Of a DNA stretch of 64,000 nucleotides, positions 1-64,000 are shown piece after piece. Position 1 is the first letter of the stretch, and each line of letters opens with the position of its first letter. Source of the stretch: Stratiformator vulcanicus (GTDB taxonomy: Bacteria > Planctomycetota > Planctomycetia > Planctomycetales > Planctomycetaceae); assembly GCF_007744515.1 (NCBI RefSeq), contig NZ_CP036268.1, positions 2,457,712 through 2,521,711 of the forward strand, given 5' to 3'. Below the pieces are notes generated by a model, which was not told the DNA's origin, made no database searches, and saw only the letters and a list, made by a program, of their open reading frames with translations. The position numbers and the translations under genes were made by a program.

Positions 1-960
1 GATCGGCTTCTCAAACGCATTGGCAAGGGACCACAGTCCTTGGTCCCGAAGCACGCACAGGATCAGCGTGGGCGGGTTTTGTGCGGCGAAGCTGTTTTGC
101 TTGCCAGTCGGCACGGCGGAGATCGAAGCTCTTAAGAACGCTTCCACGGTCTTATTCGCCAGTTCTTCGTCGCCCTGAAGGTTGTCGACAAGCTGATTGA
201 GATCGACGTTCGCGTAGCGATAGTAGCAGGCCGAGTTAAACTCGACCGTCCCCAGCATTCCCGCTCCGGCGTCTTCCTCACGGTTTTTGAGATCATCGAC
301 AGCCGTGAAAAAGTCCATTTCCATCTCAACCTTATTGGTCGAAATGGCGTGCGCAACCTGGCATGAGGCATCGACGTTCTTACCGGGCAGGTCGGCGAGC
401 ATGCGGCCGAAGAGGGCGACATCGGCGACTTTTTCGCCACCGAGCACCTGTTCGGCAGCGGATTTGATTTCATCGGGCAGCGTCGTCTCACCTTTCTTTG
501 GCTTTTTCGCCTTCTTAGTCTTTGTGCCGCTCTCTTCCTCGGCAACGCTGACATCCTCCGGAATCTGATCCCAATACTCGTCGACAACTTTCACCAGACG
601 TTGAATCACGTCTTCGCCGAGAAACAGCAAATACTCCGTTTCAAAGTCATCGCTGGATTTAATCTTCTGACTCTGTAATACGTTCGCGGTTTTTTGCAGC
701 GAAAGACCCTCATCTCGTCCGTGGTCGCGGACCAGGTGCTCCGCGACGCGACCAATGACCCGCTTCGTCCGGAACGCCAGAACTTGGGGTGCGAGCAACT
801 GATCATCTCGAAAATGCCTTCGAATCGACCGCTTGATGCACTGACTGCTGATGCGAGCCCGCCGATAGCCGCCGAAGACGCAATCTTTCGGCGCTCCGGT
901 ATCGTCTCGATTTAGGTTTGACGGAGCAAAATTTTGCAAAATGTGGACTTCCAGAAACAT
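1..960 (-). CDS. cas7: Cas7e (CasC/Cse4), type I-E Cascade backbone, 3' end cut by window edge
   Basis: Subunit that polymerises along the crRNA to form the spine of the type I-E Cascade complex in the cytoplasm. The first 320 codons are present and the frame is open to the window edge. The N-terminus has the family signature (MFLEVHILQNFAPSNLNRDD, then a GGYRRARISSQC segment), followed by VALFGRMLADLPGKNVDASC and KQNSFAAQNPP. A GGAGG Shine-Dalgarno seven bases before the ATG supports the start at 960. A Lys/Glu-rich insert (about residues 120-140) lies before the FGRMLADLP motif. It follows cse2 after 95 bases on the same strand, as in the usual order cas3-cse1-cse2-cas7-cas5-cas6. The family call is firm; the missing C-terminus lies left of the window. 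Confidence 0.95.
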   Translation of the reverse strand, partial: MFLEVHILQNFAPSNLNRDDTGAPKDCVFGGYRRARISSQCIKRSIRRHFRDDQLLAPQVLAFRTKRVIGRVAEHLVRDHGRDEGLSLQKTANVLQSQKIKSSDDFETEYLLFLGEDVIQRLVKVVDEYWDQIPEDVSVAEEESGTKTKKAKKPKKGETTLPDEIKSAAEQVLGGEKVADVALFGRMLADLPGKNVDASCQVAHAISTNKVEMEMDFFTAVDDLKNREEDAGAGMLGTVEFNSACYYRYANVDLNQLVDNLQGDEELANKTVEAFLRASISAVPTGKQNSFAAQNPPTLILCVLRDQGLWSLANAFEKPI

Positions 961-1055
961 ATTGTGTCCTCCGCCGCGCAGCATCTATGGAGCAACCGTG
1001 ACGGGCGCGGTTCGCCGTCGATCGCTGATGAGTGATCTTTTTTTATCGCCGCTGC

Positions 1056-1652
1056 CTATGTCGTGCCGACAGCTTCGGATGCTTGCACCTGCTCGTCGGC
1101 CTTCGCAGCTCCGCCGCCGCCCCAGAAATCGCGGGCCCAGTGGGTCTGAACCCGCCGCTGCTGACCGTTCCAATTCAGCAGATCGTAGAGCAATTGATGG
1201 TAGTCGAAAGGCTTGTCTTTCGACTTCAGGAGCGAAACGACCTGTCTCAATCGATGCGGAAGGTCTTCACGGTCGGAATTCAGCAGCGCGACCAAACGTT
1301 TCTCGACGCCAGACCCCTCCGCCTCCCGCGGATCGTCCAGCGTATCTCGAAGTGCCCGGCCGATTGAGATGTCCTTGGCATGATGCTTTCCGGAGGTCGC
1401 CCCGCCTTGTTTCATCGCAAAGAGTGAAGCGACCAGCGCGTACCACTCTAATTCGCAATCAGGATCATCGTCGGTATGTCGCAGGACAAAGCGATCACGC
1501 AGCGGAGCCGCGCCGAACGGCTTACCGAGTCCGCCTCTTAATTCGGCGAGCGTTCGCCGGGAGGAGGCGTCATTCGCTCTGGCACCCTTTCGGACTTCGA
1601 TGAGCGAAAGCAGTTGTTTGACGAATGGGTAGTTTTGCAGTTGGCGTCTCAT
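1056..1652 (-). CDS. cse2: Cse2/CasB (Cas11e), Cascade small subunit
   Basis: Small alpha-helical subunit present as a dimer in Cascade, which stabilises the crRNA-DNA hybrid and the displaced strand. The 198-residue length fits the family (about 160-200). The C-terminal QLLYDLLNWN and VQTHWARDFWG motifs are typical of Cse2, as is the Arg-rich, helical N-terminal half. Its ATG overlaps the cse1 stop codon by four bases (ATGA), implying translational coupling. The C-terminus ends in a short Gly/Ala-rich tail. Function is assigned from family motifs and position between cse1 and cas7. Confidence 0.93.
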   Translation of the reverse strand: MRRQLQNYPFVKQLLSLIEVRKGARANDASSRRTLAELRGGLGKPFGAAPLRDRFVLRHTDDDPDCELEWYALVASLFAMKQGGATSGKHHAKDISIGRALRDTLDDPREAEGSGVEKRLVALLNSDREDLPHRLRQVVSLLKSKDKPFDYHQLLYDLLNWNGQQRRVQTHWARDFWGGGGAAKADEQVQASEAVGTT

Positions 1653-3256
1653 GCAGCATGCTCCCCGCTAGTCGGCTCAACGTAGCTCTCAAGGAGCTTG
1701 TGTAATTTCATCCCCGGGTACCCTCGGCCTTTGTGAACGGCTTTCAGGATGCGAGCCGAACTTCCGAGCGGCACGACGGCATCGCTAAAGGCACTCCAAG
1801 CCGTGCGTCTCACGGGGCCGTGAACCCAACGCGCCAGTGCGACTGTATAAACTTCGTGCTCCGCCTGCTTATCGATTTCAGCAAGCCGTTCGAAGAATTG
1901 ATAGAAATGCTCTTCCAGTCGCGACCAATAGAGCCGGTCGGGGGCGAGTCGATTCGCCATCGCCGTGACGGCGGACGCGTCGGGCGATCGGGTCCCGAAG
2001 GTTAATGATTCCCCGGCAACGACGCGGGCGGCCCGTTGTAACGTGAGTGCGACATCTTCCGCCAACCTGAGTGCTTCGCCCAGAAATTCGACGAGACGGC
2101 CTCCCTTGGTGTATCGCACCGGGAGCGGAAGCACGTCGTATCGCCAAGCGAAGACCTTGGCATTTGTGTTCTTAAGGCCCGTAACCGCTAGTCGGAAGCT
2201 CATCTCGTCTGGAATGATACCCTCGTGCACAAGCTCACGGACAAACTTTAACGTTGCCGGGCCGTGGTAAGTGGTTCCTTTTTGCGACTGCTCGCGGTCG
2301 AAATGGAACAATGCTTCGCTGTCCCGCCAGACGGCCCGGTCCAAGTCCAGTCCGATTTGTTGCCGACGTTTGTCGGTGACATAAGCTGAAAATGGTTCGC
2401 TTGTCTTGTCGGCAAGTTCGATCGTTCTTCCCATCGCGAACGCCATCTGCCTGACTTTCAGCTTTCCGTCGTCGACCTCGGGAATGAGCCGCACTTTGCG
2501 ACTCACGGCAGTCAGGTGGTCGAGCAACCCCCGCGGCCGTCGCGTCTGAGCCTTCGCCGGTGTGTCAAGCTCCCAATTCGGCTGTCCTAATTTCGCGAGT
2601 TCCACGGCTTCATCTTCGATGATCTCCGTGGGCAGCAGATTTAAGAGGATCGTTTCGAAAAGGTTTTCCCCCAGAAGCTGAAAACAAAGTCCACGTGCTC
2701 GCACCGTTTGCAGATAGCCGCGACCTCCACTGATGGCGAACGCCTGCAGGGCGATTAATCGGCGAGCTGCCTCCGCCGGATCAATTGGATTTGCCGGAGT
2801 ATGCCGACTCGGACTGCGGTCGTGGTGAAACAGCGAGTTGATCGGTTCGGTGCCTGTCAACAGCTTGTTCATTCCGTCGAGCGTGCTCGCCGGCCCGTCG
2901 ATCGGCAGCGACGCATCCTGCAGAAACGGATGGTGCGGATGAAACAAGTCGAACCGCTCTTGCCACTGGTCCAGATAGTTTTCGACCGTTTCCTTCGGCA
3001 GCCGCCCCGCGTTCCAGAGTTCCCGCCAGTCGTCAAAACTCTGCGGGCCGTCGATCGCTCGATGAACGATGGCAAGGAGCAATTGCAATGACGCTGCGGT
3101 GACAAGCGGCGACTCGTCGCGGAGTTGGTCAATATTGTGGGCTTCAAGCAGTGCCTCTCGAAGTCCAGCGTCGCGCATTTCTCCGTCTCTTGAGACCGGG
3201 AGCCAAGGTTGATCGATCAGGTCGAAGGTTGGAGCAGCTTTGACAAAATCAGACAT
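1649..3256 (-). CDS. cse1: Cse1/CasA (Cas8e), Cascade large subunit
   Basis: Large subunit of type I-E Cascade. It recognises the PAM, helps open target DNA and recruits Cas3. The 535-residue length fits the family (about 500-560). The N-terminus carries FDLIDQPWLPV, the standard Cse1 start, followed by the conserved LFHPHHPFLQDASL segment and a central FAISGGRGYLQTVRARG stretch. It overlaps cas3 by eight bases upstream and cse2 by four downstream, so these three genes are almost certainly co-translated. No truncation is visible. Confidence 0.95.
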   Translation of the reverse strand: MSDFVKAAPTFDLIDQPWLPVSRDGEMRDAGLREALLEAHNIDQLRDESPLVTAASLQLLLAIVHRAIDGPQSFDDWRELWNAGRLPKETVENYLDQWQERFDLFHPHHPFLQDASLPIDGPASTLDGMNKLLTGTEPINSLFHHDRSPSRHTPANPIDPAEAARRLIALQAFAISGGRGYLQTVRARGLCFQLLGENLFETILLNLLPTEIIEDEAVELAKLGQPNWELDTPAKAQTRRPRGLLDHLTAVSRKVRLIPEVDDGKLKVRQMAFAMGRTIELADKTSEPFSAYVTDKRRQQIGLDLDRAVWRDSEALFHFDREQSQKGTTYHGPATLKFVRELVHEGIIPDEMSFRLAVTGLKNTNAKVFAWRYDVLPLPVRYTKGGRLVEFLGEALRLAEDVALTLQRAARVVAGESLTFGTRSPDASAVTAMANRLAPDRLYWSRLEEHFYQFFERLAEIDKQAEHEVYTVALARWVHGPVRRTAWSAFSDAVVPLGSSARILKAVHKGRGYPGMKLHKLLESYVEPTSGEHAA

Positions 3257-6053
3257 TCTTCGTCCTTTCCATCAGCACCCCGCGCAGCCGGTCATACCGC
3301 AGTGCGAATCGACCATTCTGGTATTGGCCCCCATCGCTCAGAATGCAGGGGCGGTGGTAGCGTAGGGCACCACTTTTCTCCCACCCTGATGGAACGGGCT
3401 GCCGTGAGAAGTGGCCGCACCAATGATTTTGGCTGAGAGAGACTGAACTTTTCAGTAACGCTTTCACTTGTGCGAGCGACGGACGCAATTCGAGATCAAT
3501 CGCCTTGTGATCCGCGATCAGAGCGACTGCTCCTGCGATCTCTTGGAGAAGCACGATCGACACCGTCGCGTCGATCTCCCGCGTTCTGGCCCGCAGTGAA
3601 TCGTGGGTCGTAGGATCGTCCTCGTCGAGTCCGAGCGATCGCTGTTTCAAGAGCCGAGTGTAGTCTGGGGCCATGATCAAGCCGCCCGCCGCATTCGCGC
3701 AGCTCTCGCTGCGTTGTTCCTCGAGCGCCTCGCGACTCTCCCGCAACACCGCCCCCCACTCCTGCGGCACCTCGCCCCAGTCGTCTGCATAAACCGCCTC
3801 CACTAGCGGCTCGATGTCGACCGGCAATGCGATCTGCGACCGCTCCTTTAATACTAGCCATGTCCTCAGCAAGACGTGGCGGGCGTAGACCCCCTTGCCA
3901 TTACCGTCGTCCTCGAAGCTGCCGAAACTCGGTACACCCGACGCGCTTAATTCAGTCGGCTCGACCAACAGCAGGCGAGGCGTCTGTACTTGCTCCGGCC
4001 GGGGCGTTCGGAAGTGTCGGTGCAGGCGGCCTGCCCGCTGCAACAAAAGGTCAACCGGAGCCCATTCCGAAATCATCAGATCGAAGTCAAGGTCGAGACT
4101 CTGCTCGATCACCTGTGTCGCGACGAGCACGCAGCGCGGCCGGGTCCCTTCAAATTGGACTGACCCCGTGCCCGTCTTTATCGCCTCGCCTTTACCGAAC
4201 TTTCGCAGCACGGCCTCTTCAATCTGCTGTCTGCGACCAAACGGAAAGCGGGCGTGAAACAGCAACAGGTCACCCTCGGGAATCGGATCGTTCCTCGACC
4301 AGTCGTCCGGCAGATCGATCGGACTGAAACCGGCAGCGCACAGATCATCAAATAACCTCTGTGCGGACCCCACGGTATTGCAAATCACCGCCGCACATCC
4401 GCCACCGGACAATGCTTTCCCCAATTGTTCCGCGAGACCCGAGGCGGAAACCTCACCGAGCCTGACAGTGCGTTCGAGTGCCTTGTTCCAAGCGAAGTGA
4501 TGAGCCCGAGGCTCGCTCTTCGCATCGGTCACTGAGGTCACCCGCGGATACGCCTCATCGGGAATAGTCACGTCGTCTACGTTCCGGCCTTGCCACGCCG
4601 CAATCAATTCCCGCCTCCGACCCGCGGGCAATGTCGCCGAGAGCAACACCACCGGACTGCCTAAGCTCCGAAGCCATCTCAGCAGTCGTGACTGGATCGT
4701 CGACATATAGGCGTCGTAGGCATGCACCTCGTCGAGGATCACCGTCCGCCCACTCAAGCCCAGCAGCCGGACGAAATGAAACTTCGTCTGCAGAACCGCC
4801 AACATCGCCTGATCGACGGTCCCGACGCCGAACGGGGCGAGTAACGCCTGCCGCTTGTCCGACGCGAACCATGCTTCTGCGACGACCGCTCCGCGAGATT
4901 CATCGGCTTCCTCGTCATCCCCGTAGACTGGATTGAACAGCGCGCGATCCTCCGATCGCCGCACCATCTCTTCGAATGCTTCACTCAACGAAGCGCCGCC
5001 GTGAATCAATTGAAGGTCGATCGACTGGCGGGGATAACGCTCCGCAAGAAAATTCTCGATCCGCGGCAACATGCCGTTGCTAGTCGCCTGAGTCGGCAAT
5101 GCGACATAAAATCCACGCCTGCCGGCAGCATGTTGAAAGACGTCTGCCAGGAAGAGTGCGGCCTCCGTCTTTCCTTCGCCCATCGGGGCCTCGATGATCG
5201 TCAGCGACGGCCGATCGGCGAGTTCAGTCGCAATCTCGGCGACGAATGTCTGCAATGGTCGCGGTTCTGAAATAAACGGAAACAAGTCAGTCAGGCCCAC
5301 CACATCCGCGCGTCCGCCATCTCGATTGAGCCAGCCCGTCGCTTCAACTGCGGACCGGCACCTTTCCTGACTGCCCGCAACGTAGGCTTGCAAGTCGACC
5401 TGAATGCCCGCCGGCGGAAATTGAAGCTTCTGCGAACCGAGCCAATCCGCCACAGAAATTAGCCCGGCCAGGAACAGCCACCACGCTCCGTCACGAGGCT
5501 GTGGCCGATTCAACTCGGCGACCTTGAAGAACCGAGCAAGTTCATCGAGCAACTCGACTCGGCTCGCGTGCCAATCGCGGGCGGATGATTTTACGTCGAC
5601 ATGACTCGGTACGATCCCGTGATGACCGGCTACGACTTGGGAAACCCTCCGTGCTTTCGGTTCCAGCCACTTCAGTGTTTCCACGAGCCAGGGAAGCAGG
5701 GCCCGCCCGCTAATTTCCGCGTGCGGCCTACTTCCGCTCATTTCGGAGAGGCCCAATGATCGGCGAATAGCGTTCTTCTGCGGCTCAGGGGCTCGGCCGT
5801 ACTGAAAGTCGGGAGAGACTTTTCCCACATCGTGAACGGCTGAGAAGAAAGCCGTCCACCGACCTGTCGTCGTTTCGTCAAGGCCGACGCATTCCGACCA
5901 GTGCCGCTTGACCCCCTCGGAAAGCCCCTCATCCCACAACACTTGCGCGCAGCCACCCACGTCGATGCAGTGGCAAATCACCGGGTGAGCATCGTCCGGA
6001 TAGACACCGTCTCTGCCCAACTTCGCCCAAAACTGAGACTGTGAGACGCTCAA
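3249..6053 (-). CDS. cas3: Cas3 HD nuclease-helicase, type I-E
   Basis: Effector recruited by target-bound Cascade; it unwinds and degrades DNA 3' to 5'. The 934 residues contain an N-terminal HD nuclease domain with H28, the H74-D75 pair in AVHDVGK, VAGHHG at 141-146 and ADWLGS near 202. The superfamily 2 helicase follows: Walker A APMGEGKT (289-296), DEVH box (441-444), LSATLPAG (471-478) and the motif VI sequence QRAGRLHRH. All key residues appear intact. The start overlaps the stop of the WYL regulator by four bases (ATGA), and the stop lies inside the cse1 start region, so the gene sits inside a compact operon. HD and helicase domains are fused in the usual order. Confidence 0.96.
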   Translation of the reverse strand: MSVSQSQFWAKLGRDGVYPDDAHPVICHCIDVGGCAQVLWDEGLSEGVKRHWSECVGLDETTTGRWTAFFSAVHDVGKVSPDFQYGRAPEPQKNAIRRSLGLSEMSGSRPHAEISGRALLPWLVETLKWLEPKARRVSQVVAGHHGIVPSHVDVKSSARDWHASRVELLDELARFFKVAELNRPQPRDGAWWLFLAGLISVADWLGSQKLQFPPAGIQVDLQAYVAGSQERCRSAVEATGWLNRDGGRADVVGLTDLFPFISEPRPLQTFVAEIATELADRPSLTIIEAPMGEGKTEAALFLADVFQHAAGRRGFYVALPTQATSNGMLPRIENFLAERYPRQSIDLQLIHGGASLSEAFEEMVRRSEDRALFNPVYGDDEEADESRGAVVAEAWFASDKRQALLAPFGVGTVDQAMLAVLQTKFHFVRLLGLSGRTVILDEVHAYDAYMSTIQSRLLRWLRSLGSPVVLLSATLPAGRRRELIAAWQGRNVDDVTIPDEAYPRVTSVTDAKSEPRAHHFAWNKALERTVRLGEVSASGLAEQLGKALSGGGCAAVICNTVGSAQRLFDDLCAAGFSPIDLPDDWSRNDPIPEGDLLLFHARFPFGRRQQIEEAVLRKFGKGEAIKTGTGSVQFEGTRPRCVLVATQVIEQSLDLDFDLMISEWAPVDLLLQRAGRLHRHFRTPRPEQVQTPRLLLVEPTELSASGVPSFGSFEDDGNGKGVYARHVLLRTWLVLKERSQIALPVDIEPLVEAVYADDWGEVPQEWGAVLRESREALEEQRSESCANAAGGLIMAPDYTRLLKQRSLGLDEDDPTTHDSLRARTREIDATVSIVLLQEIAGAVALIADHKAIDLELRPSLAQVKALLKSSVSLSQNHWCGHFSRQPVPSGWEKSGALRYHRPCILSDGGQYQNGRFALRYDRLRGVLMERTKNV

Positions 6054-7108
6054 GTTTCGCTCCTCGCCAGAGCCTGCGAAGAGGAAATCGAGGCTGCAGC
6101 ATCGTCTTCACCCGAATGAGCTTTCGCCATTCGAATCGCGGCAGTGCGCACCGTCGACTTTAATTCATCCGGCTCCAAGACGATGGCTTGTCCGCCAAAG
6201 CTCATCACGAAGCTTTCGATTTCCTCAAGATCGGTTACCACGAAGACTCCGAGCAGCGACCCGTCATGTTGCGGTTCAAGACGCCTGCAGGAACCCCACT
6301 GGTGTTCTTCGACAAAGCGACGAACCGCAGATTCGAAGCGAATCCGCACGGTGATCGGCGGACCGTCGCTACTGAAGATGCCGAACGAGTTCTTAAAAAA
6401 TCTCTCAGGATCAAAACTTTTCGGCTCTGGAAATGGGAAATTGTCGACATGGACATTGGAAATACGGTCGACCTTAAACGTGCGGATTTCATCGTGCTGA
6501 TGCGACTGGGCGATCAAATAAAACGAGCCTCGGAACTCTTTTAGATGATATGGCCAGACATCATAGGTGAGAGGCTCGGTCGAACGCTGCGACTGATAGG
6601 TAATATGTGTCGTCCGTCGCTCTTCGGTCGCCATCATTAAATCATCGAGTATCGGGCCGTGGCCGGAGTAGTCGCTCGATCGCGTCTGCGAGACACCGAC
6701 CGCTCTCTCGACCTTATCAAGGTAGCGGATCAACGATTCGCCAACTGTCGAACGAATTTTACGGATCGCCGACTCAACGCCCTCCCACAGCGGCGTCCCT
6801 GCAAAAGACTCCATTTTCTTCACGGCGACGTAAATGGACAGCAGCTCCGAAGCGTCGAGCCGCACGTTCGCAAGCCCCTCATCGGCGGCCATTCGCCACC
6901 GTTTTCGACCGTAGGCCTCTTCGATCTCTTCCAACGGGAAACCTGATTGTTGTAGAGCTGAAATGTCTCGCCGGATGGTTTTTTCGCTGGCCCCGGTCTC
7001 GTCCACCAAATCGTTGACCGTCAGCCCTCGTCGACGGGACGAAGCCAGGCGAACAATCAGGAGTTGCCTCGCAATTTGCGTCATGTCGTGGGCGTCACGG
7101 CGTGGCAT
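6050..7108 (-). CDS. HTH-WYL transcriptional regulator leading the cas operon
   Basis: Likely DNA-binding regulator of 352 residues. An N-terminal DeoR/HTH_11-type winged helix (about residues 10-65: LLIVRLASSRRRGLTVNDLV, then ASEKTIRRDISALQQSGFPL) is followed by a WYL domain around residues 165-240 (LKEFRGSFYLIAQSHQHDEI, with FYL in place of WYL) and a C-terminal extension of the WCX type. WYL domains bind nucleic-acid ligands and occur as regulators in several CRISPR loci (family knowledge). It is the first gene of the cas operon and overlaps cas3 by four bases, so it is probably autoregulatory and controls cas3-cascade expression, perhaps also the divergent array. The ligand is unknown. 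Confidence 0.88.
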   Translation of the reverse strand: MPRRDAHDMTQIARQLLIVRLASSRRRGLTVNDLVDETGASEKTIRRDISALQQSGFPLEEIEEAYGRKRWRMAADEGLANVRLDASELLSIYVAVKKMESFAGTPLWEGVESAIRKIRSTVGESLIRYLDKVERAVGVSQTRSSDYSGHGPILDDLMMATEERRTTHITYQSQRSTEPLTYDVWPYHLKEFRGSFYLIAQSHQHDEIRTFKVDRISNVHVDNFPFPEPKSFDPERFFKNSFGIFSSDGPPITVRIRFESAVRRFVEEHQWGSCRRLEPQHDGSLLGVFVVTDLEEIESFVMSFGGQAIVLEPDELKSTVRTAAIRMAKAHSGEDDAAASISSSQALARSET

Positions 7109-7381
7109 TGACCATCTCTCTTTCGAACGTGCAACGCGAGAAGGTTAATCGACAGGGGCGGCAGGGTATGACTTATGCAGATGTTTACCCAATGGTACAA
7201 GCGTTACAACTGTCGGCTCATCGCCAGGTACGAATTCCTCTTGAGAGTTTCGTCTGTCTTGATCAAGGTGAGTTCGGCAAGATCGTATCGGGGGAGTTAA
7301 AAATGGCTCCGGCATCAAGTAGGAGGTCATTGATCTACACAATTTGGTAGTCAGTGATCACCAGCGACACAAGATGCTGGT
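7109..7381. promoter_or_regulatory. Divergent promoter region and CRISPR leader
   Basis: This gap must drive the cas operon leftward and the crRNA precursor rightward. Visible elements are a perfect palindrome CTTGATCAAG (7258-7267), a TTGGT motif (7344-7348) resembling an element of the E. coli type I-E leader contacted during spacer integration, and an inverted repeat CACCAGC/GCTGGTG (7359-7365 and 7376-7382) whose right arm ends on the first base of repeat 1. Leader assignment follows from repeat orientation and from the degenerate repeat at the opposite end. No convincing sigma-70 promoter pair could be fixed by eye. The functional roles are inference. Confidence 0.6.
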
Positions 7382-8386
7382 GAGTTCCCCACGCACGTGG
7401 GGATGAACCGGCCACTGTCGCGATCGTGGTGGAGAACAAGGAGAGTTCCCCACGCACGTGGGGATGAACCGCGACGAAGACAAACGCCGGATCGCGCGCG
7501 AACGAGTTCCCCACGCACGTGGGGATGAACCGGCGATAGCGGACCAACCGTAGAAGCTAAGGCGGAGTTCCCCACGCACGTGGGGATGAACCGATCAAAG
7601 CCGTTCTCGCGAAGAAGCGAGAGGCGAGTTCCCCACGCACGTGGGGATGAACCGTAGTGTCACGGAACATCTTTGAGGACCATCCAGAGTTCCCCACGCA
7701 CGTGGGGATGAACCGGCCACCACCGGTCCGGGATTGTCTGCACCTTCGAGTTCCCCACGCACGTGGGGATGAACCGCTCCCGACCTCGACATCATTGCAG
7801 ATGATGGCGAGTTCCCCACGCACGTGGGGATGAACCGACTCGATCGATGTTCGCGATGTCACTCGTTTTGAGTTCCCCACGCACGTGGGGATGAACCGTC
7901 GCACCTCGACTTCGCCATCGCCGACCCGACGAGTTCCCCACGCACGTGGGGATGAACCGGCCCCGTCCGGGGCTTTGTGCCTGCGGCAGCAGAGTTCCCC
8001 ACGCACGTGGGGATGAACCGCGGACGATGGACCGAGCACGTCGACCGCGGGGGAGTTCCCCACGCACGTGGGGATGAACCGGCTCCGGGGCCAAGTATTA
8101 CGGGAACCGCATCGAGTTCCCCACGCACGTGGGGATGAACCGTTTGTCCGGTTCCAGCTCGATTGCCGGTCGATGAGTTCCCCACGCACGTGGGGATGAA
8201 CCGAACTCGCCCTGGCGGATGCCCGCTCGCGGATCGAGTTCCCCACGCACGTGGGGATGAACCGGCCCGCGAGCGGTTGCTGGACTGGACGAAATGGAGT
8301 TCCCCACGCACGTGGGGATGAACCGGTCGGTTTTTCGTTGCCGCTCAGTGCGATTCTGAGTTCCCCAAACACGTGGGGATGAACCG
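7382..8386 (+). CRISPR. Type I-E CRISPR array, 17 repeats and 16 spacers
   Basis: The 29-nt repeat GAGTTCCCCACGCACGTGGG followed by GATGAACCG recurs with an exact 61-base period, so every spacer is 32 nt. The central CCCCACGCACGTGGGG forms the stem that Cas6e cleaves. The repeat closely resembles the E. coli type I-E repeat in the same orientation, which predicts transcription to the right. Sixteen repeats look identical; the last (8358-8386) has two substitutions (ACGCACG to AAACACG), the expected leader-distal decay. All spacers look different from each other. Several, for example 8265-8296 and 7902-7930, can be read as plausible protein-coding sequence, as expected for phage-derived spacers. 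Confidence 0.98.
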
Positions 8387-8415
8387 GAGCCGATACGGCG
8401 GTATCGCTTTCTTCT

Positions 8416-8673
8416 TCAGAAAGGGAAGCTGATTCCAAGGTATCTATCCGAACATGTTGCGTCGGTTTGAGGGGGCAGGTCAGCCCCCAATATCCCGTCC
8501 TGCATCAAGGCACCGCTTTGCGCCGCCAAGTTTGACCGTCGCAACTGTCGCCCGCCAAAGCCACTTTCGACTGCCGTCAGCAGCATTCTCTCAAAGTCGT
8601 TAAGAGGCTTGGCTTGGCCGGTGCGGACCCCACCCGACTCATTCCTCCAACGATAGTTGGTCGGAGCTATCAC
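8416..8673 (-). CDS. Unrecognised short reading frame, possibly a gene remnant
   Basis: An 85-codon GTG-start frame with protein-like segments (FERMLLTAVESGFGG, AAQSGALMQDGILG) but no family I recognise. It overlaps by GTGA with a 22-codon ATG frame just upstream on the same strand (8670-8735), and the two joined would read as one longer protein, which suggests a frameshifted or decayed gene. A TATAAT hexamer on this strand at 8826-8831 could be a promoter element. It lies just beyond the distal end of the CRISPR array. It could equally be a chance open frame. Confidence 0.3.
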   Translation of the reverse strand: MIAPTNYRWRNESGGVRTGQAKPLNDFERMLLTAVESGFGGRQLRRSNLAAQSGALMQDGILGADLPPQTDATCSDRYLGISFPF

Positions 8674-8735
8674 ACCAATGAGATGGCCGACTCAGGCAAC
8701 GGCTTGACCTTGCGGCGGCAGTTCTTCGGCTTCAT

Positions 8736-9124
8736 GCAGGTTCCTGTCTACCAGCACAAGAACGGTCGAAAGTCGTTTGTAAGGTACTGCTCGCCACCTC
8801 AGCCACGGAGCCGAACCGTCAGCTTATTATACCGGCACGTGGCGATAAGCTGCCTGGAAAGCCGAGATACGCGCGGACTCGACCGCTAAAAATCCGAACG
8901 GCATCAGCAGTGGCGAGCATCCGTGCGATCGTTGCTCTGCCCAGAAGACTGCAGAGACAGTTGACCTAAATTTTTGGGAAAAATGCGTCATAAGACATAG
9001 AGAGGGCGTTACCTATCGGCCATTAGCAGCAGTTCAACACAAAGCAACGTCTTCGTCGGTCGAAAACAATTGCAAACGATTTGGCGAAATATCTTCAAAT
9101 GACACATCACCGCTTGGAGGTCGC
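8736..9124. other. Intergenic DNA between array and accessory genes
   Basis: No convincing gene. It contains an inverted repeat CAGCTTAT/ATAAGCTG (8820-8827 and 8845-8852) and, at its right end, a GGAGG Shine-Dalgarno (9116-9120) placed before an ATG at 9125 whose frame does not match the longer gene that follows. Confidence 0.5.
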
Positions 9125-9221
9125 ATGAATTCTCGCAACGATAACCCCATCAAGGCTTGGCCGAAATCAAGAACCTCGGTGGAGCAAACTCGAAACTCCG
9201 CAGCGCAATGCAGGAAATGTC

Positions 9222-9809
9222 ATGAGTCGTCAGAAAGGTCCTCAAATGGAATTTGGTGCCAAGGCTGCCTCGGCTTTCAAAGTCATTCCGCTAATGCCCC
9301 TCCCGCGCCCGGATTACCAGATGCGGTCGCTTCCTCCTTGGATGCGTTGGGAAGTTACACGTCGGCACCCGGTATACATCCATTTCTGGGCCGAGATTAC
9401 GCCGGGACAGTATCCGGGAAAGGACCCTAATATTTTTCCGGTTCTGAAAGCTTCCCGTGATTTGTTCTTAAGTCTTATTGGCGTGAACCCGCAGGGAATT
9501 CCTCCGGAGACAGAGTTCGACAAGATCGAACCTGATCAGTTCCCCGAGTGGATGGCAGGTTGTATTCAGCCACACACCTTTCGCGATCTTGCAGCGCAGC
9601 TGCTTGACGCACTGCCTGATGATGACATCAAAATCATCGCAGAAATCTTCGCAGCCGCGGCCAATTCCGAACCCGGTCAATTTCCACCGAAGTTTGCTGC
9701 GATGCAAAAACTCAGGTCGGTCAAGTCCGACCGACTCGACTGTTTTGCCGACGAGCTATGGTTTCGCTCGATCCGACTGCTTCCGCCCGGAAACTGCAAG
9801 ATGATCTGA
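9222..9809 (+). CDS. Hypothetical protein, accessory element
   Basis: A 195-residue soluble protein that I do not recognise. It is aromatic- and proline-rich near the N-terminus (MRSLPPWMRWEVTRRHPVYI), with an acidic helical middle (LLDALPDDDIKIIAEIFAAA). No signal peptide or membrane segment is visible. The frame is open back to a stop at 9126, and the best Shine-Dalgarno in the area precedes an ATG at 9125 in another frame, so the start is uncertain; 9246 is an alternative. Its 3' end overlaps the next gene by 52 bases in a different frame. It lies on the integrase-bearing segment and is probably cargo. Confidence 0.6.
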   Translation: MSRQKGPQMEFGAKAASAFKVIPLMPLPRPDYQMRSLPPWMRWEVTRRHPVYIHFWAEITPGQYPGKDPNIFPVLKASRDLFLSLIGVNPQGIPPETEFDKIEPDQFPEWMAGCIQPHTFRDLAAQLLDALPDDDIKIIAEIFAAAANSEPGQFPPKFAAMQKLRSVKSDRLDCFADELWFRSIRLLPPGNCKMI

Positions 9810-10393
9810 CTCAAGTACTCACGGAGTTTCGCAAACGACACACGATAGATGCGAGCCGGGACCGGCAGGACAAATACCGAGAATATCTCGCGGTTTGGGA
9901 TCAACGAGAGGGATGGACGAACGGAGGCTACGATGATCCACAGAAACTACTTAAGGACGTTGCCAAACAGCTTAGGAAACGCGTTTCGACTATCCAGTAC
10001 CACTACAAAAGCGCGTTTCAGCTCATCACTGGGTATGAATATACACCTGAGCTTTATAGCCGCTTTTTTGGCATCACGCAGCTGTGCGGTCTCTTCAAGG
10101 CACCCGACAAAGTCGCCCTCCGGAGGCCGCTGAAGTCCGGGTCACCCGTACCCGTTCCCGAATCAACGCTCGGACCGCAAGACCACAGCAACTCGATTCT
10201 CGATACGATCAGGTCGCTCCAGCCCGACAGTGAACTCCTCGAGAGACTTGACGAACTAATCGCCCTGTTTGAATCCGAAAAGACCAACGCAGAAATTGCC
10301 GAACACTATCGGAATGAAGGACTTGATCCGCCAAACGTCGAGTTGGCTCGGGAGCGTCTGCCGGAACTGAAAGCGCTTACCTCCTTTATCTGA
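9758..10393 (+). CDS. Hypothetical protein, accessory element
   Basis: A 211-residue, charged, mostly helical protein of unknown family. The N-terminal two thirds (KYREYLAVWDQREGW, DVAKQLRKRVSTIQYHYKSA) look like a DNA- or RNA-binding helical region. The C-terminal third (ELLERLDELIALFESEKTNA, then EIAEHYRNEGLDPPN) resembles a helix-turn-helix-like tail. It overlaps the preceding gene by 52 bases, suggesting coupled translation, and is followed 24 bases later by a strong terminator. The DNA-binding suggestion is inference from residue pattern only. Confidence 0.65.
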   Translation: MVSLDPTASARKLQDDLTQVLTEFRKRHTIDASRDRQDKYREYLAVWDQREGWTNGGYDDPQKLLKDVAKQLRKRVSTIQYHYKSAFQLITGYEYTPELYSRFFGITQLCGLFKAPDKVALRRPLKSGSPVPVPESTLGPQDHSNSILDTIRSLQPDSELLERLDELIALFESEKTNAEIAEHYRNEGLDPPNVELARERLPELKALTSFI

Positions 10394-10416
10394 GAAATTG
10401 CGCCTGCACTAATTCG

Positions 10417-10455
10417 AAACGGGGAGCCCATGAGGATGGGTTCCCCGTTTTTTTT
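10417..10455 (+). terminator. Rho-independent terminator after the two-gene unit
   Basis: A 15-bp hairpin (AAACGGGGAGCCCAT, GAGG loop, ATGGGTTCCCCGTTT; one G-T pair) runs straight into an eight-base T tract. It ends the transcript of the preceding gene only four bases before the next start codon. Confidence 0.9.
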
Positions 10456-10458
10456 GCG

Positions 10459-10719
10459 ATGCAGGCCATGTCTGACGATCAAGAACCGCCGTTGTTGACG
10501 CTGAAGCAGGCTTCTCAGCGATTCGGCATCTCAGTCTCCACGCTTCGCCGTTGGGCTCGACGGGGCGAAATCGCGTACCTGCAGGCCGGCCGCGGAGGAA
10601 CGATCCGCATACCAGCGGACGCTCTCGAAGACTTGATGAACCGGCCGACCCCACGATCCCCCGCTCCGCATCCCACGGAGCCTCGCGCGGGCGGCATACC
10701 CGATTGGATGCGCCGCTAA
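10459..10719 (+). CDS. Excisionase-like MerR-type helix-turn-helix protein
   Basis: An 86-residue DNA-binding protein with one winged-helix domain: LTLKQASQRFGISVSTLRRW forms the helix-turn-helix (residues 14-33), followed by a wing (ARRGEIAYLQAGRGGTIRIP) and ALEDLM. This is the excisionase/MerR-like fold used by Xis-type recombination directionality factors. ATG codons at 10459 and 10468 are both possible starts. There is no clear Shine-Dalgarno because the T tract of the terminator lies immediately upstream. It is separated from the integrase by 22 bases, so it is probably the directionality factor or regulator of that integrase. Confidence 0.8.
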   Translation: MQAMSDDQEPPLLTLKQASQRFGISVSTLRRWARRGEIAYLQAGRGGTIRIPADALEDLMNRPTPRSPAPHPTEPRAGGIPDWMRR

Positions 10720-10741
10720 ACCTCCGAACAGAAGAATCAAA

Positions 10742-11926
10742 ATGCCTAGAAGATCAGCAATTCGATGCGAGTTCTTCACCTACCGAATCTTTCAGCGTCG
10801 TGGCGTTTTTTACGCCGATGGAAGGAGTAACAAAACAAATGTTGGAAAGCACTCACTAGGCACCCGTGATCCAGAGGAAGCACTTCAACGACTGAAATTC
10901 CTCGATCGGAAACTTGCGATCGAGTCCGGCCTAGTTCCCGAAGAGGAGGCTACTGCTCATGATCATGGCCCGCTGCCGATCGAAGCAATTTGGGACGCCT
11001 ACTTAAGTGATCGGTCCCGGCCTGCGATTACGGGCGGCGTATCGGATAGTACGGCCAAACGGTACCGGGCCGTGCGAAATAAGCATGCCGATTTCTGCAA
11101 ACAGAAAAGGGTCAACGACTGGCGGCAGTTTGGACAGCACCAATTCATCAGCTACGCAGAATATCTCGACAAGAAGCTAGAACTTGCTCCAAGGACTGTG
11201 GACTTCGAGTCGAACCTTGTTCTCCAAGTTATCAATTGGCTCATCGGGAGTGGTCAGTTGCCAGCGTTGGTGAAACCCAATGTCAAACTCGTCAAGCCGA
11301 CCGGGAGCGACACGTACTGTTTCCGGCCGACAGAAGTGAAATCGATCCTCGAATACTGCCGGAACAATGAAAAGTTGATTTGGATTTATCAATTGATTGC
11401 CGTGCTGGCTTCGACCGGCATGCGGATCGGAGAGGCTCAGAGTCTGCGTTGGACCGACATCGCTCTCAATACCCAGAGCCTGACTGTTCCCGATGAGCGA
11501 GCAAGTCACCGAAAACGCAGGCTGGGTTCAGCACGGACGGCCAAAGGAAAACGCGGCCGGAGTGTACCGCTCGGTTCCAACACTATTCAGATTCTAAGTG
11601 AACTCGATCGACACCAGGACGGCTACGTATTTCACGGTCCGCTGGGCGGTCGTCTCAAGCCCGATACGGTTCGCAATATTCTCGTGCGGGATGTGCTGAC
11701 AATGCTGAAGTCTCGATTCCCGACGCTACCTGGGGACATCGGGTTCGAGCACGGTCGATTGCACAGCTTTCGCCACTACTTTGTCAGCCAGGCCTTCGCC
11801 CACGGGGCGTCAGAGGGACAGGTCAAAGATTGGGTCGGTCACCGGGACAGCGAAATGGTCGCCTGCTACCGGCACCAATTCGACGACGCGAACCGGCAGC
11901 GTATTGACCAAATCCCGTTTATCTAG
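10742..11926 (+). CDS. Tyrosine recombinase / phage-type integrase
   Basis: Site-specific recombinase of 394 residues. It has an N-terminal AP2-like/arm-binding region (about 1-80), a core-binding SAM-like domain (about 80-175) and a catalytic domain with R228 (STGMRIGEAQSLRW), H341-x-x-R344 (LHSFRHYFVSQ), H367 (VGHRDSE) and nucleophile Y376 (ACYRHQF). All catalytic residues are present, so it should be active. The gene points towards the 3' end of the tRNA-Ser-like gene 279 bases away, the classic arrangement of an element integrated at a tRNA. The opposite attachment site was not found by eye. Confidence 0.92.
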   Translation: MPRRSAIRCEFFTYRIFQRRGVFYADGRSNKTNVGKHSLGTRDPEEALQRLKFLDRKLAIESGLVPEEEATAHDHGPLPIEAIWDAYLSDRSRPAITGGVSDSTAKRYRAVRNKHADFCKQKRVNDWRQFGQHQFISYAEYLDKKLELAPRTVDFESNLVLQVINWLIGSGQLPALVKPNVKLVKPTGSDTYCFRPTEVKSILEYCRNNEKLIWIYQLIAVLASTGMRIGEAQSLRWTDIALNTQSLTVPDERASHRKRRLGSARTAKGKRGRSVPLGSNTIQILSELDRHQDGYVFHGPLGGRLKPDTVRNILVRDVLTMLKSRFPTLPGDIGFEHGRLHSFRHYFVSQAFAHGASEGQVKDWVGHRDSEMVACYRHQFDDANRQRIDQIPFI

Positions 11927-12021
11927 ACAAGGCCAATACGGGAGTTCCGATGTTCGATACGAGTTGATCGAGCAGCATGGTGAGTAGCCACACTTCACGG
12001 CGGATTTTCGGCCTCGACTGG

Positions 12022-12044
12022 GCCCGGCGGATGGTCCGCCGGGC
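12022..12044. repeat. GC-rich palindrome downstream of integrase
   Basis: GCCCGGCGGA-TGG-TCCGCCGGGC is a perfect 10-bp hairpin with no T tract. It may be a factor-assisted terminator for the integrase or a REP-like element related to the hairpins near 63.4-63.6 kb. Confidence 0.5.
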
Positions 12045-12149
12045 AGGCGAGCCAATCAAACATGGAAGGGAGTCGACGATCCCGATCAGCCGATAGGACG
12101 GTCAGCTATGTCCCAATTATTGTCCCAATTCATCTTCGCCAAGAACGAA

Positions 12150-12190
12150 CATCGCCGCAAACCTTTATCTAATAGAGGCTTGCGGCGATG
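12150..12190. repeat. Long inverted repeat beside the tRNA-like gene
   Basis: CATCGCCGCAA-A-CCT, a nine-base loop, then AGG-C-TTGCGGCGATG: arms of 15 bases with one mismatch. It lies 15 bases beyond the 3' end of the tRNA-Ser-like gene on the transcript side. It could be its terminator (no clear U run follows), a transcript-processing structure, or an arm-type recombinase site. Confidence 0.5.
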
Positions 12191-12204
12191 GGTAAAATCG
12201 AATG

Positions 12205-12298
12205 CGGAGAGAGAAGGATTCGAACCTTCGGTTCCCGAAGGAACACGGTACTGTTTCGAACGCAGCACCGTCGCATTAATCCGCTCTGCCACCTCTCC
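12205..12298 (-). tRNA. tRNA-Ser-like gene with expanded anticodon arm (probable CGA anticodon)
   Basis: The 94-nt sequence has a 7-bp acceptor stem (GGAGAGG/TCTCTCC, one wobble), a class II D arm (GCA...TGC), a variable arm (GTTCC-TTCG-GGAAC), a perfect T arm (GAAGG-TTCGAAT-CCTTC) and discriminator G, all typical of bacterial tRNA-Ser. CCA is not encoded. The anticodon arm is unusual: ACGGTGCTG pairs with CAGTACCGT as a 9-bp helix around the nine-base loop CGTTCGAAA, ten bases longer than normal. CGA (Ser) is the most likely anticodon, but a canonical 5-bp stem with a 7-nt loop cannot be drawn. It may be a variant tRNA, a pseudogene or an attachment-site relic. Confidence 0.65.
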
Positions 12299-12375
12299 GG
12301 GGCGGTCATTCCGTCAACACCGGAAACTATGGCTCACGGGTGACGGCCGGTCGGGCAGAAATTCGAATCTGTCCC

Positions 12376-12428
12376 AAAAAGTTCTCTTCTCGAGATAGCC
12401 CCTGTCCGGCTCTGCTGCGAAGAGAACT
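12376..12428 (-). terminator. Probable terminator of the carbonic anhydrase gene
   Basis: Read on the minus strand, AGTTCTCTTC and GAAGAGAACT form a perfect 10-bp stem with a long 29-nt loop, followed by TTTTTGGG. It lies 24 bases past the carbonic anhydrase stop codon. Confidence 0.6.
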
Positions 12429-12451
12429 CGTGTGAGCGTCTGTTTTGTCGA

Positions 12452-13171
12452 TCAATCGAGGAATCGGATTCGGCCGTTGTGCAGATCGTAGACGGCGCCG
12501 ACGATCTTGACTTCGCCTGTTTTCTCGGCGTTGCGCAAGTCTTTGATTCTTCGCAGTTCTTCGATGCTGTGTCGGACGTTGGCGGTGACGCCGCGGTGGA
12601 CACGTTCGTCGTGCTTCAAACTCTTTGGAATTGCCTCGATGCCCGGGGCGATCGATCGCAGGAGCCGCTTGACCTCGATCGGCTCGTCCATGCCCTTGTC
12701 CAATTCTTCGAACGCGGCGGTAACGGCCCCGCAATGTTCGTGGCCCAGCACCACAATGAGCCGGGTCTTCAGGTGATGCACCGCATACTCGATGCTGCCG
12801 GCGACGTCCGGGTCGACCACATTGCCCGCCACTCGAATCACGAACAGGTCACCCAGCCCCTGGTCGAAGATCAATTCGGGACAAACGCGTGAGTCGGCGC
12901 AGCCAAGGATCGTGGCGAAGGGATGCTGGCCTGATTCGAGCGACAGCCGCCACGTTCGCTCTTCGTGGGGATGGGTCGAATGCTCTTCGGCAAATCGTTG
13001 ATTGCCCTCTTTCAAGCGGACAAGGGCCTCTTGGGCAGTCACGTTGCGAACCTTGGTTGAATCGGTGGCTGCCTCTTCGGCCCCGGCCGAATTCACCTGA
13101 ATGCGAAAGGGATAGGCCGCGGCGACGATCAAGCCGCAAAGTGCCACAGCGGGCAGGACGGTACGAAGCAT
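12452..13171 (-). CDS. Exported beta-class carbonic anhydrase
   Basis: Catalyses CO2 + H2O to bicarbonate + H+ with a zinc centre. The motif CADSRV gives C91, D93 and R95, and GHEHCGA gives H144 and C147, the full beta-carbonic anhydrase metal and dyad set. The first 30 residues form a signal peptide or membrane anchor (MLRTVLPAVALCGLIVAAAY), so the enzyme probably works outside the cytoplasmic membrane, where it would speed inorganic-carbon exchange. The 239-residue length fits the family plus a leader. It is a single-gene unit with its own terminator and is divergent from ispG. Confidence 0.92.
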   Translation of the reverse strand: MLRTVLPAVALCGLIVAAAYPFRIQVNSAGAEEAATDSTKVRNVTAQEALVRLKEGNQRFAEEHSTHPHEERTWRLSLESGQHPFATILGCADSRVCPELIFDQGLGDLFVIRVAGNVVDPDVAGSIEYAVHHLKTRLIVVLGHEHCGAVTAAFEELDKGMDEPIEVKRLLRSIAPGIEAIPKSLKHDERVHRGVTANVRHSIEELRRIKDLRNAEKTGEVKIVGAVYDLHNGRIRFLD

Positions 13172-13433
13172 GGGGGGGACGCCGGAAAGGGAACTTGCGG
13201 GCGGGCTGTTGCAAAATTACCTCAACAAACCGGACCTGCAAGCGGCTTTGAGGCCCTGTGCCTCCGAATTGTCATTTCCACGCATGTTCAAACTCCCATG
13301 TCGATCAGCCTGCATTGGTTCCGCGTGATCAATCCCCCTAAAATGCGGTTTCATCACTACAAGCCCGAGGCATCGGCCGTCGGGGTCAGCACGTTCGAAC
13401 ATCGCACACCAGCCCGTCGCAACGGAGCCACAC

Positions 13434-14582
13434 GTGGACCTTCCTCGCAACCCCACCCGCGAAGTCAAAGTCGGATCGATCACGATTGGAGGCGGCCACC
13501 CGATCGCCGTCCAGTCGATGACTGCCACGAAAACGACCAACATCGACGCCACCGTCCAGCAGGCAAACGACCTCGTGGCCGCGGGGGCCGACGTCGTGCG
13601 GATCGCCGTCGATTCCAAAAAGGAAGCGGCTGCGCTGCTGGAGATCGCGAAGCAGACCGAGGCGAACATCTCGATCGACCTGCAGGAGAACTACCGCCTC
13701 GCCGAGGTCGTCGCCCCGCACGTGGCGAAACTCCGCTACAACCCCGGGCACCTTTACCATCACGAACGCGACAAGCCCTGGCAGGAGAAGGTTCGCTACA
13801 TCGCCGGCGTCGCGACCGACAACGACTGCGCCCTCCGCGTCGGCGTGAACTGCGGCTCTGTCGACCCGGCCAAGAAGGACAAATACGACCCCGCCGACAG
13901 CATTTCGCCGATGCTCGAGAGCGCCCTCGACCACTGCGAGTTCCTCGACTCGATCGGCTTCACCCGCTTCGTCGTGAGCCTCAAGGATTCCGACCCGGCC
14001 AAGGTAATTGAAGTCAATCAGCGATTCGCCGCCGAGCGTCCGGAAGTTCCACTGCACCTCGGCGTGACCGAAGCGGGCATGCCCCCCGACGGGATCATTA
14101 AGACCCGCATCGCCTTCGAGCAATTAATTTCGAAGGGAATCGGCGACACGATCCGCGTCTCGCTCACCGTTCCTAATGATCGAAAAGGCGAAGAAATCGC
14201 CGCGGGTCGGGGCATCATTGAGGACATTAAGAGCGGCCGCGTCCGCACCGTCGTGGTACTCGACCCGACCAAGATGAACATCATCAGCTGCCCGAGCTGC
14301 AGCCGGGTCGAAAACGAGGCCTTCGTCGACCTCGCCGCCGATGTGAAAAAGATGACCGAATACGCCAAAGACCACGCGATCACAATCGCCGTCATGGGCT
14401 GCCGAGTCAACGGCCCCGGCGAAACGGATGACGCCGACCTCGGCCTCTGGTGCGCCCCGAACTATGTGAACCTTAAAAAAGGTGAGGAAACGTTGGGCCG
14501 GTATCCGTATGATGAAATCCTCGGGAAGCTGAAGGCGGAGCTGGATAAGCTGATTGAGGAGAAGAGCGGGGTTGGGGTGTAG
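13434..14582 (+). CDS. ispG: 4-hydroxy-3-methylbut-2-enyl diphosphate synthase (flavodoxin)
   Basis: Penultimate enzyme of the MEP isoprenoid pathway. It reductively converts MEcPP to HMBPP using a [4Fe-4S] cluster. The N-terminal TIM barrel starts with [20 protein letters not shown]. The C-terminal domain carries the cluster ligands in SCPSCSR and [11 protein letters not shown], where the final Glu completes the ligand set. The 382-residue length matches the two-domain form without the plant/Chlamydia-type insert. It starts with GTG; no closer ATG fits the family N-terminus. It is monocistronic, divergent from the carbonic anhydrase. Confidence 0.95.
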
Positions 14583-14880
14583 AGACCACCGGGTGGTCCA
14601 AACTATTGGTTGGGTTGCGAGCGGTATATGAGGCGTGAAAGGGTAGGGCCGCCTTGGCTTGAACAAGGCTTTGAATTTGGCGAGTCTGGCTTCGGTGAGA
14701 ATTATAAATAGATAAGCCCTAAGATTTGTCACTTTCTTTCAAACCGTGGCCCGGTCCGATTTTGGGGGCGGGAAAAGGCGAGAGAGAATGTTGGGGTTGA
14801 ACAAAATTATAATTCGATTCCGATATCTAGAGAAAATCTATTTTGGTGTATTTGATACTTGATGCCGGAATGAAAAAACA
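14583..14880. other. Intergenic gap, A+T-rich towards the right
   Basis: A short GACCACC/GGTGGTC hairpin follows the ispG stop at once and may help termination. From about 14800 the composition turns A+T-rich, marking the start of the low-GC island that carries the membrane/TIR pair. No gene is seen. Confidence 0.5.
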
Positions 14881-15627
14881 ATGAACCCTGACTCCTTGTA
14901 CAATACGCTTTCAACTCGAGCAATTGGAGATCTTCTTAGCTTAGCTTTGGCAATGGGTATTGCGGCAGTCGCTTTTACATATATCCGCAGAGCATTGTCT
15001 GACGAAAGTTGGTTGACCAGTTCCGATCTTTGGCGGCAGGTTGTTCTTTTGTTCTCGATAGCACTGTTCTTCGTCTATATAGATATAACCTACGAGATTG
15101 AATTCTACAAAGGCGAAAACAGTGCCGTGAAGAAGATCGAAATTTCAGAGGACATTTTTGAGAAATCTACCTTTCTCCCTCGCATCCGCCTTTTGCTCTT
15201 ACTGCCAATTGATTTGATCGGGATGGGCTTAATGGCTTCGCTCTTCGGTGTCTTGTTGGTGTTTGGGACGAATAAGAACTATTGGTCGGGTCCATCCACA
15301 AGCACTTCATTGGAAGTAATGTATTTGCTTGCCCTCACTGCGTCATGGCATTTCGTGATGATCGGGTGGTGGCTGGTGTATGGGCTGACGGCGCTAGATG
15401 TGACGCTAGCGTTGTGGGATGTGATTCTGCATGCGAGCTTTTCGGTCGTCGAAATAATAACTATATTGATTATCCGCCGCATTCGAAATAGCGACTGGGG
15501 GTTGCGTAACAGCAACTTAGTTGCATGGTCTGCGACGCTCCTCTACTCGAGCGTCTTAATTACTCTTTATGCCGTTCGTCTATGGGACTACTCCACACGT
15601 TTCATTCGGTTAGTAATTTCGAACTGA
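14881..15627 (+). CDS. Multipass membrane protein partnered with a TIR protein
   Basis: A 248-residue protein with about six predicted membrane helices (around 15-35, 50-65, 101-126, 143-168, 170-195 and 215-235). One polar extracytoplasmic or cytoplasmic loop (residues 68-98, charged: YEIEFYKGENSAVKKIEISE) separates the second and third helices. I recognise no family. It lies only 20 bases upstream of the TIR gene on the same strand and shares its low G+C content, so the two are probably co-transcribed and acquired together. It may be a membrane sensor or anchor for the TIR protein; this is inference. Confidence 0.7.
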   Translation: MNPDSLYNTLSTRAIGDLLSLALAMGIAAVAFTYIRRALSDESWLTSSDLWRQVVLLFSIALFFVYIDITYEIEFYKGENSAVKKIEISEDIFEKSTFLPRIRLLLLLPIDLIGMGLMASLFGVLLVFGTNKNYWSGPSTSTSLEVMYLLALTASWHFVMIGWWLVYGLTALDVTLALWDVILHASFSVVEIITILIIRRIRNSDWGLRNSNLVAWSATLLYSSVLITLYAVRLWDYSTRFIRLVISN

Positions 15628-15647
15628 CGTAACTAAGACTGACTACT

Positions 15648-17015
15648 ATGTCGCATATCTTTGTTTCGTACCGGCGAGAAGATAGCAATTGGGCGACCGA
15701 CCGCCTTATAGGAAAATTGCGAGAGCGTTTCGGACAAGGTTCAGTCTTTCATGACATCGATAGTATCGAGCCAGGCCATGATTTTCGCGATGTTCTTGAG
15801 GAGCGACTTTCATCCTGCTCGATTCTTCTTGTGGTCGTAGGTGCCGGTTGGGCTAATGCAACTGATCGCCACGGAAAACGACGGCTGACTTATTCTGACG
15901 ATTGGGTCCGCGTTGAGATCGAGACAGCGCTCTCAAAAAAAGATGTTGTAGTCATTCCGGTAGTACTCAGGCCAGCAGTGATGCCGCAAGTCGATGAGGT
16001 ACCGGCCTCGCTGGCCGATTTCTGCTTTCGACAAGAACTTGCAATATTTCCCGGGAGTGACTTTGAGATCGGATTTTCAAAATTGGTCCGGTCTATTGAT
16101 CGGGTCTTACGATCTAAAGGTATTCAATTAGACGGAGATCGTTATAGGATGGAGCGTGGTGTCCGACGAATAGGGCGACGGTCGCTAAAGATCGGCGTCT
16201 TTATCTCACTCGCAACGGTTTTTGTTATCGTCGCGGCGGTTTTCGCTCTTACACGTGGCTTCGAATTTACAGGTGTAACTGTTGGCGAATCGCAACAGGC
16301 GAGTGAGGCCGACCGCAAAGACCTTGACCGCGTCGTTAAGAGATTTACTTCTAACCCAATTGTTCCGCGTCGCGAGTCTTCAGTTGAGGAGCGTGAAGTG
16401 TTGGCGTTAGGCCGACCAGATTACTCGAATTTCGAAATTCGCTTTGATGAACGCATTTGGAGTTTCCAACATTTTGATCCCAAAACAGTTACAGAATCGT
16501 CGAGCTATGTATCTGCGATGATTTCGGATCGAACATTGCTTATGGTCAAAACATCTCCAGTTAAGCAGCTCCGGTTTCAATCACGAACTACTGGAAAAGA
16601 CTTGGTGTTTTCTCCGAAGGCCGGATGTCCGCCGAGTCACGTAGAATCAGACGGAAGCCTCGTTGACACAGGGATTTTCCGGACAAGATCGAAACATCTT
16701 TGTTTCGATGTATCGCAGATCGAGATCAACGAAGAGTTTTCGATTACATATCGGACCATCTACTGGGACGCGGAAGAAGAAGAGGAACCGTGGTTCGGCG
16801 CGATGAGTTATGCAGGTTGTTTACGAATGAGAATCATAGCAATCGGATCAGAGCCAAGTTTTTTTCGAAACGTTGAACGTAAGAAATGCAGTAGTTTTGA
16901 TTCGCCGTTGGAGGACTGCCATGATGGAGTATATGTCACGAATGATGATGACTCGGCATTTCTATGGAATATGCCTGATCCAGAGCCATTTAAGATATAT
17001 ATGTTTTTCTTTTAA
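15648..17015 (+). CDS. TIR-domain protein with one transmembrane helix and unknown C-terminal domain
   Basis: Residues 1-155 are a bacterial TIR domain: HIFVSYRREDSNWATDRLIG, FHDIDSIEPGHDF, LLVVVGAGW and DDWVRVEIETAL, where E90 is the likely NADase glutamate. A membrane helix follows (about 181-203: LKIGVFISLATVFVIVAAVF). The last 250 residues match nothing I know and have an Asp/Glu-rich C-terminus. The predicted topology is a cytoplasmic TIR with an extracytoplasmic sensor-like domain. Bacterial TIR domains of defence systems (Thoeris, CBASS, short pAgo) cleave NAD+ or make signalling nucleotides; whether this one does is inferred. Its immediate partner is the upstream membrane protein. The low G+C content suggests recent transfer. 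Confidence 0.85.
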   Translation: MSHIFVSYRREDSNWATDRLIGKLRERFGQGSVFHDIDSIEPGHDFRDVLEERLSSCSILLVVVGAGWANATDRHGKRRLTYSDDWVRVEIETALSKKDVVVIPVVLRPAVMPQVDEVPASLADFCFRQELAIFPGSDFEIGFSKLVRSIDRVLRSKGIQLDGDRYRMERGVRRIGRRSLKIGVFISLATVFVIVAAVFALTRGFEFTGVTVGESQQASEADRKDLDRVVKRFTSNPIVPRRESSVEEREVLALGRPDYSNFEIRFDERIWSFQHFDPKTVTESSSYVSAMISDRTLLMVKTSPVKQLRFQSRTTGKDLVFSPKAGCPPSHVESDGSLVDTGIFRTRSKHLCFDVSQIEINEEFSITYRTIYWDAEEEEEPWFGAMSYAGCLRMRIIAIGSEPSFFRNVERKKCSSFDSPLEDCHDGVYVTNDDDSAFLWNMPDPEPFKIYMFFF

Positions 17016-17485
17016 GAACACAGAGTTTTCTGTGTGGATCGTTAAGCGAAGTGTAGTTTAGCGGCGGGTGGCGGTACTGTCCCTTGTTCATTGACAGTTT
17101 CAACCCATCGAAACCCCCGCGAAACAGCCCCGGAGTGGGCCGGTCACCATCAGGACTGCCCGCAAGGGCCGGATAACCCCGCTGCCCGATGCAATTGCCG
17201 ACTCAACTGGCATCAATGGGTGCCGGGGTGCGTGTCGCCCCCGCAGGGTGGAATTTGCTACCGCATTGCATCGCATCCACGTGGTGAGCTCAGATAGCCT
17301 GCCGGGTAAGCCGGTCGTGCCGGCAGCGAACTCGCCTCCCACTGCGGGGTCGGTATGCCTCCCAGCACCCGGCGTCAATAACTCAGCCGAGCGGTCCGTC
17401 GACTTAATTATATTGAAGACTGTCTCGCATTCCGCGTAGCTGAATCAACTGCGTCCGAATGAACCATTCTTAAACAACTGCTTGA
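17016..17485. other. Gap without a recognisable gene
   Basis: G+C returns to the genome level at about 17060, marking the right edge of the low-GC island. Open frames here have skewed, Pro/Gly/Arg-rich translations and no start signals. It may contain gene debris, but I recognise none. Confidence 0.4.
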
Positions 17486-17948
17486 TTAATCCAATGGCGG
17501 CGGCAGTCGGGTTGCGGTTCGTCGTTTTTTCTTGGTGAGCTTGCCTTTTTTCTTCCTTTTCTTGCGTGGCCGTGCAAACACTTCTGAGAGCGGCATTTCC
17601 TCGGGGTAATTCCCGGTGATTGCGAAGAAGGCGCAGGCCAATCCCACGGGCACGAAGAATATATAAAGACCGATGTTATCCATCGGCTTTGCTTCGGCGG
17701 AAGTCAGATCGCCGAATACCGCGGCAGCCGCCCCGAGGGCGATGCCGGCGGCCACGACTCGGCCAGTAATCCATCGTCCTTTCTCCACCAAGCACAATGC
17801 TGCGACGCAGGCCAAGAATCCTGAAAACGCGAAACCGCCGAGATACCCAGCCGGAATTTGATGCCCATTGACAGCGGTAATCATGCCGAGCGCCAAGGCC
17901 GTCAATGCTGCAAAAAAATCCGATGATAATCTGCGAGGGACGACTCAT
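17486..17948 (-). pseudogene. Small membrane protein gene with a +1-nt homopolymer frameshift
   Basis: The body (139 codons from an internal ATG at 17905) has four hydrophobic helices and a strongly basic C-terminus (RPRKKRKKKGKLTKKKRR). Upstream, ATG at 17948 gives MSRPSQIIIGFF, then shifts frame at a run of seven A on the plus strand (17912-17918). Removing one base fuses it smoothly into FFAALTALALGMITAVNG, which completes the first membrane helix. The natural start is therefore 17948, and the gene is either frameshifted, translated by slippage, or affected by a sequencing error. Function is unknown; it is convergent with nothing and divergent from the DUF1592 gene. Confidence 0.65.
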
Positions 17949-18154
17949 GGTGTGAACTCTTTGATCGGTTCGATATCACATATCAAGGCAGGGGTGCACC
18001 GCCCGGACGGACAATGCCCTGGGCGCTCGTCGGGTTCTACTGCGGTTGGCTGCGCTCGACCCCCTATTGTACAATGTTGACTCGGTCAAATTCGATGGCC
18101 CCGCATCGTAAGCGTGATTCGTTGCAACCGTCCGGCGAGAAAACGGGTTCGCTC

Positions 18155-20563
18155 ATGAAATATCGGCAGACGCTTCAAGGCCTGATCATTGCGTTGTTGG
18201 TACTCGACACTGTGTCGCAGACCGCGGCTTACGCGAAAGATCTACCGACGCATCAGCGGTTTATTGAAGCGCACTGTGCTGGCTGTCATGGCGAGTTTCT
18301 GGCCGAGGCCAAGCTGAATCTGGAGTCGCTGCCGATGCCGCGTGAGGCGCCGGACAAAGCTGAGTTGTGGCAACAGGTGGTCGACCGATTGACGCTCGGT
18401 GATATGCCTCCGGCCGATTCCGAGCAGCCTGCGGAAGCGGATAAATTGGCGGTGATCAAACTACTTCGCGGCGAACTGGAACACGTTCGCGAGTTACGGA
18501 AGTCCTCCGCTGAGGTGGTGCTCCGTCGGCTGAATCGCAACGAATTTAATAATGCGATGCGTGACCTCACGGGACTTGACCTGCGGCTCGGGGATCGATT
18601 CCCCGCGGACGTCGCGGTGGATGGTTTCGACAATGTGGGCGAAGCGTTGACGGTTTCGCCGTATTTGATGGAGCAGTATATCGAAACCGTCGAAGAGTGG
18701 CTCGATACGGCAATTGTGACTGAGCGTCCTGAAGCGGTCAATGTGAAATTGTACGAGTATCAAGGCGGGATGGGCGGGGTTGATCTCGAGAACTACCGAC
18801 GACCCCGCACGTTCGCCGATCTTTCACCCGACGAGCAGGAGGTCGCCCGCACGAAAAATGTCAAGGGGAATTATTTTAATGGCGGGAAGGTCAATTCGTA
18901 TATTGCAAAGTTCGAGTGGTATTACATCAACGTGCCTCACGAGGGTCGCTATCGATTCAAGGTATTAATGAGCGGACGGCGGTCGACAGCCGAGCAACCG
19001 ATGCCGCAAATCCGATTCGTCGCCGCCTCCGGGCCGATCGGCTCGTTGACTGTCGACTGCCCGGCGGGACAGTTAGGCGAGCCAAAGTGGTACGAATTCG
19101 AGGCTTGGCTTCCAGCGGGCGTTTACAATTTCCGAGGCGAGTTTCTTAATCCGGAACCGAACGAAGTTCGGGGTCGTCGTAAGAAGAACATCGACGAGTA
19201 TGTACCAACTTTCTTCCGTGTGCACTGGGTCGATATTCGCGGACCGCTCTACGGGTCGTGGCCGCCTGAGTTCACGCAGAGACTTCTTCCGCCGGAATTA
19301 ATTGACGTTCGCGATGAGCAGGCTTCCGCCAGAAGAGTGCTTCAGCGAATGATGCGGAAAGCGTGGCGGCGACCGATTAAATCAAATGAAGTCGAAGCGA
19401 TGCTGAAACTGTTCGACGCCGAACGCCCGCACGTCGATTCGTTCGAGCAAGCAATACAGCCACCACTGACCGCCATTCTGTCCTCGCCGCACTTTCTTTA
19501 TTTGGTGGAACCGCAAAAGTCGGAATCCTCGAAGCGGCTCAACGACTTCGAATTGGCGTCAAGACTGTCGTTCTTTATTTGGGGCAGCCTGCCGGACGAT
19601 AAACTTCTATCTTTGGCTGAGAAGGGCAAACTCGGCGACGAAACAACGCTGTCGTCACAACTCGAGCGAATGCTGGCGAGTCCGAAAGCCGACGCGTTTC
19701 TCGTGAATTTCGTAGGCCAATGGCTGAAACTCCGGGATCTCGGTTCGATCTCACCCGATCGGCGTCGGTTTCCCACTTATAATCCGTGGCTTGAGGAAAG
19801 CATGCGAACTGAGACGCGGGAGTTTGTGCGAGAGTTGATCAATCAGGATTTGAGCGTTCTCAATCTAATTGATTCCGATTTCACAATTCTTAACGACGAA
19901 CTCGCCCGCCACTACGGGATTGAAGGCGTTGAAGGCGGTCAGTTCCGGCGAGTCCGACTGGACGACGACAGCCTCCGCGGCGGGGTACTGACCCAGGCGA
20001 GCATTCTGACGTTGACCGCTGACGGAAAAGAGACCTCGCCCATCCACCGCGGCAAGTGGATTCTCGACTGTTTTCTCGGCACTCCGCTGCCTCCGCCGCC
20101 ACCTTATGTTCCTGAACTGGAAGAGGCGGAGAAAAATTCATCGAGAGAATTAAAAACGATTCGACAGAAGCTCGCCGCACATCGCGAGGCCGCCGCTTGC
20201 GCGGGCTGCCATTCCAAGATGGACCCGCTTGGCTTCGCACTCGAACCCTTCGATCCGGTGGGCGTTTTTCGTGAATATAAAGATGCCAAGGCGAAGTCTT
20301 CGACGGAGGCGTTCGGCGAACTCCCGAACGGTGTCGAATTCAATGGTCCGCAGGAATTCAAGGAAGTACTATTAACGCAGCGTAGCGAAGTGTTCCTCCG
20401 CGGGCTGACCACCAAATTACTGACGTATGCACTCGGCCGACAGGTTGGATTTTCCGACCGGGGCGAGGTCGACGCGATTGTCAAACGAGTTAAGTCGGAC
20501 GATTATCGGATGCGGACGCTGCTTATAGAGGTCGTCACGAGCGACGCCTTTCGGTCTTTTTAA
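18155..20563 (+). CDS. DUF1592-type planctomycete cytochrome protein (PSCyt/PSD family)
   Basis: Exported protein with two putative haem sites. From the ATG at 18155 it has a signal peptide (MKYRQTLQGLIIALLVLDTV), a cytochrome-like CAGCH (C41, C44, H45), DUF1587/PSD3 (FPADVAVDGFDNVGEALTVS), a carbohydrate-binding-like middle, DUF1595/PSD5 (RRPIKSNEVEAMLKLFDAER), DUF1592/PSD4 (FELASRLSFFIWGSLPDDKL), DUF1588/PSCyt3 with a second CAGCHSKMDPLGF site, and C-terminal DUF1585/PSD2. An upstream ATG at 18014 is possible but would bury the signal peptide. It is followed by a DUF1552 gene, the standard pairing in Planctomycetes. The substrate is unknown; a role in extracytoplasmic redox or polysaccharide metabolism is proposed for the family. 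Confidence 0.88.
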   Translation: MKYRQTLQGLIIALLVLDTVSQTAAYAKDLPTHQRFIEAHCAGCHGEFLAEAKLNLESLPMPREAPDKAELWQQVVDRLTLGDMPPADSEQPAEADKLAVIKLLRGELEHVRELRKSSAEVVLRRLNRNEFNNAMRDLTGLDLRLGDRFPADVAVDGFDNVGEALTVSPYLMEQYIETVEEWLDTAIVTERPEAVNVKLYEYQGGMGGVDLENYRRPRTFADLSPDEQEVARTKNVKGNYFNGGKVNSYIAKFEWYYINVPHEGRYRFKVLMSGRRSTAEQPMPQIRFVAASGPIGSLTVDCPAGQLGEPKWYEFEAWLPAGVYNFRGEFLNPEPNEVRGRRKKNIDEYVPTFFRVHWVDIRGPLYGSWPPEFTQRLLPPELIDVRDEQASARRVLQRMMRKAWRRPIKSNEVEAMLKLFDAERPHVDSFEQAIQPPLTAILSSPHFLYLVEPQKSESSKRLNDFELASRLSFFIWGSLPDDKLLSLAEKGKLGDETTLSSQLERMLASPKADAFLVNFVGQWLKLRDLGSISPDRRRFPTYNPWLEESMRTETREFVRELINQDLSVLNLIDSDFTILNDELARHYGIEGVEGGQFRRVRLDDDSLRGGVLTQASILTLTADGKETSPIHRGKWILDCFLGTPLPPPPPYVPELEEAEKNSSRELKTIRQKLAAHREAAACAGCHSKMDPLGFALEPFDPVGVFREYKDAKAKSSTEAFGELPNGVEFNGPQEFKEVLLTQRSEVFLRGLTTKLLTYALGRQVGFSDRGEVDAIVKRVKSDDYRMRTLLIEVVTSDAFRSF

Positions 20564-20583
20564 TCCTCAATCTACATGGCACC

Positions 20584-21876
20584 ATGCCGAATCGTCTTGA
20601 CCGACGAACGTTCTTAAAGGGCACCGGTGTCAGCCTCGCGCTGCCGATGCTCGACGCGATGCGACCGGCTGTGGCTTCGACCGGCAAATCGGAGACGCCG
20701 AAGCGGTTCGCGGCCTTCTACGTGCCGAATGGCGTCAACTGGGACTACTACACGCCGGAAGGTGACGGGAGTGATTGGGGACTTCCCCAATCGCTCAAGG
20801 GGCTGAAGCCTCTGAAACAACATGTCAGCTTCCTGTCCGGACTTTCGCATCCTTCGCTCGGCACGCCGCACTTCGGCTGCGACAACTGGTTGACCGGGGC
20901 CGATTTCCATATCTCTAATTATCAGAACTCAATCTCGATCGATCAGCGACTCGCTGAGGCATTTGGTGACCAAACCCGATACCCGTCGTTGGAATTGACC
21001 GGGGATCACGCCGACAGCTTGCGATATGGATTCATGACGACATTGGCATGGTCGCGTGCCGGAAAACCAATTTTGGGGGAGAACAATCCTCGTCGTGTCT
21101 TTGAGAGATTGTTCGTCGACGAAGGCGCCAGTGACTTCGAAAGGAAATTGTTGCGCCTTAAGCGACACCGGAGCATCCTTGACGAACTCATTGAGCAAAG
21201 CCGTGCGCTTTCTAATCGACTCGGTCCGGCCGATCGGGCGAAGCTGGAAGAGTACTTCACCTCGGTTCGCGAGGTTGAGCGCCGAATTCAGCGGGCCGAA
21301 CAGTGGGCACATGTGCCGAAAGCAAAGCTCGATGCGGAGGGTCTCGACCTTAACGTGAACCCGGACACCAGGCTCGATTCTTACGTCCGCACAATGATGG
21401 ACCTGCTGGTCCTCTCGTTTCAGACCGACACCACCCGCATAGGCACTTATGTCATCGCGCGAGAAGGCGGCGGGACCGGTTCTGCGAATTATAAAGCGAT
21501 CGGCGTAACGGACGATCATCACAAACTTTCGCACCAGAATAAGAATCCTGAGTCTCGCGAAAAACTACGTTTGATCGACACTTTCCACGTCGATCAATTG
21601 AGCTATTTTCTTTCGAGACTGAGCGAAATCGACGAGGGCGATGGTTCACTGCTCGATAACTCCGCGGTGTTATTTGGCAGCGGCCTCAGTGTCGGCTGGA
21701 GCCACAATCACAAGGACCTTCCGATTCTCTTGGCAGGCGGTTTATCGCCTCTCAAGCAGGGGCATCATTACAATCTGCTCGGCAAGAGGATCCCTCTGTC
21801 GAATTTATTCGTCTCACTGCTTAATAAATATGACGTTGAAGTCGAGCGGTTCGGGACGAGCACGGGCAACTTGTAG
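20584..21876 (+). CDS. DUF1552 protein, Tat-exported
   Basis: A 430-residue exported protein whose N-terminus has a twin-arginine motif (LDRRTFLKGTGVSLALPMLD), followed by the DUF1552 body (RFAAFYVPNGVNW near 40, FLSGLSHP, and near the end AVLFGSGLSVGWSHNHKDLP). It begins 20 bases after the DUF1592 gene, so the two are co-transcribed. These pairs are very common in Planctomycetes genomes, but their biochemical role is unsettled. Tat export implies it folds, possibly with a cofactor, before crossing the membrane. Confidence 0.9.
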   Translation: MPNRLDRRTFLKGTGVSLALPMLDAMRPAVASTGKSETPKRFAAFYVPNGVNWDYYTPEGDGSDWGLPQSLKGLKPLKQHVSFLSGLSHPSLGTPHFGCDNWLTGADFHISNYQNSISIDQRLAEAFGDQTRYPSLELTGDHADSLRYGFMTTLAWSRAGKPILGENNPRRVFERLFVDEGASDFERKLLRLKRHRSILDELIEQSRALSNRLGPADRAKLEEYFTSVREVERRIQRAEQWAHVPKAKLDAEGLDLNVNPDTRLDSYVRTMMDLLVLSFQTDTTRIGTYVIAREGGGTGSANYKAIGVTDDHHKLSHQNKNPESREKLRLIDTFHVDQLSYFLSRLSEIDEGDGSLLDNSAVLFGSGLSVGWSHNHKDLPILLAGGLSPLKQGHHYNLLGKRIPLSNLFVSLLNKYDVEVERFGTSTGNL

Positions 21877-22008
21877 CCGGGTTTATTGGGGTGTTCTCTC
21901 GCCGCACTTCACAGATCGCGAAGCGACAAGAGATTGCAGAGGGGCCTTCGCCGTAAGAAGCCCGCTGGAAATTTACCCTGGCGCCACGATCTCTTGCCGC
22001 TGCGTCGC

Positions 22009-22027
22009 CCGGACGTAGGGCGTCCGG
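22009..22027. repeat. Short palindrome downstream of DUF1552 gene
   Basis: CCGGACG-TAGGG-CGTCCGG forms a 7-bp GC hairpin. There is no T tract. It may aid termination. Confidence 0.35.
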
Positions 22028-22081
22028 AGTGCCCGTGTGTTGTACTCAAATGAGTCTTGCCGTTGATTAAAGGTCGCAGCG

Positions 22082-22489
22082 ATGCCAATCGAAGTACCAC
22101 TCGGTAAGAAAGACCTTCCCGGCGAGAGTAAGCTCTCAATTCAGGATGCGCTTTATTGGTACTTGAACGATGATCTCCGCGAATTTTCCGAAGAGACTGG
22201 GATCAGCATCACGCTTAATAAAGCAGCGGTCGTGGAAGCGGAGTTCCTCCTTGAATTCTTTCTGCTGCTGGAATCGGCGGAAGAACGAGTTCGAGTATCA
22301 GCAGAAGAAACGATTCATGAAGTTGGGCTCACCATTGAAGAGGGCCAGATTATGTCTTTTGAGATGTCACGGGCCGAAGCACTTGAATGCATTCAAAGGT
22401 TGATGGCTTTTGTGAATGATGCCTTTAACGACGATCAAATCCTCCATTTCCGCGGCGTACGCTCGGCGGGTGACGGAGTTCTTCCTTAG
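22082..22489 (+). CDS. Hypothetical acidic protein
   Basis: A 135-residue soluble protein, acidic and helical (LLEFFLLLESAEERVRVSAE), with an N-terminal segment LSIQDALYWYLNDDLREFSE. No signal peptide or known motif is visible. Codon use looks like its neighbours. It stands alone, with 205 bases upstream and 303 downstream. Function is unknown. Confidence 0.65.
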   Translation: MPIEVPLGKKDLPGESKLSIQDALYWYLNDDLREFSEETGISITLNKAAVVEAEFLLEFFLLLESAEERVRVSAEETIHEVGLTIEEGQIMSFEMSRAEALECIQRLMAFVNDAFNDDQILHFRGVRSAGDGVLP

Positions 22490-22792
22490 CATTAACAGTA
22501 AAAAATATCCAAAAACCAAGGGACAACCTCGCCATCTTCTCCAATAGCTCCCGCTCCCAACGTATCAACTCGGGGGTCTCGAAGCGCGGCTTGCGACTGG
22601 ACCGGGTTGGGGATTTGGGGAAGTCGGTCTGGGCTCCTCTATGCTTTCCGGTCGCGGGTACCGGTATTTGGGTCAATATTCCTCGGATGACGTTCAAGAA
22701 CAGACTCGCCAGCTGAAAGTTCCAGCGATACACTTGGAGCTATCTTCTAAATGGTTCGGGTCGCCATTTGTTTTCTTAATCAGGAATGAGTT
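22490..22792. other. Gap without a recognisable gene
   Basis: No RNA gene, strong hairpin or believable reading frame seen. Confidence 0.4.
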
Positions 22793-23164
22793 ATGGAACT
22801 GGGCACATTTTCCATCAGCTTGACGGTGAAAGACCTTAAAGCGTCGCGAGCCTTCTATGAGAAGTTCGGCTTCACCGTGTTCGGTGGCGACGCCTCGCAA
22901 AACTGGCTGATCCTAAAGAATGACGAGACGACAATTGGGCTGTTTCACGGCATGTTCGAGAGCAACATGCTGACCTTCAATCCGGGATGGGACAGCGATG
23001 CCAACCCACTCTCTTCCTTTACCGATGTCCGCGAGTTGCAAAAACAATTGAAGGCGCAAGACGTTGTGTTATCTGCCGAAGCGGACGAATCGACAACCGG
23101 TCCCGCCAGCTTCGTCGCCATCGATCCCGACGGAAACCCGATCTTGGTCGATCAACACGTTTGA
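22793..23164 (+). CDS. VOC-family (glyoxalase/bleomycin-resistance fold) protein
   Basis: A 123-residue single-domain vicinal-oxygen-chelate protein. It has the opening beta strand [20 protein letters not shown], the FGFTVFGG turn, and the closing strand [17 protein letters not shown], whose DPDGN turn is typical. VOC proteins are dimeric metalloenzymes or binding proteins. The usual metal ligands are only partly evident, and the sequence does not let me choose a substrate. It is monocistronic. Confidence 0.82.
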
Positions 23165-23812
23165 GCGCAGATACCCGTATACGCGCCGCCCACGCAGGGG
23201 TGGGATGGCTGTCGTATTGAATCTGTCCACTCTTCTATTTTGAGAAGCCCGTAGGCAGGTCGGCTTTTTGATTGAGTGCATAGCGCCCCGATGCGGGACT
23301 GACTTGCTCCTCAGCACTCACTGCCCACTCCCTCAAAGTTAGAAACGGCTCTCCGATGAAGCATGGAGATCGGCTTACGAGTGAGGCTTCAGATGGGCTG
23401 AGGGCGAATCGCATGCGTGGAGTCTACTGCAAATGAGAGCGCGTCTTCGAGGAACTTGCCGGTTGGATGGCGTGTAACACTTAAAGGTTGACTGATCCGA
23501 TCGCGACTACCGTTGGTGACATCGTCGTTGTATTTGTTCGGCCGGCGAGCTAGCCTGCCCCAAGCTCCCGCCGGACTCTCGATCGAGTCCAATCCCCACG
23601 ATCACTCGCCTGATTTTCGCTCCCGCAGCATGAATTCCGTTCGAGTCGCACCAAAGCCGGTCCATTTTCTTGACCTCGCTTCAAAATCCGGGCCAATTTC
23701 AGCAATGCAATCTAAGTTTGCAGGGCTATCTCGGGGTCGGGCTCCAGTCGCTAGCGGCTGATTCGCAGCTCACCGCGGCATGACATCAATATCCATTTAA
23801 GTATTTATCAGA
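23165..23812. other. 648-bp gap without a recognisable gene
   Basis: Short open frames on both strands have no start signal or protein-like composition. The region upstream of the SulP gene presumably holds its promoter, but no clear element was identified. Confidence 0.4.
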
Positions 23813-25561
23813 ATGCTCGATTTCTTCCGTCCTGATCAGGGCAACGCCAAGAATGATATTCTCTCCGGCCTGACCGTCGCGCTCGCGCTGGTTCCGGAAG
23901 CGGTCGCCTTCGCATTTGTGGCGGGGGTCTCGCCGCAGATCGGGCTCTATTCAGCCTTCTTTCTTTGCTTGATCACGGCCGTTCTAGGGGGGCGACCGGG
24001 TATGATCTCGGGAGCAACCGGTGCGATGGCGGTCGTGGTGGTCTCGCTCGTGGCGCAGCACGGCATCGAATACATGTTCCCGGCGGTCATCCTGTGCGGA
24101 GTCATTCAGGTCGTCGTGGGCTATGCCCGCCTCGGGATGCTGATTCGCATGGTGCCGCACCCGGTGATGTTGGGCTTCGTCAATGGTTTGGCGATCGTGA
24201 TTCTGCTCGCGCAATTCGGGAGCTTTAAGACTGTCAACGATCTGGGACAGCTCGTCTTTCTGACCGGGCCGTCTCTCGGGGTGATGGTCGCACTGGTGCT
24301 GCTCACGATGGCGATCATCTGGCTGTTGCCGAAATTAACACGCGCGGTGCCGGCATCGCTGGTTGCGATCCTGACGGTGACGTTAATTTCGCTCGGTCTT
24401 AATTCCATCGCCAGCCCGGAATCGGCGGGGCTGAACCAGAAGCGACTGGTCATGACGGTGGGCGACATGTTGCTCACCAACGCTAAGGTGAAGGCGGTCA
24501 GCGAGGTTCATAACAGCAGTACCAATGTGATCGGTACGGCGGTTCGCGCTCATAGCGGCCACGGTGACGCCGTATCGGCGGAGCCAGTTTCAAAGGAACT
24601 GGCGACCTCCGCGATGGCGGCGGTTGATGAATCGGCGGGAAGTATCGGTGGCGGATTGCCGAGGCCGTTTTTCCTCGAATATTTCTTGCCGCCACTGAGC
24701 TTCGCGACCTTGTGGATCATCCTTCCCTATTCGGTCATCCTCGCCGCCGTCGGTTTAATCGAGTCCTTAATGACTCTGACCTTAATTGATGAGATGACGG
24801 AGACGCGGGGACGCGGAAATCGCGAGTGCATTGGTCAAGGGGTTGCGAACGTCGTTTGCGGTTTCTTCGGCGGAATGGGCGGCTGCGCTATGATCGGCCA
24901 ATCACTGATTAATGTGAATTCCGGCGGCCGCGGTCGACTTTCGGGCGTGACGGCGGCGGTCTGTCTGCTGGCGTTCGTCTTATTTCTCGCCCCATGGATT
25001 GAAATGGTGCCGATGGCAGCGCTCGTGGGCGTCATGTTTATGGTCGTCATCGGCACATTCGAGTGGGCATCGCTGCGGATGCTGCGGAAGGTGCCGACCA
25101 GTGACTTCCTGGTGATGGTGCTCGTCGCCGGATATACGGTAATCCAACACGATTTAGCGACCGCCGTTGTGCTGGGAGTCATCGTCTCGGCCCTCAGCTT
25201 TGCGTGGCAACATGCGACCCATATTGGTGTCGACATTAAATTGAATGAATTCGGCAGCAAGATTTACCAGCTTCACGGCCCACTCTTCTTTGCGTCGGTC
25301 AGTTCTCTTAAGGAAATGTTTGACGTTGCCAACGATCCCGATGATGTGGTCATCGATTTTTATTACACGCGTGTGTATGACCAATCGGGGCTGGAAGCGA
25401 TTAATTCTCTGGCCGAGCGTTATGAGAAGGCCGGCAAACGTTTGCACCTGACTCATCTCAGCCCGGAGTGTCGCCAACTTCTCGGGCGGGCAGGGGATCT
25501 CGTCGATGTCAATCTTTCCGAAGATCCCCAGTATCATCTGGCGACCGATCGCTTGGGTTAG
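23813..25561 (+). CDS. SulP-family anion transporter with STAS domain
   Basis: Integral membrane transporter of 582 residues for sulfate, bicarbonate or a related anion. The N-terminal SulP signature ([20 protein letters not shown]) is followed by [30 protein letters not shown] and about eleven helices. The cytoplasmic STAS domain spans about residues 475-575 ([40 protein letters not shown]). A polar 58-residue segment (about 225-282), rich in Ser, Ala and His, interrupts the membrane domain and is absent from most relatives I know. SulP proteins of this type include bicarbonate transporters, but the substrate cannot be read from sequence. A small membrane protein gene follows. Confidence 0.9.
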
Positions 25562-25681
25562 ACGGCGGATCACTCGCGGGTGTATCCTCTCTGTCGGGCC
25601 CCATTGGGCTATCGTTGAGAGGGAGGGGCCGACTGACCTGCGCGGATTGATATGGATCGAGAGGCCGGTTGAGAATCTCCG

Positions 25682-25951
25682 ATGGACTGGAACACCTTTT
25701 GGCGAACGGCTCAAGCGGCGCTGCTGATTTTCTGCGGACTACTGTTTTTCATCGGTCCGTTCTTTGTGAAGTCAAAACAGCCTCGGCCCGACGTGGAGCG
25801 GACAGAACTGCCACAAGAGCACGGGGCTGAGCGAACGCCGGTCAACTACGGCCGACTCGTCTTTGAGATTTTCCAGATTGTGCTGGTGGCCGTGCTGATG
25901 CTCGGCTTGATCGGCCTGGGTATCATGATCCTGATTGATGTCTATGCGTGA
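25682..25951 (+). CDS. Small two-helix membrane protein
   Basis: An 89-residue protein with two hydrophobic helices (about 9-29 and 62-87) separated by a polar, Pro/Glu-rich loop (KSKQPRPDVERTELPQEHGA). No family recognised. It lies 120 bases after the SulP gene on the same strand and may be co-transcribed. Confidence 0.6.
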   Translation: MDWNTFWRTAQAALLIFCGLLFFIGPFFVKSKQPRPDVERTELPQEHGAERTPVNYGRLVFEIFQIVLVAVLMLGLIGLGIMILIDVYA

Positions 25952-26044
25952 GGCGATGAATTGTGCATTCTGATTCGGCGATTGGTCGGTGAATAGAGTT
26001 TATCCTCTTGATCCATCGTTCAATGAAATTTGAAAGCATGAATC

Positions 26045-26764
26045 ATGCCGAGGTGGCAGCAACGGTGGGTGCGGATTTGTTACCTTGTCATCGTCCCGAC
26101 GTGGCTTGGTTTCTTCGTGCTTGCCGTCTCAGCTGGAATCGCCTTCCCAATTAAGGTCCAACAGGCGCTACCTGCGTTCTCGTTTGTGTTCAGTGTTCCC
26201 TTGCTGATCGGATCGTATGGCACAATCAGGTTTTTGATTCGCGACCTGTTTTTACGGCCGTTCAATGATCGATCGCGACGTTCGCTTTGGATTGCGGGAG
26301 TTTTTCTAATATGGCCCGGCTGGGTTTATTTTCGCCGCTACGGCGTTCAATTCCGCGTTGCCGATTCCGTGCCTGTGGACGCCCGCGTTAATGAGCAGTC
26401 GCTCGGCTTTCTGCCGTGGCAACATGTCGCCTTTTGGGTCTTCCATTTTGCGGCTGCGACGATAATTCTCGCAGACGTACTGTTGCCTAAGCCGGGGCTT
26501 GCTGGAGTCTTGCTTGGTCTACCGGAGCCGTTGTTCTTCGCTCCGTCCCTCATTTGGGGGGCGTGCTGTGTCGGCTATATTGCCGCCGTGTTTTGTGATC
26601 TCTACGTCCGCCCATTTCGAAAACCATGGCACCGGGAGGCTTGGTCGATCGGTGTCGTGTGCGTGTTCGGGCTGTCGTTCGTGTATTATTTGCTTTACGC
26701 GTTTCCCTACGTGTCGGGGGACGAGCGCCGGTTGCGGAATGACGCGTCAGAGCCGAAAGTGTGA
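26045..26764 (+). CDS. Hypothetical multipass membrane protein
   Basis: A 239-residue protein with about six hydrophobic segments, starting with RICYLVIVPTWLGFFVLAVS and ending with GVVCVFGLSFVYYLLYAFPY. No motif recognised. It belongs to a run of six small, mostly membrane, plus-strand genes between 25.7 and 29.2 kb. Confidence 0.6.
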   Translation: MPRWQQRWVRICYLVIVPTWLGFFVLAVSAGIAFPIKVQQALPAFSFVFSVPLLIGSYGTIRFLIRDLFLRPFNDRSRRSLWIAGVFLIWPGWVYFRRYGVQFRVADSVPVDARVNEQSLGFLPWQHVAFWVFHFAAATIILADVLLPKPGLAGVLLGLPEPLFFAPSLIWGACCVGYIAAVFCDLYVRPFRKPWHREAWSIGVVCVFGLSFVYYLLYAFPYVSGDERRLRNDASEPKV

Positions 26765-26812
26765 CAGGCGACGGAAATCGCAGAACAATTTCATTTTGAA
26801 GATAACAATTTG

Positions 26813-27535
26813 ATGCGGCGAAATGTGGCGGAAAATCGACAGGAGTTATTTGACTCAGCACAGGTCGCGATGTGTTTTCTGTTCGCCGGAGCCATGTTGT
26901 TCTGTGCTTTCGAACTGGTTCATTTAATAAGCCGTCTCGCAGAGCCGGTGACGGCTTTCTCTGCGATGACTTACGTGTCGATCGGGTTTTGGCAGCATTC
27001 GGCTATCGTATTTGCGGGCCTTTTAATGGTCTGTCTTCCATGGAATCGCCGGGGCGGTCTCTTTCATTCGTTCCGGGTGTTGACTGCTTTGATTGCAGTC
27101 GCCGTGGGTGTTTTAGGGGGCCCGCTATTCGTCAGTCGTGAAGTATCGTTCGACCGGGCGTTCGCCCGGCACGTGGAGGAACTTAATCAGATTGCGTCCA
27201 CTATCGAAGAGGAAACAACCGCTGATCGCGAACCGATACCTGTCGACCGCCGCATCGGACCATTTACGATTCACAGAGGGTTTACGGCCAACGGGCTCGT
27301 GGTCTTGGAAGCGACGAATAACACAATGCCACTGGTTAATGATGAGGGGGAATTGCTCGGTGAGTACGCCGAGTTCGGGTTTGTTCGTGTGCGAACCGCA
27401 TCAGATGCAGAGCAGTTCGACATGTCTTTGCTTGGACTCGATGGCTTGGAAAACCAGACGATCGGTCGAGTTGCTTGCGGTCGATGGTACGTCTATTACT
27501 CGAGATATTGGTATCACAAGGAAGGTTGGAGCTAG
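26813..27535 (+). CDS. Hypothetical membrane-anchored protein
   Basis: About 240 residues. Three N-terminal helices (around 17-41, 51-72 and 85-107) precede a C-terminal extracytoplasmic domain of some 125 residues with a predicted beta-rich pattern (GPFTIHRGFTANGLVVLEAT) ending in GRWYVYYSRYWYHKEGW. The ATG at 26813 is preferred over the adjacent TTG. Function unknown. Confidence 0.6.
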   Translation: MRRNVAENRQELFDSAQVAMCFLFAGAMLFCAFELVHLISRLAEPVTAFSAMTYVSIGFWQHSAIVFAGLLMVCLPWNRRGGLFHSFRVLTALIAVAVGVLGGPLFVSREVSFDRAFARHVEELNQIASTIEEETTADREPIPVDRRIGPFTIHRGFTANGLVVLEATNNTMPLVNDEGELLGEYAEFGFVRVRTASDAEQFDMSLLGLDGLENQTIGRVACGRWYVYYSRYWYHKEGWS

Positions 27536-27643
27536 TTTCCGAAGCAATTGGACGTGAGGGCTGGCGGAGAAACTGACGCGGTGTTTAAAATCGCTTTTGT
27601 TCACCGTTTCTTCTCGCTCCCCGTTGCTCAGGAGTTTGTGTTG

Positions 27644-28360
27644 ATGAAGTTGTTCAAAACGTGTTCTGCTGCCTTGGCTTTAGCCGTTTTTGTCGGCGGT
27701 ATCGCTGGTGCTGACGACGCCACCGCACTCGCTCGGTTGAAGGAGAAGGTGCCCGAGCCGCGGGTCGGTAAGAATCGGCAAGGGGAGATCGTTCAAATAT
27801 CTGTGAACGCGCCCAATTTGACGAACGAGGAGCTTGCGCTCTTTAATCAATTTCAGCACCTGCAGAAACTTACCATCTCCCACGCGGGCTATAAGAAAGG
27901 TGGCAAGACCGGAGTTGATTTCTCTGGTGTCGCGGCGCTGAAGGATCACCCCTCGCTGAAATACTTCTCAGCGGGCGGGGCCATCGGTAAGGAGTATCTG
28001 AAGGCGCTTTCTCAGCTGTCAAATATTGACGAGCTATACATCCAGACGACAAACAGCATGGATGAAGATTGGGCCCCGATCGGCGAGATGACGCATCTCA
28101 CATACCTTGGCGTCCGTGTTCGTAATGACCGCATGAGCAAACTCAGTGAGGGATTCTTTCCACACTTGATGCCGCTCGACAATTTAGAGCGGTTTCTGCT
28201 CAGCGAGATGACGTTCAAAGACCCGCAGCCGTTCGTGGATTTCGTGATATCACGTCCCAATCTGAAGCAATTGACGCTGCGGAAGTCGAAACTGCCCGAA
28301 GCGTCGCTCGCCGAGATTCGAAAAGCGAAACCGGACTTGGAAATCGTGGAAAAGAATTAA
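27644..28360 (+). CDS. Exported leucine-rich-repeat-like protein
   Basis: From the ATG at 27644 (GGAG Shine-Dalgarno at 27630) there is a signal peptide (MKLFKTCSAALALAVFVGGI) cut near the AGADD site. A solenoid of leucine-rich repeats follows (LTNEELALFNQFQHLQKLTI; HLTYLGVRVRNDRMSKL; RPNLKQLTLRKSKLPEASL). Such exported LRR proteins are common in Planctomycetes and probably bind proteins or polymers at the cell surface. No catalytic domain is present. Confidence 0.75.
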   Translation: MKLFKTCSAALALAVFVGGIAGADDATALARLKEKVPEPRVGKNRQGEIVQISVNAPNLTNEELALFNQFQHLQKLTISHAGYKKGGKTGVDFSGVAALKDHPSLKYFSAGGAIGKEYLKALSQLSNIDELYIQTTNSMDEDWAPIGEMTHLTYLGVRVRNDRMSKLSEGFFPHLMPLDNLERFLLSEMTFKDPQPFVDFVISRPNLKQLTLRKSKLPEASLAEIRKAKPDLEIVEKN

Positions 28361-28399
28361 CGTCTGATGTCTTATTAGATATTCCCTTTAAGCGGTTCG

Positions 28400-28795
28400 G
28401 TGGCTGCCGTGTTGACAGTCTTCCGCGTGTTTTACGTCAGTGCATTTGTCTGCGTAACAACGGGATCCGCAATCGTTTTGATCGAACTGCCGGACGACGT
28501 GATAAAGGCAGTATGTGTTTCTTTGGCGTCTGTCATAGCGGGAGCGTTTTTCAGCGGGGTAATGCTGCAGAGTTGGCGAATTCCGTTTCTCGCTGCACTT
28601 TTTGTCGCCAACGCTGCCGCAGGCATTGCGGCTGAACTGATTTCTGAGGGATGGGACTGGCTGCCGATTGCTTTGAGCGGGGCGTCGGCAGTCGTGTGCC
28701 TTTTGTTTTTAAGCTCACCCGTGGCTGTCGGCAGCGATTGGGTCAGCGCGATCCTTTCGTCACGTCAGGTTCGTGCGGAAGAGGATGAGGGTTAA
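28400..28795 (+). CDS. Hypothetical membrane protein
   Basis: 131 residues with four predicted helices (LTVFRVFYVSAFVCVTTGSA first), GTG start. It ends five bases before the next gene, so the two are probably co-translated. No family recognised. Confidence 0.55.
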   Translation: MAAVLTVFRVFYVSAFVCVTTGSAIVLIELPDDVIKAVCVSLASVIAGAFFSGVMLQSWRIPFLAALFVANAAAGIAAELISEGWDWLPIALSGASAVVCLLFLSSPVAVGSDWVSAILSSRQVRAEEDEG

Positions 28796-28800
28796 ACACG

Positions 28801-29226
28801 ATGAGCGATGCTCGGATTAAACGCCCCGCCATCTGGGCGCGGGAGACGTGGCCCTATTGGGTGACGCTCTATATTTTGCTCGGACTCGGACCGATCGCGT
28901 TACTGCACTACGTGCTGCTACTCGCATATATGCAGATTGTGGGCGGAGCCTATGCACGACCCTCACGCTGGTGGAAGGCGGCTGCAATTTTTACCTCCGC
29001 GGCAGCACTGTTATTGTTCGGCGTTCAGTTATTTCAGTACGGACCGGCGGGTTGGCCCTTCCGTTATTCCACAGATGATTCGCAAGAGTTGTCCGGTCAG
29101 CTCTCGCCATCAATCGGGGTCGGCGTCAATGTGGTCACATTGTTAGGACTTACGGCCGTGTTCCTCCCGCTGTCAATTGCGTGCGTGGTTGACCGCCTCT
29201 ACGCAAGATTTCGTCCAATGTCTTAA
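28801..29226 (+). CDS. Hypothetical membrane protein
   Basis: 141 residues with three to four helices (YWVTLYILLGLGPIALLHYV; AAIFTSAAALLLFGVQLFQY). It forms a unit with the preceding gene and ends at a strong hairpin shared with the convergent katG. Function unknown. Confidence 0.55.
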   Translation: MSDARIKRPAIWARETWPYWVTLYILLGLGPIALLHYVLLLAYMQIVGGAYARPSRWWKAAAIFTSAAALLLFGVQLFQYGPAGWPFRYSTDDSQELSGQLSPSIGVGVNVVTLLGLTAVFLPLSIACVVDRLYARFRPMS

Positions 29227-29241
29227 GCGGATAAAAAATAA

Positions 29242-29277
29242 GACCGACTTCCCGACAAAAAATTCGGGAAGCCGGTC
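29242..29277. terminator. Bidirectional terminator between convergent genes
   Basis: GACCGACTTCCCGA-CAAAAAAT-TCGGGAAGCCGGTC is a 14-bp stem with one mismatch. Read on the minus strand it is followed by TTATTTTTTA, so it terminates katG well. It lies 15 bases after the plus-strand gene. Confidence 0.85.
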
Positions 29278-29300
29278 GATTCGAGATTGGAGCACTCCAG

Positions 29301-31954
<2,654 letters not shown>

Positions 31955-32383
31955 CTAGTCGTCGAGGTTGGCCGGCATTGTACACTGGGCCGACATGCTG
32001 GAGTTATTCAGATAAGACGGCGTGACGTATGAGACGTGCGCGAACGGCACCGTCACGATCACCGTGACCGGGTCCATGTGCTGCTGAAAATCGCTCTTCG
32101 CCGGAGGATCATAGGTGACGAGGTATTCGGTGATTCCGGCTCTCGTCATCGCTTCCGAAATGACATTTTCAGTGGCGGCTGCCGGAACACTCTGGATCGA
32201 ATGCACGCGGCAACCGGCTTGGGCGATTTCCTGCAGGGTGTTCTGAAGCCAAATGCCTCGACCGATTTCCAACGCGCCCATCAATAGTGCGACAAGCACC
32301 GGCAGAATGACGGCGAATTCGACGGCGGCTGCCGCGCGGCGTCGCCGAGGAAATTTGGGTTGATGAGTGCGAAATCGAATCAT
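31955..32383 (-). CDS. TadE-like pseudopilin
   Basis: A 142-residue membrane-anchored protein with a basic N-terminus, the TadE signature (RAAAAVEFAVILPVLVALLM, with Glu at position 5 of the hydrophobic stretch) and a C-terminal extracytoplasmic domain. It contains two Cys (CRVHSI and AQCTMP) that align with those of the other TadE gene at 33637. TadE/F proteins are minor subunits of Flp/Tad pili. It is third in a TadE-TadG-TadE set read right to left. Confidence 0.85.
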   Translation of the reverse strand: MIRFRTHQPKFPRRRRAAAAVEFAVILPVLVALLMGALEIGRGIWLQNTLQEIAQAGCRVHSIQSVPAAATENVISEAMTRAGITEYLVTYDPPAKSDFQQHMDPVTVIVTVPFAHVSYVTPSYLNNSSMSAQCTMPANLDD

Positions 32384-32455
32384 TGGTTTGCCGGGGGAAG
32401 GGCGGGGAATGAGCGTGGGCTATTCAGTTTTTAGTCGGCTCGCCGTGAATTGAAC

Positions 32456-33628
32456 TTAGTGAACCAATTCGGTGCCCTTAATGGCACGCGAAACTTTACG
32501 AAAGGCGTCGGTCAGCGATGCGGAAAGGCCGCTGCCGGATCCGCGGGCGATGAAATGTTGACCGCCGGTCCTGTCTGCGATCCTCTGCATCAAATTTTCA
32601 TCGGCTGAGTTTCCAAGGCTGATCGTGTAGACGGCGATCCCCTGGTCGACGGCATAATCGGCCATTTCCATTGCGTAGCCCCGACCGTTTCCGTTCGGTT
32701 TATTAGCACGCCCGTCACTCATCAAGACCACGAACTTCTTAACGTCATTGTCTGCACGGCCGTTGGTGACGAGGTAGTGGACCGAATCTCGCAACGCAGC
32801 ACCGACCGGGGTCCAACCGTTGTACTTGCTCGCCACGAGCGAATCGACGCTGAGAACCGTATCGCGGAGATAGCCAAAATTTTTCGTCAGCGGACTTTCC
32901 AGCACGCCGACATATTCTTCTGGGTCATCCGGATAGAGTTGGGCGGGAGCTTTAAGATAGGAAACCCCCAGATGGCCCAAAGCGAGCGGATCATATTTAT
33001 CGGCGAGGGCCCCGTAACCCATCACGCCGATGTAGTCTTCATCTCCGACGTCTTCAATAACGTCAATGAATGTCGGTGCCGCCGAATGCAAAGCCTCGAT
33101 CCGTCCTCGTGACCGCATCGAGCCGGACAGATCAAGCGTCATCATAATATCCATGGGATTGCCGCCGGCCCGCGCGATGGCGGAGCGGACGGTGCCGAAG
33201 GTCTCTTTGCCAAGGATCGGCCCGAACATGAGTGGCTCATCGCCCAGAACAGCACTCACACGGATCGCGTCGGGCTTCGTCGAATCGGGAATAAAGGTGC
33301 GGGTTCCCTCGTCCCAATAGCCTGCTTGGACGGCAATCACGTCCGAAGCCACGACCGATCCCCACCCGACGCGATTTCGTTGGACGAATTCCTTCGCCTT
33401 TTCGACCGCGTCGTTGACGTCGTCAGGATCGTTCTGGAACTGCATACTCGCGGCGATCGCCCCGGCATCGACCGCACTTTGAAGCTGTGCTCGAACGAGA
33501 TACATCCAGCCGACGTCGACCGCAAACGCGACCATGCCGCCGACGACCAGAATTAAGGCCACCATTAGAATCAGCGTGGCGCCTTTGCGTTGCTGACTTT
33601 GTGGTTTGGAACTGTCATGGAGTCTCAT
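32456..33628 (-). CDS. TadG-like protein with von Willebrand A domain
   Basis: From the ATG at 33628 (eight bases after the upstream gene; a longer start would overlap it) the protein begins with a TadG-type hydrophobic segment (RKGATLILMVALILVVGGMV) and then LVRAQLQSAVDAGAIAASM. A VWA domain follows with MIDAS motif DLSGS (about residue 166) and a second conserved SDGRANK. It ends at FRKVSRAIKGTELVH. TadG-VWA proteins are thought to anchor or control Flp/Tad pili or adhere to surfaces; metal-dependent ligand binding is likely. Confidence 0.87.
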   Translation of the reverse strand: MRLHDSSKPQSQQRKGATLILMVALILVVGGMVAFAVDVGWMYLVRAQLQSAVDAGAIAASMQFQNDPDDVNDAVEKAKEFVQRNRVGWGSVVASDVIAVQAGYWDEGTRTFIPDSTKPDAIRVSAVLGDEPLMFGPILGKETFGTVRSAIARAGGNPMDIMMTLDLSGSMRSRGRIEALHSAAPTFIDVIEDVGDEDYIGVMGYGALADKYDPLALGHLGVSYLKAPAQLYPDDPEEYVGVLESPLTKNFGYLRDTVLSVDSLVASKYNGWTPVGAALRDSVHYLVTNGRADNDVKKFVVLMSDGRANKPNGNGRGYAMEMADYAVDQGIAVYTISLGNSADENLMQRIADRTGGQHFIARGSGSGLSASLTDAFRKVSRAIKGTELVH

Positions 33629-33636
33629 TGGGATAC

Positions 33637-34074
33637 TCACTCGTTGTCCGAATATTCTTTGGGCATCGTGCAGGAGCCGGTCAGGCGGGCATTGCTTAAA
33701 AACGTCGGCACCGGAATCCAACTGACTTCTTTGTATTGCGCTTCAATCGTGACGGAGACCGGCTCCCAACGCTGGGCCGATGAAACATTCTTAGGCTCAA
33801 TGTTGATCGTAAATTTATCGATACCGCATGAGTCGAGTATGGGACTCATCTCAGCGGCCACACTCTCCGTAGTGGAACCTTTAAGAATTGCGATGCGGCA
33901 ACCGGCTCTCGCTGCTTCTTCCAAGGCGTGGGAGACCATGAGGGCCCGCTCGAATTCGATGCTGCCGAAAATGATCAGCAACAGCGGACCGAGAACGACC
34001 GCCATTTCGACGGTCGTCGCTCCGCGGCGACTATTGCCGCGTTCGGGTTTGGCTCGATGTTTGGTCGACAACAT
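33637..34074 (-). CDS. TadE-like pseudopilin
   Basis: The start at 34074 gives MLSTKHRAKPERG, then the TadE signature (RRGATTVEMAVVLGPLLLII, with FGSIEFERAL after it). Cys residues at AARAGCRIA and GSCTMP match the other TadE protein. First gene of the TadE-TadG-TadE unit. No TadA ATPase or TadB/C platform genes are in the window, so the machinery must be encoded elsewhere. Confidence 0.85.
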   Translation of the reverse strand: MLSTKHRAKPERGNSRRGATTVEMAVVLGPLLLIIFGSIEFERALMVSHALEEAARAGCRIAILKGSTTESVAAEMSPILDSCGIDKFTINIEPKNVSSAQRWEPVSVTIEAQYKEVSWIPVPTFLSNARLTGSCTMPKEYSDNE

Positions 34075-34281
34075 GGTTTCATTACTAAGGCGGGTTCCGC
34101 AACAGTCCACCAAACATATAGCTTGAGAAAAGCGCGAGATCAGGCGGAGCGAGCGATAGATTGAAAATCCATGCTCAAAATTCCACGCGTTCCGACCTGA
34201 TGCCGATTATCAACACGCCGTGTGTCGGCAGAATCGTTGCGACCGGCACGAATAGAACGACCCCGGCTCTATCGACGCGGA

Positions 34282-36771
34282 TCAATCGATCGCGAGCCCG
34301 TCGCCGAAGGGCGTGTGGTCACCCAAAGAACCGTTCGCGTCATCGGCTTCGCTGGGCTCCGGCTCGCCGTCGAGCGGGTCGTGCTGGCTTTGTTCGAGCA
34401 TTACGTCGGTGCTCTGCGTATCGACGGCGCGGCAACTTTCGGTCAGCGCGTTCTCAATTTCCAGCAGTTCTTCCGACCATTCGGCGGGATCGCGCCCGTC
34501 CGGGCATACGGCTCGAAACTCGCCGCAGAGCAAAATCAGTCGCAGTAAATGTCGGAAGATAACGCCTTCCTGCCGCGCTAAATCACGCCCGCTGACGTAG
34601 CTATTGAAGTCGCCCCCGAATTCGAGCAGGTCGGCCGCGATTCGCACCGCCCGGACCCGCACGTCTCGGACGTTGGGGAACTCATGACGGAAGAGTAACT
34701 GCACTTTCTCGCCGATCGGCGGTGCGAATTGATGAAGTTCCCTTACGGCCTCGTCGCTTCGGTCGGGGTAAAGCTCTTCGGCTGACAGTAGGCCTCGGGC
34801 GAGGACCTCTTGATCGACGTATTGCGTTGCGAGTGGTCCTGGCTCGAGTCGGTCCGGCTGCGGCACACGCACCTGTCGCTGGGTGGAACCGGGCACTTCG
34901 AGCAGGCTTTCGAGAATCTGCAGCGTCTCCTCGCGATCAGCCTTTCCTAGCAGTCGCAATAGGAATGAACCGTAAAGGGGATTCACGCTGCGAAACGCGA
35001 GTAGCTCCTGCATCTTCTCCGTCGGCACGGCCAGTCGTGGCTCGTAGTGGGACAGGACTTGACCGTCACCAGAATCGTTCTCCTCTGAGGCAATTTTATT
35101 ATCCGCCTCGGAGACCTCGATCAGACCGGCATCCTCTCTGGCATCCTCGATTAATGAACCGAGTAGGCCTTGGTCCGGCTCGGCTTCAGGTTGCTGGGAC
35201 GATGAATTCCCGTCGTTTTTCGTCTCACCCTTTTCCTTCGGCTTCGGGGGAGCCGGTTCCAGTTTTACGAATCCGCCGGCGTCGAGCGATAACAGCATCC
35301 GCGTCAGATTTTTTTGCCCGCCCTCCACACCGCCCGGTGGCAACAGCCGTTTCCTGACGACCTCCCGCAGCGGCTCGACGTCGGGCGAAATTTTGAGCAG
35401 GTGGGCCAGCAGTCGCCACGGCAACTGCCCGCGACTGGAGAGCTTGCCGGGCGGAGCTTCGATCAATTGATTAAATTGCTCCTCGCCCCAGTACTGAAAA
35501 TTACTGCGACGTTTCGGCATCTTTTTCTTAAGACGCTTGATCGTGGCCCGCACCTTCGGGTCGGGGGAGTTTTCAAGCTCTTCCAAATTGTTTTTCTGGT
35601 GCCAGCGGGCAATTTTGACGTCGTCGTCATGGGCCAATGCGACCACATGGCCCTTATCGTCAAACTGCGGCCGGCCGGCCCGACCGAACATCTGGTGGGC
35701 GGAGCTGGCATCAATCAGTTTCTTGCGTCCCGGTGGGCCTTTCAGCAGCGTTGTTAATACGACCGACCGCGCCGGAAGATTCATTCCTGCTGCTAGAGTC
35801 TCTGTGCAAACAACGACGGAAAGCAATTTACGAATGAAAATCTCTTCGACGATCCGCTTGTATTTCGGAAGAATGCCCGCATGGTGAACGCCGACGCCGC
35901 GGAGCAGGATCGGCTTTAATTTCCGACCCGCTGCGGTGTCGAGAGAGTATTCTTCTAGAATCGCAGCCAGTTCCTTTTGACGGGCACTGGAAACGAGATG
36001 CTTCCCCTTTAAGGTCTCGGCAACCGACCAGCACTCATCTCGGTTAAAACAAAATAGCAGGGTCGGCACGAGTCGCGAGTCATCGTCCCCCTGAGTCATC
36101 GATTCGATCTGGTCGGTTAATAATTCATCGCCGACCCAATGGTAAGTGAGCGGGACTTTCCGCTCCTCCGTGCGAACAAGTTGAATCGTGCGACCGTGCG
36201 CGCCGTGCAGCCAGGCGACAAACTCGGGCGCGTTTCCGACCGTCGCTGAAAGCAACAGCAGCCGCACATGAGCCGGCAGCAGGCTCAGTGACAATTCCCA
36301 CACGATGCCGCGCTCGGGGTCGGCGAAGCTGTGAAACTCATCCATCACAACTGCGGCGACGTCCGCAAAGTCGAACGCCTCGCGGTGCAGCAGACGGTTG
36401 AGCAGAATCTCAGCCACGACGACCAGCACCTTGGCCCGCGGGTTGACCGCACGATTGCCCGTGACCAGCCCGACATCGTCGGCCGAGAAGCCCCAGCGGA
36501 CGGCCGCGTCACGAATTTCCTGAAATTTCTGTTCCGTGAGTGCGATCAGGGGCGTCGTGTAATAGGCCGTCTTGCCGGTATGAAGTGCTTCGAACAGAGC
36601 CGCTTCGGCGATCAACGTCTTTCCCGTGCCCGTCGGTGCGCAGACCAAAACGCCTTGCGGGTGGGTGAACCACGCCAGGAGAGCCTCCTCCTGCACCGGA
36701 TAAGGATCGTACGGCAGTGCATCGAGATACTGCGACAACAGGTCGTCGCGACTGGGCGGGGCATCAGGCAT
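34282..36771 (-). CDS. Ski2-like DEAD/DEAH-box helicase
   Basis: Superfamily 2 helicase of 829 residues. Walker A CAPTGTGKT (44-52), DEFH box (144-147), LLLSATVGN, and the motif VI region MFGRAGRPQFD. The N-terminal Q-like motif YDPYPVQEEALLAWF precedes Walker A. A charged, Ser/Glu-rich linker (about 530-600) separates the helicase core from a C-terminal helical domain (DSHCT/Sec63-like). Family members act on RNA or DNA; the exact substrate cannot be read here. It stands alone on the minus strand. Confidence 0.85.
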   Translation of the reverse strand: MPDAPPSRDDLLSQYLDALPYDPYPVQEEALLAWFTHPQGVLVCAPTGTGKTLIAEAALFEALHTGKTAYYTTPLIALTEQKFQEIRDAAVRWGFSADDVGLVTGNRAVNPRAKVLVVVAEILLNRLLHREAFDFADVAAVVMDEFHSFADPERGIVWELSLSLLPAHVRLLLLSATVGNAPEFVAWLHGAHGRTIQLVRTEERKVPLTYHWVGDELLTDQIESMTQGDDDSRLVPTLLFCFNRDECWSVAETLKGKHLVSSARQKELAAILEEYSLDTAAGRKLKPILLRGVGVHHAGILPKYKRIVEEIFIRKLLSVVVCTETLAAGMNLPARSVVLTTLLKGPPGRKKLIDASSAHQMFGRAGRPQFDDKGHVVALAHDDDVKIARWHQKNNLEELENSPDPKVRATIKRLKKKMPKRRSNFQYWGEEQFNQLIEAPPGKLSSRGQLPWRLLAHLLKISPDVEPLREVVRKRLLPPGGVEGGQKNLTRMLLSLDAGGFVKLEPAPPKPKEKGETKNDGNSSSQQPEAEPDQGLLGSLIEDAREDAGLIEVSEADNKIASEENDSGDGQVLSHYEPRLAVPTEKMQELLAFRSVNPLYGSFLLRLLGKADREETLQILESLLEVPGSTQRQVRVPQPDRLEPGPLATQYVDQEVLARGLLSAEELYPDRSDEAVRELHQFAPPIGEKVQLLFRHEFPNVRDVRVRAVRIAADLLEFGGDFNSYVSGRDLARQEGVIFRHLLRLILLCGEFRAVCPDGRDPAEWSEELLEIENALTESCRAVDTQSTDVMLEQSQHDPLDGEPEPSEADDANGSLGDHTPFGDGLAID

Positions 36772-36876
36772 TCTGGCGGCGCTCGTTGAGCAACGTGTCG
36801 GGAAGCCGCATCATAAGTGCTCGCCGTGATGATCGCGAAGCACGTGCAATGGGGTGTGCCTGGGAGGGCATGGGTG

Positions 36877-37050
36877 AGGAGTGAGAAGCGAGAAGCCAGA
36901 AGCGAGGAGTCAGAAGTCAGTAGCCAGAAGTTAGTAGCAAGAGGCCTCGCGACTTGAGAGAGGGGACAGAGCTATAGTTCGGCGTTCTTCGCTTCTTATT
37001 CCGACTTCTAACTTCCGACTCCTGGCTTCCAATTTCCAACTTCCAACTCC
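36877..37050. repeat. GAAGC-type imperfect inverted repeat
   Basis: The left arm (about 36877-36943) is a run of degenerate GAGAAGC/CAGAAG units. The right arm (about 36985-37050) is the same motif in reverse complement (TTCCAACTTCC, CTTCTAACTTCC). Together they could fold into a long imperfect hairpin. Related tracts occur at 53.33 kb and 48.72 kb. Origin unknown; probably a dispersed low-complexity family. Confidence 0.7.
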
Positions 37051-37104
37051 AACCATCTCAATCATCGCGTGCCGACGTGCAGCCACGTTTTGAAAGACTG
37101 AGCA

Positions 37105-38253
37105 TTGAATACTGTTGACCAAGAAGACTTGTTCAAAGACTTTCGCTGGAAGATGCCCGTGGCCGAGCGATGGGCGTATTTCAATCACGCTGCCGTCGCG
37201 CCTCTGCCGTCGCCAACGCGGGGGGCGATGACGGAGTACGTCAACGACTTCTGCGAAAATGGGACGGCCGATTGGCCGCGTTGGCGGAAGAACGTCGAAA
37301 AGGTCCGGACTCTCGCCGCCGAGATGATTGGCGCGGAGCCGTCAGAAATCGCCTTCATTCGCAGCACGACCGAAGGTATCGGCTTGGTCGCGGAAGGGTT
37401 CCCTTGGCAGCCGGGCGATAATGTCGTCGTGCCGCGGTCGGAGTTCCCGAGCAATCTCCACCCGTGGCGAAACCTCAAGAGTCGGGGCGTCGAGGTCCGA
37501 ATCATCGGCGATGGTTGTGAGGGGATCGATCCCACAGAGATCGACGCCGCCTGCGATGCACGGACTCGGATCGTCAGTTGCAGTTGGGTCGGCTACCTGA
37601 CCGGCTGGCGTTGTGACGTAGCCGCCCTTTGCGAAATCGCCCATCAGCACGCGGCCCTGTTTTTTCTCGACGCGATTCAGGGGCTCGGGGTTCTGCCACT
37701 CGACGTGAAAGACATCCCGATCGACTTTCTCGCCGCCGACGGACACAAGTGGATGCTCGGACCGGAAGGAGCCGGTGTGATGTATGTGCGCGAGGAAAAT
37801 CTTGAACGTCTCCGTCCTCTACTGGTGGGCTGGAACAGCGTGACGAACGCGGCTCAGTTCGATCACGACACGTTCGACTTGAAGCCAAATGCCGGTCGCT
37901 ACGAGGGGGGGACCTACAACATGGTTGGCGCGGCAGGGCTTGCTGCGAGTCTCGAGCTGCTGTCGGCGGTCGGGCCTCATCGATCAGCCAAACGGCTCCG
38001 CGAGATAACCGATTTGCTCGCCGAGCAGCTACGGAGCATCGGAGCTCGCATCGCGAGCGACCGTTCGGAAAAACATTGGTCCGGCATTGTCGCCGCCGAT
38101 CTACCGGGGATCGACAAGTCAATCGTTTTGGGAGAGGCTGCCGACGCCGGTATTCAGCTCAGCGTCCGCGGCGGAAACCTTCGCTTGAGCCCACATATCT
38201 ACAGCACGCCGGCAGACTCCGAGCGTCTCGTCAGTTTTCTCAGAGCGCAATAA
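37105..38253 (+). CDS. Class V aminotransferase / cysteine desulfurase-like PLP enzyme
   Basis: A 382-residue PLP enzyme of fold type I. It begins near a TTG codon with MPVAERWAYFNHAAVAPLPS, the class V N-terminal substrate loop. IAFIRSTTEGIGLVAEG is the cofactor loop, FFLDAIQGLGVLPLDV carries the PLP-binding Asp, and AADGHKWMLGPEG carries the Schiff-base Lys. No active-site desulfurase Cys loop stands out, so an aminotransferase, isopenicillin-epimerase-like or related role is as likely as desulfurase. The TTG start is tentative; ATG at 37153 is an alternative. Confidence 0.85.
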   Translation: MNTVDQEDLFKDFRWKMPVAERWAYFNHAAVAPLPSPTRGAMTEYVNDFCENGTADWPRWRKNVEKVRTLAAEMIGAEPSEIAFIRSTTEGIGLVAEGFPWQPGDNVVVPRSEFPSNLHPWRNLKSRGVEVRIIGDGCEGIDPTEIDAACDARTRIVSCSWVGYLTGWRCDVAALCEIAHQHAALFFLDAIQGLGVLPLDVKDIPIDFLAADGHKWMLGPEGAGVMYVREENLERLRPLLVGWNSVTNAAQFDHDTFDLKPNAGRYEGGTYNMVGAAGLAASLELLSAVGPHRSAKRLREITDLLAEQLRSIGARIASDRSEKHWSGIVAADLPGIDKSIVLGEAADAGIQLSVRGGNLRLSPHIYSTPADSERLVSFLRAQ

Positions 38254-38524
38254 TGAATTGTCGGAAAGGTATGATAACCGCCCAACGGTAACTCGATTTC
38301 GGTTTTTTCTTTGAGGAATCTTTCTTTGCAAGGCTCTATTTCGAAAGGGCTTACGATCGAGTCGCCAACATGTCTTTTAAATTTGGAGATAATTTGTCAA
38401 ATCGACGCGCCCTGATTTGAGCCACGCTACGCCCATTGTCTTAACCAGTCTCTAATCACTTCACAGAGTCGTCACACCTCCGAATTTCATCGGACGATGA
38501 CTCGGACCGCTCAGGAGCCGCTCA

Positions 38525-39622
38525 ATGAACCGTCACCACGGTCGCGCTCGGCGTGCGCGCGCATTTACGCTGATCGAACTTCTCGTCGTGATTGCGATTA
38601 TCGCAATTTTGATAGCCCTACTGCTGCCTGCAGTGCAGCAGGCTCGCGAGGCGGCGCGGCGTAGCTCGTGTAAGAACAACCTGAAGCAGATCGGGTTGGC
38701 AATGCACAATTATCACGACGTCCACAATGCATTTCCGCCCGGTATCGTCGCGGAGGAGGGAAGCATCCAATATCGAGGCGGAGGAGCAGCCGCCGGAATG
38801 AGGGCTTGTGCGAACGTCTTAATTCTTCCATTTCTAGAGGAGACGGCCCTCTATGAGCAGTACGACTTCAACGTTGAGCCCCGCGATGTCGCGGCGCTAA
38901 TTCTTGCCGCGGGCGCTCCAAATACCTTTATTTGCCCGTCCGATCCGATCCCGAATCGGGTTATCCCCGGCTACACGTCGTGGGGCTACGCCAGCAGTCA
39001 TCCGTTGCGAACTGCTCCACGAGGCTTTATGGAAAGTCGCAACAATTACAGTGACGATCGAAACGTCGCTTTAGCATGGGTCAGCTATGCTCTGAATTCC
39101 GGCCGAAAGTTACTCGATGATCCTGCCGGCGGAAGCTATGACCGCGACGATTATTATTCGAACGTCGACTTAAGAGTGCTTCCGGCCGCTGCCGGGTCGA
39201 GATCGCTCGCGGGTCCCTTCTCAGTTAATAGTCGGACACGCTTTCGTGATATGACCGATGGTTCTTCTAACACTCTGCTCTTGGGTGAGGCCACATTTAA
39301 CGATTTGCCGAACCATGACGAATCCAGTTGCGGTGAAAGCTCGAACTGCGGTCGCTCAAGAATGAATCCCTTCTTTCACGGCTCGGATGCGGCCGTCATG
39401 CGTTCGACCGAGTTTCCACCTCAGTCCAGTATTTTCGACTGTACTCAGCGTTTAGGGCTACACGAGTATGAATGCGGTCGTCTGTTTGCCGGCCCGCACG
39501 TCGGCGGAATTCAAGTCGTACTCGGCGATGGATCGACCCACTTCGTTAGTGAGAATATTTCCCTGGCGGTTTGGCAGAACCTCGGCTCCATGGGCGACGG
39601 TATCCCCGTGACAACATTCTAA
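38525..39622 (+). CDS. DUF1559 prepilin-like protein
   Basis: A 365-residue secreted protein with a type IV prepilin N-terminus: basic leader, then [20 protein letters not shown] (cleavage before Phe), [14 protein letters not shown] and [20 protein letters not shown]. The C-terminal part has the DUF1559 closing motif ([20 protein letters not shown]). These proteins are massively expanded in Planctomycetes and are thought to form extracellular pseudopili or envelope structures. AGGAG upstream supports the ATG. It is first of three co-directional genes. Confidence 0.95.
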
Positions 39623-39668
39623 GTTCAAGCCTGTCTTAACCGTTAAGATTACAGGGGGAGTATGATCA

Positions 39669-40127
39669 ATGACAAAGTCGATCTCTCGACATTATTCGAC
39701 GGCTTGGCTCGCCATATTTGCGGCTTGTTTGCTCGGGTGTGGCTCGGAATCTGGTGTTCCCGGCCAGACGGTATCAGGGCACGTGAGCGTTAACGGCAAG
39801 CCGATCAATGATGGCAAAATCTGGTTCCTTCCGCAGGAAATCCGAGAAGATTCTCTCAGTCGCGTGGCATGGTCGCAGATTGACGACGGCACTTACAGTA
39901 TTAAGTCTGAGGAGGGACCTGCCCCCGGCGAGCACGTCGTGAGAATCGAGGCTTATGACAGATCGAATGAGTCGAAAGAAGTATTCGACGAGGATACCGG
40001 TGAAACCGTCGAGCAGGTCGTTGAGGTAGTTGACCAACTCCTCCCCCCAGAATTTAACAGCCGATCCGGTCTTTCTGCGACGATCGCTGAAGGTAACAAC
40101 GAAGTGGATTTTGAGCTGGACCCCTAG
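39669..40127 (+). CDS. Putative lipoprotein with carboxypeptidase-regulatory-like (beta-sandwich) domain
   Basis: A 152-residue exported protein. The leader ends with a lipobox (AACLLGCGSE; Cys 24). The mature part starts with VSGHVSVNGKPINDGKIWFL, the pattern of the transthyretin-like regulatory domains found next to DUF1559 genes, and ends VDFELDP. Its location between two DUF1559 genes is a recurrent planctomycete arrangement and suggests it helps anchor or assemble the pseudopilin. Confidence 0.8.
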   Translation: MTKSISRHYSTAWLAIFAACLLGCGSESGVPGQTVSGHVSVNGKPINDGKIWFLPQEIREDSLSRVAWSQIDDGTYSIKSEEGPAPGEHVVRIEAYDRSNESKEVFDEDTGETVEQVVEVVDQLLPPEFNSRSGLSATIAEGNNEVDFELDP

Positions 40128-40184
40128 CGCGAAGTACTGCTTCTTCTGTCTCAACAAACATGCTTTCATCCGCGAGGTTTTCTA

Positions 40185-41111
40185 ATGAAGTCCAAAGGAT
40201 TCACGCTCATTGAATTATTGGTGGTTATCGCCATCATCGCCATTTTGATTGCCCTGCTACTTCCGGCAGTGCAACAGGCACGTGAGGCGGCCCGCCGCAG
40301 TACTTGCAAAAACAATTTGAAGCAGATCGGTCTCGCTCTTCACAATTACCTCGATACCGCCAACGAATTTCCGGCCGCGGTTTACCCTTCGGAGGGTCCA
40401 AATTCCGCGTTGGGAAATCAAGAGGCTTATTGGGCTTGGGGTACGATGATTTTGCCCTACATGGAGCAGGCCACGCTCTATCAAACCCTCAATGCTTCCA
40501 ACGCGAGCGCGGAAGTGGCGCTCCAGACGCACGGCTCACCCAACGCTGATCCGACGATGGTGACGCAGTCGAGAATCGGCTCGCTCGTCTGTCCGTCCGA
40601 CTCCGGTCCCGCGCTCGCCGTTGAAACGCAGCGCCGGATGTATGGACAGGCTTGGACAAGCTTTCTCGGTCACGATGCCGTTCTCTCGAAGACCAATTAT
40701 CTTGCTTCGCAAGGCACGGGCACGCGGGTGCCGAATGGAACAGACTTTGGCGATGGATTTATGCAAAATCGATTTGGCGTCAACGTCGAAGACGTCGTCG
40801 ACGGGTTAAGCAATACGATCGCCATCGGCGAGCGCGCGTGGGATTCACCGAAAGGGGCGAACGGCTTTGGGGGCGTGATCTTTACAGTCGCGAAAAATAA
40901 CGCGACGGAGGATGCCAGCGGCGTCGTCGGAGCGGGACTGAACCCCCGAGTCAGTGGAGATGCCCAAGACGGATTCAGCAGCTTCCATGTCGGTGGCGTG
41001 CAGTTCGTGATGGGAGACGGTTCGGTCCACTTCATCAGCGAGAATATCTCGCAAGGTGTTCTTAATAATCTCGCCGATCGATCTGACGGAACTCCAATCG
41101 GTGAATTCTAA
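40185..41111 (+). CDS. DUF1559 prepilin-like protein
   Basis: A 308-residue paralogue of the first DUF1559 protein, with [20 protein letters not shown] leader, [20 protein letters not shown] and closing FHVGGVQFVMGDGSVHFISE. The class III-type leader is very short (six residues before Phe). It is convergent with truB, with only eight bases between the stop codons. Confidence 0.95.
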   Translation: MKSKGFTLIELLVVIAIIAILIALLLPAVQQAREAARRSTCKNNLKQIGLALHNYLDTANEFPAAVYPSEGPNSALGNQEAYWAWGTMILPYMEQATLYQTLNASNASAEVALQTHGSPNADPTMVTQSRIGSLVCPSDSGPALAVETQRRMYGQAWTSFLGHDAVLSKTNYLASQGTGTRVPNGTDFGDGFMQNRFGVNVEDVVDGLSNTIAIGERAWDSPKGANGFGGVIFTVAKNNATEDASGVVGAGLNPRVSGDAQDGFSSFHVGGVQFVMGDGSVHFISENISQGVLNNLADRSDGTPIGEF

Positions 41112-41119
41112 ACTGACAC

Positions 41120-41998
41120 TCAGTCCTTGAATACGATACGCGGCCGGAGCGTTTGCTCCGGTCGGTCGTGTTCAGCGATGCAGATAAGATTCCCGGCCGG
41201 GTCGATGACGGCCAATTCATCGAATGCGGACGCGTCATGAAATTCAAGTCGCTGGCCGTTGCGGAGGCGATCGGCAGTTGTTGGATCGACAGCCACTTTC
41301 TGAAGATCGCCGACAGCTTTGATTGGTTGAAGGATTGACCCTGCCCATTTCTCTTCACGATCTTCAGTCGGATCGAGTGCTTCGCGTAATTCAAATTGTC
41401 CAATCGAGGTTCGGACAAGAGACGTCATTACGGCCTGCGTCCCTAAAGCCGCGGCCAGATCGCGGCATAGGCTGCGAATGTAGGTGCCGGAACCACATTC
41501 AATTTCGAACTCGCCTTCGCGGTCGTTCCAACTGAGCAGTTCGAAGCGATAGACCTCCACCGTGCGGGTGGGCATTTCTACTTCGCGACCGGCACGGACT
41601 TTTTTATAGGCCCGTTGGCCGTCGACGCGTACGGCCGAATAAGCGGGCGGTGTCTGTTCAATTTCACCCAGAAATTGCGGCAGTGCTGCGATGATTTTTT
41701 CTCGGCCTATGTCTTCTGCTCCGCCGACCTCTTCGGGTTCAAACTCAAGGTCGAGCGAATCGGTTCGGCAGCCGAACCGAAATGTGGCGCGATAGGTCTT
41801 CGGCATCCGCTGTACGAAGGGGATCAGCCGAGTTGCTGTGCCCAGGCACACGATGACCACACCGGTCGCGAGCGGATCGAGCGTGCCGGCGTGCCCCGCC
41901 TTCGTCTCAAGTACACGTTGCGCTCGATCGACGATCGCCCGCGAGGTCAGTCCCGCCGGCTTATTAATATTCAGCAGTCCACAGAAATTCGAACTCAT
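41120..41998 (-). CDS. truB: tRNA pseudouridine-55 synthase
   Basis: Makes pseudouridine 55 in the T loop of tRNAs. N-terminal GLLNINKPAGLTSRAIVDRA is followed by the catalytic motif GHAGTLDPLATGV with nucleophile D41. RKPEGL-like and SGTYIRSLCRDL motifs follow. C-terminal residues 230-292 (DRLRNGQRLEF...) resemble the small PUA-like tail. The 292-residue length is normal. It is the last gene of a minus-strand group with pyrG and kdsB upstream. Confidence 0.95.
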   Translation of the reverse strand: MSSNFCGLLNINKPAGLTSRAIVDRAQRVLETKAGHAGTLDPLATGVVIVCLGTATRLIPFVQRMPKTYRATFRFGCRTDSLDLEFEPEEVGGAEDIGREKIIAALPQFLGEIEQTPPAYSAVRVDGQRAYKKVRAGREVEMPTRTVEVYRFELLSWNDREGEFEIECGSGTYIRSLCRDLAAALGTQAVMTSLVRTSIGQFELREALDPTEDREEKWAGSILQPIKAVGDLQKVAVDPTTADRLRNGQRLEFHDASAFDELAVIDPAGNLICIAEHDRPEQTLRPRIVFKD

Positions 41999-42085
41999 TC
42001 CTCTTCGTCGAGTTTGGCTTTCTTCGTTCTGCGCGGTGTCTTCTTAAAGACGTGTCTCGGGGCGATCTGAGTACAACCCGACATT

Positions 42086-43708
<1,623 letters not shown>

Positions 43709-43863
43709 GCTTTGGCTGAGTGGAATCCGTCGGAAGGTATGTACGTCATTGCGAGCGGGCATTCGTACGAGTGGGCTTCACCGCGAGTCGTCGTCTCAGA
43801 CGGACTTCGCAGCGTGACGAGTGAAAAGAAGGCCGGCGCGTGTCCGTTTCCGCCCCTTCGCCC

Positions 43864-44637
43864 TCACTCCCCCTCGCCCTCTCGCTGATACCGAACCCGC
43901 CGGGCGAAGCGAGCATAATCTTCCGCGGTGTCGATGCCAATCGCCGGGTGCCGGACTTCCGCCACGACGATGCGCCCGCCCAATTCCAAAGCGCGGAGTT
44001 GTTCCAGCTTCTCCAATTGCTCCAGCGGAGAGGGCGAGGCATCGGCCAATTTCAGCAGAAAATCGGCCCGATAGGCGTACACGCCGATGTGCAGCTTCCA
44101 CGGCGAATTTGCTTTCAGCAGTTCGTCCGGTTCTTCGTCGCGCACAAAGGGAATCATTGCCCGGCTGAAGTACAAAGCTGTGCCATCTTGCGTCATGACG
44201 ACTTTCACGCACGATGGCGAATCGCGGTCCTCAGCCGACTCGATCGGAGTCGCGAGAGTTGCCATCTGGGCATCGGGCCGCGAGCGGAGCGTCTCGACGA
44301 GCAGGTCGAGCTGCGACGGATCAAGCTCCGGCTCGTCCCCCTGCACGTTGACCACGACGGCGTCGGTCGGCAAATCGAGCCGCCTAGCGACTTCGGCAAT
44401 GCGATCGGTTCCGGAGGCGTGCTCACCGGTCATCTCGACCTCGCCGCCGAATTCGCGAACCGCCTCGGCAATACGTTCGCTGTCGGTCGCAACGATCACC
44501 CGTTCGAAGCAGCCCGCCCGGCTCGCCGCCTCCCAGGTGTGCTGCAGCAGCGGCTTGCCGGTCTCGGACAGCAACAACTTCTCCGGCAATCGGGACGACT
44601 GCAGTCGGGCGGGGATCATTGCGATAACCTGTGCCAT
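43864..44637 (-). CDS. kdsB: 3-deoxy-manno-octulosonate cytidylyltransferase
   Basis: Activates Kdo with CTP to CMP-Kdo for lipopolysaccharide core/lipid A. The 257 residues have the family start VIAMIPARLQSSRLPEKLLL, the TGEHASGTDRIAEV loop and VVNVQGDEPELDPSQLD. LPS biosynthesis fits the Gram-negative-like envelope of Planctomycetes. It precedes pyrG, the supplier of its substrate CTP, by 155 bases. Confidence 0.95.
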   Translation of the reverse strand: MAQVIAMIPARLQSSRLPEKLLLSETGKPLLQHTWEAASRAGCFERVIVATDSERIAEAVREFGGEVEMTGEHASGTDRIAEVARRLDLPTDAVVVNVQGDEPELDPSQLDLLVETLRSRPDAQMATLATPIESAEDRDSPSCVKVVMTQDGTALYFSRAMIPFVRDEEPDELLKANSPWKLHIGVYAYRADFLLKLADASPSPLEQLEKLEQLRALELGGRIVVAEVRHPAIGIDTAEDYARFARRVRYQREGEGE

Positions 44638-44803
44638 GTCTGATCCGCGTTGTGTCGGTCAGTTGCCTCGCGAAGAGTCACTCCGCGGTGTCACCGAAGC
44701 GAGACTGATCGCTGACAGCGATAGAGCGTCGTGCCGCAGCGATATTGCTGCAACGATGCCCGATTTTCGCTTCGATGCAAGGCTCCTCCGCCACCCCGGC
44801 TTT

Positions 44804-47800
44804 TCAGTTCGCACTCGCCCGGCGGCGGAATTGGCTGGGGTTTAAGACTTCGAGGCTGCCATCGGGGGACTCGACGAGGTAGACGAGTTCGCTGCCGAGG
44901 TTGACGCCGCGGGAGGCGAGAAATTTGCCGTCGGTGTCGACCGTTAACGTGCGGGCGGGGCCGTCGACCGTGGGGACGAGCACGCAGGTCCATTCGACCG
45001 ATTGTTCGTCCACGTTATAGAGCCGCAGCGTCCCGTCCTTTCCGCCGGCAAGCAGCCGACTGTCGTCGAACCAGTCGAGGGCTTCTTGCGAAATGTCGCC
45101 GGCGTGCTGAAATGTCGCGACGCGGGTGCCTTCTGTGTCCCAAACGGTGATGTTGCCGCACCAGGTGGCTGTAGCAATCCGACTGCTGCTCCGACTCCAA
45201 GCGAGCGTTTTTGCAGGCGCGCTTTCATCGAGACGAAGCGTTCGCGAGCCAACACCGTCACGCTCGCGAATAGTAACAACTCCTGATCCGCCAGTGGCGA
45301 TCGATTTTCCGTCCCGAGACCATTTCAAGTCATGGTGTTGGCTCGAATTGGGGAGCGTTGCAATCTGCGTCCCGTCGGGACGGAAAATGCGAATTTCATT
45401 GCGAATTAAGATGGCGATCTCGTCGAGACTTGACCAGTCGATGACGTCGTCATGGTGGTCGGTCATCGGAATAATTACGCGTGATGAACCGTCGATTCCG
45501 ACAACCTTGGCGTGCCTTGCCGTGAAGTCCGCAATGACGAGTGAGCGGCTGTCGGAACTCCAGCGGATATCGTTTCCTTTATCAACTGACTGCCACAACT
45601 GGCGTGTGCCTTGAAACAGGGCCGCATACCCGCCCGTGCCGGGGCCGAGCCTCGCTGCGAGCATTTTTCCGTCGGGGCTCCAAATGAGCCGTGCCGCGTC
45701 CTCGTCCTCGTACTTCAGATACGATTGCACTTCGCCGATAGGTGAGGCGATCAGACCGCAGGGGCCGCCGCGGGCCAGTCCGACCGCGATGCGTTTTCCA
45801 TCCGTTGTGATGGAGACGCCTTTGACTTCAGCAGGTCCACCGAGATCTTCGGACGTCTCGACATGACCCGCCAACGTGGCTACGCCGAGATGATAAGACC
45901 TGCCAATTCTGCTGGCTGCCACGATTCGGTTCCCTTCGGGTGACCAATCAATTGCATTGGAATGCACTGTACCCTTTTTGGTCACGGGAGCGTCCGGCCC
46001 GTGCGGCCAAACATAAACGCCATGCCCTCCACAGACCGCTAACTTTCTGCCATCGGAGGCCACGCTCATGTCAAGGCAACTAATTGTTGTCTTGCCATCC
46101 GATTCTAAAAGAGGCGAAACACTGCCGGTCTGGGGATTGAAGAGCGACAGCCCCTGATAGCTGCCCACCAGTAATCGACCGTCAGCGAGGCGGGCTAGGT
46201 TAAGGATCTTATGTGAAACGTGAATCTGGCGAACGGTTTCCAGCGTATCGTTGAAGATTTGGATCGTCTGACCCGTGTGCACGGCGGCTATATTGCCGTT
46301 CGCCAAGAACGTGCAATCATCTAATGGATAATCAGTGTCCGTGTGCCCTAATAATTCCCCAGTATCAGTGTAGAGTCGAAGTATATTCGGCTGCCTCGAC
46401 CCTACCGCTAATCGCCGACCGTCGTGACTCCATGCAACAGCTGTCGCCCGGTCTTCGGCAACACGAATCCGGTGCAGCAACTTCCCGCCGGGTTCCATGA
46501 GAAGCAGTTCCCCGCGGATCGTCGTGGCCGCGATGCGGTCGGCGGTGGGACTCCATTCCAGATCCGTTATCGACGAGCCGGGGTGTGGCAGGATGCGAAC
46601 GAGGTCGAGCGACTTGGGATCGAGCAGCCGGACGTTACCGGCCTCGGTCCCGACGGCGATCAGTTTGCCATCGGGCGACCAATCGAGGCATATGACCTCA
46701 CCGCGGAGCTTCCGCGTTTCGAGTTGCCAGCGGGAGCCGTCGGGGAGATTGGGCGGCGTCGCCACCAGCCCCGGCAAATAGGGGCTTTCGCCGACGGGCG
46801 GAGCCTGCGCCGATGCCGGAGCCGCTGTGTTTTGCTCACCCTGTTCCGGTGGCAACGGAACAGGCCGGGAGGGGATCGAAGCGATCTGTGTCGGAGACGG
46901 CGCTTCGGCCGAACTCCCGGTCGATGGCGGTGTGGCGTTGCCGCCTGAGTCGCCTTCACTCGCTGAGGGAGGCGTCGTGCCGCTCTCGTTCGATGCCGGA
47001 GCCACGGGGGTGGCGTCTGCAGCATTCGCCGTGGCGGCATCGGCCTGAGCAATCGTCGTTTCGCTCTCGCTGGCGGAACTGTCTCCGGAACCGCTGAAAG
47101 CGACGACAAGCCCCACCGCCACGAGCAGTGCCATCGCCCCGCCGGCGATGCTGCCGTAGAGAACGATCGGATTCGGCTTCTTTTTCCGGTTATTGGGCGT
47201 CGCCTTGGACCGCCGCCGTCTTGTCTCGAAAAGGGGGACCTCGGGTTGGGTTCCTCCGTAGGTCTGCCCGGCCTCGAATGAGCCGTCGTATGAGAAGTCG
47301 CCGCCTTCCCCGAGCGTTTTTTCCGGCGAAATCGTCGCCTGTTTTTTCTTGTTCGACTCGCCCCGCGTTTTCGAGGTGAAGGGTTTCAGCTCTTCGGCCA
47401 GTTCTTTAGCGGAGTCGGGCCGATCGTCGGTGGTCTTGGCCATCAGCCGATTGTAGATGTCGCACAGTTCGGGCGGTGCGTCCGGACAGGCCTCGGCCAG
47501 GTCGGGAGGCGTTTCACTCACATGCCCGACCATTTTGCGGGCAATTGTCGAGTAATCTTGCCCCGAGAACGGCGCACGACCGGTGAGCAGAAAGAACAAC
47601 GTGCAGCCGAGGGCGTACAGGTCGGCCGGCGGGCCGACCTGCCGCATGTCCCGCCACTGCTCCGGCGACATATAGTCGGGTGTGCCGAGCACCTGTCCCT
47701 CGACCGTGAGACCCGCTTCGGAAGCTTCGACGGCCGCTTCTTCGCTGAGCCGGGCGAGACCGAGATCGAGGACCTTCACGCTGCCTGAGCGGGCGGCGAA

Positions 47801-48361
47801 CAGGTTCGAGGGCTTGATGTCGCGGTGAACGAGACCTTCGGCGTGCGCCGCGGCCAGACCGAGGGCCGCCTGCCGGATCGCCCGGCAGGCCTGCGAGACC
47901 GACAGCGGCCCCTTTTTCTTGACCTTCTCATGCAGGTCGTACCCGTCGACATATTCGATCGCGAGATAGTGAGTGCCGTCGACCTCCCCGGCATCATACG
48001 CATGCACGATATTAGGATGGCTGACCTTGCCGGCCGCCTTCATCTCGCGCGAGAACCGGGCGACGCGCTTCGAGTCGGCGACCAAGTGCGGCGGCAGCAG
48101 CTTGAGTGCGACCTGTTTGTCGAGGTGACCGTGCGTCGCCAGCCAAACGGTCCCCATGCCTCCTTCGCCGATTTTCCGATCTAGGCGGTAAGGCCCGATT
48201 TCCGCTCCCGCGGACGCGTCGAACGTCGCGGAGAGATTAGGCTTTTCGAAGTCGAAGGTCTGTTCGGAGACTTCATCCCCCTGCGTCCCGCGAACGGTTT
48301 CCCCACCGGTATTCGATTGAGGATCCTCGGCAGAAGCCCGCGGCTTACGAGACTTGGCCAT
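44804..48361 (-). CDS. Membrane Ser/Thr protein kinase with WD40 repeats
   Basis: From the ATG at 48361 (1185 residues): an N-terminal tail, then a Hanks-type kinase domain (about 55-335) with glycine loop IGEGGMGTVW, VALKLLPP Lys 87, HRDIKPSN (179-186), DLGLAR at 199 (Gly-Leu instead of Phe-Gly after Asp) and TPDYMSPEQW. A basic linker precedes one membrane helix (about 398-422), then a Ser/Ala/Thr/Pro-rich stretch and a WD40 beta-propeller region from about 540 to the end (repeats such as ICLDWSPDGKLIAVGTEAGN). The topology puts the kinase in the cytoplasm and the propeller outside. Kinase-WD40 fusions are a Planctomycetes hallmark. Confidence 0.92.
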   Translation of the reverse strand: MAKSRKPRASAEDPQSNTGGETVRGTQGDEVSEQTFDFEKPNLSATFDASAGAEIGPYRLDRKIGEGGMGTVWLATHGHLDKQVALKLLPPHLVADSKRVARFSREMKAAGKVSHPNIVHAYDAGEVDGTHYLAIEYVDGYDLHEKVKKKGPLSVSQACRAIRQAALGLAAAHAEGLVHRDIKPSNLFAARSGSVKVLDLGLARLSEEAAVEASEAGLTVEGQVLGTPDYMSPEQWRDMRQVGPPADLYALGCTLFFLLTGRAPFSGQDYSTIARKMVGHVSETPPDLAEACPDAPPELCDIYNRLMAKTTDDRPDSAKELAEELKPFTSKTRGESNKKKQATISPEKTLGEGGDFSYDGSFEAGQTYGGTQPEVPLFETRRRRSKATPNNRKKKPNPIVLYGSIAGGAMALLVAVGLVVAFSGSGDSSASESETTIAQADAATANAADATPVAPASNESGTTPPSASEGDSGGNATPPSTGSSAEAPSPTQIASIPSRPVPLPPEQGEQNTAAPASAQAPPVGESPYLPGLVATPPNLPDGSRWQLETRKLRGEVICLDWSPDGKLIAVGTEAGNVRLLDPKSLDLVRILPHPGSSITDLEWSPTADRIAATTIRGELLLMEPGGKLLHRIRVAEDRATAVAWSHDGRRLAVGSRQPNILRLYTDTGELLGHTDTDYPLDDCTFLANGNIAAVHTGQTIQIFNDTLETVRQIHVSHKILNLARLADGRLLVGSYQGLSLFNPQTGSVSPLLESDGKTTISCLDMSVASDGRKLAVCGGHGVYVWPHGPDAPVTKKGTVHSNAIDWSPEGNRIVAASRIGRSYHLGVATLAGHVETSEDLGGPAEVKGVSITTDGKRIAVGLARGGPCGLIASPIGEVQSYLKYEDEDAARLIWSPDGKMLAARLGPGTGGYAALFQGTRQLWQSVDKGNDIRWSSDSRSLVIADFTARHAKVVGIDGSSRVIIPMTDHHDDVIDWSSLDEIAILIRNEIRIFRPDGTQIATLPNSSQHHDLKWSRDGKSIATGGSGVVTIRERDGVGSRTLRLDESAPAKTLAWSRSSSRIATATWCGNITVWDTEGTRVATFQHAGDISQEALDWFDDSRLLAGGKDGTLRLYNVDEQSVEWTCVLVPTVDGPARTLTVDTDGKFLASRGVNLGSELVYLVESPDGSLEVLNPSQFRRRASAN

Positions 48362-48796
48362 TATCAAGACCATCAAGAATTTTAGTGGGCGACTGAAAGC
48401 GTGGAAAAACGTGCTGAGAATGTACCAGAACGCATTGACATGCAAAGTCGCCGCTCCGGTTCGTGCTGCCGAAATCAATATATTTTTGACAGCATCTAGG
48501 TGGTTGTACTAGCTTTTTGTGGGCCGTATAGGCGGCTTCCACAATGCGGATTGCGCTGACGGGCCAGCCGATGGCAGACCGCGCAACCATCTCACCACGG
48601 GTAGAGGAATGGTGCACCACCTCTTTTCACCCCGCCGGTGGGCGTGGCCGTGAGGCTGCGAGTGACCCATGCGGCGGATGATGCCGCGGCATAGTGCCCG
48701 GACGCGTCCGGATTTTTTGAGTCGAGAGTCGAGTGGCTAGAGTCGAGAGTTGAAGCCTTGAGAACAGATCGAAAGCCGTAAGCGCTGCGGTCTTTG
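48362..48796. other. Gap with a palindrome followed by a T run and a GAGTC-type repeat tract
   Basis: CCGGACGCGTCCGG (48698-48711) followed by ATTTTTT looks like a plus-strand terminator, but no plus-strand gene precedes it. Just beyond it are repeats of GTCGAGAGTCGAG/CTAGAGTCGAGAG (48721-48750), similar in style to the GAAGC-type tracts elsewhere. Nothing protein-coding is seen. Confidence 0.4.
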
Positions 48797-49873
48797 CTAT
48801 TCGATTTCGTCGAGCCGGTATTTCGGTCGGTTGGACCGCTCTTGGCGGACGTTGGCGGTTGCGCGGCGGCGCTTTCTCTGCTTCGATCCGGTGTGCGGGC
48901 CGCGGAGGGCGTGGTTGGTGGCCTGTTCGATCCGAATCAATCTGTCGCCCAGCATTTCGACCCGGGTGCGCACGTCGCTGGAGGTCTGCTCCATCCCTCC
49001 GGAGATCAGCGTGACCACTCCGAGGAACAACATCATCTGTCCGGCGGTCATCACGATCCAGCCGGTCGGGGCGTAGCCGGCGGGTCCGCCGAAGTAGCTC
49101 CAAATGACCAGAGCAGCGCCGCAGGTCAGTCCGAGCGTCCCGCTGTAAGCGAGAACCTGCCCGAGCGTCACCGCCCAGCGGTTTGAAGTCGGCACGGACG
49201 TGGCGGGCAGATTCGATGTGTCGAAGTGCGGAGCTTCACTGCGGACATCCTCATATTCGTCAATCCGAATCTGACGGCGACCCCGATCCCGGCGGCTCGT
49301 GTGAGGTCCGTGAAGTACCGTCCGGCGGTTCTGGTACGACGCGGATCGTGCGTGATCCACATCCGCCGTTTCGTCTTCGTAGAATTCGGAGTCTTCGAAC
49401 GACTCGGGGTCCTCGTGGCCGGCATCAGTCCGCAGGTTGCGCCGGACGCGTTGAGATTCACCCGATTCGGACCTTCGGCGAGCCCTCGACGCGAATTTCG
49501 GCCCGCGCAGCGTATTGTGTGGAGCCTCGGCTTGCTCGTTCGCTTCGACTTCGTCGCGACCCACTTCAGCGGTGGGAGGATGCGGCTCGGCTGCCGGGTG
49601 GTCATCTTGTGCGGGATGGGAATTCTCAGGAGCCGGGCCGAGGTCACTTTCAGCGTCTTGTGATTCAGCGTCGGGATTTTTCGACCCGAATTCGGGGGGT
49701 TCCAACAGCGATTCGCCCGACCAGCGTTCGAGCAGCGACCGGGCCTCATCGGTGGACGACCCATGGCCCGCGCGGTCGCTCTCGAGCGATGCGTTGCAGG
49801 TGGCGCACCGGAGGATGCGATCGGACGGCGAGTACTCCGCGGCGACGTCGGCTTGGCAGTCCTCACACCACAT
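48797..49873 (-). CDS. Zinc-ribbon-like protein with C-terminal membrane helices
   Basis: A 358-residue protein. The N-terminus has two CxxC pairs (MWCEDCQADVA and RCATCNAS), a zinc ribbon. A long, charged, Asp/Glu/Arg-rich and probably disordered middle (about 40-230) follows. Two membrane helices (about 239-262 and 271-293) precede a basic C-terminus (RKRRRATANVRQERSNRP) that may bind nucleic acid or lipid. No family is recognised; the domain pattern is seen in planctomycete membrane proteins. It may be involved in signalling. Confidence 0.65.
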   Translation of the reverse strand: MWCEDCQADVAAEYSPSDRILRCATCNASLESDRAGHGSSTDEARSLLERWSGESLLEPPEFGSKNPDAESQDAESDLGPAPENSHPAQDDHPAAEPHPPTAEVGRDEVEANEQAEAPHNTLRGPKFASRARRRSESGESQRVRRNLRTDAGHEDPESFEDSEFYEDETADVDHARSASYQNRRTVLHGPHTSRRDRGRRQIRIDEYEDVRSEAPHFDTSNLPATSVPTSNRWAVTLGQVLAYSGTLGLTCGAALVIWSYFGGPAGYAPTGWIVMTAGQMMLFLGVVTLISGGMEQTSSDVRTRVEMLGDRLIRIEQATNHALRGPHTGSKQRKRRRATANVRQERSNRPKYRLDEIE

Positions 49874-50265
49874 CAGAATTCTCGGTCAGAACGGCGAAGG
49901 GTGGAATCTCCCGCATCGGCCCGCGCGAGATTTTTGATCGGAAGTCGCGACTTGGTGCGCTCAGGCATTTCGAATGCGACCGGGCACCAAGATCGTGCGC
50001 AAATGTAGGTTGTGACGGCGTTTGACCACAAGATCGGATCGGCCGGACGCAACCGGCCCACTTCGAAATGAGTGACGCCGCGTCAATCGGTCGCAAGTTC
50101 GTCCAATCAAGTTTGTGGACCGATGCGGGGCGTCAGATTAGACTGCGGTGCGCGACGGGGCGGTCGGACGAAGCCGTTTCAGACCGACTCCCTACGTAAG
50201 CTATGTGAACACAGACCGTTAGCACCGCGGAACTCCGCGAAGCTCCTTCAAACGCGACCCGCCGG
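49874..50265. other. Divergent gap before the ketosynthase operon
   Basis: Contains promoters for the genes on either side, presumably. No gene, RNA or strong hairpin was recognised. Confidence 0.4.
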
Positions 50266-51516
50266 ATGACGGAACCTTCTGCCGATCGTGACCGGATCGT
50301 AATTACCGGTATCGGACTGACATCGCCGAACGGCAACACGCTGGACGAGTACCGCGCGAATCTGCTCCGCGGTGAGTCGGGCGTCCAACCGTTCGAAACC
50401 CGCTACATGCCGCCGGTCATCGCGGGCGTGTGTGATTTTGATGCGCTGAAATACCAGAAACGCAAAGAGATCCGCCGCGGTACGCGCGCGGGCTCGGTGG
50501 CCGTCTATTGTGCAAACGAGGCGGTCCGCGACAGCGGTCTTGATTGGGAAAACGTTCAAAAGAACCGTGTCGGCGTCTACATCGGCATTACCGAGCACGG
50601 CAACGTCGAGACCGAAAACGAGATCTACGAGATCTCCCAATTCGATTACGACACGAAGGTCTGGTCGCACCACCACAACCCCCGGACGGTCGCCAACAAC
50701 GCGGCTGGTGAAGTCACGCTGAGCCTGCGGTCGACCGGACCGCACCTCACGATCGGCGCGGCGTGCGCGGCAGGGAATGCCGGGTTTATTCAAGGCGTGC
50801 AGATGCTACGGCTCGGCGAGGTCGATCTCGCGATCGCCGGGGGCGTCTCGGAGAGTATTCACACGTTCGGCATTTTCGCGAGCTTTCAGGCACAGGGGGC
50901 ACTGGCCCATCACGAAGACCCGGCCCTGGCCTGTCGGCCGTTCGACGCGAAGCGCAACGGAATCGTGGTTGCTGAGGGAGGCGGGCTCGTCACGTTGGAG
51001 CGGCTCTCAGACGCGAAGGCCCGCGGGGCGAGAATTTACGGCGAAATTGTCGGCTACGCGATGAATTCCGACGCGAAAGACTTTGTGCTCCCGGACCGCC
51101 ACAGCCAGGAAGCCTGCGTGCGGCTCGCCATGGAGCGAGCGCAACTCGGTCCCGAAGACATCCAGATTGTGAGCAGTCACGCGACAGCCACAGAGCAGGG
51201 CGACATCGAGGAAGCCACGGCATTGGGAGCCGTGTTCGGCGATTCTCCGAAGACTCACATCAACAACACGAAGAGTTTTATCGGTCACGCCATGGGGGCG
51301 GCCGGTGCTTTGGAACTTCTGGGCAATTTGCCTTCGTTTCAAGACGAGGTGGTCCACGCTACAATCAATCTCGACGAGCAGGACAGCCGGTGTCCGTTGG
51401 AGAACGTCGTGGCGAACGAGCCGCGGCGGATCGGGCGGGTCGACCACATTCTGAACAACTCGTTCGGGATGCTCGGCATCAACTCGGTTGTCATTGTCCG
51501 TCGCCCACCCGAATAA
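50266..51516 (+). CDS. Beta-ketoacyl-ACP synthase family protein (FabF-like)
   Basis: Condenses acyl chains with malonyl-ACP-type extenders. The 416 residues carry the Cys-His-His triad: C167 (GAACAAGN), H305 (SSHATATEQGD, in place of the usual GTSTPLGD type) and H341 (SFIGHAMGAAGA). Both thiolase-fold halves are present. The replaced H305 loop and dedicated ACP next door suggest a specialised ketosynthase rather than housekeeping FabF. It starts the operon with ACP and an FAD-dependent oxidoreductase. Confidence 0.9.
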   Translation: MTEPSADRDRIVITGIGLTSPNGNTLDEYRANLLRGESGVQPFETRYMPPVIAGVCDFDALKYQKRKEIRRGTRAGSVAVYCANEAVRDSGLDWENVQKNRVGVYIGITEHGNVETENEIYEISQFDYDTKVWSHHHNPRTVANNAAGEVTLSLRSTGPHLTIGAACAAGNAGFIQGVQMLRLGEVDLAIAGGVSESIHTFGIFASFQAQGALAHHEDPALACRPFDAKRNGIVVAEGGGLVTLERLSDAKARGARIYGEIVGYAMNSDAKDFVLPDRHSQEACVRLAMERAQLGPEDIQIVSSHATATEQGDIEEATALGAVFGDSPKTHINNTKSFIGHAMGAAGALELLGNLPSFQDEVVHATINLDEQDSRCPLENVVANEPRRIGRVDHILNNSFGMLGINSVVIVRRPPE

Positions 51517-51634
51517 GTGCAGTTGCATTATCCGCCCTTCCGGCGACAGAATCGCAGTCCGCACGCAAACGGATGCGTCGAGATCCTCGGCACGCATCGA
51601 ATCCACGAGTCGATTGAGGTCGGAGTCGTACTGA

Positions 51635-51895
51635 ATGAGCCGTGAGCAGATTCGTCAGGTGATCATCGAAATTTTGGAGCGGATCGCCCCGGACGAAGAC
51701 CTGAGCGACCTGGATGATTCCGTCTCCTTCCGCGAGCAGATGGAACTCGACAGCATGGATTTCCTCGACATCGTCATGGAACTCCGCAAGCAATATCGTG
51801 TGCAGATTCCCGAAGAGGACTATCCGCAGCTCGCTTCGATGAACAGCACCGTCGACTATCTGGAACCGAAGCTGGCCGACGTGCAGCCTGCCTGA
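51635..51895 (+). CDS. Acyl carrier protein
   Basis: An 86-residue acidic helical ACP. The phosphopantetheine attachment site is S40 in ELDSMDFLDIV (usual form DSLDxVE). It probably carries intermediates for the upstream ketosynthase, 118 bases away, and is separated by 21 bases from the downstream oxidoreductase. Confidence 0.93.
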   Translation: MSREQIRQVIIEILERIAPDEDLSDLDDSVSFREQMELDSMDFLDIVMELRKQYRVQIPEEDYPQLASMNSTVDYLEPKLADVQPA

Positions 51896-51916
51896 TTCTG
51901 TCACGCTCGGCGCAAT

Positions 51917-53335
51917 GTGACCGGCACGAATCCGGGGACCGATCCCGCTGTGGATGATCGATACGACGTCATCATTATCGGGGCGGGGCTGTCGGGCCTC
52001 GCCGCGGGCATCCGGCTTGCCTACTACGACAAGCGCGTCTGCGTGCTCGAACGTCACACGACGATCGGCGGGCTGAACTCGTTCTATCGGCTCCGCAAGA
52101 AAAACCACGATGTCGGCCTGCACGCGGTCACCAACTGGCGGCCCCCTGGAACCAAGAAAGGGCCGCTGTCGAAATTGCTGAGGCAGTTGCGCATCGGTTG
52201 GGAAGACTTCGGTCTCGTCGAGCAGAACGGCTCCAGCGTGGTTTTTCCGGGACAAAAACTCCGGTTCACCAACGACATCGCGATCCTCGAAAGCGATATC
52301 GCCGAGCGTTTTCCATCTCAGATCGACGGCTTTCGCCGGCTGACCCGCCACGTCGATGAATCGGACCCTTTCGACCTCTCGCCGGAGGAGACCTCGTCCC
52401 GAAAGGTGGTTGGCGATTTTATTTCTGATCCCCTGTTGGCCGAGATGATCTTCTGCCCTTTGTTCTTCTACGGCAGCGCAACGCCCGATGACATGGACTG
52501 GCGACAGTTTGTGATCCTGTTCCGGGCCCTCTATCAGGAGGGGTTCGGGCGACCGTGGGCCGGCGTCAGGCCGATCATGAAGGTCGTCACCCGGAAGTTC
52601 AAAGAGTTGGGCGGTGATCTCAAACTCCGTCACGGCGTCCAGCAGATTGATCGCGAAGAGGGGCGGGCCGTCGGGGTGACGCTCGACGACGGGCGAAAGC
52701 TATACGGCGACAAAGTCCTCTCCTCTGCCGGCGCCGCCGAAACTGCCCGGCTCTGCGATCCCGACGCCGGCTTCGACGACACTTATCGCCCGGGCGGAAT
52801 ATCGTTCGTGGAATCGATCTCGATTCTCGACCGCGAACCGGCTTCGTTCGGACATGACGAGACGATCGTGTTCTACTGCCACGATGAGCGGCTCGCTTAC
52901 CGCTGCCCGGAAACGCCGGTCGATACGCGGAGCGGGATCATCTGCTCGCCGAATAATTACCAATACGACGAGCCGCAGCCCGACGGTCGCATTCGCATCA
53001 CCGCGCTGGCCGAACCGGCCTACTGGTTTGACTCACCGGACGAAGAATACTATCCGGCGAAGGAACGAGTCGCGGCCGAAATCGCCGAGTCATCGGTGAA
53101 GGTCATGCCCGACTTCCGTCGGTACGTGACCGACCTCGACGTCTTTACGCCCCGCACCATTAAGAAGTACACCGGCCACCTCAACGGTGCCGTCTACGGG
53201 TCCCCGCACAAGTTCCGCGACGGTTGCACGCCGGTCGAGAACCTGTTTCTGTGCGGGACCGACCAAGGCTATCTCGGAATTATCGGAGCGATGTTGTCCG
53301 GGGTATCGATCGCGAATATGCATCTGTTGAGATGA
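51917..53335 (+). CDS. FAD-dependent oxidoreductase, phytoene desaturase/CrtI-like
   Basis: A 472-residue flavoprotein, GTG start. The Rossmann motif is DVIIIGAGLSGLAAGIRLAY with the acidic end of the second strand (VCVLERHTTIGG). The C-terminal substrate/FAD motif is NLFLCGTDQGYLGIIGAML. The overall architecture matches the amine-oxidase/CrtI group, which desaturates or isomerises polyenes and related lipids. With an ACP and ketosynthase adjacent, it may act on an acyl or polyene chain. Confidence 0.85.
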   Translation: MTGTNPGTDPAVDDRYDVIIIGAGLSGLAAGIRLAYYDKRVCVLERHTTIGGLNSFYRLRKKNHDVGLHAVTNWRPPGTKKGPLSKLLRQLRIGWEDFGLVEQNGSSVVFPGQKLRFTNDIAILESDIAERFPSQIDGFRRLTRHVDESDPFDLSPEETSSRKVVGDFISDPLLAEMIFCPLFFYGSATPDDMDWRQFVILFRALYQEGFGRPWAGVRPIMKVVTRKFKELGGDLKLRHGVQQIDREEGRAVGVTLDDGRKLYGDKVLSSAGAAETARLCDPDAGFDDTYRPGGISFVESISILDREPASFGHDETIVFYCHDERLAYRCPETPVDTRSGIICSPNNYQYDEPQPDGRIRITALAEPAYWFDSPDEEYYPAKERVAAEIAESSVKVMPDFRRYVTDLDVFTPRTIKKYTGHLNGAVYGSPHKFRDGCTPVENLFLCGTDQGYLGIIGAMLSGVSIANMHLLR

Positions 53336-53402
53336 ACGAGAAGCGGTGAGGGAGAAGCGAACGATTGCGATGCCGCTTCTCGCTTCTCGCTTCCCGCTCA
53401 TC
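53332..53402. repeat. GAAGC-type inverted repeat
   Basis: GATGAACGAGAAGCGGTGAG pairs with a reverse-complement tract (TCGCTTCTCGCTTCCCGCTCATC). The left arm overlaps the last codons of the preceding gene. Same style as the tract at 36.9-37.05 kb. Confidence 0.65.
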
Positions 53403-53457
53403 GCTTCCCGCAGACTTGGCAGAAGTATTCGAGCTACACATCACCAAGGCATTTTCG

Positions 53458-54417
53458 ATGCGCGTTCTCGTGACCGGCGGTGCCGGGTTTATCGGCAGCC
53501 ATATTTTGGAGCAGCTTGCTTCCGCGGGGGTCGAGGCGGCGGCGCTCGACGATCTGTCGGGGGGCAAAAGAGAGAACGTCCCTGAAGGCGTTCCCCTATT
53601 CGAGGTCGACGTTCGCGATGCCTCGGCGGTGAAAACGGCGTTTGATGAGTTCCGACCGACGCACGTCTCGCATCAGGCCGCGCAGGTCTCGGTCAGCCGT
53701 TCGGTCCGCGAGCCGGAGTTCGATGCTGAGGTGAATGTGCTCGGGCTGCTGAACGTGATTCGTTGCTGCGGCGAGTCGGAAGTCGAGCGATTGCTGTTTG
53801 CTTCATCGGGCGGTGCGATCTACGGCGACGTGCTCAGCCCCGCGAAGGAAGACCACCCGACTCAGCCGCTCGCGCCTTACGGCATTTCGAAGATGGTCGG
53901 CGAGCACTACCTGCGGTTCGCGCACGCCGAACACGGCCTCATCGCCGTCGCGCTGCGTTATTCCAACGTCTATGGCCCGCGGCAGGATCCGCACGGCGAG
54001 GCGGGGGTCGTGGCAATTTTCTCTCAGAAAATGCTCAGCGGCGAGGAGGTCACGATCTTCGGTGACGGAAAATACGTTCGCGATTATGTGCACGTCGGCG
54101 ATGTCGCCGCGGCCAACGTCGCCGCACTAGACGCCGAATTGGAAGCGGGAAAGCACGCGTTCAACATCGGCACGGCGGTCCCGACCGACGTCAATCAGCT
54201 CGCTGCGCTCGTGATGACCGCGGCCACCGAGGCGACCGCTGAGGCCGGCAAGCCGGTCGAGATCCCAAAGCCGGTACACGGCGATCCCCGAGCCGGCGAT
54301 TTACGCTCGAGCATTATCAGCTCGGCAAAAGCGAAGGCGGAATTGGGTTGGGAGCCTCAGCACTCGATCGAAAGTGGCTTGGCCGAAACGGTCAGGTGGT
54401 TTTTGCGGCGAGGTTAG
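53458..54417 (+). CDS. NAD-dependent epimerase/dehydratase (extended SDR, UDP-glucose 4-epimerase-like)
   Basis: A 319-residue sugar-nucleotide epimerase. GGAGFIGSHILEQL is the NAD-binding glycine motif; the catalytic Tyr-Lys pair lies in APYGISKMVGEHYL (YxxxK); RYSNVYGPRQDP binds substrate. The ATG at 53458 is preferred over an upstream one at 53365 because the family starts with MRVLVTGGAG. Substrate specificity cannot be read. It ends the ketosynthase-ACP-oxidoreductase run and may supply a sugar for the same product or act independently. Confidence 0.88.
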   Translation: MRVLVTGGAGFIGSHILEQLASAGVEAAALDDLSGGKRENVPEGVPLFEVDVRDASAVKTAFDEFRPTHVSHQAAQVSVSRSVREPEFDAEVNVLGLLNVIRCCGESEVERLLFASSGGAIYGDVLSPAKEDHPTQPLAPYGISKMVGEHYLRFAHAEHGLIAVALRYSNVYGPRQDPHGEAGVVAIFSQKMLSGEEVTIFGDGKYVRDYVHVGDVAAANVAALDAELEAGKHAFNIGTAVPTDVNQLAALVMTAATEATAEAGKPVEIPKPVHGDPRAGDLRSSIISSAKAKAELGWEPQHSIESGLAETVRWFLRRG

Positions 54418-54547
54418 AATTGCAGGGCCGGCGAGCAGCCAATTTCCGCAATCGATGCTGGACATTGACGCACGCTTCGGCCACGCTGGTCGGACAGCTT
54501 ATTCTCTGACGATGTCCGCTTCCGGCAATGTCCGCGGAGACCGCCCC

Positions 54548-54910
54548 ATGTCGCCGATCGAGAATCTCGCCGCACGTCGCCGACGTCGCTTGTCGCTGAT
54601 CGCCCTGTCGAACTCATCGGAGTTCGACAGCGACTTCGAAGAGCACGCCTTCGAAACGGAGGCAGTTCCCGACTCCGAGCCGGAGCGCATCGAGCCACAG
54701 CCCGTTCTGCCCGATGCCGAACATTTGCTTGAACTCTCGCGGCGTCACCGCACCGTCGCCGACTCCTATGAACGGCTCGCCGCCGCGACCGCAGACCCGA
54801 ACGAAGACTTCGCCCGGCTTAGATTGCTCCAAGCCGAAATCGGCATGCGGACTGATCGGCTGGTTGAGGCTGCAAGGTCATGCAAGCAGCCTCCGACGCA
54901 ACCTCGCTAA
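54548..54910 (+). CDS. Hypothetical protein
   Basis: About 120 residues from ATG 54548 (ATG 54512 is an alternative). Basic start (MSPIENLAARRRRRLSL), acidic middle (SEFDSDFEEHAFETE), then a helical part (LLELSRRHRTVADSYERLAA). Possibly a coiled-coil or regulatory protein. No family recognised. Confidence 0.5.
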   Translation: MSPIENLAARRRRRLSLIALSNSSEFDSDFEEHAFETEAVPDSEPERIEPQPVLPDAEHLLELSRRHRTVADSYERLAAATADPNEDFARLRLLQAEIGMRTDRLVEAARSCKQPPTQPR

Positions 54911-54928
54911 TTTTTGGACGAAGCAACG

Positions 54929-55369
54929 ATGAGTGAACCTACCGGCGGTGACGATCCAAAGAACTTTGGCTTTATCCGACGTTACTCGCTCGTCGCATGT
55001 ATGACGGTGGGCGCTGTCGGATTCCTCGGCGGGCTGGTTTTCATTCTTCCCGATGAGCGTGCGATCCTATCGGGGTTTTTTATGCTGGCGTCAGCGGTGG
55101 CTTTCGGTTCCGCGGCAATTGCGAGTCGTATCAGGTGGCCGATCACTATGACTGACGAATCTCCGGCAGTTGAAGAAAAGCGTTCGACGGCGTCAAAATT
55201 CTCGATTCGCGCCTGCTTGGTCGTTGGCACACTGTCCGTAGTGATAGGCATCACAATGCTATCCGCCAATCCAGCCATTTTCTCCGGTCAGTTAATCGCT
55301 AGCGCGCTGTGTTTTTGTGCTGCCCCTCTCGCATTTGGCCTCGTGGCAATTGCGACCCGGCTCAATTAA
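54929..55369 (+). CDS. Hypothetical membrane protein
   Basis: About 146 residues from the ATG at 54929 with four membrane segments (SLVACMTVGAVGFLGGLVFI; GFFMLASAVAFGSAAIASRI; ACLVVGTLSVVIGITMLSAN; LIASALCFCAAPLAFGLVAI). Two copies of a two-helix unit are separated by a polar loop, so it may be an internal duplication. Function unknown. Confidence 0.55.
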   Translation: MSEPTGGDDPKNFGFIRRYSLVACMTVGAVGFLGGLVFILPDERAILSGFFMLASAVAFGSAAIASRIRWPITMTDESPAVEEKRSTASKFSIRACLVVGTLSVVIGITMLSANPAIFSGQLIASALCFCAAPLAFGLVAIATRLN

Positions 55370-55373
55370 TCCC

Positions 55374-56810
55374 TTAAGCAATAATCTCCCGGATCGGCTC
55401 CACGTGCTCCACGCCCACTAGCTTCTGATCGAGGCCGCTATAAAAGTAGCTGAGATGGTTGGGATCAAGGCCGAGCTGGTGTAGGACCGTGGCGTGCATG
55501 TGCTTGACGTGCAGCGGATTATCGACGGCCGCGGCTCCTAACTCGTCGGTGGTGCCGAAGCTCATGCCGCCCTTGATCCCACCCCCGGCCATCCACATCG
55601 TGAAGCCGTAGGAGTTGTGATCGCGACCGGTCCCCTTGGCATACTCCGCCGTCGGTTGACGCCCAAATTCGCCGCCCCACACGACCAGCGTTTCGTCGAG
55701 CATTCCACGCTCTTTCAGGTCTTGCAGCAGAGCGGCGACGGGCTGATCCGTGTTACCGGCGTGCTTCTCGTGATTCTCGACCAGATCTCCGTGGGCGTCC
55801 CAGTTGGCGTCGTTATGATTTCCGCCTGAGTAGACCTGAATGAACCGCACGCCGCGCTCGACGAGCCGACGGGCGAGCAGGCACCGGCGACCGAACGGCG
55901 CCGTGCGTTTGTTGTCGATTCCGTACATCTGCTGTGTGCGGGCGTCTTCGGAATCGAGATCGGCCGCTTCGGGGGCGGCGCTTTGCATCTCGTAGGCGAG
56001 TTCATATGAGGCGATCCGCGCGGCCAATTCGCTATTGTCCGGCCGTGTCGCGAGGTGCCGCCGGTTCGCGGCATTAATGGATTGGAGTAACTCCTGCTGC
56101 ACTTGCGGAGAGACCCCTTTCGGCGGTTTCAGATCGAACAGCGGTGCCCCCTCGGTTTTCATCACGGTGCCCTGATAACTGGCGGGCATGTAGCCGCTCG
56201 ACCAATTCTTGGCACCGCTGATCGGCCCTCCGGTCGGATCGAGCATCACCACGAAGCCGGGCAGATTTTTGTTCGCGGTTCCGAGTCCGTAATTGATCCA
56301 CGAGCCCATCGCCGGAGAGCCCGACTGAATTTTGCCGCTGTTCATCATGAGCATGGCCGAGCCATGAATCGGCGAGTCAGCCGTCATCGAATGCAGAAAG
56401 GCGATGTCATCGACATGCTTGGCGACATTCGGAAACAGGTCGCTGACCCATTTGCCGCATTCGCCGTATTGATTGAATTTCCAGCGCGGTTCCACAATCC
56501 GTCCGCCGGTTCTGTGCCCGCCGCGACCGAACGTCTTCACGTTCGCGGTCTTGCCGTCCATTCCGTACATCGAGGGCTTATAATCGAACGTGTCGATATG
56601 GCTCGGCCCGCCGTACATGAAGAGGAAGATGACGCTCTTCGCCTTCGGCGCGAAATGGGGCTTCTTCTTAGCAAGCGGATGGGCCGACGCAGCCGAGGCC
56701 GAAGAAAAGAAACCGTCATCGGCCAACAGTCCGGACAGCGCCGCGGCGCCAAAACCGGCTCCGGTTTGCCACAGAAACTCGCGTCGCGTGCGATTGCAGA
56801 AGTTTTGCAT
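55374..56810 (-). CDS. DUF1501 protein, Tat-exported
   Basis: The start at 56810 gives the twin-arginine motif TRREFLWQTGAGFGAAALSG. The body is the DUF1501 (sulfatase-like fold) family: VIFLFMYGGPSHIDTFDYKP, HSMTADSPIHGSAMLMMNSG, MLDETLVVWGGEFGRQPTAE, TGRDHNSYGFTMWMAGGGIK. Third gene of a minus-strand unit with an arylsulfatase and a PSD1 protein. The family's catalytic role is unproven; adjacency suggests sulfated polysaccharide processing outside the membrane. Confidence 0.92.
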   Translation of the reverse strand: MQNFCNRTRREFLWQTGAGFGAAALSGLLADDGFFSSASAASAHPLAKKKPHFAPKAKSVIFLFMYGGPSHIDTFDYKPSMYGMDGKTANVKTFGRGGHRTGGRIVEPRWKFNQYGECGKWVSDLFPNVAKHVDDIAFLHSMTADSPIHGSAMLMMNSGKIQSGSPAMGSWINYGLGTANKNLPGFVVMLDPTGGPISGAKNWSSGYMPASYQGTVMKTEGAPLFDLKPPKGVSPQVQQELLQSINAANRRHLATRPDNSELAARIASYELAYEMQSAAPEAADLDSEDARTQQMYGIDNKRTAPFGRRCLLARRLVERGVRFIQVYSGGNHNDANWDAHGDLVENHEKHAGNTDQPVAALLQDLKERGMLDETLVVWGGEFGRQPTAEYAKGTGRDHNSYGFTMWMAGGGIKGGMSFGTTDELGAAAVDNPLHVKHMHATVLHQLGLDPNHLSYFYSGLDQKLVGVEHVEPIREIIA

Positions 56811-56832
56811 GGTCTTAGTTCTTAAACATGAA

Positions 56833-58245
56833 TTATTGGCGAGAGGTTGCGCTTTGCATTGCCGCATCGGGGGGAAGCTTTGCGTTCCACTCGATAACCA
56901 AATTGGTCAGTCGGTTCGTGACGTCGGGTCGCTGCGGTGCCAAATTATTCGATTCCCCCGCGTCGTCTTCAATCCGATAAAGCTGCGGTCGCTGGCCGTC
57001 GTAGTCGCACAGTAATTTCCATTCGCCGGACCGAACCGCGAGGTCAGGCAGATTCTTAAGGAACCGATAGTCCTTGCGATCAGGCGGACGTCTGAAAAAT
57101 ATTGGTCCGGATCGCGATTTCGCGTTCTGACCCAGTAGTGTTGCCGAAAGGTTTTCACCGTCGCGAAACGCTCCCTCCGAAACTTCGACCCCGGCAATGG
57201 CCGCCAGTGACGGTGCGATGTCGAGGGCACAGAGGACCGATGTCTGATCCCGTGTTCCTTGAGAAGACGGCGGCATCAGCCCCGGAGCCCACACGATCAG
57301 GGGAGAGCGAATGCCCCCTTCGAGTAGCGTCGCCTTAATACCGCGGAATGGCCCGGCCGTGCCGCAGTTCTGCTCGGGGCCGTTGTCCGAGCAGACGAGG
57401 ATCACCGTGTTATCACGCAGCTTTGCGTCGCCGCGAATGCGATCCAATAGCGGAGCGAACTGGTTGTCCATTTCTTCGAGCACGGCGACGTATCGGTCGC
57501 GAGTCTCTTCGCTCCATCGCTCGGGCGAGGGAAACAGGGGCGTGTGAACATCGTCCGGCCAGACGTTGACGTAAAACGGTTGGTCCTTCGCTTGGGCAGC
57601 GCCAATAAATTGAATCGCAGCATCGGCAAAGCCGGATGTGATTTTGGAGCGGACACGCCACTCGACCGGGCCGCCGAGACGTTCGGCGTCCGACCAAATT
57701 CGTTTGCGGATCACTTCGCCGTTTGGTCCGGGACGCAGCGTGATCGGAAGCAGTTTCGGGCCGAGGCCTTCGAAGTTCGTCAGCGATTTGTCGAAACCGT
57801 ATTGGCTGATCTGCGGGGCATCTTCGACGTCACGCTGCCCGCCGAGATGCCATTTGCCGAAGTGACCGGTCGCGTAGCCAGCTTGCTGTAAGAGTGCGGA
57901 AAGCGTCGGCACTTCGGGGTCAAGCCAATCGGCAATGCCGCGGCTTCGATTGTGTTTGCGGTGGGACAGATACGAGCCGATCCGGTCGCGTTGCGGATAG
58001 CGTCCGGTCAGGAATGCCGCGCGCGACGGCGAGCAGATCGGCGAGTTGACATAGAACTGTTCGAAGCGAATTCCCGCGGCCGCTAATTTGTCGAGCTGCG
58101 GTGTCTCGGCCATCTCGCTGCCAAAGCAGCTCAAGTCGCCCCAGCCCATGTCGTCGATCAATACGAATACAAAATTCGGCCGCTCCGCCGCCGAAGCGCC
58201 GGCGCACGCGATTAAGGCCAAACAAAATATAACGTATCGAAGCAT
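56833..58245 (-). CDS. Exported arylsulfatase (formylglycine type)
   Basis: A 470-residue sulfatase that hydrolyses sulfate esters, probably of algal or extracellular polysaccharides. It has a signal peptide (MLRYVIFCLALIACAGASAA), metal-binding D31-D32 (LIDDMGWGD), and the CxPxR formylglycine signature CSPSRAAFLTG with C71, plus GYATGHFGKWHLGG. It needs a formylglycine-generating enzyme, which is not in the window. It sits 22 bases upstream of the DUF1501 start and is probably co-transcribed with it. Confidence 0.95.
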   Translation of the reverse strand: MLRYVIFCLALIACAGASAAERPNFVFVLIDDMGWGDLSCFGSEMAETPQLDKLAAAGIRFEQFYVNSPICSPSRAAFLTGRYPQRDRIGSYLSHRKHNRSRGIADWLDPEVPTLSALLQQAGYATGHFGKWHLGGQRDVEDAPQISQYGFDKSLTNFEGLGPKLLPITLRPGPNGEVIRKRIWSDAERLGGPVEWRVRSKITSGFADAAIQFIGAAQAKDQPFYVNVWPDDVHTPLFPSPERWSEETRDRYVAVLEEMDNQFAPLLDRIRGDAKLRDNTVILVCSDNGPEQNCGTAGPFRGIKATLLEGGIRSPLIVWAPGLMPPSSQGTRDQTSVLCALDIAPSLAAIAGVEVSEGAFRDGENLSATLLGQNAKSRSGPIFFRRPPDRKDYRFLKNLPDLAVRSGEWKLLCDYDGQRPQLYRIEDDAGESNNLAPQRPDVTNRLTNLVIEWNAKLPPDAAMQSATSRQ

Positions 58246-58256
58246 CGCTAATTTCC

Positions 58257-58304
58257 GTTTAGCCGCGACCGTCAGGGATCGCTCCTTGGCGGTCGCGGCT
58301 AAAC
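58257..58304. repeat. TTTAGCCGCGACCG palindrome between sulfatase and PSD1 genes
   Basis: GTTTAGCCGCGACCG and CGGTCGCGGCTAAAC are perfect 15-bp arms around TCAGGGATCGCTCCTTGG, which itself can pair. It is too well matched to be chance. A half element occurs at the end of argB (62509-62538). It may be a dispersed repeat or a terminator-like structure inside the operon gap. Confidence 0.8.
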
Positions 58305-58308
58305 AATG

Positions 58309-60708
58309 TTAATCGAGATAAATAAATTCGTTCCGGTTATAGAGACTCAGGCAGAACAGCCGCAGGGCTTCATCCGATGTGAGTCCGTGTTCGGTTTCGA
58401 GCGTGTCGATCAATTTCAACCCGGCCTCAATTTCGTCCTGTGACGGCTCGTGACCGGAGACAAGTGCCAATCCCCGAGCGACCTGAGCGTGGGCCTTGTC
58501 GCCGCACTCGTCTCGCAATCGCTTGGCGAAGAAGCCCGCTTCACGATGCACGAACTCACCGTTGAGCAGACCCAGCGCCTGCCCCGGCTGCGTCGTGCGG
58601 AATCGTGCTTCGCAGCTTGAGTCGGTCTCGGGGAAGTCGAAATTCGCGAGCAGCGGCGGGATGAGCGATCGCTTCACGTGGATATAGATGCTTCGGCGGG
58701 CTTGTTCTTTCAGCGAAGAGTCACCCCAACCTTCGCCCGGCTTCGATTGACCCTGCATCACTTCATCGGAGATGTCGGGATAAAAACCCGGGCCGTACAT
58801 TTTTAAATTGAGCCGCCCGTTTATCGCGAAAAGCGAGTCGCGAATCTCTTCAGCACTGAGCCGCTGCATATTAAATCGCCAAAAGAGGTCATTGGCGGGA
58901 TCAGCTTTAAGGGCCTCTTCGCTACCGGCCGACGACATGCGATAAGTGTTTGAAGTGACGATCAACCGATGCAGCGGCTTCATCTGCCAATCACGACGGA
59001 CAAACTCGGTCGCCAGCCAGTCAAGAAGTTTCGGGTGCGTCGGCGGGACTCCCAATTGACCGAAGTTGTTCGGGCTCCGCACGATCCCGCGGCCGAAGTG
59101 ATGCTGCCAGATGCGGTTGACCATCACCCGCGAGGTCAGGCGGTTGTCGGGCGAGGTAATCCATTCGGCGAGCACGCGGCGGCGTCCCGAAGATCGGGCT
59201 CCCTCTTCGACCTCCGGCAGTTCCGGCAGGGCGGTCTCGAAAATCTCGGGAAAACGCGGAGCGACAGGATCTCCCTCGGCCTGCGGTGATCCGCGAAGCA
59301 GTACGTGCGTCGCTTCCGGCGTTGCGTCGCATTTCGCCACACTGAGGACCATCTCTCGGTCGGGCAGTTCCCGCCGCTGACTGCGAATGCTCTCGCGGTG
59401 CTCGACCAGTGAGCGATACTGCTCGGCTTCCGATTCGTTCAGATAGTCGCCGAGGTGCTTGTCGAGAACTTGCTTCCGCTTGCGGCCTTCGGTGGCTCTC
59501 TGCATAGGTCCGGGCATCTCATCAATGGCCCGCTCCTCAATCTTGACGATCTCCCGAGTGAGGCGTCGCTCTTCGTTGTCGAGCCGGGCGTAGGCCGCCT
59601 TGACCTCCTTCGGCGAGACGTCGGTCAGGCTGTTGATCGCGGGATTTTTGCCGCGGGCATAGGGCGTCAGGCCGCGGAAGAACGCGAGCATCCCGTAGTA
59701 GTCGGTCGCGGGGATCGGATCGATCTTGTGATCGTGGCAGCGGGCGCAATTGAGCGTCAGCCCCAGCAGGCCCTGTCCGGTGGTCGTAATCAGATCGTCA
59801 AACTGGTCATAGCGGGCCAGCAGCTTGTCAGCCGGCTCGTCATCGTATGTGCCCAGGCGATAGTAACCGGTTGCCGTGACCGTTTCGGGAGTGACCTCGT
59901 CGAGTTCGTCTCCCGCGAGTTGTTCCCGCACGAACTGATCGTACGGCTTGTCGGCATTGAACGAGCGAATGACATAGTCGCGGTACTTCCACGCAAAGGG
60001 CTTCGGGGCGTCTCTTTCAAAGCTGTTTGTCTCGGCGAAACGAACGACATCGAGCCAATGCCGCGCCCAACGCTCTCCGTAGCGAGGCGATGCGAGAAGT
60101 CGATCGACGACCTGCTCGTACGCGTCGGGTGATTCGTTCTCAAGAAATTGCTCGACCTCTTCCGGGGACGGCGGCAAGCCAGTCAGATCGTAATAGACCC
60201 GTCGCAGCAGTGCGGCTCGATCAGCGGGGGGGTTCGGGTTCAGCCCCGAATCTTCGAGCCGCTTGAGAATGAAAGCATCGATCGGATTGGCGACCTGTTC
60301 GGTGTTCTGCACCTCGGGAATCTCAGGCCGTTCAAGGGGCCGGAACGCCCAATGCTTCTCCCACTTCGCTCCTTCGGCGATCCATTTCCGCAGCGTGGCG
60401 ATCTCCTCAGCGGGGACCGGATCGCCTTCCGGCGGCATCTTCTCGAACTCGTCCTCGGAGGTGATCCGCCGGATCAGTTCGCTCTCGCCCGGCTTGCCGG
60501 GCACGATTGCTGCGAGTCCGGAATCAGCCTCACCGAAGGCCGAATCTCGTTCGTGCAGGGCGAGTCCCGACTCGGCATCGTCCGGGCCGTGACATGCGAA
60601 GCACCGCCGCGCGAGAATCGGCTTCACATCACTGGTGAAGCTGACATCAGCCATCGCCAACGACGCTGATGATACGAATAACGCGAAAATTGAGAGGGCG
60701 CGCAACAT
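58309..60708 (-). CDS. PSD1/DUF1549-DUF1553 cytochrome protein
   Basis: A 799-residue exported protein. The signal peptide MLRALSIFALFVSSASLAMA is followed by a PSCyt1-type haem site (ARRCFACHGPDDAESGLALH), the PSCyt2/DUF1549 domain (LLRRVYYDLTGLPPSPEEVE; RYGERWARHWLDVVRFAETN) and the C-terminal PSD1/DUF1553 domain (ALPELPEVEEGARSSGRRRV; NRIWQHHFGRGIVRSPNNFG; LGLLNGEFVHREAGFF). A second CARCHDHKIDP site lies in the middle. It leads a unit with arylsulfatase and DUF1501, the standard planctomycete arrangement. It may transfer electrons in an extracytoplasmic pathway. Confidence 0.92.
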   Translation of the reverse strand: MLRALSIFALFVSSASLAMADVSFTSDVKPILARRCFACHGPDDAESGLALHERDSAFGEADSGLAAIVPGKPGESELIRRITSEDEFEKMPPEGDPVPAEEIATLRKWIAEGAKWEKHWAFRPLERPEIPEVQNTEQVANPIDAFILKRLEDSGLNPNPPADRAALLRRVYYDLTGLPPSPEEVEQFLENESPDAYEQVVDRLLASPRYGERWARHWLDVVRFAETNSFERDAPKPFAWKYRDYVIRSFNADKPYDQFVREQLAGDELDEVTPETVTATGYYRLGTYDDEPADKLLARYDQFDDLITTTGQGLLGLTLNCARCHDHKIDPIPATDYYGMLAFFRGLTPYARGKNPAINSLTDVSPKEVKAAYARLDNEERRLTREIVKIEERAIDEMPGPMQRATEGRKRKQVLDKHLGDYLNESEAEQYRSLVEHRESIRSQRRELPDREMVLSVAKCDATPEATHVLLRGSPQAEGDPVAPRFPEIFETALPELPEVEEGARSSGRRRVLAEWITSPDNRLTSRVMVNRIWQHHFGRGIVRSPNNFGQLGVPPTHPKLLDWLATEFVRRDWQMKPLHRLIVTSNTYRMSSAGSEEALKADPANDLFWRFNMQRLSAEEIRDSLFAINGRLNLKMYGPGFYPDISDEVMQGQSKPGEGWGDSSLKEQARRSIYIHVKRSLIPPLLANFDFPETDSSCEARFRTTQPGQALGLLNGEFVHREAGFFAKRLRDECGDKAHAQVARGLALVSGHEPSQDEIEAGLKLIDTLETEHGLTSDEALRLFCLSLYNRNEFIYLD

Positions 60709-60808
60709 GAAGTCGGGTCAGATAGAGAGCGACCGGGCGGGAGAAAACATCAATCTCAGTTTATCCAACGCCGCCGCGGATGCAAAATCGATCGCTCGGC
60801 CGTTCACC

Positions 60809-61303
60809 TCAGCCGTTCACCTCGGTCGTGCCGTCGGGCAGCCGCTTGAAGCCGGGCCCCGCGTTCTCCGGGGGCACCGCCAGAACACGAACCGACATCG
60901 GTTGTTCGCTGGCAATCCCCTGAATAGCGATCGCGGCGTAGGGGGGAGCCACTTCGTCTTCGCGTGGCTCCGGCAACACTTCAAATTCTATCGACAGGAC
61001 TTCTTCAAACAGCTCGGCGAGCGATTGCAGGTTGAAATCGAAGCTTGCCGGCGAGATACGCCCGTCGTCCGGTCCGCCGATATATTCCGTCATTCCCAGA
61101 TAGAGAGAAATATCCCAACCGGTCTCGGTCGGGTTGCACTCGAAGCCGACTCGGCCGACTCCTTTGGTGGGTTCGAAGAGCTCCGCGGCGGCATTGATCC
61201 ATGCGGTCAGCCATTCGGGCCGAACATCCCGCTCCGCCTTGCGGCGACGGTACTCTTCAACCTGTGCGAGCAGATGATTGACGGTAAGGTGGGAGTGCGG
61301 CAT
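60809..61303 (-). CDS. Hypothetical protein
   Basis: About 164 residues from the ATG at 61303, chosen because translation further upstream is not protein-like. The body LLAQVEEYRRRKAERDVRPE and WDISLYLGMTEYIGGPDDGR is soluble with mixed alpha/beta character. The gene's 3' end contains a tandem GCCGTTCACCTC duplication (about 60800-60820), which lies partly past the stop. No family recognised. Confidence 0.55.
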   Translation of the reverse strand: MPHSHLTVNHLLAQVEEYRRRKAERDVRPEWLTAWINAAAELFEPTKGVGRVGFECNPTETGWDISLYLGMTEYIGGPDDGRISPASFDFNLQSLAELFEEVLSIEFEVLPEPREDEVAPPYAAIAIQGIASEQPMSVRVLAVPPENAGPGFKRLPDGTTEVNG

Positions 61304-61623
61304 GGGTGAGCGACAATGCAGCGGGTTCTCGGGCAGCGAATTCAGAGTCGGAGCCGAAAATGGCATCGGTCCTCCGACACTTGGTTCATCGGCAACCAGC
61401 AAAGGAACTTCGCAGCCGAACCTTTCGCACTCGCAGATTCTCAACGTCAGCAGGACGCATTACGTCGAGTATGAGGGGTGAGTTCCGGTTGTAGCGGTTG
61501 GGCGGGGCGTGCCACGGGAAATCCCCGACGCATCGCGCGAATCGGTCGGTCCACCTCACGTTCTTTGCAGCCGAATCCTCGGCCCTTACAATTTAGGTTT
61601 CCTCGTCCTATTGATCTGACGCC
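61304..61623. other. Divergent gap before argB
   Basis: No gene or strong structure recognised. It should hold the argB promoter. Confidence 0.4.
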
Positions 61624-62514
61624 ATGCACGACGCCATCTTCAAAGCCGATGTCCTTGTCGAAGCGATGAGCTACATCCGCCGCTTCCGAGGAAAGTATGT
61701 CGTGATCAAGCTCGGCGGTAGCGCGCTGGAGCAGGATGCCGCCGTCAAAAGCTTTCTGACCGACGTACTGTTCCTCGAAACCGTCGGGATGAAACCCATC
61801 CTGATTCACGGCGGCGGCAAAGACATTTCAAGGGCAATGGAGGCCGAAGGCTTCGAGCCGAAGTTCGTGCAGGGGCGCCGCTACACCGACCAAGGGGCGA
61901 TGGAAATCGTGGCCCGCACCCTGACCGGCATCTCCGATCGACTTGCCGAACAAATCGAGTCGCTCGGCGGCAAGGCGATGCCGCTGCATTTCGGGACGTA
62001 CAACAGCCTGATCGGTGAGCGTATCACGCTCCCGGGCGAAAATGGCGCCCCGATCGACCTCGGACAAGTCGGTCAGGTGGTCGACATCGCCGAACCGCTG
62101 CTGCGCGGCATTCTTTCGGAAGGCAAAGTCCCCGTGCTGCCGAGCGTTGTGCTCGACCGGGCCGGGGGCAAGCTTAATGTCAACGCCGACACGGCTGCAG
62201 CGGCTGTCGCGCGGTTGCTCAAGGCCGAGAAGTTGGTCTTCCTCTCGGACGTGCCCGGCATCTTCATGGATCGCAGCGAGCCGGAGTCGCTACTCAAGCA
62301 TCTCAGTATTGATCGAGTCCGCGAATTAATTCAGCAGGGCGTGATCGACGGCGGGATGATTCCCAAGGTCGAAGCTGCTCTCGAAGCATTGGAAGCGGGG
62401 GTGGGCAAAGTCCACCTCGTCGACGCCCGCATGCCGCACTCGGTACTTCTCGAAATATATTCAGCCAGCGGCGTCGGCACCGAAATCGTTAAAGCGGCAA
62501 GTCCCCCCGTTTAG
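61624..62514 (+). CDS. argB: Acetylglutamate kinase
   Basis: Second step of arginine biosynthesis; phosphorylates N-acetyl-L-glutamate. The amino-acid kinase fold starts with [20 protein letters not shown] (Lys of KLGGS). Substrate site [20 protein letters not shown], then [20 protein letters not shown] and [20 protein letters not shown]. The 296-residue length is normal. The stop codon TAG is part of a conserved palindrome half (see repeat). Downstream are SRPBCC and cupin genes on the same strand. Confidence 0.97.
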
Positions 62515-62538
62515 CCGCGTCCGACAGGAAGCGATCGC
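62509..62538. repeat. Half copy of the TTTAGCCGCG palindrome overlapping the argB stop
   Basis: GTTTAGCCGCGTCCGACAGG then AAGCGATCGC matches the left half of the element at 58257 with few changes. The TAG of argB lies inside it. Confidence 0.6.
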
Positions 62539-62555
62539 ACTTATAATCCTATTCC

Positions 62556-63062
62556 ATGCCCGACACCAGCACCCATTATCTAATCATTGAAGAGTCACGT
62601 TGTATCGACGCGCCGGCGGAAACCGTTTACGCGATCCTTGCCAATTACCGCGACCATCACCCCAACATTCTTCCGCCGCAGTTCAGCGATTTTGAAGTTC
62701 TCGAAGGGGGAGTTGGCGAAGGCACCGTGATACGCTTCGCCCTTAAGGTCTCAGGGCGAAAAAACTACGGAACGATGCATGTCACCGAACCCGATTCGGG
62801 ACGGTTGCTCGCTGAAGCCGATCCAAAGTCGGGCCTCGTCACAGAGTTTCATGTGGAACCGGCCGGCGGCGAAGCGTGCGAAGTCACGTTCAAGACATAC
62901 GGACGACGCAATGTTCAGATGCCCCGATTCCTCGCCCGGTTTGTCGAGCGATCACTCTCAAGTATCAACAGAAAAATATTGCGACCAATCTATCAGGATG
63001 AATTGAGGCTGCTCAACGAATACGCTCATAATTTGTCGGCCCAAACCCAACCGGATGAATAA
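62556..63062 (+). CDS. SRPBCC (START-like) family protein
   Basis: A 168-residue helix-grip protein. IDAPAETVYAILANYRDHHP is the START/polyketide-cyclase-like beginning (strand, helix), followed by FEVLEGGVGEGTVIRFALKV and the C-terminal helix SSINRKILRPIYQDELRLLN. It probably binds a small hydrophobic ligand. Function unknown. It is followed twelve bases later by the cupin gene, so the two are co-transcribed. Confidence 0.82.
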   Translation: MPDTSTHYLIIEESRCIDAPAETVYAILANYRDHHPNILPPQFSDFEVLEGGVGEGTVIRFALKVSGRKNYGTMHVTEPDSGRLLAEADPKSGLVTEFHVEPAGGEACEVTFKTYGRRNVQMPRFLARFVERSLSSINRKILRPIYQDELRLLNEYAHNLSAQTQPDE

Positions 63063-63073
63063 GGAGGATTGCC

Positions 63074-63403
63074 ATGAGCATCAGCTACGAGTCACTGGTC
63101 GGCTTTGAAAACGGCGCCCGGCGGATGCATATCCACCGCACCGAAATCCCCGACACCGCCGCTCACCCGCCCTATCAGCACGAGCACAAAGCGGAAGAAG
63201 CCTTCTATCTGCTCGAAGGCTCAGCCGAATACACCTTCGGCGGCGAGACAATTAAAGCCGGCCCCGGCGACACCGTCTTCATCCCCTCCGGCGTCTACCA
63301 CGCCGAAATTAAATATCTCACCCCGTCAATGACTTATCTAACAATCCGCACGGTGGAAGAGGGAGATGAAGCGTGCTGCTGCGGGAAGGATCGGGAGTTA
63401 TAA
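63074..63403 (+). CDS. Cupin-domain protein
   Basis: A 109-residue single cupin barrel. Motif 1 is HPPYQHEHKAEEAFYLLEGS (His, His, Glu metal ligands) and motif 2 is IKAGPGDTVFIPSGVYHAEI (His). The C-terminus has CCCGKDREL. A strong AAGGAGG Shine-Dalgarno lies ten bases upstream. Metal-dependent enzyme or sensor; substrate unknown. The adjacent SRPBCC gene suggests they share a small-molecule role. Confidence 0.87.
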   Translation: MSISYESLVGFENGARRMHIHRTEIPDTAAHPPYQHEHKAEEAFYLLEGSAEYTFGGETIKAGPGDTVFIPSGVYHAEIKYLTPSMTYLTIRTVEEGDEACCCGKDREL

Positions 63404-63418
63404 ATCCCGAAGGGGTAG

Positions 63419-63438
63419 CACGGCCCAACCGGGCCGTG
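63419..63438. repeat. REP-like palindrome
   Basis: CACGGCCC-AACC-GGGCCGTG, a perfect 8-bp stem, after the cupin gene. It could be a factor-assisted terminator or a dispersed palindrome. Confidence 0.6.
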
Positions 63439-63573
63439 TCGCGCAGCGAAAAGAGGCGATAAACCATTGAGTCTGCATTCATAGTCGACTCACGGGAGTC
63501 CAGCCGTGACCGACTTCGGCGTCTTTAAGATCAATGTAATGTCTCTCTCGATCGCCTCCTGTGCCTGTCGGCA

Positions 63574-63593
63574 CCCGGCCCGGATGGGCCGGG
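63574..63593. repeat. REP-like palindrome
   Basis: CCCGGCCC-GGAT-GGGCCGGG, a perfect 8-bp stem, 135 bases after the other hairpin and similar in sequence. Also resembles GCCCGGCGGA...TCCGCCGGGC at 12.0 kb. Confidence 0.6.
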
Positions 63594-63699
63594 CTACCCG
63601 GTAACAAATGGAAGTGCAAAAGTTCTTTCGTGGGCAAAAATATTGCGTGGTGTGGCAGCAACCGAAGTTCGTCGATAGATACACCGGACGATTCCAACG

Positions 63700-64000
63700 A
63701 TGGGGTACCAATCCGACTGGCTCTACAGGCTGATCGTACGAGAGATCAGCACGACGCTGGAGCGGGCAAAATCCGTGGCCTATGAAGCCCAGCAACCGGA
63801 GCGCATCTTGGTTTCTGAATACGCCGCAGCGGATTGGAGCTATCCTCGTTGCGTCGGTGAGCAAATTCGGCAGTGGGTGTTCGAAGGGAATGAACTCCAT
63901 CCGGTTGATCCGAGTCACGCTATCTGCAACCCTGAGGAGGATGGCGTGTTTTTTCGTGAAGTGACATTTCAGTTTCACATCCGACCGGACCGCCGAAGAG
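63700..64000 (+). CDS. Hypothetical protein, cut by window edge
   Basis: An open frame from ATG 63700 to the window end, 100 codons: MGYQSDWLYRLIVREISTTL..., then AADWSYPRCVGEQIRQWVFE and AICNPEEDGVFFREVTFQFH. Composition is protein-like, better than the opposite-strand frame. No Shine-Dalgarno and no family recognised; a stop at 63676 precedes it in frame. The 3' part lies outside the window. Confidence 0.4.
   Translation, partial: MGYQSDWLYRLIVREISTTLERAKSVAYEAQQPERILVSEYAAADWSYPRCVGEQIRQWVFEGNELHPVDPSHAICNPEEDGVFFREVTFQFHIRPDRRR

Follow-up and report, generated by a model that had tools for sequence, protein, structure and literature searches.

The gene pair and its surroundings

The window, that is the whole 64,000-nucleotide stretch of Stratiformator vulcanicus DNA analysed here, carries two open reading frames on the forward strand which are separated by 20 bp. 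The upstream frame (14881–15627, +) specifies, as judged by hydropathy, an orphan polytopic membrane protein of 248 amino acids with about six transmembrane segments, while the downstream frame (15648–17015, +) encodes a 455-amino acid protein in which a TIR domain, one transmembrane (TM) helix and a β-sandwich follow one another (ORF, Pfam and hydropathy data). The first-pass annotation, made from the nucleotide sequence without database searches, had placed both frames at these positions and in this orientation, and had described an A+T-rich island around them. This is indeed what is found: between approximately 14750 and 17000 the G+C content is 0.43–0.50 compared with 0.55–0.65 in the flanking genes, and the GC3 values of the two genes (0.55 and 0.44, respectively) fall below the 0.60–0.81 of their neighbours. 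The base composition of the pair is foreign-looking. Among 2000 Markov-1 islands of the same composition an ORF of at least 248 codons arose twice, and one of at least 455 codons never. Promoter and terminator signals for the pair did not exceed those in shuffled sequence.

A type I-E CRISPR-Cas locus (1649–8386, −), which the first-pass annotation did not mention, lies 6.5–13 kb upstream of the pair. It comprises genes for Cas8e (1649–3256), Cas3 (3249–6053) and a WYL regulator (6050–7108), together with a CRISPR array of 61-nt period (7382–8386). The same annotation had reported that no Thoeris, CBASS or pAgo partners adjoin the pair, and none does. A tyrosine recombinase (integrase) was recognized by family match at 10742–11926 (+). 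A mobile element built from this integrase was considered and rejected: there is no tRNA gene and there are no clear att sites or convincing flanking repeats nearby, and a carbonic anhydrase gene and a 382-amino acid ORF, which we take to be ispG, intervene between the recombinase and the pair.

The six hydrophobic segments of the 248-residue protein bear out its description as a polytopic membrane protein. It has no family in Pfam (E up to 10), PADLOC or NCBIfam, and the best PHROGs match is at chance level (E 0.11). No relative was found among 99 relatives, plasmids and viral contigs, in 294 genomes from the same phylum, where the best match was partial (E 0.0075), or among the ORFs around 67 homologous loci. 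The single-sequence AlphaFold2 model was uninformative (pLDDT 52). Six other TIR-TM proteins and a further TIR fusion (L086, described below) have no same-strand polytopic membrane gene within about 100 bp. Since these searches gave the protein no relative, and no counterpart at the related loci, the conserved two-gene system of TIR and membrane protein that had been proposed is not supported; lack of conservation in other genomes was among the outcomes that the first-pass annotation itself had named as refuting it. The upstream gene may be a locus-specific accessory (an anchor, a channel or an immunity-like partner) or may be unrelated to its neighbour.

The 455-residue protein and its C-terminal domain

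Residues 4–115 (15657–15992, +) of the larger protein match Pfam TIR_2 (PF13676) with an E-value of 2.6e-12 and 47.7 bits, the curated cut-off being 28. Residue 90 (codon 15915–15917, +) is the Glu of WVRVEIETAL and aligns with the Glu of SARM1 DWVHKEIVTAL, which is the catalytic residue of SARM1. Judged by this alignment, the active-site Glu of a catalytic TIR NADase is present as E90, the residue that had been singled out as likely catalytic, and the domain is probably an NAD+-cutting enzyme. Matches to Thoeris ThsB and type III ThcB4 cover the TIR part only (residues 3–64 and 4–63; ThcB4, 40.9 bits against a cut-off of 220), and no qualifying match places the protein in Thoeris or any other PADLOC system.

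There is a single helix at residues 182–200 (16191–16247, +; hydropathy 2.74), with eight Lys or Arg residues in the 20 positions before it and one after it. Because of this distribution the positive-inside rule puts the TIR domain inside and the C-terminus outside; on the charge rule alone, then, a cytoplasmic TIR domain and a C-terminal domain beyond the membrane are predicted. The TIR-TM-C-terminal domain layout of the first-pass annotation stands, with TIR_2, the helix and a domain of some 245 residues.

This last domain (model residues 210–455, HMM match 211–455; 16275–17012, +) was delimited by profile searches, AlphaFold2 and fold comparison. It is a real domain of about 210–245 residues which has no Pfam name. 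A search with the C-terminal 249 residues gave matches (E 1.1e-19 to 3.7e-10) in five genomes other than that of the window; each match lay at the C-terminal end of a Ser/Thr-kinase protein and followed a membrane helix. A profile of these five kinase relatives revealed further relatives with other N-termini, and a 14-sequence profile detected the domain in 60 of the 397 Planctomycetia genomes, spread over 34 of 185 genera. As no more than six candidates were scored in each genome, these are minimum figures. Its position is C-terminal in nearly all relatives. Profile-profile comparison gave a full-length relation between the classes (P 1e-14 to 2e-9), including that of the kinase/TIR group with the patatin group (P 1e-14). 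On the Phycisphaerae side (the class of G153, as we infer its name) the domain is present in two of 198 genomes. A two-pattern group-alignment scan of approximately 85,000 species yielded nine loci, eight of them planctomycete by title, including Limnoglobus roseus, Gemmata sp. and Roseiconus nitratireducens, and one labelled "Bacterium isolate". A single-sequence scan of genome contigs with the domain gave no match, viral contigs did not contain it, and the window's own copy was not found on plasmids. The literature searched, to which most subscription papers did not belong, held no description of the domain or of its sharing by planctomycete TIR, patatin and kinase proteins.

Modelled with 14 relatives in AlphaFold2, the domain is all-β with one N-terminal helix (pLDDT 88.2, pTM 0.86). 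The closest folds are the β-sandwich of Ost1/ribophorin I [7oci_A; Z 12.2, 2.8 Å over 157 residues] and the N-domain of the M1 aminopeptidase LTA4H [Z about 10, 3.5 Å over 164 residues], values moderately above the background of Z 7–8 stated by the tool. Identity in the fold matches is 4–13%, and no PDB sequence matched below E 1. The resemblance of the model to ribophorin I and the M1 N-domain is one of fold only and shows no function; the window domain has a β-sandwich in common with the lumenal domain of the former and the N-domain of the latter, but nothing in its context points to a peptidase or to OST.

The copy in the window has diverged from the family. At four positions (D272→S, R274→Q, P401→S and W455→F) it has lost residues found in 89–95% of members, and through the first, second and last of these it departs from the family signature, a DLR motif and a C-terminal WxW; its assignment to the domain is by whole-profile match, by single-sequence match to the kinase relatives (E 1.1e-19) and by C-terminal position. 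It also sits on a long branch (1.98). Given the lost residues and the long branch, its ligand or function may differ from that of other members, or may be decaying.

Partners of the domain and relatives of the TIR-TM protein

Scanning of 66 proteins revealed patatin phospholipase (37), Ser/Thr protein kinase (15), TIR_2 (two), EAD8 (one) and α/β-hydrolase-like (one) partners, as well as at least four XRE-type HTH fusions, a fifth (L116) being weaker. Stand-alone copies of the domain are also present, one of them in Limnoglobus roseus. Almost all patatin and kinase fusions have a TM helix ahead of the domain; there is none in five HTH fusions (L116, L123, L124, L126 and L128), which resemble one-component regulators, nor in the second TIR fusion (L086:4301–5569, G662). 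The latter, at 422 amino acids, is a natural soluble version, and it keeps the signature residues at the aligned DLR and WDW positions. The EAD8-TM-domain protein (L121:5518–6750, G620) provides a direct link to the described effector-associated domains (EADs).

In a tree of 64 domains the partner type changes eight times where the minimum is six, which indicates that partners were swapped several times, mostly long ago. Apart from close relatives, the loci have no conserved gene neighbour, and most of the domain-bearing genes adjoin housekeeping genes.

In bacterial signal transduction a domain common to kinase, HTH and effector outputs is, by established reasoning, an input domain. With so many outputs attached to it, the C-terminal domain is best read from its pattern of partners as an input module, binding or oligomerising. 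The HTH fusions and the one TIR fusion which have no membrane helix indicate that it is not strictly external, and the idea of an external sensor in all cases was dropped on their account. Of the external sensor proposed for the window protein, the part that agrees with the charge-rule topology and the input-module pattern stands.

The TIR-TM chassis itself occurs with other C-termini. In the same genome a paralogue (L002) is 39% identical over the TIR domain, and it belongs to a tight same-strand run (G000:C1, about 414.3–417.6 kb; L002, L034) of ThsB_TIR, Nmad2, the TIR-TM-X gene and a 249-amino acid gene whose product begins with what resembles a signal peptide. This run is a candidate defence operon and leans towards a defence setting for the chassis. 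Two proteins of G033 (L159:1503–3035 and L161:552–2588) join the same TIR, through a TM helix, to the planctomycete domain DUF1559 (SBP_bac_10).

A proposed receptor-like TIR effector and its alternatives

Prokaryotic conflict systems that include TIR domains, and EADs as a class, have been described (PMC7159879, PMC8195603). SpbK and other TIR systems contain an additional domain that recognizes the trigger and makes the TIR domains oligomerise, so forming the active site (PMC12847820). Starting from the observed layout, family relation, shared module and intact E90, we propose a one-protein, receptor-like TIR effector, a reading to which we would give about an even chance; a putative defence role is likely. 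The cytoplasmic TIR domain would be kept inactive while the protein is dispersed in the membrane. The β-sandwich beyond the membrane would bind a ligand or a protein partner and thereby cluster the protein, so that TIR domains meet and together build a composite active site that includes E90; clustering is proposed because other domains bring TIRs together in characterised systems (PMC12847820). NAD+ would then be cleaved, and the cell stopped or a nucleotide signal made. Phage or envelope damage would be the likeliest class of trigger. We count in favour of the proposal the multi-output domain, E90, the L002 run, the DUF1559 relatives and the CRISPR-Cas locus 6.5 kb away, and against it the loss of the signature, the long branch, the TM-less copies, the lack of conserved neighbours and the kinase fusions, which suit ordinary signalling as well as they suit defence.

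The TIR-TM protein might instead act in the physiology of its own cell (envelope stress, surface attachment or the cell cycle), the domain being a general planctomycete input module, as would suit the predominance of membrane patatins and Ser/Thr kinases across many genera, the frequent housekeeping neighbours and the regulator-like HTH fusions. The window copy, however, lies in low-G+C, foreign-looking DNA near CRISPR-Cas, TIR domains and EADs are components of conflict systems, and TIR fusions are rare (2/66); we regard this explanation as rather unlikely. Somewhat less probable still is that the C-terminal domain is an oligomerisation device or membrane-proximal scaffold rather than a sensor, with the trigger cytosolic or coming from the upstream membrane protein. 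Its occurrence with and without a TM helix, the β-sandwich with no obvious catalytic set and the binding or structural roles of the matching folds all fit a scaffold, but it is typical of ligand-input domains to be attached to HTH and kinase outputs, and the sequence divergence between classes is large.

A true two-gene system like type II Thoeris, in which the TIR protein would make a nucleotide signal and the polytopic protein disrupt the membrane, would account for the common strand, the 20-bp gap and the shared foreign composition, and type II Thoeris does use TM-macro effectors (PMC12847820). The membrane protein, though, contains no macro or other nucleotide-binding family and has no counterpart at any related locus, and a Thoeris TIR would not need a TM helix and outer domain of its own, which makes this reading improbable. 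We think it slightly more improbable that the pair is decaying or recently imported and has no current function. Such a history would explain the missing signature residues, the long branch, the orphan partner and the unusual composition; against it, both frames are open far beyond chance, the TIR domain is intact with E90, and TIR, helix and C-terminal domain are all kept in one frame.

The receptor-like reading can be extended, more speculatively and with doubtful prospects, to a planctomycete-specific immune input domain with interchangeable outputs (TIR, patatin, α/β-hydrolase, kinase and HTH) in membrane and cytosolic forms, the window protein being a transmembrane TIR receptor which senses attack from outside. 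Such a domain would be a bacterial analogue of receptor families with a common ectodomain. As it is, an uncatalogued domain family links three effector classes of immunity (TIR, patatin and hydrolase) with kinases and one-component regulators, and the ligand of any one member would tell what many such planctomycete proteins sense. If the layout of the window protein is right, it would be a TIR protein from a bacterium with the architecture of a transmembrane receptor.

Comparison with known systems

The TIR-TM-X proteins of Pirellulaceae-type planctomycetes, L002 and the DUF1559 proteins of G033 among them, have the same TIR subfamily and membrane helix but end in other domains; the domain of the window protein was absent from all 35 other loci read. 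SpbK of Bacillus ICEBs1 (PMC12847820) is likewise one protein in which a TIR domain is joined to a second domain, and there the second domain senses the trigger and clusters the TIRs into an active NADase. In SpbK, drawn as a soluble dimer or filament, it is the N-terminal domain that senses the phage portal protein, whereas in the window protein the partner domain is C-terminal, lies behind a membrane helix and has another fold. Type II Thoeris (TIR ThsB and TM-macro ThsA) resembles the pair in that a TIR gene adjoins a membrane-protein gene; in the pair no macro domain was found, the TIR protein is itself membrane-anchored, and the pair is not conserved. The EAD conflict systems of Kaur et al. 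(2020/2021; PMC7159879, PMC8195603) offer a parallel to the sharing of one non-enzymatic domain by many effectors, TIR domains and kinases among them. EADs differ in being small adaptors, helical for the most part, of which a core ATPase component carries a second copy, whereas the domain described here is a β-sandwich of about 210 residues, with no core partner seen in the local neighbourhoods.
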